This document shows, piece by piece, positions 1-34,907 of a DNA stretch of 34,907 nt. The position numbers and the translations under genes were made by a program. The notes beneath the pieces are model-generated. The model made no database searches. It worked only from the letters and a program-made list of their open reading frames with translations, and was not told the origin of the DNA. Numbering within the stretch: the first letter of the stretch is position 1; every line of letters starts with the position of its first letter. Origin of the DNA: a virus; IMG/VR virus record IMGVR_UViG_3300005833_000085, positions 1 through 34,907 of that record. One strand, given 5' to 3'.

Positions 1-64
1 AGCCCAAGCCCGCGCCCCCCGCGCCATCGCCCCCGCCCAAACCCAAGTCTTCGCCTTCGCTCAT
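1..64 (-). CDS. Gly/Glu/Ala-rich short protein, 5' part (runs off the left end)
   Basis: The start codon at 64-62 overlaps the stop of the LacI-type gene as ATGA. The frame encodes Met-Ser-Glu-Gly-Glu-Asp followed by Gly-rich repeats and is still open at base 1. If base 1 is joined to base 34907, the same frame continues without a stop into Gly-Glu and Gly-Ala repeats and ends at 34857-34855. This gives about 37 residues by direct joining, or about 23 if the shared 18-base repeat is collapsed to one copy; both closures stay in frame. No function is recognised; the sequence looks disordered. The GC-rich low-complexity DNA probably explains why the assembly stopped here. Confidence 0.55.
   Translation of the reverse strand, partial: MSEGEDLGLGGGDGAGGAGLG
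8..25. repeat. 18-base terminal direct repeat, left copy
   Basis: The GC-only 18-mer here is identical to 34870-34887 near the right end. Both copies fall in the same codon frame of the Gly-rich reading frame. It may be the overlap of a circular assembly or two copies of a short tandem coding repeat. Confidence 0.6.
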
Positions 65-870
65 GTCGTGTCTCTCCGTATCAGCGTCGGCGCAAGTACT
101 ACGCGCTCAGGCCGGGCAAGCGTGCGTGAAGGTTCCAGTATCGCCATTCTATACGCCACTTCCGACATTTCCCGTATGGGTTGACGGATAGTCGTTAGAT
201 GCGGCTTTGTTTGCTGGGATATCGGAGCGTCATCATAGCCCACAACGGCGAGGTCTTTGGGCACGGACACACCCCGGTCAGACGCGGCTCGAAGCACTCC
301 GCTTGCGCACGTGTCACCGGCGGCGACGAATACGGCCGTGATGGTCGGAGGTCGGTGGGCATGCCATTCGATGCCATCCGCGGTCGAGTAGTCGTCCACC
401 TGGTAGGTATCGATCGAGAGAAGGGTGGCATGGTCCTCTCGTAGCGCCTGCTCGAGGCCGGCTTTCCTCGCGTCGGCGTTTGCCGAGCCGGGCCTATTGA
501 GTCGTCCGACAATGAGGGCGATCCTGTGATGTCCGTGCTCGATCAGGTGGCGGCCCGCGAGGTAGCCGCCCTGTAGGTTGTCGCAGGACACGCTAGCGGT
601 TCGGTTCGCGTGCTCGTCGATCAGGACCACTGGGATATTGAGCGAACGGAACAAAGTGAGCGTCTCCGTGTCCGGGCGCATCGAGACGCAGACGATGGCC
701 TTCGTGATGGCGGCCCCGCCTTTGACGAGCGATCGCAGAACAGCGCGCTGCTTGCCCGGATCGTCGCTCGCGGGCCGGCTTGAGACTATGCATCGACGGC
801 GGAAGAGGTCCCAGAAGGCCGACGCGAACGGGCCCGAAAAGTTCGGGGCGATCAGGACTAGCGAGGTCAT
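61..870 (-). CDS. LacI/GalR-type ligand-binding domain protein lacking the DNA-binding domain
   Basis: The 269-residue protein matches the periplasmic-binding-like effector domain of LacI/GalR repressors over its whole length. The first strand (SLVLIAPNFSGPF) begins at residue 3. It is followed by a DNLQGGYLAGRHLIEHGHHR segment near residue 95, an R-x-G-x-x-x-AL segment, AVFVAAGDTCASG, VPKDLAVVGYDD and LTTIRQP near the C terminus. The usual 50-60 residue N-terminal helix-turn-helix and hinge are absent; the start overlaps the upstream stop (ATGA), so no room is left for them. Family knowledge says this domain dimerises and binds a small molecule such as a sugar or nucleobase. Inference: it could sense a metabolite or form mixed dimers with host LacI-family repressors. 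The ligand is unknown. Confidence 0.85.
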   Translation of the reverse strand: MTSLVLIAPNFSGPFASAFWDLFRRRCIVSSRPASDDPGKQRAVLRSLVKGGAAITKAIVCVSMRPDTETLTLFRSLNIPVVLIDEHANRTASVSCDNLQGGYLAGRHLIEHGHHRIALIVGRLNRPGSANADARKAGLEQALREDHATLLSIDTYQVDDYSTADGIEWHAHRPPTITAVFVAAGDTCASGVLRAASDRGVSVPKDLAVVGYDDAPISQQTKPHLTTIRQPIREMSEVAYRMAILEPSRTLARPERVVLAPTLIRRDTT

Positions 871-1202
871 CTCGCACCCTTCCTCTCCCAGATCCCCGCG
901 TTCACCTCGCGTGACATCTGCCGCACTACGTCGAGCGCCTGTCGTTCGTCGGATGTGAGCCGATCTGCGGCCCCGTCCAGGACTTTACTGGCAAGGCGTA
1001 ACGCGCAGACATCGCAGCACGTCGAGCCGGCTACGCAGTGATACCGGCTCGCCTCGATCGCCTCTTCGCACTCATCACAGACTACCTCTTCGCACGCGGA
1101 CAGCGGGCCTCCCGGGGACGCGAGTTGCGCGGTGGAGGTGGGATCTTCAAGGCTCATTGGTCCACAGCCTTCGCATCGATACATGGATAGCATCGTGGTC
1201 AT
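867..1202 (-). CDS. Cys-rich putative zinc-binding protein
   Basis: The 111-residue start was chosen at 1202 because a GGAG sits 5 bases upstream and the ATG overlaps the previous stop; a longer frame to 1277 lacks this support. Cysteines occur as C-x2-C near residue 10, C-x2-C near 42 and CC-x2-C near 61, with single Cys between, suggesting one or two zinc knuckles. The C-terminal 45 residues look helical and charged. It lies in the leftward operon and is translationally coupled to the LacI-type gene downstream. No family is recognised; a nucleic-acid or protein-binding adaptor is a guess. Confidence 0.7.
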   Translation of the reverse strand: MTTMLSMYRCEGCGPMSLEDPTSTAQLASPGGPLSACEEVVCDECEEAIEASRYHCVAGSTCCDVCALRLASKVLDGAADRLTSDERQALDVVRQMSREVNAGIWERKGAR

Positions 1203-1531
1203 TTGGTCTCCTTCGCACGGGCGGCTATTATTGCGTCGGCGAGCTGGTAGGCGCGGCCAATCACGGTTTCCGCCCATGGGTCCTTCGCGTCCACCTGCAA
1301 CCCGATGATTCCTTTCGCCATTTCAACCACGATCCGGGCCCTCTGCACGGGGTGCAGTGGATGGCGCCCGCACAGATCATTAGCGTCCACAACGGGCCAG
1401 GCCGACGTGGTCTGCAATCCATTCGGTAGCGGGGACACCTTGGGCGCATCGATCCGGCATTGGTATGCTCTACCGTCTCGCACTGCTGTTTGTCGGCCGA
1501 ACACGCAGCTCGCGCATGTGGGACTATCCAT
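1199..1531 (-). CDS. Small phage protein with N-terminal zinc-ribbon-like motif
   Basis: The protein has 110 residues. The N terminus has CASC, a Cys about 16 residues later, and a conserved-looking DLCGRHP motif near residue 52. This C-x2-C ... C ... W-P ... C-G pattern is common in small phage zinc-binding proteins. The C-terminal half has a hydrophobic helix and may form a second domain. It overlaps the upstream gene by 8 bases and the downstream gene by ATGA, so it is part of one operon. Function unknown. Confidence 0.7.
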   Translation of the reverse strand: MDSPTCASCVFGRQTAVRDGRAYQCRIDAPKVSPLPNGLQTTSAWPVVDANDLCGRHPLHPVQRARIVVEMAKGIIGLQVDAKDPWAETVIGRAYQLADAIIAARAKETK

Positions 1532-1931
1532 GCGCTACCTCATTCACAACATCGAACCGTATGGCTTGGGACTCGGGTAGGGTCTCTCCGAGTAACGTCG
1601 CGGCAAGCGACAGGAACGCCGAGCGAGCCGAGGAAACCGGGCCCCCGTTCGGCCCTTCGCGTACCTCTTGCGCGGTCAGCAAGCGGGAGGCCATCTGTAG
1701 TGCTTCGGCCAGTCCGCGCACTGCTTCCGCATCCCGTCGCCTCATGCCGCAATGCTTAATCTGGGCCTCTAGATAGGCACGAATCGTCCTGGTCAACGGA
1801 GCCTGATCGGGCCGCTGTCTCTCTAGTATGACGAGTTCTGGTTCGTGTAGCCGGCCCGTCAACGGGTCTATTTGCGATTCCGTCGCTCCTTCTGCCAATC
1901 GAAACGCGACCTCTCGTGTAATCTCCATCAT
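1524..1931 (-). CDS. Hypothetical phage protein, 135 residues
   Basis: The frame could open at 2156, but the upstream part overlaps three convincing genes. ATG at 1931 overlaps the previous stop (ATGATG/TGA) and is preferred. The sequence is mostly helical, with a middle segment rich in Arg and Leu and no Cys cluster. I do not recognise the family. Operon position between two small genes suggests an early or accessory role. Confidence 0.65.
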   Translation of the reverse strand: MMEITREVAFRLAEGATESQIDPLTGRLHEPELVILERQRPDQAPLTRTIRAYLEAQIKHCGMRRRDAEAVRGLAEALQMASRLLTAQEVREGPNGGPVSSARSAFLSLAATLLGETLPESQAIRFDVVNEVAHG

Positions 1932-2110
1932 ACGAAGTACACCTGTCCCTTCTTCGCCATCACGTTGACTGCGCGGTAGTACTCCATGAGTGCTAGCTGC
2001 ATATAGATCTCGTCTTCGCGCTGTGCGAGCGCGCTCTGTACCTCCGGGCTTCCGCCGCCGTTGCGAGCCATGATCGCCATAATCTCTTGTATGACGCGCG
2101 GAATTTTCAT
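1928..2110 (-). CDS. Small helical hypothetical protein
   Basis: This is a 60-residue protein starting at the ATG at 2110, which overlaps the stop of the tiny membrane gene upstream (ATGA); an alternative ATG at 2122 has a weak ribosome site. It begins MKIPRVIQEI and is Met- and Gln-rich, with helices and a short Gly-rich turn (NGGGSPE). No known domain was recognised. Confidence 0.65.
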   Translation of the reverse strand: MKIPRVIQEIMAIMARNGGGSPEVQSALAQREDEIYMQLALMEYYRAVNVMAKKGQVYFV

Positions 2111-2202
2111 CTGTGCCGCCATTCCCAGATCGCCCAGGCCAGGGCCGAGAGAACAATTAGCGCGCCCATCACAACAAACGGATTGTCGTACCAGTAGATC
2201 AT
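2107..2202 (-). CDS. Tiny single-span membrane protein, 31 residues
   Basis: The ATG at 2202-2200 overlaps the stop of the upstream gene, and its stop (2109-2107) overlaps the ATG of the downstream gene, both as ATGA. The protein starts MIYWYDNPF and has one strongly hydrophobic segment of about 17 residues (VVMGALIVLSALAWAIW) followed by EWRHR, the positive-charge pattern of an N-out, C-in membrane span. The double coupling and clean hydrophobic profile argue it is real. A role in membrane modulation, such as exclusion or holin control, is only a guess. Confidence 0.6.
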   Translation of the reverse strand: MIYWYDNPFVVMGALIVLSALAWAIWEWRHR

Positions 2203-2372
2203 GATGATTTCACTTTCGCCAGTTCGGTTTCGATTGCGGAGATCAGATCGGCTCGTGCCTTATCGAGCCGTCGCCTATTTCTCTGCGACTTCAGGGCGAG
2301 CGCATACCCCGCGGCGCAGGACTGTTTCTCGAACACTGTGAGGGCAGCTACAATCTGTTCGCTGATCGCCAT
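2199..2372 (-). CDS. Small hypothetical protein, first gene of the leftward operon
   Basis: The start at 2372 has a perfect GGAGG about 7 bases upstream; a longer frame to 2405 would run over the promoter. The protein has 57 residues and is an amphipathic helix-rich sequence (Lys/Arg/Glu with Ala and Leu), ending ETELAKVKSS. Probably an early-expressed regulator or accessory protein; no family is recognised. Confidence 0.65.
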   Translation of the reverse strand: MAISEQIVAALTVFEKQSCAAGYALALKSQRNRRRLDKARADLISAIETELAKVKSS

Positions 2373-2391
2373 ACGCCAACCTCCGATGCTC

Positions 2392-2421
2392 AGACTACGC
2401 TGCATGCGGATGGCCTGTCAA
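2392..2421 (-). promoter_or_regulatory. Candidate sigma70 promoter for the leftward operon
   Basis: On the minus strand TTGACA (2421-2416) is followed after 18 bases by TAGTCT (2397-2392), about 20 bases ahead of the first start codon. The -35 is a perfect match and the -10 is partial (3 of 6). It lies back to back with the Cro-like gene, as expected of an early divergent promoter. Confidence 0.55.
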
Positions 2422-2425
2422 GAGC

Positions 2426-2454
2426 TTGCACGCCGAATGCGGATCATGGTACAG
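2426..2454 (+). promoter_or_regulatory. Weak candidate rightward promoter ahead of the Cro-like gene
   Basis: TTGCAC (2426-2431) is followed 17 bases later by GTACAG (2449-2454), a poor -10. The octamer ATGCGGAT occurs twice around it (2404-2411 and 2437-2444), a possible operator pair for the HTH protein encoded just downstream. Support is weak. Confidence 0.3.
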
Positions 2455-2462
2455 AGTAGGGC

Positions 2463-2660
2463 ATGAAGCTGGGCGACTACCTCCACAAGCGCGGCGAGAC
2501 ACAGGCGGCCTTTTCGCTACGCATCTGCGTTTCTCCGCAGATCGTCTGCGATTGGGTCTCTGGACGGAGGTCGCCGAGTCTCCGGCATATGATCTCTATC
2601 CGCGACGCCAGTAAGGGCCGCGTCGGATACTCCGACTGGGCAGCGGTGCGAAAATCATGA
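2463..2660 (+). CDS. Cro-like helix-turn-helix regulator
   Basis: The 65-residue protein has a helix-turn-helix around residues 13-36 (TQAAFSLRICVSPQIVCDWV), then GRRSPS and a helix reading MISIRDASKG, the layout of small Cro/CI-type DNA-binding proteins. It opens the rightward operon and faces the leftward one across a 90-base divergent region, so repression of one or both promoters is likely. A GTAGGG sequence precedes the ATG. Unusual Cys residues sit in the recognition region. It could act as Cro or as the only repressor; no larger CI was seen. Confidence 0.8.
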   Translation: MKLGDYLHKRGETQAAFSLRICVSPQIVCDWVSGRRSPSLRHMISIRDASKGRVGYSDWAAVRKS

Positions 2661-2896
2661 CCGAGGTCGAACGCATCGCATGTGACAGAGCACGCGAGCA
2701 AGTGCATCGAGTCCCGATCGAGGATCGGCGGGTCGAATGTCTGTGCGGGTGCGGCCTATGGTGGTACCGCGAGGATCGCCGAGGATTGGGGCCAGGCCGT
2801 CATCGACGCCTAGCAACCGCTGACTGTCAACGGCGGCGACGCAACACCCTGCGTCGCATAACATACTATGAGCGAACACATATGAGGCGTAAATGA
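2657..2896 (+). CDS. Small Arg-rich hypothetical protein with Cys motif
   Basis: The 79-residue frame is coupled to the Cro-like gene (ATGA) and to the next gene (ATGA at its end). A CLCGCGLWW segment lies near residue 29, followed by a strongly Arg-rich tail. The coupling favours a real gene, but composition is biased and no family is recognised. Confidence 0.5.
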   Translation: MTEVERIACDRAREQVHRVPIEDRRVECLCGCGLWWYREDRRGLGPGRHRRLATADCQRRRRNTLRRITYYERTHMRRK

Positions 2897-3081
2897 AACG
2901 GATTTGTGGAGAGTGCATCCATCTGACGAGCTGCGAGCGTGCGTTCGGCCTACTGCGCAAGGGGCAACGCAGGCCGCGCGACAAATGGCCGATCCGCGAG
3001 ACCTCGGCGCAGTGCCGGTGGACCCCGTCACGATGGCAGCATTTCTCGGAGTACCGACCATTCTACGGGGGGCGGCCGTGA
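2893..3081 (+). CDS. Small zinc-binding-type phage protein
   Basis: The 62-residue protein has CGECIHLTSC near the N terminus and QCRWTPSRW near residue 40, a C-x2-C ... C ... C-x-W-x-PSRW arrangement found in many small phage proteins of unknown role. The start overlaps the previous stop and its own stop overlaps the GTG of the next gene (GTGA). Confidence 0.65.
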   Translation: MKRICGECIHLTSCERAFGLLRKGQRRPRDKWPIRETSAQCRWTPSRWQHFSEYRPFYGGRP

Positions 3082-3440
3082 CCCCGCTCAGGATCTTTCT
3101 GCTCTTCCTCGGGTGTGCCATCGTGCTCGTGGTTTTGCGACTAGTGGTCAAGCGCGGTTTTGCTCGGCTCAACGACGTAATCGGCATGCCAGTGGAACGG
3201 CCGGGTTCATGGATCGATGACGCGGCTCGCGACCTGTACACGCGGCTCGGAGCTGCTACCATGAGCCATGGACCTCCGGGATCGAATCGACCTACTGATC
3301 GCATTGAGTCCGGACCTCCAGGACCTCCTATGGTCGGAGGATCGGATCGCGGCGGCACTAGAGATCGGCCGGCTCCTGAAGGAGCTCTCGAGCCCTGCAG
3401 CGAAGCGGATCATTCTGGAGATCGTCGAGAGGAGCCGTAG
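3078..3440 (+). CDS. Single-span membrane protein with Pro/Gly-rich tail
   Basis: GTG at 3078 overlaps the previous stop and follows a G-run that can serve as ribosome site. Residues 4-25 form a hydrophobic span (IFLLFLGCAIVLVVLRLVV) followed by basic residues. After about residue 60 the sequence becomes Gly/Pro/Arg-rich and looks disordered; that part lies over a second, better-looking frame (3268-3447). The N-terminal half is convincing. The C-terminal half may be read only because no earlier stop exists. Confidence 0.55.
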   Translation: MTPLRIFLLFLGCAIVLVVLRLVVKRGFARLNDVIGMPVERPGSWIDDAARDLYTRLGAATMSHGPPGSNRPTDRIESGPPGPPMVGGSDRGGTRDRPAPEGALEPCSEADHSGDRREEP

Positions 3441-3447
3441 GAGATGA
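3268..3447 (+). CDS. Small helical protein encoded in an overlapping frame
   Basis: ATG at 3268 opens a 59-residue frame (MDLRDRIDLLIALSPDLQDL then a Leu/Ala/Glu-rich helix ending RSRRR). Its composition is that of a normal folded helical protein, unlike the overlapping Pro-rich tail of the membrane gene in the other frame. The stop at 3445-3447 lies just before the kinase gene. A GGAG lies about 15 bases upstream, so translation may depend on the upstream gene. Function unknown. Confidence 0.55.
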   Translation: MDLRDRIDLLIALSPDLQDLLWSEDRIAAALEIGRLLKELSSPAAKRIILEIVERSRRR

Positions 3448-3468
3448 TGCAAGGAGGGATGGCTTACC

Positions 3469-3879
3469 ATGAAGCTTATATTGACGGTAGGTTTACCGAG
3501 ATCAGGAAAGAGTACATGGGCCAAAACAACAGGTTATCCGATAGTCAACCCTGACGCGATCAGGTTGGCTCTCCATGGGAAGCGATTTCTGGCCTTGTCG
3601 GAACCTTGGGTTTGGGTTATCGCTTACACAATGGTAGCAGCGCTATTCCGGGCAGGAAACGAGACGGTGTTGGTAGACGCTACGAACGTGACCGAGAAAC
3701 GTCGCGAGGAATGGAAGGGGAGATACCAGAATGTCGAGCTGAAGATCTTCGACACGTCGCCACAGGAATGCATCCGGAGAGCTCGAGCGGAGGGCGATGA
3801 GGAGATCGTTCCGATAATCAAAAGGATGGCCTCAGAGTGGGATATGGCCAAACCTGCATCGTGGGAGTCGCAGGAGTGA
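3469..3879 (+). CDS. P-loop kinase of the polynucleotide kinase type
   Basis: The 136-residue protein aligns by eye with the kinase half of T4 polynucleotide kinase: MKLILTVGLPRSGKSTWAK (Walker A, residues 8-16), a NPDAIR segment, VDATNVTEKRREEW near residue 69, FDTSPQECIRRA and EIVPIIKRM. There is no phosphatase domain, so it is a kinase-only form of the AAA_33 type, probably phosphorylating 5'-OH ends of DNA or RNA. The ribosome site is GGAGG with a long spacing. It is followed with overlap by a nuclease gene, suggesting work on nucleic-acid ends. A nucleoside or other small-molecule kinase is the alternative. Confidence 0.75.
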   Translation: MKLILTVGLPRSGKSTWAKTTGYPIVNPDAIRLALHGKRFLALSEPWVWVIAYTMVAALFRAGNETVLVDATNVTEKRREEWKGRYQNVELKIFDTSPQECIRRARAEGDEEIVPIIKRMASEWDMAKPASWESQE

Positions 3880-4337
3880 CCCGACAGCGAAAGCTCGACG
3901 CGAACGACGGAGAGATCACGGCGGCATTGCGCGGGGCAGGCGCCCTAGTGTGGCACCTTGATTGCGTCGAGCCGGGCCGCCCTGATAAGCTCGTGGCAAT
4001 CTTCGGCCATCTCTACCTACTCGAGATCAAGGCGCCAAAGACCGGCCGGCTATCGAAAAAGCAGGTCGAGGCTCGCGCGGAGATGGCCCGACATGGCGTC
4101 AAGGTCCACGTGGTTCGCTCGCAGAAAGAGGCGTTCGAGGCCATCGGAATCGGGGGCGCGAAAGCAGAGGATCGCCGTCGCGCTCTGGGAGAAATCGCCG
4201 CGAACCTCCGCAAAACGAGCGACGATTTCGAGCGGCGCGCCCGCCTCGTGCCGAGCTCGCGGGACTACCGTGGGTCGTCGAACTGGGAAGATGGCCATCG
4301 AGAAACGCCGACGCCCTCGAACCCGAGGGAGATTTGA
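3876..4337 (+). CDS. PD-(D/E)XK (VRR-NUC-like) nuclease
   Basis: GTG at 3876 overlaps the kinase stop (GTGA). In the 153-residue protein E13, D37 (GRPDKLV), and E50-x-K52 (LLEIKAPKTGRLS) followed by a Lys/Gln helix fit the PD-(D/E)XK core, and the spacing resembles small VRR-NUC nucleases of phages. Such proteins cut DNA or DNA junctions. The region after residue 105 is Arg/Glu-rich and less conserved-looking. The kinase-nuclease pair suggests DNA end or junction processing during replication or packaging. Confidence 0.7.
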   Translation: MTRQRKLDANDGEITAALRGAGALVWHLDCVEPGRPDKLVAIFGHLYLLEIKAPKTGRLSKKQVEARAEMARHGVKVHVVRSQKEAFEAIGIGGAKAEDRRRALGEIAANLRKTSDDFERRARLVPSSRDYRGSSNWEDGHRETPTPSNPREI

Positions 4338-4984
4338 TCGCCGCTCTCTTCGTCGACCCGAAGGGAGTCTACTCGGGACTACCCGACGTGGACTGCTGGG
4401 GCGAGGATCGGGACGCTCGGCTCTATCCCGGACCGTGGCCCGTGGTCGCGCACCCGCCCTGCGGCCGATGGTGTCGGCTCGCTGGCCTCGTCCAGGCGCG
4501 GTGGGGCCACAAAAAGGGTGATGACGGAGGGTGTTTTGAGTCGGCGCTTGCGTCGGTCCGCCGATGGGGCGGCGTGCTTGAGCACCCAGCGTACTCGGCC
4601 GCCTTTGCCGCGCACGGTCTACCGGCTCCCGCCGGAGCGTGGCAAAAAACGATCTGCGGTGGATGGGTTTGCCAGGTCGAGCAATGGCATTACGGCCACG
4701 CCGCCAAAAAGGCAACCTGGCTCTACGCTTATACCGGTGTGGCTCCTCCGTCTCTCCGGTGGGGCCGTACCCTCGACAACGCCGAAACCGCGTATGTGAC
4801 TGATGGTGGTGGTGACGCGAAGCGCCGCAATAGAGCGCTAGTTTCCTGGTGCGGAAACCACGTCAAGGACGGCGAAAACAGAAAGCGACTCGGCAGTAAA
4901 GCCGCGTCCGCCACCCCGATCGCATTCCGTGACGTGCTCCTTTTGATTGCTCGTTCATGCCGCTCGGCGGAGGGCGAGATCTAG
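4334..4984 (+). CDS. Phage protein with HPPC and EHP motifs, possibly methyltransferase-like
   Basis: TTG at 4334 overlaps the nuclease stop (TTGA). The 216-residue protein has VVAHPPCGRW near residue 37, a GDDGGCFESAL segment, GVLEHPAYS near residue 80, and GWVCQVEQWHYGH. The PPC and E-(H/N)-P pair recalls motifs IV and VI of cytosine-C5 DNA methyltransferases, but no clear SAM-binding glycine motif is visible, so the assignment is tentative. The family itself looks familiar from other phages as an unnamed protein. It closes the kinase-nuclease gene set. Confidence 0.5.
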   Translation: MIAALFVDPKGVYSGLPDVDCWGEDRDARLYPGPWPVVAHPPCGRWCRLAGLVQARWGHKKGDDGGCFESALASVRRWGGVLEHPAYSAAFAAHGLPAPAGAWQKTICGGWVCQVEQWHYGHAAKKATWLYAYTGVAPPSLRWGRTLDNAETAYVTDGGGDAKRRNRALVSWCGNHVKDGENRKRLGSKAASATPIAFRDVLLLIARSCRSAEGEI

Positions 4985-5078
4985 CGCGAAAACATTTTCT
5001 ATTGGTGACGGAATCCGGAACCGAAACGCGCTTGTCCAAGTAAGCACTATTCTGATTCTACTCTGTACACTTGGAGTG
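4985..5078. other. Convergent intergenic region with interleaved inverted repeats
   Basis: The rightward gene ending at 4984 and the leftward gene ending at 5079 face each other here. CCAAGT (5036-5041) pairs with ACTTGG (5069-5074), and AGCACT (5043-5048) with AGTGCT (5075-5080), in interleaved order. No U-tract follows, so a normal terminator is not supported. Confidence 0.35.
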
Positions 5079-5324
5079 CTAACCGGTACTCGTGGCGGCC
5101 TCGAGAATCCGGCGGATGACGGCGCGGATTCCCTCTCCGGAGGTCATCTCTCTGAGCACGCGGAGGGTCTGGGGCCTGAGCCGGATGGAGAGCGCGGATA
5201 GACCCTGGCCACGGGGTTCTAGCGGCGCGAGATCGGCGCCGCGATCGAGCTGGGCCAGGTGCCCGACGCAGAGCCCCTTCGCGCGGGCGGGGTGAGTGCA
5301 GCCGGAATAAGTGCAGGTGGTCAT
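5079..5324 (-). CDS. Small zinc-finger plus ribbon-helix-helix-like protein
   Basis: The 81-residue protein starts with a CTYSGC...GLCVGH motif (Cys3-His type), known from many phage and HNH-associated small proteins. Its second half (SIRLRPQTLRVLREMTSGEG then IRAVIRRIL) resembles a ribbon-helix-helix DNA-binding unit. A GGGGA ribosome site precedes the ATG, which overlaps the previous stop. It may be a DNA-binding regulator and is the last gene of the small leftward cluster. Confidence 0.6.
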   Translation of the reverse strand: MTTCTYSGCTHPARAKGLCVGHLAQLDRGADLAPLEPRGQGLSALSIRLRPQTLRVLREMTSGEGIRAVIRRILEAATSTG

Positions 5325-5512
5325 GTCTTCCCCTTGTTTGCCGATATCGTGCGCTGACAGAGCGCTATGGCACTTTTCAGGTGGTCTCCTGGGACCCCGT
5401 CCGGATAGATCTTAGTATCGAATCGGATCTTTTGCTCCGGAGTGCAGAGCTGGAGTAGACCGTAGAGCTTGCCGCGCAAGAATTGCTCGATCTCTTCGTC
5501 AATGTTGTCCAT
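5321..5512 (-). CDS. Small hypothetical protein
   Basis: The 63-residue acidic protein starts MDNIDEEIEQFLRGKLYGLL, with GGAG 5 bases upstream. It looks helical and has CTPEQKIRFDTKIYPDGVP in the middle. Its stop overlaps the start of the zinc-finger gene (ATGA). No family was recognised. Confidence 0.65.
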   Translation of the reverse strand: MDNIDEEIEQFLRGKLYGLLQLCTPEQKIRFDTKIYPDGVPGDHLKSAIALCQRTISANKGKT

Positions 5513-5600
5513 TTGTTCTCCTTTTCGGGCCCTTCTGCCCGCCTGGCCCTCGGAGTCGTCCGCAGGTCAGGTGGGCGCCCCTCGTAGGAGGGGCGGGGGG

Positions 5601-5801
5601 CTACCAGGGACGCCATTCGTGTGTGGCGCGATCCATGACCTGGACATGACAGTCATTCCGTCGCAGCCAATCGAGATAAGCGTCGGCCATGGCCTGGTCG
5701 GAGTCGCGCCCGACATCATATGTGACATCCCACCGTTCTCCTGCTGGCCGTGCGTATGCTGTTTCGCCTTTTCGCCGATTCTTCCGTCCGTATTTTTCCA
5801 T
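5601..5801 (-). CDS. Small hypothetical protein
   Basis: The 66-residue frame begins MEKYGRKNRRKGETAYARP after a good GGAG site. A basic N terminus is followed by WDVTYDVGRDSDQAMADAYL and an Arg/Trp-rich end. The second half looks folded. Not recognised. Confidence 0.6.
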   Translation of the reverse strand: MEKYGRKNRRKGETAYARPAGERWDVTYDVGRDSDQAMADAYLDWLRRNDCHVQVMDRATHEWRPW

Positions 5802-5826
5802 TGTCTCTCCTTTGTAGGGTCAACTA

Positions 5827-6066
5827 CTACATTACGTCCATTAACTCTGGGTGGCGGGTGTCGACCAGACCACGCTTATCGAGCGCCCTCTTGATGACGC
5901 CCTCGATATCCGAGTAGGAAATCCGGCCCTTGCGGGCGTGAGCTAGCGGAATACCCAGGACCCCGGCTGCTCTCTCGATGATCCTATACTCCTGTGTGAG
6001 ACCCCAGATCCCACCAAGGTAGGATATTTGGGAGTCGGTCGGCTGGTTTGTCGTCGTCGTCGTCAT
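5827..6066 (-). CDS. Small hypothetical protein, first gene of the small leftward cluster
   Basis: The 79-residue protein has a polar Thr-rich start followed by SQISYLGGIWGLTQEYRIIE, ISYSDIEGVIKRAL and a conserved-looking end. AGGA precedes the ATG. It may be a helical DNA-associated protein, but no known family is recognised. The gene starts at the edge of a 364-base divergent region. Confidence 0.65.
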   Translation of the reverse strand: MTTTTTNQPTDSQISYLGGIWGLTQEYRIIERAAGVLGIPLAHARKGRISYSDIEGVIKRALDKRGLVDTRHPELMDVM

Positions 6067-6430
6067 GATTCCTAGTACTGCAATTCCCGTGCACGGACTC
6101 GACCCTAGTGTTTACGCGGGTTTAGGTCCCCGGGTCATCAACGACATGCAAAGCGGGCTACGCGGTTTTGCGGATTCTCCTGTGATTACACGGGCCTAGG
6201 AACTACGCACTGCGAACCGGATTATGCGCGGGGTGAATATGACCCACGACCCTTCGCCCCCGGGTCACCGCGGACTTCTGTGTTTCGGCTCATTCGGGGT
6301 GGGTCGTCTGGAATGACTCATGTGGCTCCACGACCCCCCACCTCGCCCAGTAATTACGCGCACTTGCGATGGCGTGGAATGTGCACAGACTAGAAACATG
6401 ATGTTCAACATCACCAGCCCGGAGACCGAA
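6067..6430. promoter_or_regulatory. Divergent non-coding region (364 bases)
   Basis: The region lies between the leftward gene starting at 6066 and the rightward gene starting at 6431, so it should hold promoters for both. I could not find a convincing -35/-10 pair. It holds an inverted repeat GGGTCGT (6301-6307) with ACGACCC (6330-6336), and further copies of ACGACCC near 6247. No protein-like frame was seen. Confidence 0.4.
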
Positions 6431-6439
6431 ATGGCGACC
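6412..6439 (+). repeat. Duplicated translation-start element, copy 1
   Basis: These 28 bases around the ATG at 6431 match 6655-6682 around the next start at 24 of 28 positions, including CCCGGAGA and the first codons. Confidence 0.55.
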
Positions 6440-6631
6440 ACCCACAACTACATCGTCCGCGCAGGCAAGCACTCGTATCCCCGCGCGACTCGGCGAGGAG
6501 CCCTCGCCCTCGCCAGGCGTCTGTGTGGTGCCGGGTGCGACGCGACATACGTGATCGAGACGACTGATTTTTCGCACGCGATCGTGATTTTTCGGCTGCT
6601 GGCGGGAAAAGTGAAATCCTGCTCGTGCTAG
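6431..6631 (+). CDS. Small hypothetical protein
   Basis: ATG at 6431 follows CCCGGAGACCGAA, a good ribosome site, and is preferred to the longer frame from 6320. The 66 residues include YIVRAGKHSYPRATRRGAL, VIETTDFSHAIVIFR and a C-terminal KSCSC. Function unknown. Its translation start region is nearly the same as that of the next gene. Confidence 0.55.
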   Translation: MATTHNYIVRAGKHSYPRATRRGALALARRLCGAGCDATYVIETTDFSHAIVIFRLLAGKVKSCSC

Positions 6632-6654
6632 TCGAGATACACCATGCCGACCAC

Positions 6655-6682
6655 CACCAACCCGGAGATCAAAATGACGACC
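6655..6682 (+). repeat. Duplicated translation-start element, copy 2
   Basis: This is the second copy of the start-region repeat, containing the ribosome site and ATG of the gene at 6674. The two copies differ at four positions. Confidence 0.55.
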
Positions 6683-6892
6683 CAGAAAAACATCGAGAAT
6701 AAGGCGATCATCGCGAAGTTGGCGAAGAGTATGCTGAGTGGCCATCAGCTAGAGATCGGACAGATTCTCCCGGTAGTGGATGTGCGAGTGGGTGATGAGG
6801 GTTCTCGCGGCTACACTCGATTCACCAACGTGAAGATCACCCCTGCGCTCTACAAGCAGATCCAGCACCACGCCGCCACGTTGAGGCTTTAG
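6674..6892 (+). CDS. Small hypothetical protein
   Basis: The start at 6674 was chosen over 6644 because CCCGGAGATCAAA lies directly upstream. The 72 residues contain KAIIAKLAKSMLSGHQLEIG and a beta-like segment with GYTRFTNVKIT, and look like a compact folded protein. No family recognised. A terminator-like hairpin follows. Confidence 0.6.
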   Translation: MTTQKNIENKAIIAKLAKSMLSGHQLEIGQILPVVDVRVGDEGSRGYTRFTNVKITPALYKQIQHHAATLRL

Positions 6893-6910
6893 CCTCCCGC
6901 CCTCACGGTA

Positions 6911-6934
6911 GGGCTCGGAGTGCCGAGCCCCTTC
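6911..6934 (+). terminator. Hairpin, probable terminator
   Basis: A perfect 8-base stem GGGCTCGG/CCGAGCCC with the tetraloop AGTG is followed by CTTC, a weak U-tract. It lies 19 bases after the stop of the preceding gene. Confidence 0.5.
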
Positions 6935-6986
6935 GTGTATGTAGGACTTGACCCACCCGATATCACCAGCGTACAAGGAGTTCGCC

Positions 6987-7220
6987 ATGACCCGCCCGAC
7001 AGAGTCACACAGGGATGCCTGTCAGACCGCCCTACAGCTCGCCAGAGAGACGATCGCCGCCTGTCTGTCCCGGACAGAGGCCGCGTGCCTTCGGACGCGC
7101 CTCGTCCTCTCCCGGCCCCCACAGAACATCGACTCGATGAGTCTGGATTTATGGAGTGAGATCCAGGCTCACATAGAGGCCGTGGCTGCACGTGCGGCGA
7201 CTGTCAGAGGGTCGCGGTAG
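6987..7220 (+). CDS. Small helical hypothetical protein
   Basis: The start at 6987 has AAGGAG 7 bases upstream; the frame's earlier ATG at 6948 does not. The 77-residue protein is helical with RDACQTALQLARETIAACL, several Cys, and a hydrophobic C-terminal helix. No family recognised. Confidence 0.6.
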   Translation: MTRPTESHRDACQTALQLARETIAACLSRTEAACLRTRLVLSRPPQNIDSMSLDLWSEIQAHIEAVAARAATVRGSR

Positions 7221-7229
7221 GGATGGGGC

Positions 7230-7547
7230 ATGGCTAGAGCCCTGAGACGATCCGAGGTGCGCTCGCGTAGGGATGGGGTATCCGACGGTCACGGGGACCA
7301 CACGGCTTCCGGCTGGGCTGACGTGCACGACCGACTCCTCCTGCGTGATCTAGCCCGCCGACAGGATCTCGATGATCTCATCGCGGCCGAGGACGCCGCT
7401 CACGCGATCCGGACCGCGAAGTGGCGCGCCGAAGTCGCTCGAGCGGCAGCGCGCCGACTACGCTGCGCGGCGGAGCTCCTCGAGCGGCCGGCCGCAGGGG
7501 CCCCCTCGCAGGAGGGTGATCGTCCCGTCGGGCTCGACGCGGGCTAG
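7230..7547 (+). CDS. Arg/Ala-rich hypothetical protein
   Basis: The 105-residue frame starts after AGGGATGGGGC. Residues 28-82 are a long charged helix (DVHDRLLLRDLARRQDLDDL then AHAIRTAKWRAEVARAAARR). Its last 30 codons overlap an opposite-strand frame at 7458-7637. A 15-base element occurs at 7217-7231 and, with one change, at 7267-7281. Probably real, with moderate confidence. Confidence 0.45.
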   Translation: MARALRRSEVRSRRDGVSDGHGDHTASGWADVHDRLLLRDLARRQDLDDLIAAEDAAHAIRTAKWRAEVARAAARRLRCAAELLERPAAGAPSQEGDRPVGLDAG

Positions 7548-7637
7548 CTCTCCCCACGGTCCGATCCAGATCGTCCCCGGCATCGCGTGTGCGGGGAGCC
7601 ATTTGGCGTGCGGGCGCATGTGGATGGTTGGTTGCAT
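7458..7637 (-). CDS. Possible small antisense protein
   Basis: ATG at 7637 is preceded by AAGAGG and starts a 59-residue frame (MQPTIHMRPHAKWLPAHAMP). The middle, GTIWIGPWGELARVEPDGTI, looks like a small beta-rich fold. Its 3' end overlaps the end of the rightward gene at 7547. Both frames cannot be judged from sequence alone; this one has the more protein-like composition. Confidence 0.4.
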   Translation of the reverse strand: MQPTIHMRPHAKWLPAHAMPGTIWIGPWGELARVEPDGTITLLRGGPCGRPLEELRRAA

Positions 7638-7797
7638 TTTTGGCCTCTTGTGGTGTAGCGTGCTCACGTGTTCGCTGGCCTCTGCGTGGGGGTCGCACCC
7701 CTGTTCTCTCTGTCAGCGCCGCGCACGCTGCGCCTGACGCTCTCCGCCCCCTCGGTGCACGCACACCGTGGGGAGCGGGGGGCAGTTTGGATCTTAG
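7638..7797. other. Non-coding gap before the replication gene
   Basis: It holds a hairpin GGGGT-CGC-ACCCC (7689-7701) followed by TGTTCTCTCT, a possible weak rightward terminator. I see no clear promoter and no convincing gene. Confidence 0.35.
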
Positions 7798-8928
7798 ATG
7801 CGTTGGGAAGATGAACGTTGGGTGAAGGTATACACTCGCGATACCCCAAGTTGGTTGTCTCTCTCGTTCGAGGCCCAGTCTCTGCTCCTGCTCCTGTTTC
7901 GAAAGGTGGATCGAGCCGGACTCTTGCCACTTGGTCCACTCGGCCGGCGAGGCGTTGCCGTGGTAATCGGCCACGGTCCCCGTTGGGCTCAACTTGAATC
8001 AGCTCTCGATGAGCTGATCGCGTCCGGAACGGTCGCCATCCGGGAAACGGTCCTGGTCGTCCCGAACTTTCTTGAGGCGCAAGAGACTCCCGCTTCCGGC
8101 GCGCAGCGCGCGAGAGAGTGCCGGGCCCGAGCAAGAGATGTGTGTAACGCTGAATCACGAAACGTTACTATCACAGAACGAAACGTTACTCAAGAGTCAC
8201 AAAACGTGACGGAACCGTCACGCAGTGTAACGTCTCGTAACGTCTTGCAACGTCTCGTAACCCCTAGACGAGACGAGACGAGAGTAGACGAGAGTAGACG
8301 AGATGAAGAAACCTTCGATGCGTCACAAAACGTTACACCGGAGAAGCCGAAGAAAAACGGCACCGACCCTCGCTTCGCCCCGTTGCGGCTAGCCTGGGAA
8401 CAGACCTTCGCCCAGGTCACTCGAGAGCCCTATCGATGGCAAGGGCCGAAGGATGCGAAAGCCGTCCACTCCCTCATCGCCATCGAGGTCGATGAGTTCC
8501 GGGCACGGGCAGACCGCGGACTGAGAGCCCAGGGATTCGCCCACTGCTCCACCGTCGCCATGCTCGCGAGCAAATGGAATGAGCTCGCGGGACAACAAAC
8601 CCCACAGCGCAACAACGGCAACGGGAGAGCGAAGGATCCATCTGGACCGCACTTCATCCCGCCTGCCCCCGTCGCTCCCGCCTCTGGGCTCCCAGAGTGG
8701 GATGCTATCCTCGCTCACTACGCTGAGGTGGGGCCAGGCACTCGTTACTACCTGGGTAAGGAGGTGGTGCCGTCAATCGATAAGGGCACTCTGCGTCTCA
8801 CCGTTCCCGATCGGTTTCGAGCAAACTACCTGAGACGACACCTAGCCGACATCACGGCACTGTGCAAAATGCCGGTGGAAATAGCCGTCATCGACAACTC
8901 ACCCCTCGATGTGGCCACGGCGCCATAA
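7798..8928 (+). CDS. Phage replication initiation protein with C-terminal DnaA domain I-like segment
   Basis: The 376-residue protein starts MRWEDERWVKVYTRDTPSWL. Residues 1-95 resemble the N-terminal domain of lambda O-type initiators (a winged-helix-like fold ending LVVPNFLEAQE). Residues 120-180 are low-complexity (repeated NVT and RRDE) because the DNA there carries repeats. Residues 195-265 form a second conserved block. Residues 298-368 (TLRLTVPDRFRANYLRRHL core) resemble DnaA domain I, which in DnaA contacts the replicative helicase. Inference: it binds its internal repeats and recruits the host helicase. No phage helicase or loader was seen. Confidence 0.8.
   Translation: MRWEDERWVKVYTRDTPSWLSLSFEAQSLLLLLFRKVDRAGLLPLGPLGRRGVAVVIGHGPRWAQLESALDELIASGTVAIRETVLVVPNFLEAQETPASGAQRARECRARARDVCNAESRNVTITERNVTQESQNVTEPSRSVTSRNVLQRLVTPRRDETRVDESRRDEETFDASQNVTPEKPKKNGTDPRFAPLRLAWEQTFAQVTREPYRWQGPKDAKAVHSLIAIEVDEFRARADRGLRAQGFAHCSTVAMLASKWNELAGQQTPQRNNGNGRAKDPSGPHFIPPAPVAPASGLPEWDAILAHYAEVGPGTRYYLGKEVVPSIDKGTLRLTVPDRFRANYLRRHLADITALCKMPVEIAVIDNSPLDVATAP
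8144..8340 (+). repeat. Iteron cluster inside the replication gene: candidate origin
   Basis: CGAAACGTTACT occurs exactly at 8158-8169 and 8179-8190, 21 bases apart. AAAACGTGAC (8201-8210) and AAAACGTTAC (8327-8336) are related. Four 10-base units of GTAACGTCTC type begin at 8227, 8237, 8247 and 8257 with exact 10-base spacing. Then comes an AGACGAG purine-rich run with GAGTAGACGA twice (from 8282). Direct repeats at helical spacing inside the initiator gene match the lambda ori layout. Confidence 0.7.
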
Positions 8929-9001
8929 CATGTGCCGAGCGCGGCCTTGACATTTTGGAACGGCTGTGTCATGGCTGCCGTATGCAAGGCTTGCTTTCCT
9001 T

Positions 9002-9020
9002 GTTTGTCAATTTGACAAAC
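9002..9020 (+). promoter_or_regulatory. Perfect 19-base palindrome ahead of the terminase genes
   Basis: GTTTGTCAA-T-TTGACAAAC is a perfect 9+1+9 inverted repeat, 25 bases upstream of the small-terminase start. It contains TTGACA (9012-9017), a perfect -35 box, but no good -10 follows at 16-18 bases. It looks like an operator at the late promoter. The protein that binds it is unknown. Confidence 0.6.
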
Positions 9021-9045
9021 CGCAACTGTAGTTTCGGATAGTGAA

Positions 9046-9402
9046 ATGGCAAAAGGATCGAAAAAGGGAGAGCGCCGCGGGGGGCGGAAGGCCGGCGACC
9101 CGAACAAAATCACAAGCGAAGTGCGCAAAGCCCTGTCTCTCGTCTATCAGGGCAAGGTTGATGTTCTGTCACAGTGGATTCAGGAGACTGCGGACGGCTT
9201 CGATGCAATCCACTTTCTTGCCGATGGAACTGAGTGTCACTATCTCGATCGGAACCCGGCGAAGGCGGCTGAACTCATGGTTCGGATCGCCGAGTATTTT
9301 GTGCCAAAGCTCGCGGCTACGCAGCTCACAGGACAAGACGGTGAGAGGCTCACGGTCAACATCTCGATCGACGGAGTGAAGCGTCAGGAGGGCGGAGAAT
9401 GA
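9046..9402 (+). CDS. Putative small terminase subunit
   Basis: The 118-residue protein begins with a basic Gly/Lys/Arg segment followed by GDPNKITSEVRKALSLVYQG, then a helical part (AAELMVRIAEYFVPKLAATQ) and a short beta C terminus (TVNISIDGV). This KGG-R-x-G-x-x-N-K-x-T pattern is common in phage proteins encoded just before the large terminase, which recognise the packaging site. Two small genes separate it from that subunit. Confidence 0.6.
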   Translation: MAKGSKKGERRGGRKAGDPNKITSEVRKALSLVYQGKVDVLSQWIQETADGFDAIHFLADGTECHYLDRNPAKAAELMVRIAEYFVPKLAATQLTGQDGERLTVNISIDGVKRQEGGE

Positions 9403-9674
9403 GCGCGTCCCAGATGGCTCTACGTGGTCACATCGCGCAGCTCGAGCAAGATAACATCGATCTCCGCATTGCGCTCGCTCGCACGACGCGGCAACTGGCG
9501 GAAACGCTCGAGGAATACAAGTTGCTCCGAGTCCCGCTCTTCCGTCGATGGCGCATGCGTCGTCTCATGAAGCGGCGGGCACAGGAACAGGTAGCCACAC
9601 TGAATTCGCAGCCGAGGCCCGTCGAGCATACCGACAACGTGGTTCCGCTGATCGTGGTTCCTGGAAGGGGATGA
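9399..9674 (+). CDS. Small coiled-coil protein
   Basis: The 91-residue protein starts by ATGA overlap. Residues 8-45 form a heptad-like coiled coil (HIAQLEQDNIDLRIALART), followed by an Arg-rich stretch (FRRWRMRRLMKRR) and a hydrophobic end. The position suggests a packaging or head-gene accessory, possibly nucleic-acid-binding. Not recognised. Confidence 0.6.
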   Translation: MSASQMALRGHIAQLEQDNIDLRIALARTTRQLAETLEEYKLLRVPLFRRWRMRRLMKRRAQEQVATLNSQPRPVEHTDNVVPLIVVPGRG

Positions 9675-9675
9675 C

Positions 9676-9795
9676 GTGAGCCGAAAGAATTGGCGCGAGG
9701 AAGATCCGAAGACAGAATTCAATCCGCCGGCGGATTTCGGGCCGGTGGGCTCGATTATCGTTCCCTTTCCGCGTGTTGGGCGGCTCAGGCACTAG
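9676..9795 (+). CDS. Tiny hypothetical protein before the large terminase
   Basis: GTG at 9676 opens a 39-residue frame (MSRKNWREEDPKTEF then PPADFGPVGSIIVPFPRVGR). Its stop at 9793-9795 directly abuts the terminase ATG. It is the only frame filling this gap and has reasonable composition, but no ribosome site of good quality. Confidence 0.4.
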   Translation: MSRKNWREEDPKTEFNPPADFGPVGSIIVPFPRVGRLRH

Positions 9796-11211
9796 ATGCC
9801 CGAGATCAACGTTCAGTTCACTGCACCTGCGACCCTGGGCCGCTTCCTGGGCAGTGATGCTTTCGTTCGGGCCGTCATTGGTCCAGTGGGCTCGGGCAAA
9901 TCGAGCGCGTGCGTCGTGGAGGTGCTTCGCCGCGCGATTCGGCAACGTAGAGGCCCGGACGGGCTGAGGCGAACCCGCTTCGCGATCATCCGCAACACGT
10001 ACCCGCAGTTACGGGACACGACGCGGAAGACGTTCGAACAATGGATCCCAATCGAACTCGGTCGGTGGAAGGAGCAAGAGTTTACCTTTGAGTTGAATTT
10101 CCAAGACGTTCGAAGCGAGGTGATGTTCAGAGCGCTCGACCGGCCGCCGGACGTGAAAAAGCTACTCTCGCTCGAGCTCACGGGCGCGTACATAAACGAG
10201 GCACGCGAGATTCCGCATTCAATCTTTGACCTACTGCAAACTCGTATTGGTCGCTATCCATCGAAGGCGCAAGGCGGGTGCACGTGGCGCGGCGTGTGGA
10301 TGGACTCCAACCCGTGGGCGAAGAGTCATTGGGGGTATCAATTATTCACGAAACACAAGAACGTGAAAGACGAGCATCGGCACTTCTACGAGATTTTCGA
10401 GCAGCCGGGTGGGCGCACTATCGCCGCTGAGAACGTCGACAATCTTGAACCCGGGTACTACGACCGGCTGACGGCCGGTAAAGATTCCGAATGGATAAAG
10501 TCGTACGTTGACGGTCAGTACCCCGATGTGGATCAGGGCTCGATCTGGGGCGTTCAGATGGCGCTACTCGAGGCACGTGGCGGGATCTGTGAGTTCGACC
10601 ACCCGATGGACGGAGTGTTCACGAACTGGGATCTGGGGATTTCAGACTCGACGGCAGTCTGGTTTTGGCGTCTCAATCGCGACGGAGTGCCCGACGTGAT
10701 CGATTACTACGAGGCGAGCGGCGAGCCCCTCTCGCACTTCTTCGATGTGGTCGAGGGCAAGGGGTATCAGTACATCAAACATTGGCTTCCGCATGACGCG
10801 CGAAATAGGACGTTTCAGACCGGGGTGAGCACTGTCGAGTTCTTCGTCTGGAGATTTGGTAGCGGGAGCGTGGGGATCGGGCCAGAATTATCGCTCATGG
10901 ATGGCATCCAGGCTGGGAGGTGGCTGCTTGAGCAACCCGTACGGATTCACTCCCGTTGCGCCCTTGGGATCGAGGCGCTGAACGCCTATCACAACACATA
11001 CAGCGAAGAAACACAGGATTACAGTCGCATTCCGTATCACGATTGGTCGAGCCATTCCGCGGACGCATGGCGGTACGTGGCCTGCGTCGTTCGCGCGTCG
11101 GACATCATGACGCGGAGGCCGGAGAAAGTAATCAATCCGCCGGTTGGCTCGTTGTCGCAGAGTTTCTCGCTCGATCAATTGTGGGCTGAGCATGAGGAAG
11201 GTAGGGTGTAA
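9796..11211 (+). CDS. terL: Large terminase subunit (packaging ATPase/nuclease)
   Basis: The 471-residue protein has Walker A GPVGSGKS (residues 29-36), an LTGAYINEARE Walker B-like strand with catalytic Glu near 135, and an RNase-H-type nuclease half with NWDLGISDSTAVWF (D279, D284), LPHDA (D334) and HSADAWRY near 435. It drives DNA into the prohead and cuts it at the end of packaging. The stop overlaps the portal start (TAATG). Length is normal for the family. Confidence 0.95.
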   Translation: MPEINVQFTAPATLGRFLGSDAFVRAVIGPVGSGKSSACVVEVLRRAIRQRRGPDGLRRTRFAIIRNTYPQLRDTTRKTFEQWIPIELGRWKEQEFTFELNFQDVRSEVMFRALDRPPDVKKLLSLELTGAYINEAREIPHSIFDLLQTRIGRYPSKAQGGCTWRGVWMDSNPWAKSHWGYQLFTKHKNVKDEHRHFYEIFEQPGGRTIAAENVDNLEPGYYDRLTAGKDSEWIKSYVDGQYPDVDQGSIWGVQMALLEARGGICEFDHPMDGVFTNWDLGISDSTAVWFWRLNRDGVPDVIDYYEASGEPLSHFFDVVEGKGYQYIKHWLPHDARNRTFQTGVSTVEFFVWRFGSGSVGIGPELSLMDGIQAGRWLLEQPVRIHSRCALGIEALNAYHNTYSEETQDYSRIPYHDWSSHSADAWRYVACVVRASDIMTRRPEKVINPPVGSLSQSFSLDQLWAEHEEGRV

Positions 11212-13154
11212 TGGCGGAACCCGTAGACAGTCGAGCCCAGTTCGCAGACACGCCGCAAGGGTGGGCAGAGCGATGGAACATGGAGATCACGGCGGCGCGC
11301 AAAGAGGTCGATAAATGGCACGGGCAGGCGACGCGCGCAATAGCGAGGTATCTGGGCGATCACAGCGACTCGGATCGCGTGGATACCGGCCGGCTCAACC
11401 TGTTTCACGCGAACGTGACCACTCTCCAGGCGCTCTTATACGGCAAGACGCCGACGGTGGACGTGGCTCGGCGTTTCGCCGATTCCTCAGATGATACGGC
11501 TCGGGTAGCGGGCGAATGCCTCGAGCGGATGCTGAATACGGACATCGAACGCGACTCCGATACGTTCGCTCAGGCAATGCAGCTCGCGCTCGAGGATCGG
11601 CTGATTGCGGGGCTCGGCGAGGTGAGGCTGAGATATGTGGTGGAATTCGAGACGCAGGAGATCCCGGCACAGATGGGGCCGCCGGACCCGCTCACCGGTG
11701 AGGCTGTAGAGGTTGCGCCCGCCTACTCTCAGGAGGTCAAGACATTCGAAGATGTGGAGACCGACTATGCGCACTGGCGCGATGTGCTTTGGAGCCCGGC
11801 CCCGACACATGACAAGATTCGATGGAAGGCATACCGGGCGTATATGCCCGAAGAGGCGCTGATCGAGCGGTTCGGTGAGAAGATCGCGGCCGGTGTGCCG
11901 ATGAAGGGCCGGAAGCGGGATGACACACAGGGGACGGGCGTCGAATCCGATCCGTGGCAGAGAGCCGAGGTCTGGGAGATTTGGAGCAAAGAAGATAAGC
12001 GGTGCTACTGGTGGGTCGACGGCTGTGATGCGATCCTTGACGTGAAGGATGATCCTCTGGGGCTAGATGGATTCTGGCCCGGCCCGGCGCCGATGATCGC
12101 AAATTGCACCACGTCGCGATTCGTACCCAAGCCGGACTACGAGATTGCAAAGACGCTATATAACCAGATCGACAACCTGGGCGAGCGCATCGGACTACTC
12201 GAAGGCGCAATCAGGGTTGCGGGGGTCTACGACAAAGCATCACCCGAAGTCGCGAACCTGATCACTAAGGCGGCCGAAAACAAACTCTATCCGGCGGACA
12301 ACTGGGCAATGTTCGCTGAAAAGGGCGGACTGAAGGGGCAGGTCGATTGGTTCCCGCTCGATCAAATTGTGATGGCGTTGAATGTGCTCGCGCAGCGCCT
12401 GGACACTAAGATCCAGTTGCTCTACCAGATCTCGGGAATGAGCGACATCATGCGGGGCGCGACCAACCCGACCGAGACGCTCGGAGCCCAACAGTTGAAG
12501 GCAAAGTTCGCGAGCGTGCGCGTGCAACGCCTTCAAGATGACGTTGCCAGGTTCGCGAGCGATACGCAGAGGATCAGGGCCGAGATTATCTCGAAGCATT
12601 TCGATCCGAAGACGATCATCGACCGCTCGAACGTCATGCAAACGGCCGACGCTCAGTATGCAGAGCAGGCGGTTGTGTTGATCAAGGATCAGTTCTACGG
12701 CTACCGCGTGGCCGTCAAGCCGGAGGCCGTAGCGCTCACCGATTTCGCCGCCCTGAAACAGGAGCGGACGGAATTCTTGGGAGCCCTCTCGAGCTTCCTG
12801 CCCCCGCTCATGGGTGCCGCACAACAGATCCAGGGCTCGTTGCCCTTCCTGCTGGAGATGCTGAAATGGGTGATGGCCGGATTCCGGGGTAGTTCGACGA
12901 TCGAAGGTGTCATGGATCAGGCGATTGCGGCGGCAAAAAAGCAGGCCGAGCAACCGACATCACCGCAGCCCAATCCGAAAATGCAGGTGGAGCAACTGCG
13001 CGCGAAGGCCGGAATGGAGAAGGAGAGGCTGAGGGCGGCGGCGGGCATAGCCAAGATCGACAAGCAGACCGAAGGTGAAGTGATCAAGCAAGGCGCTCAA
13101 GCCGCTTTTTCGGAGGTGGCGAGGCCGCCAATGCTCCCGGAGCGCGTGATATGA
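11211..13154 (+). CDS. Portal protein
   Basis: The 647-residue protein is of the long portal type seen in P22-like and related short-tailed phages. The N-terminal wing starts with a TPQGWAERWNMEITAARKEV segment. Acidic and Trp-rich parts follow (ETDYAHWRDVLWSPAPTHDK near 183), then SGMSDIMRGATNPTETLGAQ near 420. The C-terminal end is a long Ala/Lys/Gln-rich helix, like a barrel. It forms the dodecamer ring through which DNA is packaged and ejected. Order terminase-portal-scaffold-capsid supports the call. Confidence 0.9.
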   Translation: MAEPVDSRAQFADTPQGWAERWNMEITAARKEVDKWHGQATRAIARYLGDHSDSDRVDTGRLNLFHANVTTLQALLYGKTPTVDVARRFADSSDDTARVAGECLERMLNTDIERDSDTFAQAMQLALEDRLIAGLGEVRLRYVVEFETQEIPAQMGPPDPLTGEAVEVAPAYSQEVKTFEDVETDYAHWRDVLWSPAPTHDKIRWKAYRAYMPEEALIERFGEKIAAGVPMKGRKRDDTQGTGVESDPWQRAEVWEIWSKEDKRCYWWVDGCDAILDVKDDPLGLDGFWPGPAPMIANCTTSRFVPKPDYEIAKTLYNQIDNLGERIGLLEGAIRVAGVYDKASPEVANLITKAAENKLYPADNWAMFAEKGGLKGQVDWFPLDQIVMALNVLAQRLDTKIQLLYQISGMSDIMRGATNPTETLGAQQLKAKFASVRVQRLQDDVARFASDTQRIRAEIISKHFDPKTIIDRSNVMQTADAQYAEQAVVLIKDQFYGYRVAVKPEAVALTDFAALKQERTEFLGALSSFLPPLMGAAQQIQGSLPFLLEMLKWVMAGFRGSSTIEGVMDQAIAAAKKQAEQPTSPQPNPKMQVEQLRAKAGMEKERLRAAAGIAKIDKQTEGEVIKQGAQAAFSEVARPPMLPERVI

Positions 13155-13597
13155 GAGGCACAGCTATAGGAGAAAGGGTTGTTTCGCAGGCCAATACCCC
13201 CGACTACGAATCCGGGTATGACCGGGTTTTCGGCGTTCGGTCACCGAGAAAGGGGCGATGGATTTGGGATGATCGAACCAACCAACTGGTTTTGGCTGAG
13301 GAGTACCAGGAACCGACGAGCGATGCGCGCGTGCCCGTGTTCGGTGACTCGCACTACGACGGGCTCGTGATGACGGACGGCACAATCTGCGACTCGAAGC
13401 GGAAGTTTCGGGAATACCTGAAGGCCACGGGCGGTGCGGTCGCGAGTGACTATCACGACCATTGGGCCGAGCGGAAAGCGCAGCGATCGAGAGAGCTACG
13501 GGACACGAGAGAGCGGCGCGAGACGATCGGCCGATCAGTCTACGAAGTAGAGAAGGGCTACAAGCCCAAGAGGCGATACTATGACGACCCGCTTTGA
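13151..13597 (+). CDS. Conserved-type virion-module protein, unknown function
   Basis: The 148-residue protein is coupled to the portal gene (ATGA). It contains VFGVRSPRKGRWIWDDRTNQ, VFGDSHYDGLVMTDGTICDS and a highly charged C-terminal helix (WAERKAQRSRELRDTRERRE) ending KPKRRYYDDPL. The DG-T-x-I-x-S-K-R-K-F-REYLK block looks familiar from proteins beside portals in podoviruses. It may be a structural or assembly factor. No enzymatic motif seen. Confidence 0.65.
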   Translation: MRGTAIGERVVSQANTPDYESGYDRVFGVRSPRKGRWIWDDRTNQLVLAEEYQEPTSDARVPVFGDSHYDGLVMTDGTICDSKRKFREYLKATGGAVASDYHDHWAERKAQRSRELRDTRERRETIGRSVYEVEKGYKPKRRYYDDPL

Positions 13598-13784
13598 AGC
13601 GATCATTGCTACGCTGAGAAATTTCGGGAAGAAAAACGACGATGACACGGCGGACACAGCCGAAGAGGGGGCCGACGCTCTAAATGCCCTGCTTCCGGAG
13701 GCCGTTTCGGGCCGTCAAGCGGTTCGGAGTCAACGGAGCAAGATGGCAGAACTCGACAAAATGCTAGAGGAGGCCAACCGATGA
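13581..13784 (+). CDS. Small helical hypothetical protein
   Basis: The 67-residue frame overlaps the previous gene by 17 bases and the next by ATGA. It is acidic in the middle (KKNDDDTADTAEEGADALNA) and ends in a helix (SKMAELDKMLEEANR). Probably a small assembly factor; unrecognised. Confidence 0.55.
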   Translation: MTTRFEAIIATLRNFGKKNDDDTADTAEEGADALNALLPEAVSGRQAVRSQRSKMAELDKMLEEANR

Positions 13785-14257
13785 TGCGAGCGATTGTGGT
13801 AGTACTGGCGTTGTTATTTGCGGGCCCCGCATTCGCGACCGATTGCGTGTGGAGTGCGATCACGGGCGCAACGCGTAGCCGCAAAGGCGTGGGTGCGGTC
13901 AATTGCACTCTGACGGTTGCCACGGCGGCGGCCGATGCGGGAATGTGGCTGAACGCAGCAGGGGGTTTCTCGGTGTGGGTTTGCGCGGATGCCGAACAGA
14001 CCATCACGGCGGCATTTTCGTTGACGGCCTACGCCCAGGAACCTTACTCGCTGCTTTGGGGGCCACAACCCGCCTGGGATGTTGCAAGTACGTCAACCGG
14101 GAGCCGATGCGCTCCGATTGGCACGGGGTGGAGGGTAGATTCTCCGGCGGGCCGCGTGGCGTTTGCTCCCTCGGCGGGAGCTGTTTCGAGCGGGGGGATC
14201 ACCATCAAGATCATCGCGACCGGAGTAGGGAAGTACGACGGGTTCGAGTTGTTGTGA
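13781..14257 (+). CDS. Exported protein with signal peptide inside the head module
   Basis: The first 20 residues (MMRAIVVVLALLFAGPAFA then TDC) form a classic Sec signal with AFA cleavage site. The mature 139 residues contain four Cys (two likely disulfides), look beta-rich, and include WVCADAEQTITAAFSLTAYA and LLWGPQPAWDVAST. The family is not recognised. A protein exported to the periplasm is unexpected between portal and scaffold; it may be a moron-type secreted protein or a virion protein whose N terminus is retained. The four Cys agree with export. Confidence 0.7.
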   Translation: MMRAIVVVLALLFAGPAFATDCVWSAITGATRSRKGVGAVNCTLTVATAAADAGMWLNAAGGFSVWVCADAEQTITAAFSLTAYAQEPYSLLWGPQPAWDVASTSTGSRCAPIGTGWRVDSPAGRVAFAPSAGAVSSGGITIKIIATGVGKYDGFELL

Positions 14258-14267
14258 AAGGGAGACC

Positions 14268-15377
14268 ATGAACGATCAGGCTGAGGGCGCAACTACACTG
14301 CACGATGATTTGTCGGCGGCGTTTGACGAGGTGACGACGGCGGCAGAGTCATCGCCAGCAATGCAGCAACCGGCGACTGAGCCAGAACCCGCGGTGACTC
14401 CTGAATCTCAGGCGATCGGTACTACTGCTCGAGACGGGAAAGGAAAGTTTGCGTCGAACTCGGCGAAGGATCCGGCGAAGCCCGAAACGGCAAAGCCGGT
14501 CACCTCCACGGGTAGGGAGGCAGCGGCCCCCGGAGCGTCTCAGCCCGCCACGGGTGCCGCTGCGCCCGCTACCCTGAAGGCTCCCCAGTCGTGGAGGCCG
14601 GCCGCTCGAGAGAAATGGTCGGCTCTCCCCAAAGAAGCGCAAGAGGAGGTCCTCAAACGCGACCACGAGACCCAGGCGGCGTTGCACGAAAGCGCCGAAG
14701 CGCGGAAGTTACAGGCCGACTTCAACCGAGTGGTGTCGCCTTACGAGGCCTTCATCCGCTCAGCAGGCTCGGAGCCGCTGAAGACCGTGCAAAACATGCT
14801 AAACACGGCCGTGATGCTGCGCACCGCGCCACCTCAAGTGAAGGCGAAGGAAGCGGCGGCGCTGATCCGACAGTACAACATTCCGGTGGACATGATCGCC
14901 GCGTTTCTCGACGGTCAGCCGGTACAGCAAGGACACGCGGCTCAGCAAGCCGCGTTTCGGGATCCCCGGCTGGATGAACTCATTTCGGTCATCGAGCAAG
15001 ATCAGAAGACGCGAAGCGAGGGGATCATCTCGCAGGCCATGGAAGAGACCAAGGCCTTCGCGGGTGACCACGAGTATTTTGAGGATGTGCGCGAGGACAT
15101 GGCCGACATCATGGAGGTATCAGCTAAACGCAAGATTGTGTTGACTCGCGAGCAAGCGTATGATCGAGCATGTGCCATGCACCCGGAGATCTCGGGGATC
15201 TTGGCGCAGAGGAAAGCCGCCGAGCAAGCCGCGACATCGCAAGGTGCCACGCAGCGGGCTAAGCAAGCAGCGTCGAGCGTGAGATCTCACCCGACCGTGT
15301 CGGCCGGGGGAAGAGCAGAAAGCGGAGATCTCAGATCGACAATCGAAGCGGCGATGGAAGAGGTTGCGTCGAGGTAG
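14268..15377 (+). CDS. Capsid scaffolding protein
   Basis: The 369-residue protein starts after GGGAGACC. Residues 1-105 are disordered, rich in Ala, Pro, Glu, Thr. The middle has SWRPAAREKWSALPKEAQEE, PYEAFIRSAGSEPLKTVQNM and LRTAPPQVKAKEAAALI, then a coiled part (DQKTRSEGIISQAMEETKAF) and a basic C terminus. This architecture and the position directly before the capsid gene match internal scaffolds, which guide capsid assembly and then leave. Confidence 0.8.
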   Translation: MNDQAEGATTLHDDLSAAFDEVTTAAESSPAMQQPATEPEPAVTPESQAIGTTARDGKGKFASNSAKDPAKPETAKPVTSTGREAAAPGASQPATGAAAPATLKAPQSWRPAAREKWSALPKEAQEEVLKRDHETQAALHESAEARKLQADFNRVVSPYEAFIRSAGSEPLKTVQNMLNTAVMLRTAPPQVKAKEAAALIRQYNIPVDMIAAFLDGQPVQQGHAAQQAAFRDPRLDELISVIEQDQKTRSEGIISQAMEETKAFAGDHEYFEDVREDMADIMEVSAKRKIVLTREQAYDRACAMHPEISGILAQRKAAEQAATSQGATQRAKQAASSVRSHPTVSAGGRAESGDLRSTIEAAMEEVASR

Positions 15378-15391
15378 CAGGATCGCAGTAG

Positions 15392-15445
15392 GTGAGAGCT
15401 CGAGTCGAGCCCACTCACTCCAGAGGCCCCCTAGTCCGGCGGGGC
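15392..15445 (+). promoter_or_regulatory. Two tandem hairpins between scaffold and capsid genes
   Basis: First: GTGAG-a-GCTCGA-g-TCGAGC-cca-CTCAC (15392-15418). Second: GCCCC...GGGGC (15426-15445). No U-tract follows either. They lie in a 133-base leader ahead of the capsid gene and may affect mRNA stability or processing. Confidence 0.45.
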
Positions 15446-15510
15446 GTGAGCGAATGGTATAGGGCCATCCACGCGCAGAAGGTCGGGCAAGGTTTCCTAC
15501 GGGGTGACTC

Positions 15511-16479
15511 ATGGCTTGGCCCAATACGTCCTACTCCGACATCATTGCGACAACCTTGGAGCATCGAGCTCCCAAGATTGCCGACAACATGTCGAACAAC
15601 ACGGCTCTTCTCAGCCGATTGTCAGCAAAAGGGAAGGTTCGCACCGTTTCAGGCGGTACCAAGATCGTCCAGCCCATCTCCTACGCGGAGAATGGCAACT
15701 TCATGTATTACAGCGGGGCAGAACAACTGCAGGTTTCGCCCGCTGACGTGATTACGGCTGCAGAGTACGCCTGGAAGCAGGCGGCGGTTCCCGTGATGAT
15801 CAACGGGCTCGAGGCCGATGTGCAGAACACCGGAAAAGAGGCGCTGATCGATCTCATGGAGGCTAGGATCTCGGTCGCAGAGCAGACCATGATCAACAAC
15901 CTCTCAGTGGGGCTGTACAGTGATGGTACCGGGAGCGGTGGCAAGCAGATCACCGGGCTCGGCGCGGCTGTCCCGATCACCGTCACGAACACCTACGGCG
16001 GAATCGATCGCAGTTCATGGACGTTCTGGCGACCAATCTACCAGGCGGCCGGTTACGCCTCGACAACTATCTTGGCAGGTATGGATCTCCTTTGGGCGCA
16101 GCTCGTTTCGGGCACGATCAAGCCGGATCTGTATCCCTGCGATGCGGCAATGTGGGCTCTATTCGAGGCCGCATTGCAGCCCTTGCAGCGGATCACCGAT
16201 CCCAAGATGGCTGACGCGGGATTCCAATCGTACAAGTACAAGGGCGGCGATGTCGTGCTCGACGGCGGCATTGGCGGCGCTTGCACGACCAAGACGATGT
16301 TCTTCCTGAACACCGACTACATCCATTGGAGGCCGGCCGCGAAGCGAAACATTGTGCCTCTTTCCCCGAATCGTCGGTTCGCCACAAACCAAGACGCCGA
16401 AGTGCAGATTCTTGCATTCGCTGGCAACCTCACCATGTCCGGCTGTCGCTATCACGGCCGCCTAGTCGATACGGACTAA
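15511..16479 (+). CDS. Major capsid protein
   Basis: The 322-residue protein starts MAWPNTSYSDIIATTLEHRA, followed by ADNMSNNTALLSRLSAKGK, GGTKIVQPISYAENGNFMYY, NTGKEALIDLMEARI, LYSDGTGSGGKQITGLGAAV, and KYKGGDVVLDGGIG. This is a widespread phage coat family related to the HK97 fold. It forms the icosahedral shell, with a scaffold encoded upstream and decoration protein downstream. Confidence 0.92.
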   Translation: MAWPNTSYSDIIATTLEHRAPKIADNMSNNTALLSRLSAKGKVRTVSGGTKIVQPISYAENGNFMYYSGAEQLQVSPADVITAAEYAWKQAAVPVMINGLEADVQNTGKEALIDLMEARISVAEQTMINNLSVGLYSDGTGSGGKQITGLGAAVPITVTNTYGGIDRSSWTFWRPIYQAAGYASTTILAGMDLLWAQLVSGTIKPDLYPCDAAMWALFEAALQPLQRITDPKMADAGFQSYKYKGGDVVLDGGIGGACTTKTMFFLNTDYIHWRPAAKRNIVPLSPNRRFATNQDAEVQILAFAGNLTMSGCRYHGRLVDTD

Positions 16480-16509
16480 CAGTCATAGTCCAGAAAGGAG
16501 ATAAATCAC

Positions 16510-17010
16510 ATGGCATGGAAAATAACAGATCCCGAGATTGGCCTTCAGCCGATCACGGATACATCCACGACGCAGAAGCATCGGCTCGGCAAGAAGATCA
16601 CGGCTTTCGACGACACCTACGGGCAGGGCGAGTTCATCTATTGCGTCGGAGTCGCAGACACGGCCATCGGGTGCGCTGCACAGATCAATCTGTACGGCCA
16701 CACAACGGCGCTTGTCGATACGGACGTTGCCGACTCGATAGTTGGACCTGTCGGGATCGCAATGTCCGCGAACGTGGCGAGTCAATATGGGTGGTATCAG
16801 ATCCGAGGAACAGCTATTGCCCTCGGCGCTACGAGTCTAGCAGACAACGCCAAGGTGTTTGCGACTGCAACGGCCGGTACGCTCGACGATTCCGGAACCG
16901 GAGGTCAGCAAGTCATCGGGGCAAAGTCAGCGTCCGCGCTCGACACCCCTACTACGGGCAAGTTCTTGATCGAACTGTCCTATCCGTGGCTTGGAGCTAA
17001 CGTAGCGTGA
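16510..17010 (+). CDS. Probable capsid decoration (head-stabilising) protein
   Basis: The 166-residue protein follows a strong AAAGGAGATAA site. It has an N-terminal PEIGLQPITDTSTTQKHRLG segment and then a beta-rich body with DDTYGQGEFIYCVGVADTAI. Known phage relatives of this pattern lie just after capsid genes and bind the outer shell. It could also be a small structural protein of another kind. High expression is suggested by the ribosome site. Confidence 0.7.
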   Translation: MAWKITDPEIGLQPITDTSTTQKHRLGKKITAFDDTYGQGEFIYCVGVADTAIGCAAQINLYGHTTALVDTDVADSIVGPVGIAMSANVASQYGWYQIRGTAIALGATSLADNAKVFATATAGTLDDSGTGGQQVIGAKSASALDTPTTGKFLIELSYPWLGANVA

Positions 17011-17017
17011 TACAAGA

Positions 17018-17048
17018 GCCCGCCTTCATGGTGGAGGCGGGCCTTTTC
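17018..17048 (+). terminator. Rho-independent terminator after the decoration gene
   Basis: A 7-8 base GC stem (GCCCGCC(T)/(A)GGCGGGC) with a short loop is followed by CTTTTC. It lies 8 bases after the stop and may reduce expression of the tail genes relative to the capsid genes. Confidence 0.75.
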
Positions 17049-17065
17049 ACAGCAAAGGAGAGCAC

Positions 17066-17692
17066 ATGTTGGGACTCGCGTCGAATGAAGAGCAGACGTT
17101 GGCTGAGGAGTCGCTATCAGGGAATCAATATCTAGGGGACGAAAAGCTTCATGTGAAATTCTACATAGAGGCGATCGAGAATCCGACCAAGTCGAAGAAG
17201 GAAGGCCGGCCGATCTTCGAAGACACGGAAATGGTGTTGATCGTTCCGCCGGGCGACAAAGATAACACGGTTATTGCGCCCGCACGGAACTACGCCGATC
17301 GTTTTCGGAGCCGGTATAACGCATGGAAGGCCGGACAGGATCAGGATGCGGTGATCGGTACGCCGCTGAAGGAATGGCCAGGTGGACCGAGCGCGTCGCA
17401 GGTCAAGGAACTCGCGTTCTTCGAGGTCCGCACAGTCGAGCAGTTGGCTGGTGTCTCGGATGGAAATCTCCAGTCAATGGGGCCCGGCTACCTGCTCTTG
17501 CGGCAGAAGGCGCAGAAGTACCTCGAGGCCTCACACGGCGCAGCAAGCGCTGAGAAGGTTCAGGCCGAGCTCGCGAAGCGGGATGCCGAGATTGAGGTCC
17601 TGAAACGCGCGCTCAAAGAGCAGAATGAGCAGATCAAGAGGATTCAGGCGCAGCAAGATCCGGAATCCGGCCCTAGAGCGCGGAAAGGGTAA
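17066..17692 (+). CDS. Virion-module protein with C-terminal coiled coil
   Basis: The 208-residue protein follows AAAGGAGAG. It has KFYIEAIENPTKSKKEGRPI, PGDKDNTVIAPARNYADRFR, GTPLKEWPGGPSASQVKELA and VRTVEQLAGVSDGNLQSMGP, then an Ala/Glu/Lys coiled coil (about residues 157-197). The pattern is recurrent between phage capsid and connector genes, but the role is not known. Confidence 0.65.
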   Translation: MLGLASNEEQTLAEESLSGNQYLGDEKLHVKFYIEAIENPTKSKKEGRPIFEDTEMVLIVPPGDKDNTVIAPARNYADRFRSRYNAWKAGQDQDAVIGTPLKEWPGGPSASQVKELAFFEVRTVEQLAGVSDGNLQSMGPGYLLLRQKAQKYLEASHGAASAEKVQAELAKRDAEIEVLKRALKEQNEQIKRIQAQQDPESGPRARKG

Positions 17693-17694
17693 TC

Positions 17695-18429
17695 ATGGCG
17701 GCTCGATTCGACACAGCGGGAACGATCATCAATGACGTAGCGGTCGCGGTCGGGCTTTCTGCTGTGACGGATCCATTCGCATCGACTGACCCGATTTTCG
17801 TTCAGCTTTGTCGGCTTCTGAAGGTCGTAGGCCGACGGTTGGCGCTCGCGCGCGACTGGACCTCGATGGTCAAGGAGCACAGTTTCGTGACGGTCGCGGC
17901 AACCAATTCCTACGATCTGCCAGCCGATTTCGCGAAGATGATCGATCAAACCGGGTGGGACCGCACTGGGGAGCTGCCCCTCGGCGGCCCCCTCGATGCG
18001 GCGCAGTGGCAGTATCTTGCAGCGTCCGATCTGGGAGTGACTCTTCAGGTGCATGTCCGGTTTTGGCAAGACAACATCCACCTCTGGCCTCAGCCGGTAG
18101 CGGGAGGTCTGACGATCGCCTTCGAGTACCTCTCTCGACTGTGGGTTATGCCCTCCGGCGAGACGGTGGCAACAAACGACATACCCACCGCGGCGACCGA
18201 TACGATCCTCTTTGATCCGGCCCTCGTATGCGCGGCGCTTGAGCTAGCATGGGCGAAGGCGAAGGGATTCGACACCTCGGCGGCCCTGGCCGATTTCAAT
18301 CAAGCATGGTCCTCAGCGGCCGGGAATGACACAGCTTCCCCAGTGCTTTCGCTCACTGGCCCGGCTCTTGGGCCTCATTTCCTGGACGTGAACAACATTC
18401 CCGACATCTTTGGGACCACAAGCGTCTGA
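17695..18429 (+). CDS. Head-tail connector (adaptor-like) protein
   Basis: The 244-residue protein starts two bases after the previous stop, at ATG with AAAGGG upstream. It has an N-terminal helical part with FVQLCRLLKVVGRRLALARD, then VAATNSYDLPADFAKMIDQT and an aromatic beta part (DNIHLWPQPVAGGLTIAFEY). This layout fits adaptor proteins such as P22 gp4-like or phi29-like lower collar that join portal and tail. Homology is inferred by order and overall pattern, not a fixed motif. Confidence 0.65.
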   Translation: MAARFDTAGTIINDVAVAVGLSAVTDPFASTDPIFVQLCRLLKVVGRRLALARDWTSMVKEHSFVTVAATNSYDLPADFAKMIDQTGWDRTGELPLGGPLDAAQWQYLAASDLGVTLQVHVRFWQDNIHLWPQPVAGGLTIAFEYLSRLWVMPSGETVATNDIPTAATDTILFDPALVCAALELAWAKAKGFDTSAALADFNQAWSSAAGNDTASPVLSLTGPALGPHFLDVNNIPDIFGTTSV

Positions 18430-18430
18430 C

Positions 18431-20056
18431 ATGCTCACGCGAACCGTACAGCCCAGGCGACAAATCATCATGGCGGCTCACATGCCCGCGCCGCTAGGCG
18501 GGATCAATCGAGCCGATCCCGCGTCAGCCATGCCCCCTCTCGATTGTCTGTCGCTCAAGAACATGTTGGGCTCTCAATATGGACTCAAGGTGCGCTACGG
18601 GTATCGAGAGTGGTGCACGGGTCTTGGTAGTCCGGCCGAAGAAGTGCGATCTATTCTCTCCTTTGCAGGCTCGACGGATGACGGTCTAGCCGATCGCCTC
18701 TTCGCATGCACGACCTCGGGAATCTGGGACGTGACGGAGTCGAGTGCGGCGCCTGTCCAGGTCTATGCGTTCCCGACCTCGAATGGAACTTCGGGGTACG
18801 GGGTAGGAACCTCGTTTGTCACGAGCGCGGGCCATTTCTACCTATATTGTGACGAGGCTAACGGATACCTGGTTTACGACGAATCGACCGATACCTGGGA
18901 GCTGATCGCCGAGGGCTCGGACGTGGGGGAAATCCAGGGCGTAGACCCGCGACATTTGGCCTTTGTCATGGTCTGGAAAAGCCGTGTTTGGTTCGTCGAG
19001 CGCGACACCGCAAACGCTTGGTATCTCGACGCGGGTGCCATGTACGGAACGGTTACCCGGTTTACTTTCGGCAACAAGTTCCGGTATGGAGGATCTTTGG
19101 TAGGCCTGTGGAACTGGACTATCGACGGGGGAGCGGGAATCGATGATCTATTGGTAGCCGTAAGTCGAGCGGGGGACGTGGCGATCTACCAGGGAACCGA
19201 TCCGGATGAACTTACCACCTTCTCACAGCGCGGCATGTGGTTTGTAGGAGGCGTTCCGGCTGGCCGGCGCGTTTGCACGGATTTCGGTGGAGACATCCTT
19301 TTGCTCTCCTCTCTCGGCGTGATCCCTTTGTCGAAGCTGATTTCGGGCGGTGAAATTGCCAGTCCAGACGCATTCGCGACACGGAAGATCGCTCCGTACT
19401 TCCAAGACGCAATGAGTGTGAAAAAGGGCATGAGCGGGTGGGAGGTCCGTATTCACCCCGAGGACAGTTCACTCATCATCGAAACCCCGACATTCACGGC
19501 TCAGCCTGCCAAGCAATTCGTCATGTCACTCTCAAGCAAGGGATGGTCTGAATATGAAGGCCTCCCGATGAAATGCGCGGAAAGCTGGCGCGGAAAACTG
19601 TACTTCGGCACGGAAGACGGCCGGATTTGCATCAATGACGGGCTATATGACAACGTCGCGATCGATGGTTCCGTGACGGAAGCATATGATGTGGCGTTCA
19701 GCGGCCTTTCGGCGTTCCAATCGCTTGGGAACGTGAACAAGAAACGTATGCAGTTCTTCCGTGTTCTACTCCGAGTCAACGGGGCTACGCCATCTTGTAT
19801 CGAGGAAGCCCGATATGACTTCGATGAGCGCGAGATCTCGACGGCACTTCCGGCCGCGCCAGTATCGGGAAGCGCTCTTTGGGGTACAGCGATTTGGGGA
19901 ACATCTCTTTGGACTGGCGGACTCAAGCCGAGCATTCACGTACGCGGGGCGACGGGGATCGGTACGCATATGGCGGTAGCGTGGAAGGGCACCGCTCATT
20001 CTCAGGTGATTCTGATCGGATTCGATCTGTCGTGGGACGAAGGGGGGCGACTATGA
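18431..20056 (+). CDS. Tail hub / DNA-stabilisation-type beta-propeller protein
   Basis: The start at 18431 lies just after the previous stop; 18470 (MAAHMPAPLGG) is an alternative. The 541-residue protein has PAPLGGINRADPASAMPPLD, NMLGSQYGLKVRYGYREWC, and repeated beta/aromatic segments such as GDVAIYQGTDPDELTTFSQR and WRGKLYFGTEDGRICINDGL, typical of beta-propeller tail hub proteins (P22 gp10-like). It would plug the DNA and connect to the ejection machinery or tail fibres. Its stop overlaps the GNAT start. Confidence 0.7.
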   Translation: MLTRTVQPRRQIIMAAHMPAPLGGINRADPASAMPPLDCLSLKNMLGSQYGLKVRYGYREWCTGLGSPAEEVRSILSFAGSTDDGLADRLFACTTSGIWDVTESSAAPVQVYAFPTSNGTSGYGVGTSFVTSAGHFYLYCDEANGYLVYDESTDTWELIAEGSDVGEIQGVDPRHLAFVMVWKSRVWFVERDTANAWYLDAGAMYGTVTRFTFGNKFRYGGSLVGLWNWTIDGGAGIDDLLVAVSRAGDVAIYQGTDPDELTTFSQRGMWFVGGVPAGRRVCTDFGGDILLLSSLGVIPLSKLISGGEIASPDAFATRKIAPYFQDAMSVKKGMSGWEVRIHPEDSSLIIETPTFTAQPAKQFVMSLSSKGWSEYEGLPMKCAESWRGKLYFGTEDGRICINDGLYDNVAIDGSVTEAYDVAFSGLSAFQSLGNVNKKRMQFFRVLLRVNGATPSCIEEARYDFDEREISTALPAAPVSGSALWGTAIWGTSLWTGGLKPSIHVRGATGIGTHMAVAWKGTAHSQVILIGFDLSWDEGGRL

Positions 20057-20481
20057 GCTACATCATTCACGCGGCCCCTCAGGAGCATCTACCATGGTTG
20101 ATCGAGCGCGTTCAGTATTCACCGACCGCGCTATTGAAGGCGCTTGAAGCGATCGACTCGACTGGGCGGATCGTAGGGATGATCGGGTTTGACAATTGGA
20201 TGCCGAATTCATGTGAGATGCACTTAGCGATCGACAAGCCCTTGGCCATCCGATTGCTTGCGCCTCCGGCCTTCCGGTATGCGTTCGAGATTCGCGATCG
20301 AGAATACATCATCGCGCTTTCGCCTGCGAGTCGATCGCGGGTGCTGAAATGGGGCGCTCGGATCGGATTCAAAGAGGTGCACAGATTGAAGGACGGCTGC
20401 GCAAAGGATGATGACCTAGTGTACGCGACGCTACACCGTGACGAGTGCACATGGTTCCACGCACAAAGAAAGGCGGCATAA
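20053..20481 (+). CDS. GNAT-like acetyltransferase in the tail module
   Basis: The 142-residue protein starts by ATGA overlap. It has GRIVGMIGFDNWMPNSCEMH, a hydrophobic core, ALSPASRSRVLKWGARIGFK and EVHRLKDG. The GNAT features are the beta-strand, the helix and the LKWGARIGF end (position of N-x-x-A-x-x-x-Y-x-x-x-GF). Such proteins are known in podovirus tail operons; a target is unknown and could be a virion or host protein. Confidence 0.65.
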   Translation: MSYIIHAAPQEHLPWLIERVQYSPTALLKALEAIDSTGRIVGMIGFDNWMPNSCEMHLAIDKPLAIRLLAPPAFRYAFEIRDREYIIALSPASRSRVLKWGARIGFKEVHRLKDGCAKDDDLVYATLHRDECTWFHAQRKAA

Positions 20482-20742
20482 ATGCTTCCCGTGATTCTCG
20501 GTATTATCTCAGCTCTCAAAGGCATGCAAGACAAGAAGAAAGAGGGAGCGCAAGCCGAAGGATCGCCCCCAGCTATGCCTGCCACCGCGGGAACTCCTCA
20601 GACTCCCCCAGTGCTACAGGGTGGAGGGGGAGGCCAGCCGGGCCAGATTGATCCACAAATGCAGGCGCAGATCGATGCGTTGCGGAAGCCTCAAAGCCCC
20701 GATTTCTCTCACGGCCCATACTCTGGAGTTGGAGGATACTGA
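20482..20742 (+). CDS. Small Gly/Pro/Gln-rich tail-module protein
   Basis: The 86-residue protein starts right after the GNAT stop. A hydrophobic N terminus (MLPVILGIISALKGM) is followed by a basic stretch and Pro/Gly/Gln-rich disordered sequence with GQIDPQMQAQIDALRKPQSP. It may be a small ejected or structural protein. Confidence 0.55.
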   Translation: MLPVILGIISALKGMQDKKKEGAQAEGSPPAMPATAGTPQTPPVLQGGGGGQPGQIDPQMQAQIDALRKPQSPDFSHGPYSGVGGY

Positions 20743-20743
20743 T

Positions 20744-21856
20744 ATGGGGTGCTTCAATAAAGACAATCCGGCCCCCTCGGCTGCAACAAACTGGGGTAGC
20801 GATACCATGCCGACGGGAACAAAGGAGGGCCCGTTGGGAATAGAAATCCAAACGGGTGGCGGTGATGTGTCGGGGTTTCAAAAGGCGGCCGAGGTTCAGG
20901 CCGCTTCGAGCAAAGAAAATACGGAAGCTCAGCTCGCTGCGAACCGACCGAACGTCAACACCCCCACGGGTTCACAGACATGGAAAAAGGACGCAAACGG
21001 CAACTGGACCATGAACACAGCCCTTACATCCGAGGGCCAGGCCGCACTCGATGCACAAATGGGCGTGCAACAGACGCGGTCGCAGCTCGCCGATCAGTTG
21101 AGCGGTCGCCTTCAAAGCGAGCTGGGTACTTCGATGGACTGGAACGCTCTTCCAGCGGCCGGCCAGTCACTCCAGGCGAAGAATCTGGCAACATCCTTGG
21201 ATTTCTCCGGCGCGGGAGAGATGCCCGATGCAACCAAGGCCCGCGAAGACGCTTATAACGCAATTTACGGACAGGCAACGGCTCGGCTGGATCCGCAGTG
21301 GGCCAAACAGCAAGAAGCGGCCGACGTGGCTTTGCGCAATCAAGGGCTTATGCCAGGCGATGAAGCATACGATCGGGCCATGTCCCAGCTCTCAACGCAG
21401 AAAACCGATGCCTACCAGACCGCAATGAACAACGCTCAGATTGGCGCTGAATCGGCTGCGCAGGGAGAATTCAGTCGCGGGTTGGCAGGTCGTCAACAGA
21501 GTGTAGGCGAGGTAACGTCACAGGCCGAGTTCATGAATCAGGCTGCAGCGCAGGGGCTTTCGCAGGATCAAGCGGTCAGTGCTTATCAGAACCAACTGCG
21601 CCAACAGTCAATAGCCGAGGAACTCCAGAAACGCGGCATGACTCTTTCGGAGATCAACGCTCTGCTATCGGGGCAAAACCAGGGAACGACATTCGAGACG
21701 CCCGGGTTCATGGGCGCTACGGGCGCCGAGTCAACCCAGGCTCTTGCGGCCGAGCAAGCGGCCTATCAGGCGGACCTTGATCGGTACAACGCCGATGCCG
21801 GGCAACAGACCACGGCTGGGAAGTTGCTTGATCCGGGTAAGCTGTTCAATTTCTAA
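20744..21856 (+). CDS. Putative ejection or internal virion protein
   Basis: The start at 20744 has GGAGG upstream; an earlier start at 20621 overlaps the previous gene. The 370-residue Ala/Gln/Ser-rich helical protein has GSQTWKKDANGNWTMNTALT, ARLDPQWAKQQEAADVALRN, GLMPGDEAYDRAMSQLSTQK and TLSEINALLSGQNQGTTFET. This pattern occurs in short-tailed phage virion proteins near the tail end; a role in DNA ejection is inferred. Confidence 0.6.
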   Translation: MGCFNKDNPAPSAATNWGSDTMPTGTKEGPLGIEIQTGGGDVSGFQKAAEVQAASSKENTEAQLAANRPNVNTPTGSQTWKKDANGNWTMNTALTSEGQAALDAQMGVQQTRSQLADQLSGRLQSELGTSMDWNALPAAGQSLQAKNLATSLDFSGAGEMPDATKAREDAYNAIYGQATARLDPQWAKQQEAADVALRNQGLMPGDEAYDRAMSQLSTQKTDAYQTAMNNAQIGAESAAQGEFSRGLAGRQQSVGEVTSQAEFMNQAAAQGLSQDQAVSAYQNQLRQQSIAEELQKRGMTLSEINALLSGQNQGTTFETPGFMGATGAESTQALAAEQAAYQADLDRYNADAGQQTTAGKLLDPGKLFNF

Positions 21857-21864
21857 GGAGCCAC

Positions 21865-22239
21865 ATGTCGACCGACCAAACTGAACTGATCAATATCCTG
21901 AAAGAGACCGATCCGGAACAGTTGCAGGAAATGATCAGGCTCGGGATTCTGACAGACGAACAAGGGCAACTCGCGCGACAATTGCAGAGCGCTGAATCCG
22001 TACGTTCTACGCCTATGCCTCGTGGAGAGATGCGCGGGCGTGTCTACGTCCCTGCGAGCGGGATGGAAAACGCGCTTGCGATGTACGATCGCATTCGGGG
22101 CGAAGTCGAGTCACGCGGAGCGAAGGGGCGACAGAACGAGATTCTCGGAGAGAAGACGGCGGGACGCATGAGCTATCTGGACCTTCTGCGAGGCAAGCAA
22201 GAATCACAAGAGCCAATATCGCGACCGTTCGAGTTCTGA
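21865..22239 (+). CDS. Small virion-module protein
   Basis: The 124-residue protein follows TAAGGAG. It is charged and helical, with ELINILKETDPEQLQEMIRL and MENALAMYDRIRGEVESRGA. Operon position between two ejection-type genes suggests it belongs to the internal protein set. Not recognised. Confidence 0.55.
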   Translation: MSTDQTELINILKETDPEQLQEMIRLGILTDEQGQLARQLQSAESVRSTPMPRGEMRGRVYVPASGMENALAMYDRIRGEVESRGAKGRQNEILGEKTAGRMSYLDLLRGKQESQEPISRPFEF

Positions 22240-22249
22240 GAGGAGCGCA

Positions 22250-23455
22250 ATGGACAATCCCTATGGATTCTTGACGGCAGATGAGCCAACCGCTCAGGAA
22301 CAAGCGGCGGCGGCGATCACGGCCTTGCGACATCAAAAGGCGCTCGGGACCATCGGTATGCTCACGGGCGATCCAGTGCTGTCAAAAGTCGGACAGAGCT
22401 TCACGTCGGAAGCGCAAGCGGGGGAACAGGAGATCGGGGATAAGATTCTTGACAGGTTGAAGATTGCGCAAGCAAAGACATCAGCAGAAAACTCGGCTCG
22501 GCATCAAATGGAACAGGAGCGGCACGGGCAAGCGCTCGAGGAACTCGCAGCCGGCCGGCTCGATCTACAGGGGCGGCGGCGCATGGCGGTGCGAGATGTA
22601 TTTGGTAACACAGTGCTTACGCCCGCATACGGCGGTAGCGGCGCAGTGTCTGGCGCTGGCCGTCCTTCTGGCGCGCGCTCACCTTCCCCGAGTTCTTCAC
22701 CGACTCCGATCGGCGGCGGCGTTTCATCTGGCGGGGGCGCCTACCCGAGTTCAGGCAACGCTAAAATCGATGCTATCGCGCAAGCAATTGCCGAACGTAA
22801 ACAGCCTCCTACGATGAAGGGGATGAATCGCGTCAAACCGATCCTTCTTGCTGCATTGGCTCAAAGGGGCTTCGATCTTGCGCGAGCCGAGACTGATTGG
22901 AACGCGACACAGAAACACGTCGCCGCGATGAACGGCACCAAGATTGCGGGGCTCATGTCCTCAGCAAACACGGCGCAAGAGTCGCTTTCAAACATCGAGA
23001 AACTATACAACGAATGGTTGCAAGTCGGCCCGGCATCCGGGATTCGCGTGTTCAATCGCGGTGCCATCTCGTCAGCTAAGCAGCTTCCAGGCCGCGCTGG
23101 CGCAGTCGCTCAGGCTCTCGAGATGAACATCGCCGATCTCACGGCCGAGCTCGGAAACGTCTATATGGGCGGCAACTCGCCAACCGATCACGCCTTGAAG
23201 CTCGCAGCCCACAACCTCTCGAGCGATTGGAACGAAGAGCAGTTTCGCGAAGCGGTGCAACAGGCGCGAAACAACATCCAATATCGCATCAATTCGATCA
23301 ATAACAGCCCGGTCATGGGCGCAACGGCCGGGAACGTCTACGCACCTCCAAAGGTCGGAGGCGGCGAGGGCGGAACTACCACGCCGCTAACGCGGAAAAC
23401 GATCGGTGGGAAAACCTACGAGCAACGGGCCGACGGTTGGTACGAGGTGGAATAA
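22250..23455 (+). CDS. Putative ejection/internal virion protein
   Basis: The 401-residue protein follows GAGAGGAG. It has a helical N terminus, an Ala/Glu-rich coiled segment, a Ser/Pro/Gly linker near residues 130-170, and a C-terminal helical region (NVYMGGNSPTDHALKLAAHN; FREAVQQARNNIQYRINSIN). A final GGKTYEQRADGWYEVE segment resembles a small beta tail. No enzyme motif. Stop overlaps the next start (TAATG). Confidence 0.6.
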   Translation: MDNPYGFLTADEPTAQEQAAAAITALRHQKALGTIGMLTGDPVLSKVGQSFTSEAQAGEQEIGDKILDRLKIAQAKTSAENSARHQMEQERHGQALEELAAGRLDLQGRRRMAVRDVFGNTVLTPAYGGSGAVSGAGRPSGARSPSPSSSPTPIGGGVSSGGGAYPSSGNAKIDAIAQAIAERKQPPTMKGMNRVKPILLAALAQRGFDLARAETDWNATQKHVAAMNGTKIAGLMSSANTAQESLSNIEKLYNEWLQVGPASGIRVFNRGAISSAKQLPGRAGAVAQALEMNIADLTAELGNVYMGGNSPTDHALKLAAHNLSSDWNEEQFREAVQQARNNIQYRINSINNSPVMGATAGNVYAPPKVGGGEGGTTTPLTRKTIGGKTYEQRADGWYEVE

Positions 23456-25242
23456 TGGCCGGCAAAGTCACAGATCCCGCTCTACTCGCACAACTCGAGG
23501 CGGCAGAGCCGTCGAAGCGGGTGGCAGACGCAGAGATTCTCGCACAGCTCGAGGCACAGCCGGAGCGAGAGGGTCTCGCCTCGAAGGCCGCTCGGTACCT
23601 GGGAGAGACGGGCCGCGGTCTGGTTTCTGGGGCCTCCCGAATCGCCACGGTGGCCGATCCAGCAGTTGCGATCGTGGGCGCGGCCGGGTCATACCTGGTA
23701 CCTCATACCGGATCGGGGTCTTTTGGTCAGAGGTGGTCGCAGGAAATGCAGGGCCTGCGGCGTGCGCGCGAAGAGGCGCAAGCCGAGTCTCCGATCGCCC
23801 ACAATCTTGGAACCGTGGCACCTCTGGCCCTGATGCCTCAGGCGCTTGCGGCGATCCCGTCTACGAGCGCTTCTCTTGGCGCGGCGGCGCCGCTCGCAAC
23901 CCGCATGGCGGCCGGGACGCTCGACGCCTCGTTGTTCAACGCGGCAAGCGCGGCGGGAGAGCAGGCCGATCAGGACCCGTCCGGCGCGGCACTCAGGGCA
24001 GGAGCTTCCCCGGTCAACATGATCGGCGCCGCGCTTCCGTTGGCAGGGCGAGCCCTGCCGCAAGCCGGAGCGGCGCTGAAGGCGGCGGTGCTGAAGCGCG
24101 TGCCCCAGGTGACTCCGAGCCCGGCGGCGGCCGCGCTCCGACGGTTGGGCGTGGAGGGGATGACTCTGGGCCAGCAAGCCCCGACTTCGGCGATCGGCCA
24201 CATTGAAGAGGCGGCGGCAAATAGGTTGGGCGGCATGGCGCCAGAGAGGGCCGCTGCGACCTCCAGTTGGCGCGAGGCGGTGCTGAAAAAGGCTCTCCCG
24301 CCCGGCATGAAGGACCTGCCGCCGGGAACGATGCAAGAACGCCTGGCGGCCTTGAACGAGGGGTTCGAGCCGGCCTATGCAATCATCAAGGCCGAGCCCG
24401 TGCTACCTGCCATTCATGCCGAAGGCAAGGGAATACCTTTACAGGGATCGAAGGGCGCGCCTGGGGCGTTCGATCAGGCGATCATGGATCAGGCCGTGAC
24501 GGCTACAGCGGCCGAGCGGAAGATCGCCAAGAGCTTCCTTGACAACGAGCTCAGCATTCTTCCGGGCGGGAAGCAACGGCCGGGAATGATCAAGCCCGTG
24601 ACGGCCGGGGATCTTCTGACGATGCGCTCGAACATCCGGGCCGAAGCGCAGTCGAACCGACTCGCCGGCGATCACAAGATCGCTCGGTTGCTCGAGAACG
24701 GCGAGGAAGCGATCACCGATGCTCTGAATTCCCAGCTCCGTCCAGAAGCGCAAGCGGCACTGAAGGCGACCGATCGCCAGTATGCCCAGTTCAAGACGGT
24801 TCAGGACGCGGCGGCTCGAGCGGGTCTCGAAGGCGAGTTCACCCCTTACCAGCTCGGAGCGGAGATCAAAGGAGCAGCCGGGAAGCCGGCCTTTGCGCGC
24901 GGCGCGGGCGGCGATCTGCGCACGCTTGCACAAGGTGGGCAGGAAGTCTTCGCGACCCGAGTTCCAAAGACGGGCTATGCGGGCGCGCTCATGGATCAGA
25001 TCCCGGGAATGAAGTACGCCCCCGGTGGAATAGGCACCCGACTTTTGAACACCCAGAGCATCCGTTCGGCGATGCTAGGTGGCGGCGGCGGCGCGCAAAA
25101 CCGCACACCAATGCGCGACATGCCGGTCAAGCCGGGCTCCATTCAAGGCCTGATCGCAGCGCTTCGAAGCGGAGACCAAGAGGACACGGCCACCCAAGCG
25201 GCTGCAACTATCGAATCACTCCGACGCAAAGAAGGGCGGTAA
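23455..25242 (+). CDS. Large ejection protein with N-terminal D-x-x-LLAQLE repeats
   Basis: The start at 23455 (TAATG) is preferred to 23437. The 595-residue protein opens with two copies of a short repeat (DPALLAQLEAAE; DAEILAQLEAQ), a feature of phage internal proteins. A hydrophobic segment (DPAVAIVGAAGSYLV) near 70 and Ala-rich stretches follow, then SFLDNELSILPGGKQRPGMI and LTMRSNIRAEAQSNRLAGDH. The likely role is DNA transfer or tail-channel extension at infection, by family resemblance. Confidence 0.65.
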   Translation: MAGKVTDPALLAQLEAAEPSKRVADAEILAQLEAQPEREGLASKAARYLGETGRGLVSGASRIATVADPAVAIVGAAGSYLVPHTGSGSFGQRWSQEMQGLRRAREEAQAESPIAHNLGTVAPLALMPQALAAIPSTSASLGAAAPLATRMAAGTLDASLFNAASAAGEQADQDPSGAALRAGASPVNMIGAALPLAGRALPQAGAALKAAVLKRVPQVTPSPAAAALRRLGVEGMTLGQQAPTSAIGHIEEAAANRLGGMAPERAAATSSWREAVLKKALPPGMKDLPPGTMQERLAALNEGFEPAYAIIKAEPVLPAIHAEGKGIPLQGSKGAPGAFDQAIMDQAVTATAAERKIAKSFLDNELSILPGGKQRPGMIKPVTAGDLLTMRSNIRAEAQSNRLAGDHKIARLLENGEEAITDALNSQLRPEAQAALKATDRQYAQFKTVQDAAARAGLEGEFTPYQLGAEIKGAAGKPAFARGAGGDLRTLAQGGQEVFATRVPKTGYAGALMDQIPGMKYAPGGIGTRLLNTQSIRSAMLGGGGGAQNRTPMRDMPVKPGSIQGLIAALRSGDQEDTATQAAATIESLRRKEGR

Positions 25243-25244
25243 TC

Positions 25245-26357
25245 ATGGCGCGAAACTCGAATGGTACGTTCACCCTCGCAGCGGGGAACCCCGTCGTCGA
25301 AGACACGACGATCGAGCCCGACTGGGCAAACGACACCCTCAACGACATCGCGGCCGAGCTCACGGACTCTCTCTCGCGTTCGGGCAAGGGCGGCATGCTC
25401 GTGCCGATGGAATTCGCAGACGGCACGGTAGGGGATCCGGCGATCACGTTTTCCGCGGCGCCGACGACGGGGCTCTATCGGGCCGGAACCAATGACGTTC
25501 GGTTCAGCTTGGCCGGGGTCGATCTGATCACCCTCACGACGGCGCTGATCAAGTTCGTGGCCCGCGTCGCGGACGGAGCGTCCGCCGTCGGCCTCACGCT
25601 CGACACCGCAAACGCACTCACCACTACTGGGGCGAAGCTCGTCTCGCTCTTGAACAATGCGGTCGAGAAGTTCTACGTCGACAAGGACGGTGGGGTTGCA
25701 GCGGGTGGCAACATCACGTCTGCAACGGCCCTCTTTTCGACGCTCGAGGCCCTTGGTGCCACCCTGAAAGGAAACGTCGCGGACGGAGCAACTGCGGTCG
25801 CCATCATCCTGGACAATGTGAACGCTCTAGCCAATGCAGCGGCAAAGGCACTTTCTGTGCGGGTTGGCGGGGTCGAGAAAGCGTACGTCTCGAACGTCGG
25901 AAAGGGGTTCTTTGTCGGGCTCGATGCGGGCTCGGGCAATATCGCCAACCTAAGCGCTCCCTCGGCCGCTGGAGATGTGATGCGGTACGGGGATTCGTTC
26001 GCTGCACCGACAATAGTTAGACCTTCTATTGCGGCTGGCTGGACAAACGGCACGGGTGGTTTGGCCGTAGGATATTGGAAGGATGCCAATAACATAATCC
26101 ATTTAATGGGTATCGCTCGATATGCTACTGGCGCGTCTTCGGTCTTATTCACGCTTCCGACAGGTTTCCGGCCAGCCTCTAGCCGACTTGTCTCGATGAT
26201 AGAGGGCGTGGATTCATATTACACTCCAGGAGATAGGCCTATTGCATGCCAGATTGATGCAAGCGGAAGTGTTAGTGTTAGGAGAAGCGCCGGCCTCGGC
26301 GCTCCTACGGATACGTTCTACTACATCTTCGACGGAGTGACATTCCTTGCGGAATGA
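25245..26357 (+). CDS. Tail fibre protein
   Basis: The 370-residue protein starts MARNSNGTFTLAAGNPVVED, then TIEPDWANDTLNDIAAELTD and SLSRSGKGGMLVPMEFADGT, a known fibre N-terminal domain. The middle repeats a VADGA(S/T)AV...LD...NAL unit 70 codons apart. The C terminus has GYWKDANNIIHLMGIARYAT and FTLPTGFRPASSRLVSMIEG, a fibre-tip pattern. It should bind the host receptor. DNA near 26010-26350 looks richer in A/T than the first part, consistent with a swapped tip. Confidence 0.85.
   Translation: MARNSNGTFTLAAGNPVVEDTTIEPDWANDTLNDIAAELTDSLSRSGKGGMLVPMEFADGTVGDPAITFSAAPTTGLYRAGTNDVRFSLAGVDLITLTTALIKFVARVADGASAVGLTLDTANALTTTGAKLVSLLNNAVEKFYVDKDGGVAAGGNITSATALFSTLEALGATLKGNVADGATAVAIILDNVNALANAAAKALSVRVGGVEKAYVSNVGKGFFVGLDAGSGNIANLSAPSAAGDVMRYGDSFAAPTIVRPSIAAGWTNGTGGLAVGYWKDANNIIHLMGIARYATGASSVLFTLPTGFRPASSRLVSMIEGVDSYYTPGDRPIACQIDASGSVSVRRSAGLGAPTDTFYYIFDGVTFLAE
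25565..25789 (+). repeat. Repeated fibre unit
   Basis: The 15-base CGTCGCGGACGGAGC occurs at 25565-25579 and 25775-25789, exactly 210 bases (70 codons) apart and in the same frame. The encoded segments share VADGA(S/T)AV and downstream NAL and VEK motifs. Confidence 0.7.
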
Positions 26358-26427
26358 TCGATCACTGTCGTGGGTAGAAGGCCTGAAATGGTGGTCTTAC
26401 GGAATGTTGCTGTCGATCTTCGCGGTG

Positions 26428-27048
26428 TTACGGATAGTTGAGGTTTGGGGGATAGAATTTGGCACCTTCAGGCACCAACGGAGCGATGGTGTCCGACACA
26501 TGACGCCACAAAGGGTCGGAATGGTTACTGTCGTCTATGAGAGCGTGCAGCAATTCATGACCAAGCATGCTCGCTTCCACCGTTGTTGCCCATGGTGGTT
26601 GTGTTGTACTCATATCTATCCAATGGGAGTGGTACCAACAACATCCGGTATGGAAGCCTATGTTGCCACAATCCACTGTATCTTCGGCACGCAACACTAT
26701 GATCCATCCCTTCAGGGTCGCAACTTCACGTCCCGAATAGTCCGCCACGGCCATGGCCATACGATCTACGTGCTCAAACAGATCGGGATCGTACGCCCAT
26801 TGGGCGCTACTCTGCTCGATGGCAATACCAATACCAAGATCGGTCCACTGAAGATCCCTAAGCATGGCACTTGGGGGATCCGGTTCCCCGCACGCTCCCA
26901 GCCCGACAACGATCAGGGCCATGCTCAGCCATCGCAGGAAGCTCTTGGCGAAGAAGAACGGGACCAAGACGAGGAACAGCGTGATCCAAGGACCAAGAAC
27001 GTACAACATTGCAGCGAGGACGGAAACGATGATGGCGAAGATTCTCAT
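26428..27048 (-). CDS. Membrane-anchored zinc metalloprotease-like protein (opposite strand)
   Basis: The 206-residue protein is the only one on the minus strand inside the late block. Residues 3-34 hold one or two hydrophobic segments. Near residue 43 MALIVVGLGACGEPD ends in a lipobox-like LGAC, so the real start may lie nearer to it. The C-terminal part has DCGNI, GCCWYHSHWIDMS, and HELLHALIDDSNHSDPLW near residue 166 (HExxH with a further His), fitting a gluzincin- or metzincin-like zinc protease. A GGAGG-like GGGAGG sits just ahead of the ATG. Likely a moron. Confidence 0.6.
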   Translation of the reverse strand: MRIFAIIVSVLAAMLYVLGPWITLFLVLVPFFFAKSFLRWLSMALIVVGLGACGEPDPPSAMLRDLQWTDLGIGIAIEQSSAQWAYDPDLFEHVDRMAMAVADYSGREVATLKGWIIVLRAEDTVDCGNIGFHTGCCWYHSHWIDMSTTQPPWATTVEASMLGHELLHALIDDSNHSDPLWRHVSDTIAPLVPEGAKFYPPNLNYP

Positions 27049-27218
27049 GATGGCGCCTCCCGAGCGCTCCCACGTGGTATGTGCAGGGGAAGGAGGGTGG
27101 GAAGCCGCCTTGTCGCCGGATCCGGCTATCCCCTACCCATTCATCGTCTCACGGGTCGGGGCGGAGCGCAAGAATGCTCACCCTTTCACGGGTCAGACGC
27201 GACCCGAGAGGTAACCAT
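27049..27218. other. Divergent non-coding region between moron and spike genes
   Basis: Contains a perfect 12-base palindrome GCCGGATCCGGC (27115-27126) and a larger imperfect hairpin formed by GGGTGGGAAGCC and GGCTATCCCCTACCC around it. It should carry the promoter for the leftward moron, but I see no convincing box pair. Confidence 0.4.
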
Positions 27219-29132
27219 ATGAAATTCCTACTCTTCCTCGCCCTCCTCCCCTCGTTGGTTCTGGGACAGGTCGTATCCCGACCTGTCAGCACGACCCCAG
27301 GGGTTCCGGCTACCGGCGGCACGTTCACGGGGCCGGTCATCGGTTCGGTGTTCCCTCCGGCGCAAGATTTCATTTTCTACGCCGACCCGGCCGGGTCAGA
27401 CGCGAATAACTGCACGAGCGCTTTGACGCCGTGCCTCACGCTTCAGGCGGCCCTGGCGAAGATGCCTAGCCAATGGGCTCAGAAGGCGCGCATCGAGCTT
27501 GCCGCCGGCACCTACACGATCAGTGGGGCCTACAATCTCCGCGTAGGGACTCCAGTCGGGCAAGGAGAACCGCTCGTCATTCAGGGGGCGATGGAAGATT
27601 CAGGGCTCGGCGAGCGCACGATCACGGCCGGCGGGATCGGTCTATACGGATCGGGCTACGTCGTTTCGGTCACTGATGACACGTTGAGTCCGACGCTCGA
27701 TCAGTACGAGGGTTACTTCCTTCGCATGACGACTTGCGCCGCGGGGGCCGCATGCGTTGGCATGACTCGGATCATCCGCGGGAATTCCACTGGGGGACAA
27801 TTTGACTTCAACGTGGGGGGGACAAGTACTACGGTGAAGCCTGCGGTTGGAGACAAGTTTGTCATCGAGCGGCCTTCTTCCATAATCGCGTTCAGTAACA
27901 CCCTGATGGTTACGGCTCAAGGCGGGGCCTCAGGTATCAGCACTCACACTACGGCATCGGTCATTTTCAATCAGTTAAGGTTTTCAGCGTCAAGTACCTC
28001 GGGGCGGATGCGGATCGAAGGCGTGAAGACGCAGATGAAGATAATCCGTCATGATGCGGCCGCCAATACTGGCATTGAGTTGTCTAATGGTGCGCAGCTA
28101 GAGACGGCATATGCTGTGGGTTTGACGACTCCAGACATTATGGGCAGTCAACAAACGTATGGGGCCGGGCTGTACATGTCCGCAGCTACGTCGGGTAGCA
28201 TTACCGGGATACTAAGTAGTCAATGGGTATTCATTTACGGGCAGTTCGTAATTAGAAACGGAACCATTCGCACACAAGCGGGGGGGGCCGTCAGTTTACT
28301 ATACTATTCGCAGAAGGGTGGCACGCCTATCTCTATTGGAACTACGTCTAGTGTGTCCATGTCTAGTGGTTCATATGGCCCACTGGGACAGATCGTAGGT
28401 GCAACGGGTGGCGCTATCCAGATGGCTAGGGCATTCGCTTCCAATATTGCAGACTTGGTTATTTCTTCGAACACTGGGCCTGGTCTATTTTTGGATTCAC
28501 GATCGGTGGCGTATATTGGGACTCTAACAGGGAGCGGCAACACGGGTGCGGGGATCAGTGTGCAGGGTGATAGCTATCTGTATTCAGCTGCAGGTAATAC
28601 GATCGCAGGTACAACGAGCGAAGTCCTGGTTGGTGCGCAGGCCACGACTCACGCGGCGATTGCGGCGGGGACCCCGCTGATTGTGCCGCCACATGGAACC
28701 GCGACGAAGTACGGCGGAACGACGAACTATCCACTCTCCGGCACGAACACGGGTGACGTGACGCTCGGCGCGGTAGGTTCAACGCCGAATGCGAACGGGG
28801 CCACCCTCACCGGGCAGGTCTGGAACGCGCAGCCCGCGGATGCGACTTATCCGGGAGTAGTGACGGCGAGTGCTCAGACCTTCGCAGGCGCGAAGACGTT
28901 CGCTGCGCCGATCACGCTCACGCCTTCTGCGCTCGGCACGTGCGGATCGGCGCCCAACGTTGAGGGCACGGTGGTCACCGTCGCGGGGGCTACGACGGTG
29001 CCTACGAAAATGTGCTTCTGTACGTACACGCCCACGGGGACCATCTATGCCTGGCAGAACATCACGGGGACGTTCGCCACGAGCGCGCCCTCGTTTGGTA
29101 ACACCACGACCTGCCCGGATTCGGCATTGTGA
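27219..29132 (+). CDS. Spike-like right-handed beta-helix protein with signal peptide
   Basis: Start at 27219 (GAGAGG upstream) gives 637 residues. The first 17 (MKFLLFLALLPSLVLGQ) look like a Sec signal. Then come FYADPAGSDANNCTSALTPC and LTLQAALAKMPSQWAQKARI, the start of pectate-lyase-like spikes, followed by a long region of short beta-helix-type turns to about residue 480. The end has a YPLSGTNTGDVTLG and QTFAGAKTFAAPITL tail-fibre domain and Cys-rich end. It could be a receptor-binding or depolymerase spike. A signal peptide is unusual. Confidence 0.7.
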   Translation: MKFLLFLALLPSLVLGQVVSRPVSTTPGVPATGGTFTGPVIGSVFPPAQDFIFYADPAGSDANNCTSALTPCLTLQAALAKMPSQWAQKARIELAAGTYTISGAYNLRVGTPVGQGEPLVIQGAMEDSGLGERTITAGGIGLYGSGYVVSVTDDTLSPTLDQYEGYFLRMTTCAAGAACVGMTRIIRGNSTGGQFDFNVGGTSTTVKPAVGDKFVIERPSSIIAFSNTLMVTAQGGASGISTHTTASVIFNQLRFSASSTSGRMRIEGVKTQMKIIRHDAAANTGIELSNGAQLETAYAVGLTTPDIMGSQQTYGAGLYMSAATSGSITGILSSQWVFIYGQFVIRNGTIRTQAGGAVSLLYYSQKGGTPISIGTTSSVSMSSGSYGPLGQIVGATGGAIQMARAFASNIADLVISSNTGPGLFLDSRSVAYIGTLTGSGNTGAGISVQGDSYLYSAAGNTIAGTTSEVLVGAQATTHAAIAAGTPLIVPPHGTATKYGGTTNYPLSGTNTGDVTLGAVGSTPNANGATLTGQVWNAQPADATYPGVVTASAQTFAGAKTFAAPITLTPSALGTCGSAPNVEGTVVTVAGATTVPTKMCFCTYTPTGTIYAWQNITGTFATSAPSFGNTTTCPDSAL

Positions 29133-29443
29133 GCGGAAAGGGTGCTCAATCCATGACCTGGCTACTCTCCCAAGGCGAACACGTACCGGTCATTCTGATC
29201 GCGGTCGTTCTGTCCTTCACGGTCTGTCGGATCGTGTTCGGCTCGCGGGGAGATCTCCAGGCCATGCAAACGAAGATCGACGATCTGGTGAAAGCAGACG
29301 AGCACCATATGAGCGCGGTGGGGCGCGCACACCAAAGGGTGGATGACTGGATCGGGTCCGTGCATGTCGATCTGGTCCGGCTTTTCGAGCTGGCCCACGA
29401 TCATGCCCACCGCAAAGATGGCGACAAAGGGGATACACCTTGA
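29129..29443 (+). CDS. Small single-span membrane protein of the lysis region
   Basis: GTG at 29129 overlaps the previous stop (GTGA); ATG at 29153 (MTWLL) is the alternative. One hydrophobic segment (VPVILIAVVLSFTVCRIVFG) lies near residues 19-38, then a helical, His-rich tail. It might be a holin-associated or spanin-type protein. The His-rich tail is notable. Confidence 0.55.
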   Translation: MSGKGAQSMTWLLSQGEHVPVILIAVVLSFTVCRIVFGSRGDLQAMQTKIDDLVKADEHHMSAVGRAHQRVDDWIGSVHVDLVRLFELAHDHAHRKDGDKGDTP

Positions 29444-29715
29444 CGACCCCCGAGCTTCACGATCTGATCGAGCGTACTAGAATCATGGTCGAGCGCCTGC
29501 AAGAGGCTACTACGGAGAATACACGCATAGCTAATCAGAGCATGGTTTCCATTCACGAGGCAAAGGAAGTCGCGGAGCACGCGCGCGCTACGAGCGAGGG
29601 CAACGAGAGGATCTTCCGGACCTTGATGAACAACGTTCGGCGGCAGAACGATCGATTCGATCAGGTTGAGGCCCGCGTGACTCGCCTCGAAGATCCGACA
29701 AAGGGGGCTGCATGA
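29440..29715 (+). CDS. Small coiled-coil protein
   Basis: TTG at 29440 overlaps the previous stop (TTGA). The 91-residue protein is one long charged helix (ELHDLIERTRIMVERLQEAT; RQNDRFDQVEARVTRLEDPT), a predicted coiled coil. It may pair with the membrane protein encoded just before. Not recognised. Confidence 0.6.
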   Translation: MTTPELHDLIERTRIMVERLQEATTENTRIANQSMVSIHEAKEVAEHARATSEGNERIFRTLMNNVRRQNDRFDQVEARVTRLEDPTKGAA

Positions 29716-30287
29716 CAATCATGCCAGCAAGCAGACCGCGATTATCTACGGCGGACCTCGAAGCGCGACTCGATAAGGTGTATCCGCAGTGGAAGGACTA
29801 CCCTCTAGTGATTGTGGGAATTCGCGGCTACTACATGAGGTCGATGGGCGATCCGTCCCAGAACGATCGAGGGATCTACGATGACGCGATCTTTTTGCAC
29901 ACGTCGAATGTGACGGCCGCCTTCAACGCCAACTGCGATCCGTCACGCGGTCGACCCGGAATGGCCACACTCGCCCCCGGCTTCTGGCCGTGCTATCGCT
30001 TCGACCTACACCACGGGCGAGTGAAGAGTTACGAGGCCATCTGTCAGAGGGCCGGGCCCGTGGCGATCACGCGGGACGGGCAACCTGCGGTCAAGAGCGG
30101 GATGTTCGGGATCAACATCCATTGCGGCGGATACTGGACGACCGGAAGTGAAGGATGCCAAACGCTCCCACCCGAGCAATGGAAGAGTTTCTATGCGCTG
30201 GCCAGGTCGGAAGCGCAACGCTTGTTCGGAGCGAGTTGGAAAACGGCAGTCGTACCCTACGCTCTATTCGAGGAGGGCAAGCCATGA
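29712..30287 (+). CDS. Putative peptidoglycan-active enzyme (endolysin candidate)
   Basis: The 191-residue protein has IVGIRGYYMRSMGDPSQNDR near residue 34, a YDDAIFLHTSNVTAAFNANC segment, and FGINIHCGGYWTTGSEGCQT (about 132-151). The H-x-G-G...S-x-G-C-Q layout recalls the catalytic His/Cys of L,D-transpeptidase (YkuD-type) and related phage cell-wall enzymes. It lies among membrane genes of a lysis cassette. The family seems recurrent in Gram-negative phages. Catalytic specificity is not proven. Confidence 0.6.
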   Translation: MTIMPASRPRLSTADLEARLDKVYPQWKDYPLVIVGIRGYYMRSMGDPSQNDRGIYDDAIFLHTSNVTAAFNANCDPSRGRPGMATLAPGFWPCYRFDLHHGRVKSYEAICQRAGPVAITRDGQPAVKSGMFGINIHCGGYWTTGSEGCQTLPPEQWKSFYALARSEAQRLFGASWKTAVVPYALFEEGKP

Positions 30288-30538
30288 AAGCAGCGATCTA
30301 CGGATTTCGAAAGATCTTCCTGTTCCTCATTGCAGTGTCGGCCGTGCTCATTCTGACTCTCGTTTCGTTCGACGCACTCAAAGCGATCAGCGATGCCAAG
30401 GCCACACAGCTCGCGGCAATGGTCGGCGCTGCACTCGCGGCACTCGGTACAATCTTCACCACGCTCATGAGCGCCTTCAAGAGCGGCTACGAGCGCGACG
30501 CCGCGATCGAGGTCGCAAAGGGACCCCCTCTCACGTGA
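30284..30538 (+). CDS. Holin-like membrane protein with two spans
   Basis: ATG at 30284 overlaps the endolysin-candidate stop. The 84-residue protein has IFLFLIAVSAVLILTLVSF near residue 11 and AAMVGAALAALGTIFTTLM near 44, two hydrophobic spans, with a charged C terminus. This fits a class II holin, which would time lysis. Order after the cell-wall enzyme supports this. Confidence 0.65.
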   Translation: MKAAIYGFRKIFLFLIAVSAVLILTLVSFDALKAISDAKATQLAAMVGAALAALGTIFTTLMSAFKSGYERDAAIEVAKGPPLT

Positions 30539-30714
30539 GCGAGGGAAAGCAAAGCCGGTGGCTGGCACTCCTACAGGCGAGGGTTGCGCTCTCATGCCTG
30601 GAGATCGCCGTTACAATCATGGATGGCGATGAGGCACTCTCTCGGATAGCGCGAGATCTCGATGACTGGATCGACGGAGAAACACGGCGGCTCGACTACG
30701 TGTACAAGGAATGA
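30535..30714 (+). CDS. Small lysis-region protein
   Basis: GTG at 30535 overlaps the holin stop (GTGA), giving 59 residues (MSEGKQSRWLALLQARVALS then CLEIAVTIMDGDEALSRIAR). It looks folded and helical with acidic end. The longer frame beginning at 30148 overlaps other genes and is not used. No function known. Confidence 0.6.
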   Translation: MSEGKQSRWLALLQARVALSCLEIAVTIMDGDEALSRIARDLDDWIDGETRRLDYVYKE

Positions 30715-30718
30715 GGTT

Positions 30719-31474
30719 ATGATGATGAGCTGGAAAGAGCGATTCGAGAGCGCGGGGGCATTCGCGCGCGTGGCATGGTGGGCACTGCTGATCGTGGCCC
30801 TGTTCTTCGCGCTGCTCTTGGGCGCTCGCGCATGCAACGGGGAGAGCACGGCTAAGGCTGCTCTGGCCAGGTTCCAGCAGGATGCGCACCTGCGCGAGGT
30901 CGGGTTCCTCGTGGCAATGGATGCGACGCAGAAGGAGCTCGCGTCCAAGGCGGCCGAGATCCCCGAGCTTCAGGCCGAGATCAACCGACTCAAGAAGGTA
31001 GCGCCCGAGGTCCGGATCGTCCGTGTCGAGCGCATCGTCACGGCGCCCGCTCCCGCGGAGGGAGTACCACGCCCGCCCTCAATGCCAGGCGAGCCCTGTC
31101 CGCAGTGCCTGTTCGCGTGGGGGGACACGGGTCAACTCAGGATCGATGCGGTGGATCTTGAGACGCGCGAGGGTAATCAGGTGGCCGTGGTCCATGGCGA
31201 GGCGTGGCGGATCACTCCAGGCCCTGAGACACGCATCCTCGCGGGGATGGCGAGCGCACCCGTGTCCAGTCTGGCGGCCGAGCTTCCCCCGCTGACGCGA
31301 ACCCCAGGCATCGGCGTGGGCCTAGGCATCGGCTACGGCACGTCGGGCCCGCTCGGCTCGGCAATGATCATCTCTCCGCCGTTCCTCTGGCAACATGTCG
31401 AGCTCGCGGCTATCGTCTCAGCCGGCCCTGGTATGGGTGTCGCCGGGCAGGGAGCCGTCATTTATCGGCCATGA
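30719..31474 (+). CDS. Membrane-anchored coiled-coil protein, possible spanin-like
   Basis: Three ATG codons begin at 30719; GAGGT lies upstream. The 251-residue protein has an N-terminal span (VAWWALLIVALFFALLLGAR), a coiled coil (LRE through LQAEINRLKKV), a Pro-rich linker and a Gly-rich C terminus (GIGVGLGIGYGTSGPLGSAM). The first half resembles an inner-membrane spanin; the second half is unusual. Its 3' end overlaps by 17 bases the convergent Lar-like gene. Confidence 0.55.
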   Translation: MMMSWKERFESAGAFARVAWWALLIVALFFALLLGARACNGESTAKAALARFQQDAHLREVGFLVAMDATQKELASKAAEIPELQAEINRLKKVAPEVRIVRVERIVTAPAPAEGVPRPPSMPGEPCPQCLFAWGDTGQLRIDAVDLETREGNQVAVVHGEAWRITPGPETRILAGMASAPVSSLAAELPPLTRTPGIGVGLGIGYGTSGPLGSAMIISPPFLWQHVELAAIVSAGPGMGVAGQGAVIYRP

Positions 31475-31697
31475 ATGGAAGAGCCGGCCCCTTTCGTTGT
31501 CGCGCTGACTCTTCGGCTTGTTCCTCTCCGGCGCGGTCATTCCACGCGGAAATGGCGTCTCCAGATTCTCGGCACGGTTTCGTAACGGCATGGCAATCTA
31601 GGCATTCGATTGCGTATCCGCGCCCGCGCCTCCGAAAATCGTTTATCTCGGCACCATCCCCCCCGCAAAACGGGCACGGCTTCAATCTGGTAGTCAT
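31458..31697 (-). CDS. Lar-like restriction alleviation family protein
   Basis: The 79-residue protein begins MTTRLKPCPFCGGDGAEIND and has IECLDCHAVTKPCRESGDAI and SAWNDR. The CPFCG...C-x2-C...AWN-x-R pattern is that of the Lar family (Rac prophage Lar lowers type I restriction). It may bind zinc. Its function as an anti-restriction protein is inferred. Start overlaps the upstream gene's restored stop (ATGA). It ends the leftward replication/recombination group. Confidence 0.7.
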   Translation of the reverse strand: MTTRLKPCPFCGGDGAEINDFRRRGRGYAIECLDCHAVTKPCRESGDAISAWNDRAGEEQAEESARQRKGPALPFMADK

Positions 31698-31865
31698 AAC
31701 TCATCCGAGAATTGCTGGATTCGAAGATCGGCCGTTGCGCGCTCCAATGCCAGGATCAGTCGATCTTCCGCGTGATCGATCTCTGATAGGATGATCCCCG
31801 CTGGCTCCGAGTGCGGTAGCCCAGTCGATGATCGCCACGAAAGCCTCGGAGATCCGCTCGCTCAT
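31694..31865 (-). pseudogene. Small protein gene with probable single-base frameshift
   Basis: Frame from ATG 31865 (MSERISEAFVAIIDWATALG; GGAGG upstream) turns at a run of four G (31796-31799, C on the plus strand) into a basic, unlikely tail ending at 31701. If one base of this run is removed, the frame continues as a helical protein (ILSEIDHAEDRLILALERAT) and stops at 31694, overlapping the next ATG by ATGA, like its neighbours. Restored length is about 56 residues. It could be an assembly error, true mutation or programmed shift. Confidence 0.6.
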
Positions 31866-32053
31866 ACGATCCTCCTTCCCTGCTCGGGCGCTTGCCATGC
31901 GAGTTCACAGGTGTTCACCTCACCCCGCTCGACCTCGGTAACGTGTCGCTTCGGGTGTCCCTGCCCTACCCCCAGATACCGCGCGAGCTTCTCTCTCCGC
32001 ATTCTCCACCGCACGGTATTACGCTGTTTCTTCCGGACCTCGGGATCGATCAT
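31862..32053 (-). CDS. Small basic hypothetical protein
   Basis: ATG at 32053 overlaps the upstream stop; its own stop at 31862 overlaps the next ATG. The 63-residue protein is Arg/Lys-rich (MIDPEVRKKQRNTVRWRMRR) with KLARYLGVGQGHPKRHVTEV after it. Likely helical and nucleic-acid-binding. Not recognised. Confidence 0.6.
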   Translation of the reverse strand: MIDPEVRKKQRNTVRWRMRREKLARYLGVGQGHPKRHVTEVERGEVNTCELAWQAPEQGRRIV

Positions 32054-32505
32054 GTCTCGCTCGCTGTGGCCCACTCCGGTTTGTGTGCTGCGATCCATTT
32101 CCGGACATTCACGGCCCGCGTCTCGACCACTTCACACGCCCAAGACCGGAACTCCCGCGCGACCACTTCGAGGAAGACCTTCTCCGCCTCTTTCATGGCG
32201 GGAGTGATCTTCTCTTCTATGTCGTCGCACTCTCCAAATAGACAGCTCTCGTCATTTTCGAATAAACACTCCATCATCAGGTCTAACGGAGCGGGGAAAG
32301 ATGCGGGGGTGACAATCGTTCGCGCCCACCCGTGGACCTTCAAGAGTACGTTTAGATCATCCTTGGGAGGCGGCAGACCGCCGAAGTGCTCTTCTATCGC
32401 TTCGTCGATCGTCTCGCAGTTCAGGGTTTCGGCGTCATCATCACAATCCCAATAGACGATCTCGCGATGATGTTTCCATTCTTGCGGCTTGGTTTCGTCA
32501 CTCAT
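32050..32505 (-). CDS. Acidic phage protein in the recombination operon
   Basis: ATG at 32505 has GGAGG at good spacing; GTG at 32511 overlaps the recT stop and is the alternative. The 151-residue protein is rich in Asp and Glu (YWDCDDDAETLNCETIDEAI; LFENDESCLFGECDDIEEKI) and ends in a helix with Cys and Trp. Acidity suggests protein interaction or DNA mimicry. Function unknown. Confidence 0.6.
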   Translation of the reverse strand: MSDETKPQEWKHHREIVYWDCDDDAETLNCETIDEAIEEHFGGLPPPKDDLNVLLKVHGWARTIVTPASFPAPLDLMMECLFENDESCLFGECDDIEEKITPAMKEAEKVFLEVVAREFRSWACEVVETRAVNVRKWIAAHKPEWATASET

Positions 32506-32507
32506 GG

Positions 32508-33566
32508 TCACCCCTCCTCGCCGGGTTCACGTCCCGGCTCGTCATCGTCCGGTGGGCCGGAATTGTCCTCTACAGGGACTCGTCGCCATGTGCTCAGGTA
32601 CTCCGTCACGGCGAGGATCTCTCGGTCACCCCACTGTGTCGAAGGCTTGCCGTCGGCGCAATTGGCGCAGGCATCTGCCCAGGCATCGATGAAGTCGTCT
32701 CCATGATTCGCCTTCGCCTCTGCTCTGATCTGTGCCACCCGGGCGTTGTGAGCGGTTGCGTCGGCGGCGTTCTCCTTGGCGGATCCGAGCTTGTCTTTCG
32801 CGGCGAGCTTCGCCTTGACCTGTGAGGTTGTGGTCGCGATTGCGGGCACGTCGTCTGTTGGGATCTCGATGACAGGTGTTGACGGCCCGAACTCGGCGCG
32901 AGCGTCTTCGTCGAGTGCATCTGCGACCTCTACGGAAAGCGGCAGATACTTGCAGAGGCGGCGCACCACGGTCTTTCGGGCCATCTCGTCATAATCGGAT
33001 ACCCACGGACCCTCGCCGGAAGCACGCGAGCGCGAACGGATGGCATCGATCTGCGCCTTGGTCATGACCTCCGATTGAGTGCCGCCGTCCTTCAGCTTCG
33101 CCACGGCGTAGACGGCGACTGGCGGGCCTGGATTCTCAGACCAATCCGGTTCATGTTCCAAAACCGGGGCGAGTCCATAGCGGCAGACGAAACGATCCTT
33201 CGAATGCACGACGTGAGCTTCCAAGCTCTCGATCTTTCCGGACCTGCGGGCGAGAGAGATCAGCCCTCGATATCCTACGATCAGTTGGCACGTGTCCTTG
33301 TAGGGGACGAGATAGGCGTCGCCGAGAGGCCCGCCCGGTTCGAGGCCAAGTTGCGCTGCTTGCATGACGGAGTTGAGTACGGAAACCGGGGTGCAAAGCA
33401 GCAGCTTGGGTGTCCGTGAGCAGGCGACGATCGCGACCCTCACGAGGCGGTCGGCGCTCAGATGCTTTGGGATCACGTCCTGGAACTTCGATTTCGACTT
33501 TTCGAGTAGGTCGCGAAGGGTTGCGATTGCGGTGGGCTTCTTTGCAACGATCTGCGTCTCTGACAT
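32508..33566 (-). CDS. recT: RecT-type single-strand annealing protein
   Basis: The 352-residue protein has the RecT core: LSADRLVRVAIVACSRTPKL, NSVMQAAQLGLEPGGPLGDA, YLVPYKDTCQLIVGYRGLIS and GPWVSDYDEMARKTVVRRLC. RecT anneals complementary single DNA strands and works with an exonuclease. Residues after about 240 are an extra, variable tail ending in Asp/Pro/Glu. It starts three bases after the exonuclease gene with AAAAGGAG upstream. This pair gives phage recombination. Confidence 0.92.
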   Translation of the reverse strand: MSETQIVAKKPTAIATLRDLLEKSKSKFQDVIPKHLSADRLVRVAIVACSRTPKLLLCTPVSVLNSVMQAAQLGLEPGGPLGDAYLVPYKDTCQLIVGYRGLISLARRSGKIESLEAHVVHSKDRFVCRYGLAPVLEHEPDWSENPGPPVAVYAVAKLKDGGTQSEVMTKAQIDAIRSRSRASGEGPWVSDYDEMARKTVVRRLCKYLPLSVEVADALDEDARAEFGPSTPVIEIPTDDVPAIATTTSQVKAKLAAKDKLGSAKENAADATAHNARVAQIRAEAKANHGDDFIDAWADACANCADGKPSTQWGDREILAVTEYLSTWRRVPVEDNSGPPDDDEPGREPGEEG

Positions 33567-33569
33567 GGT

Positions 33570-34568
33570 TCACTTCTCCTTTTGGGTGACGAACTTGAAG
33601 GGTCTCGCTCCGGGCGTTGTGGTGGTGTACCTCTCGATGATTTCCTGTCGATCGCTTCCGGAACGTTCGTCGAGCAAGTGCTTTGCGACAGCTTCCCAGG
33701 AGACCTTGATGCTGTCCTTGTTCTGTCGCCACGTGCAGATCCCCTCGATTCCGCCCGCGTCGGCGATCAGGGCCTTGAGGGCGTTTTCGTGCAGCGCCTT
33801 GGATTGTTCCGCCTCGGCAAGCCTGACCTTGGCGTTGCGCAGCAGCTCGGCCGCATACTCTGCCTCTTCCGTTGCTGGCAACATCGGCCGCACATCGCGC
33901 GGGAAGCGCCGCTTCAGATAATCGGCATATTGCTCCGACCCGTCGACCGGCGGCGGGATTCCGGTCATGATGTGATCGACCCAAAACCGTTCGCAGATCT
34001 CCAGGATTTGCCCTTCGAGCTCAAGATCTCTAGGCACTCGGTATTCGCGATCGTCTTGCCCACCGATCAGCACTACAAGATCCGTCTCAGACACATCTAC
34101 TACGGCCATTTCTGCGGCCACCTGGATCAGATAGTGCTCGGGAATCTGATCCGTACCTGGTTCGCCCCAGTTATCTTCTTGCCGCAGTCCCGCCGTTTTG
34201 ATCTGGAGATTGCGAAAGGGTCTAGGAAGACGCTTATGATAGACGAGCCGATCGGGCGTGGCGATCAACTGAAAGCGCGGAGACACATTCCGCACGAGGG
34301 TGCCGTCAATGCTGCCCGGAATGGTCCGCGGATGGCGCACCACGATCTTCTCTGCCGCATGTTGATGGGCGTAGTACTGTGCGATCGGCTCTTCGAGTAG
34401 ATCACCCCACCGCGAGGCCTTGTTGCCCTCGAACGGATCGACGAGGCCAAGTTTTTGCGCGAACACATCGATCGGTTTCACATATGGATTCAATCCGACC
34501 ACGGCGGGGGCCTCTGAGGCCGTGATACCGAGCTTCCTGATTGCGAGTTGCTTGTCACTTAGTGGCAT
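33570..34568 (-). CDS. YqaJ-type viral exonuclease
   Basis: ATG at 34568 (AGGTGG upstream) gives 332 residues; a longer frame from 34694 overlaps the zinc gene. It has GITASEAPAVVGLNPY (residues 14-29), RWGDLLEEPIAQYY with acidic residues 59-60, ATPDRLV with D106, and LQIKTAG (Q122-x-K124), then NWGEPGTDQIPEHYLIQVAA. This is the lambda-exonuclease-like family that resects DNA for RecT. The metal-ligand Glu of E-x-K is Gln here. The C-terminal half carries an extra helical region. Confidence 0.85.
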   Translation of the reverse strand: MPLSDKQLAIRKLGITASEAPAVVGLNPYVKPIDVFAQKLGLVDPFEGNKASRWGDLLEEPIAQYYAHQHAAEKIVVRHPRTIPGSIDGTLVRNVSPRFQLIATPDRLVYHKRLPRPFRNLQIKTAGLRQEDNWGEPGTDQIPEHYLIQVAAEMAVVDVSETDLVVLIGGQDDREYRVPRDLELEGQILEICERFWVDHIMTGIPPPVDGSEQYADYLKRRFPRDVRPMLPATEEAEYAAELLRNAKVRLAEAEQSKALHENALKALIADAGGIEGICTWRQNKDSIKVSWEAVAKHLLDERSGSDRQEIIERYTTTTPGARPFKFVTQKEK

Positions 34569-34755
34569 AGTCCACCTTCCTATGATGCTCGGGAACCCAG
34601 TCTTGGTGCGGACACCACGGGTGATGGTTCTGCGGCAATCTTGGTCGGATTGCCGCGCCGCATTGTGGACAGTCGTCACAGCGACACCCGCCATTGGTTC
34701 TCATTCCGCCCTTGTTTTTGGCGTACAGACAACTATTATCTCCGCAGTCTGGCAT
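34555..34755 (-). CDS. Cys-rich small zinc-binding protein
   Basis: ATG at 34755 has AAAGGAG at good spacing. The 66 residues have CGDNSC, CRCDDCPQCG and a WCPHQDW motif, six or more Cys plus His, suggesting one or two zinc sites. It overlaps the exonuclease gene by 14 bases and opens this leftward group. Unknown role. Confidence 0.65.
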   Translation of the reverse strand: MPDCGDNSCLYAKNKGGMRTNGGCRCDDCPQCGAAIRPRLPQNHHPWCPHQDWVPEHHRKVDYATK

Positions 34756-34777
34756 CACAGCACTCCTTTACTGCGAC

Positions 34778-34818
34778 AAAAACGCTAGGGCGGCGGGGAG
34801 GTAGATCCGCCCCCTAGC
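34778..34818 (-). terminator. Rho-independent terminator on the minus strand
   Basis: Read leftward, GCTAGGG...CCCTAGC forms a 7-base outer stem with inner GCGG/CCGC pairing and a short bulge, followed by GTTTTTG (34783-34777). It lies between the stop of the Gly-rich frame at 34855 and the zinc gene at 34755, so it should end the leftward operon that crosses the window junction. Confidence 0.65.
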
Positions 34819-34854
34819 TCGGCGCGCGCTGGCGAAAGACGCGGGCCGGCACAA

Positions 34855-34907
34855 TCAGGTTTGGCCCTCGCCCGCGCCCCCCGCGCCCGCGCCCTCGCCC
34901 TCGCCCC
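34855..34907 (-). CDS. Gly/Glu/Ala-rich short protein, 3' part (continues at base 64 of the other end)
   Basis: This frame runs in from the right end on the minus strand as GEGEGAGAGGAGEGQT and stops at 34857-34855. It matches, in phase, the open frame that leaves base 1. See the entry at 1-64. It contains the right copy of the 18-base repeat (34870-34887). Confidence 0.55.
   Translation of the reverse strand, partial: GEGEGAGAGGAGEGQT
34870..34887. repeat. 18-base terminal direct repeat, right copy
   Basis: Identical to 8-25. The flanks (GAG/GCG-type codons) extend the low-complexity array on either side. Confidence 0.6.

Follow-up and report, generated by a model that had tools for sequence, protein, structure and literature searches.

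The phage gene at positions 61 to 870 of the window, on the minus strand, encodes a complete effector core of the LacI/GalR family in its predicted fold, and the match to the family is far beyond chance. The window is the whole of IMG/VR virus record IMGVR_UViG_3300005833_000085 (34,907 bases, classed linear). Two defining features of the repressors, the LacI-type helix-turn-helix (HTH) and the hinge helix, were looked for and are absent; by membership the protein is therefore not a LacI/GalR repressor, its predicted fold and pocket being those of the family's sensor half. Together with a homologue from a second phage it forms a small phage lineage of HTH-less LacI cores with two known members, a stronger observation than the one originally stated. 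Our preferred reading, to which we assign a probability of about 0.4, is a soluble cytoplasmic ligand switch that would derive from a LacI/GalR repressor, would have lost the HTH and hinge and would signal via a partner protein. The features of the window and of the second phage (contig IMGVR_UViG_3300042731_006157, 38,903 bases, hereafter L058) are as follows.

Window 61 to 870, minus strand: LacI/GalR-type effector-core protein without HTH, 269 aa, ATG start (Pfam, structure search, fold).
Window 877 to 884, minus strand: Shine-Dalgarno-like AGGAAGGG, 6 nt before the ATG, a good match by sequence.
Window 867 to 1277, minus strand: upstream Cys-rich gene with CxxC pairs, ATGA overlap; perhaps starts at 1205 (112 aa).
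Window 1 to 64, minus strand: next frame, start only, in ATGA overlap with the LacI-like stop (MSEGEDLGLGGGDGAGGAGLG).
Window 1199 to 1531, 1524 to 1931, 1928 to 2122 and 2199 to 2405, minus strand: small upstream frames, no Pfam family.
Window 2463 to 2660, plus strand: HTH_3-like (Cro/CI-type) gene, divergent, facing the operon (PF01381, E 3.3e-4, below the curated cut-off).
Window 34858 to 34907, minus strand: the other record end, a G+C-rich stretch of the same kind as the left end.
L058 2613 to 3413: LacI-like gene, 266 aa (alignment scan, end-to-end match).
L058 3410 to 3643: winged-HTH protein, 77 aa, in ATGA overlap with the LacI-like gene (profile matches).

The effector core (Peripla_BP_3/1) spans the whole length of the protein. 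PF13377 is matched with an E-value of 4.9e-31 (Pfam), and the best match among solved structures is PurR (4.5e-24). The top NCBIfam match is RbsR (5.2e-35), its 121 bits lying far under the curated cut-off of 382. An AlphaFold monomer model made with four bacterial homologues lacked the second strand and had a pLDDT of 77.7; with the L058 protein added to the alignment, the pLDDT was 89.3 and the pTM 0.87, and the second strand formed at residues 28 to 33. The protein is predicted to be a complete two-lobed LacI core. The top fold matches are LacI-family cores, rows no more than 1 apart in Z being treated as tied. Residues 1 to 269 align with residues 59 to 331 of PurR (1qpz_A, Z 27.8, rmsd 2.3, 259 aligned); CcpA is matched over residues 63 to 331 (2o20_C, Z 29.6, rmsd 2.5, 258 aligned). 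Another top match is ribose-bound 4rk1_D (Z 29.0, rmsd 2.2, 256 aligned). The original prediction had claimed an effector-domain match over the whole length and had proposed structure prediction and a fold search; profile, structure and fold results all agree with it, and the core is predicted to be intact.

Ligand-contact residues of the family are found in the cleft. F15, D97, R135, D186 and D213, which we take to be the family's ligand-contact positions, are kept in both phages; among 33 homologues, F15 is Phe or Tyr in 31 and the other four residues are present in 25, 32, 31 and 30, respectively. This retention, which it had been suggested to check, makes binding of a small molecule by the window protein plausible. 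The ligand contacts of PurR, we assume, are Y73, F74, S124, D146, W147, D160, R190, T192, R196, F221 and D275. The window protein has the same residue at S124, D146, R190, R196 and D275; Y73 is replaced by Phe, and D160 aligns with C96, beside D97. Since F74, W147, T192 and F221 are not kept, a purine is not specially indicated as the ligand. We note that both phages have G185 in place of the usual Asn (22/33 homologues), and that a CVS(M/L)RP motif at residues 61 to 66 and E86 are marks of the pair. The pocket bears on one alternative, in which the cleft is vestigial and the protein, binding no ligand, is a protein-protein adaptor, for example one binding a host phosphocarrier in the way that CcpA binds HPr. 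The top fold matches do include CcpA cores, as noted, but the ligand-contact positions are kept rather than lost, and we consider an adaptor improbable.

The fold alignment places the first residue of the window protein at PurR residue 59, a position presumably beyond the hinge. The protein thus starts where the core starts, and the hinge helix that joins HTH and core is absent, as is the N-terminal PF00356 HTH. The reading frame is open for 38 codons 5′ of the ATG (open frame 307 aa), and these codons contain neither a start codon nor an HTH. A search with PF00356 gave no match anywhere in the record at E ≤ 10; as a control, it gave matches in 14 of 14 control genomes, in 9 of the 14 above the curated cut-off. 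An HTH profile was also built from 16 homologues and run on the homologue proteins and on all frames of both phages, L068 (the same protein as L033) and L057 having been dropped beforehand. With E ≤ 5e-10, it recovers the HTH from 36 of 37 homologues, a count in which the 16 profile seeds are included; the exception, L081, is a 201-aa frame beginning inside the core. The profile found no HTH in the window protein and gave a non-significant E of 1.9 for the L058 protein. Over every frame of either phage its best E was 1.3, also not significant, which rules out a LacI HTH hidden in another frame. The HTH had been predicted to be missing, with one in a longer or frameshifted N terminus named as contrary evidence; it was looked for and none was found in the protein, in the 38 upstream codons or, at significance, in any frame of the record.

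A search for HTH-less homologues in other phages, also proposed originally, located the L058 protein, which is 43% identical to the window protein over 268 aa by BLAST and 45% identical in a MAFFT alignment, end to end. The L058 gene starts at the same residue as the window protein; an in-frame stop and one codon precede its ATG, and it has its own ribosome site. No match to the window portal, TerL or head protein was found in the L058 record, and the L058 terminase and portal match PHROGs other than those of the window; to judge from these genes, the two virions are of different kinds. The phages have five genes in common (the LacI-like gene and those at 4334, 13781, 27081 and 30662), with a sixth weak; they include neither the winged-HTH gene nor the Cys-rich neighbour. 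One of them encodes a PHROG 12600 protein (window 4334 to 4984, plus strand; L058 4183 to 5154, minus strand; 66% identity), which is matched by 13 phage records, mostly of Pseudomonas and Caulobacter phages and including one microvirus.

A comparison of the two phage proteins gives 194 bits, and no other homologue compared exceeds 112 bits; L058 apart, the five homologues with the highest scores share 33-39% identity with the window core. In a tree of 35 cores (L081, L073, L087 and L055 additionally dropped) the pair groups as a clade (support 100/100) whose stem measures 1.25 changes per column, although the bootstrap was not fully settled. Of the 33 HTH-bearing homologues compared, two come from plasmids and four from records of the phages collection, and none of the 33 (0/33) has the three length changes common to the phage pair. 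In one MAFFT alignment the stretch F15-Q41 has 25 and 26 residues in the pair, against 28-30 in 33/33 homologues (2-5 shorter), and Y161-A179 has 17 and 15 against 18-23; F181-D186 has 4 in both against 3, a one-residue insertion before D186. The longer stretch F15-A58 (42 and 40) lies within the homologues' 40-44, so the shortening of F15-Q41 depends on the alignment. Over 259 codons dN is 0.60 and dS 2.81, giving a dN/dS of about 0.2, a rough value since dS is saturated; 68 of the 116 identical residues of the pair use different codons. Given the clade, the shared length changes, the same start and the codon-level conservation, the HTH was most simply lost once, before the two phage genes parted, and the core would have been kept since. 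This looks like a phage lineage with the sensor kept and not like a decaying fragment, and the occurrence in two phages whose head genes differ suggests that the sensor alone was kept by selection.

The same comparison bears on a proposal of the original prediction, that the protein might form inactive mixed dimers with host LacI/GalR repressors and so open host operons; it would then be a dominant-negative subunit. LacI cores use both lobes to dimerise, and a LacI subunit with a defective HTH can be dominant. The identity of the core to its five best homologues besides L058 is however little for specific mixed dimers. The shortened F15-Q41 stretch is moreover in the N-subdomain interface region: its equivalent in LacI, the first helix and second strand, contributes to the dimer face. 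The closest known relative is itself a phage protein. We regard mixed dimers as quite improbable, and this part of the prediction is weakened; a phage-borne sensor core with predicted fold intact and no DNA-binding domain is supported, joined by an HTH-less homologue in another phage.

The window is a phage, as it encodes TerL, a portal, a major head protein and a RecE-like exonuclease (PHROG-type profile matches) and, at the record end opposite the LacI-like gene, RecT and YqaJ domains (34694 to 32508, Pfam). The portal and major head protein share 47-57% identity with those of Myxococcus phages Mx8 and Mx9, and positions 9796 to 20056 hold TerL, portal, head and neck genes of the Mx8/Mx9 (Myxoctovirus) type. 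The early region with RecT and YqaJ is joined to these head genes and is unmatched in 9/9 related records; near the early genes, positions 3469 to 3879 encode an AAA_33 protein (PF13671, E 2.6e-13), perhaps a kinase. Both record ends are G+C-rich and have an 18-mer in common (8 to 25 and 34870 to 34887), and the right end reads GEGEGAGAGGAGEGQT* in one frame. On the strength of the like ends, the 18-mer and this frame, the record probably represents a molecule, circular or circularly permuted, that is broken at its ends. Headful packaging with terminal redundancy is reported for Mx9 (PMC10281127), which would make an arbitrary opening point of the record unsurprising. A circularly permuted genome of near 35 kb is possible, and on a circular map the minus-strand genes from 2405 to 61 may run on into YqaJ/RecT (34694 to 32508).

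The LacI-like gene lies among phage genes and has 4-nt ATGA overlaps of the translational-coupling type on both sides. Host DNA at the record end, which was considered, is ruled out by these overlaps, the like ends and the presence of the gene in a second phage record. A Pfam family was found for the LacI-like frame only among the six minus-strand frames at 61 to 2405. On one side, the overlap (867 to 870) is with the Cys-rich gene, whose product has a weak TraR-type zinc-finger match (E 0.016), matches PHROG 38339 (E 7.7e-4) and has no match in the phages collection at E ≤ 1. A Cys-rich frame of 72 aa also lies directly before the L058 copy, with no significant similarity to that of the window. 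On the other side, the next frame is Gly-rich and runs off the record within the G+C-rich low-complexity stretch.

None of these minus-strand genes was found at E 1e-4 in nine longer records that share the head and tail genes of the window (seven contigs, Mx8 and Mx9; query 20056 dropped for a stop, Mx9 covered to base 49,900 of 53,495). In a wider set of 29 records (27 viral contigs with the same portal, Mx8 and Mx9, leaving out L005, the IMG/VR copy of Mx8), PF13377 exceeded the cut-off in none; one record has a weak match of 16.6 bits in a frame with stops, and many of the 29 are short fragments. The LacI-like gene is therefore outside the common core of the portal-sharing phage group. Both absences would suit a captured repressor gene of which only a fragment, accidental or in decay, is left. 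The homologue in the second phage with the same start and shared indels, the codon-level conservation, the strong ribosome site and the intact predicted fold argue against decay, which we regard as very improbable.

Few LacI-type proteins were located in the viral collections searched: one confirmed contig relative and one named structure model. The relative came from four scans of viral_contigs with the window protein or alignments led by it. One scan with a LacI alignment gave 69 pattern matches with L058 as the one relative, another gave 169 with no relative among them, and a scan with the two-member alignment returned the L058 contig only. Exact-pattern scans of viral_contigs with the LacI-like protein, TerL, gene 1524 and YqaJ gave no result, nor did a portal-based scan of bacterial genomes. 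In the phages collection 120 records have LacI-type matches, the DE3 lacI among them; judged from the record listings, these look to be mostly host DNA in unannotated or short records. Six were examined: five carry the LacI HTH, and the sixth, L057, is a 640-aa frame with a different architecture. Among plasmids 3,261 records matched, and 2/2 examined carry the HTH. In genomes of three phyla (297, 301 and 288), which may not include the phylum of the host, the best score against the two-member profile was 121 bits (at most 8 candidates scored per genome; cut-offs 1e-25, 1e-32 and 1e-33). Viral structure models at E ≤ 0.001 number four, one of them LacI/GalR-named. Going by titles and abstract openings, nothing was found in the literature on HTH-less LacI proteins of phages; PMC1524935 gives a lacI-family domain match with an E of 0.14 for phage Aeh1.

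With no DNA-binding part, a receptor in the cytoplasm has three ways to act: via a partner, by sequestering its ligand, or as an adaptor. In the preferred reading, a host sugar or nucleoside would be bound in the cleft, the HTH-less core would change conformation, and the signal would be relayed to a partner protein instead of DNA. The likely partner in L058 is the adjoining 77-aa protein, which matches TrmB (7e-6), ArsR HTH_5 (1.3e-5) and IclR (4e-5), the last two just above curated cut-offs, and MarR_2 (9.8e-6), just under it. We note that this protein weakly resembles the HTH part of CRISPR-associated Csa3/CARF regulators (PADLOC, E 6.4e-6). As the next gene, in ATGA overlap, encodes a winged-HTH protein, a split sensor is the most natural reading in L058: the two proteins would be sensor and DNA-binding half of one regulator, encoded separately, and would adjust phage transcription to the metabolism of the host. 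In the window, no frame is significantly similar to the winged-HTH protein (best E 2), so for the window the split switch is argued by analogy with L058, and the partner would be some other protein.

This switch reading is favoured by the predicted complete fold, the L058 homologue, the shared length changes, dN/dS, the pocket positions and the winged-HTH neighbour in L058. It is weakened by the finding of two members only, by the lack of a significant match to the L058 winged-HTH protein in the window, whose next frame is rich in Gly and truncated at the record end, and by the loss of several PurR contacts. The LacI-type motif AANCGNTT is in no excess in the window or L058, and the divergent promoter region of the window has no inverted repeat, which weaken it further; in L058, positions 850 to 1430 hold eight inverted repeats, a count not compared with chance. 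It is equally conceivable that a core with no link to DNA works without a partner, as a sponge that binds and removes a small molecule (a host sugar, a nucleoside or a defence signal). Sugars and purines are known ligands of LacI cores; the predicted cleft is intact with its contact residues, an HTH is missing and a signal peptide would not fit, and no partner gene common to both phages was detected beside the LacI-like gene. A reversible LacI core would however be an unusual scaffold for sequestration, and neither of the two LacI-like phage proteins matches PADLOC at E ≤ 0.1. We think a sponge rather unlikely.

If the switch reading is correct, a split metabolic switch for phage genes would be a phage regulatory design. 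The more general statement, that phages with unrelated virions have a LacI-type metabolite sensor permanently uncoupled from DNA that acts via a separately encoded winged-HTH or other partner, is put forward only tentatively. The data suggest that phages keep a stand-alone metabolite sensor; it would offer an example from nature of a LacI core that no longer controls DNA allosterically. It can now be tested whether phages use such a stand-alone receptor to read the metabolites of their hosts.

The sole PHROG match of the window protein at E ≤ 0.01 is PHROG 11145, a 'DNA binding protein' profile of 343 positions; window residues 40 to 269 match positions 105 to 334, and the N-terminal part of the profile, which we take to be the HTH, has no counterpart. 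The LacI/GalR-named viral structure model, A0A8S5U326 (Siphoviridae sp. ctoyo6, LacI/GalR-like sensor domain protein), is similar (E 9.3e-14, TM 0.82 by its length) but is a 195-aa fragment and only 26% identical. The periplasmic sugar-binding proteins RbsB and YtfQ have the two-lobed fold class in common with the window protein. Unlike these, it has no N-terminal export extension and scores much more weakly against them (RbsB 3.6e-9 vs RbsR 5.2e-35); by inspection of the model the first strand of the core begins at residue 3, which leaves no signal peptide, and Pfam identified no ABC transporter genes among the six minus-strand frames at 61 to 2405. Phage anti-defence sponges of the Tad/Acb type are likened to it as a functional analogy only. 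From the LacI/GalR repressors PurR, RbsR and CcpA it differs in having no HTH or hinge helix, in the shorter stretches F15-Q41 and before A179 and in the residue inserted before D186; in sequence and predicted fold it has their entire effector core, with the Arg/Asp-type residues of the cleft.
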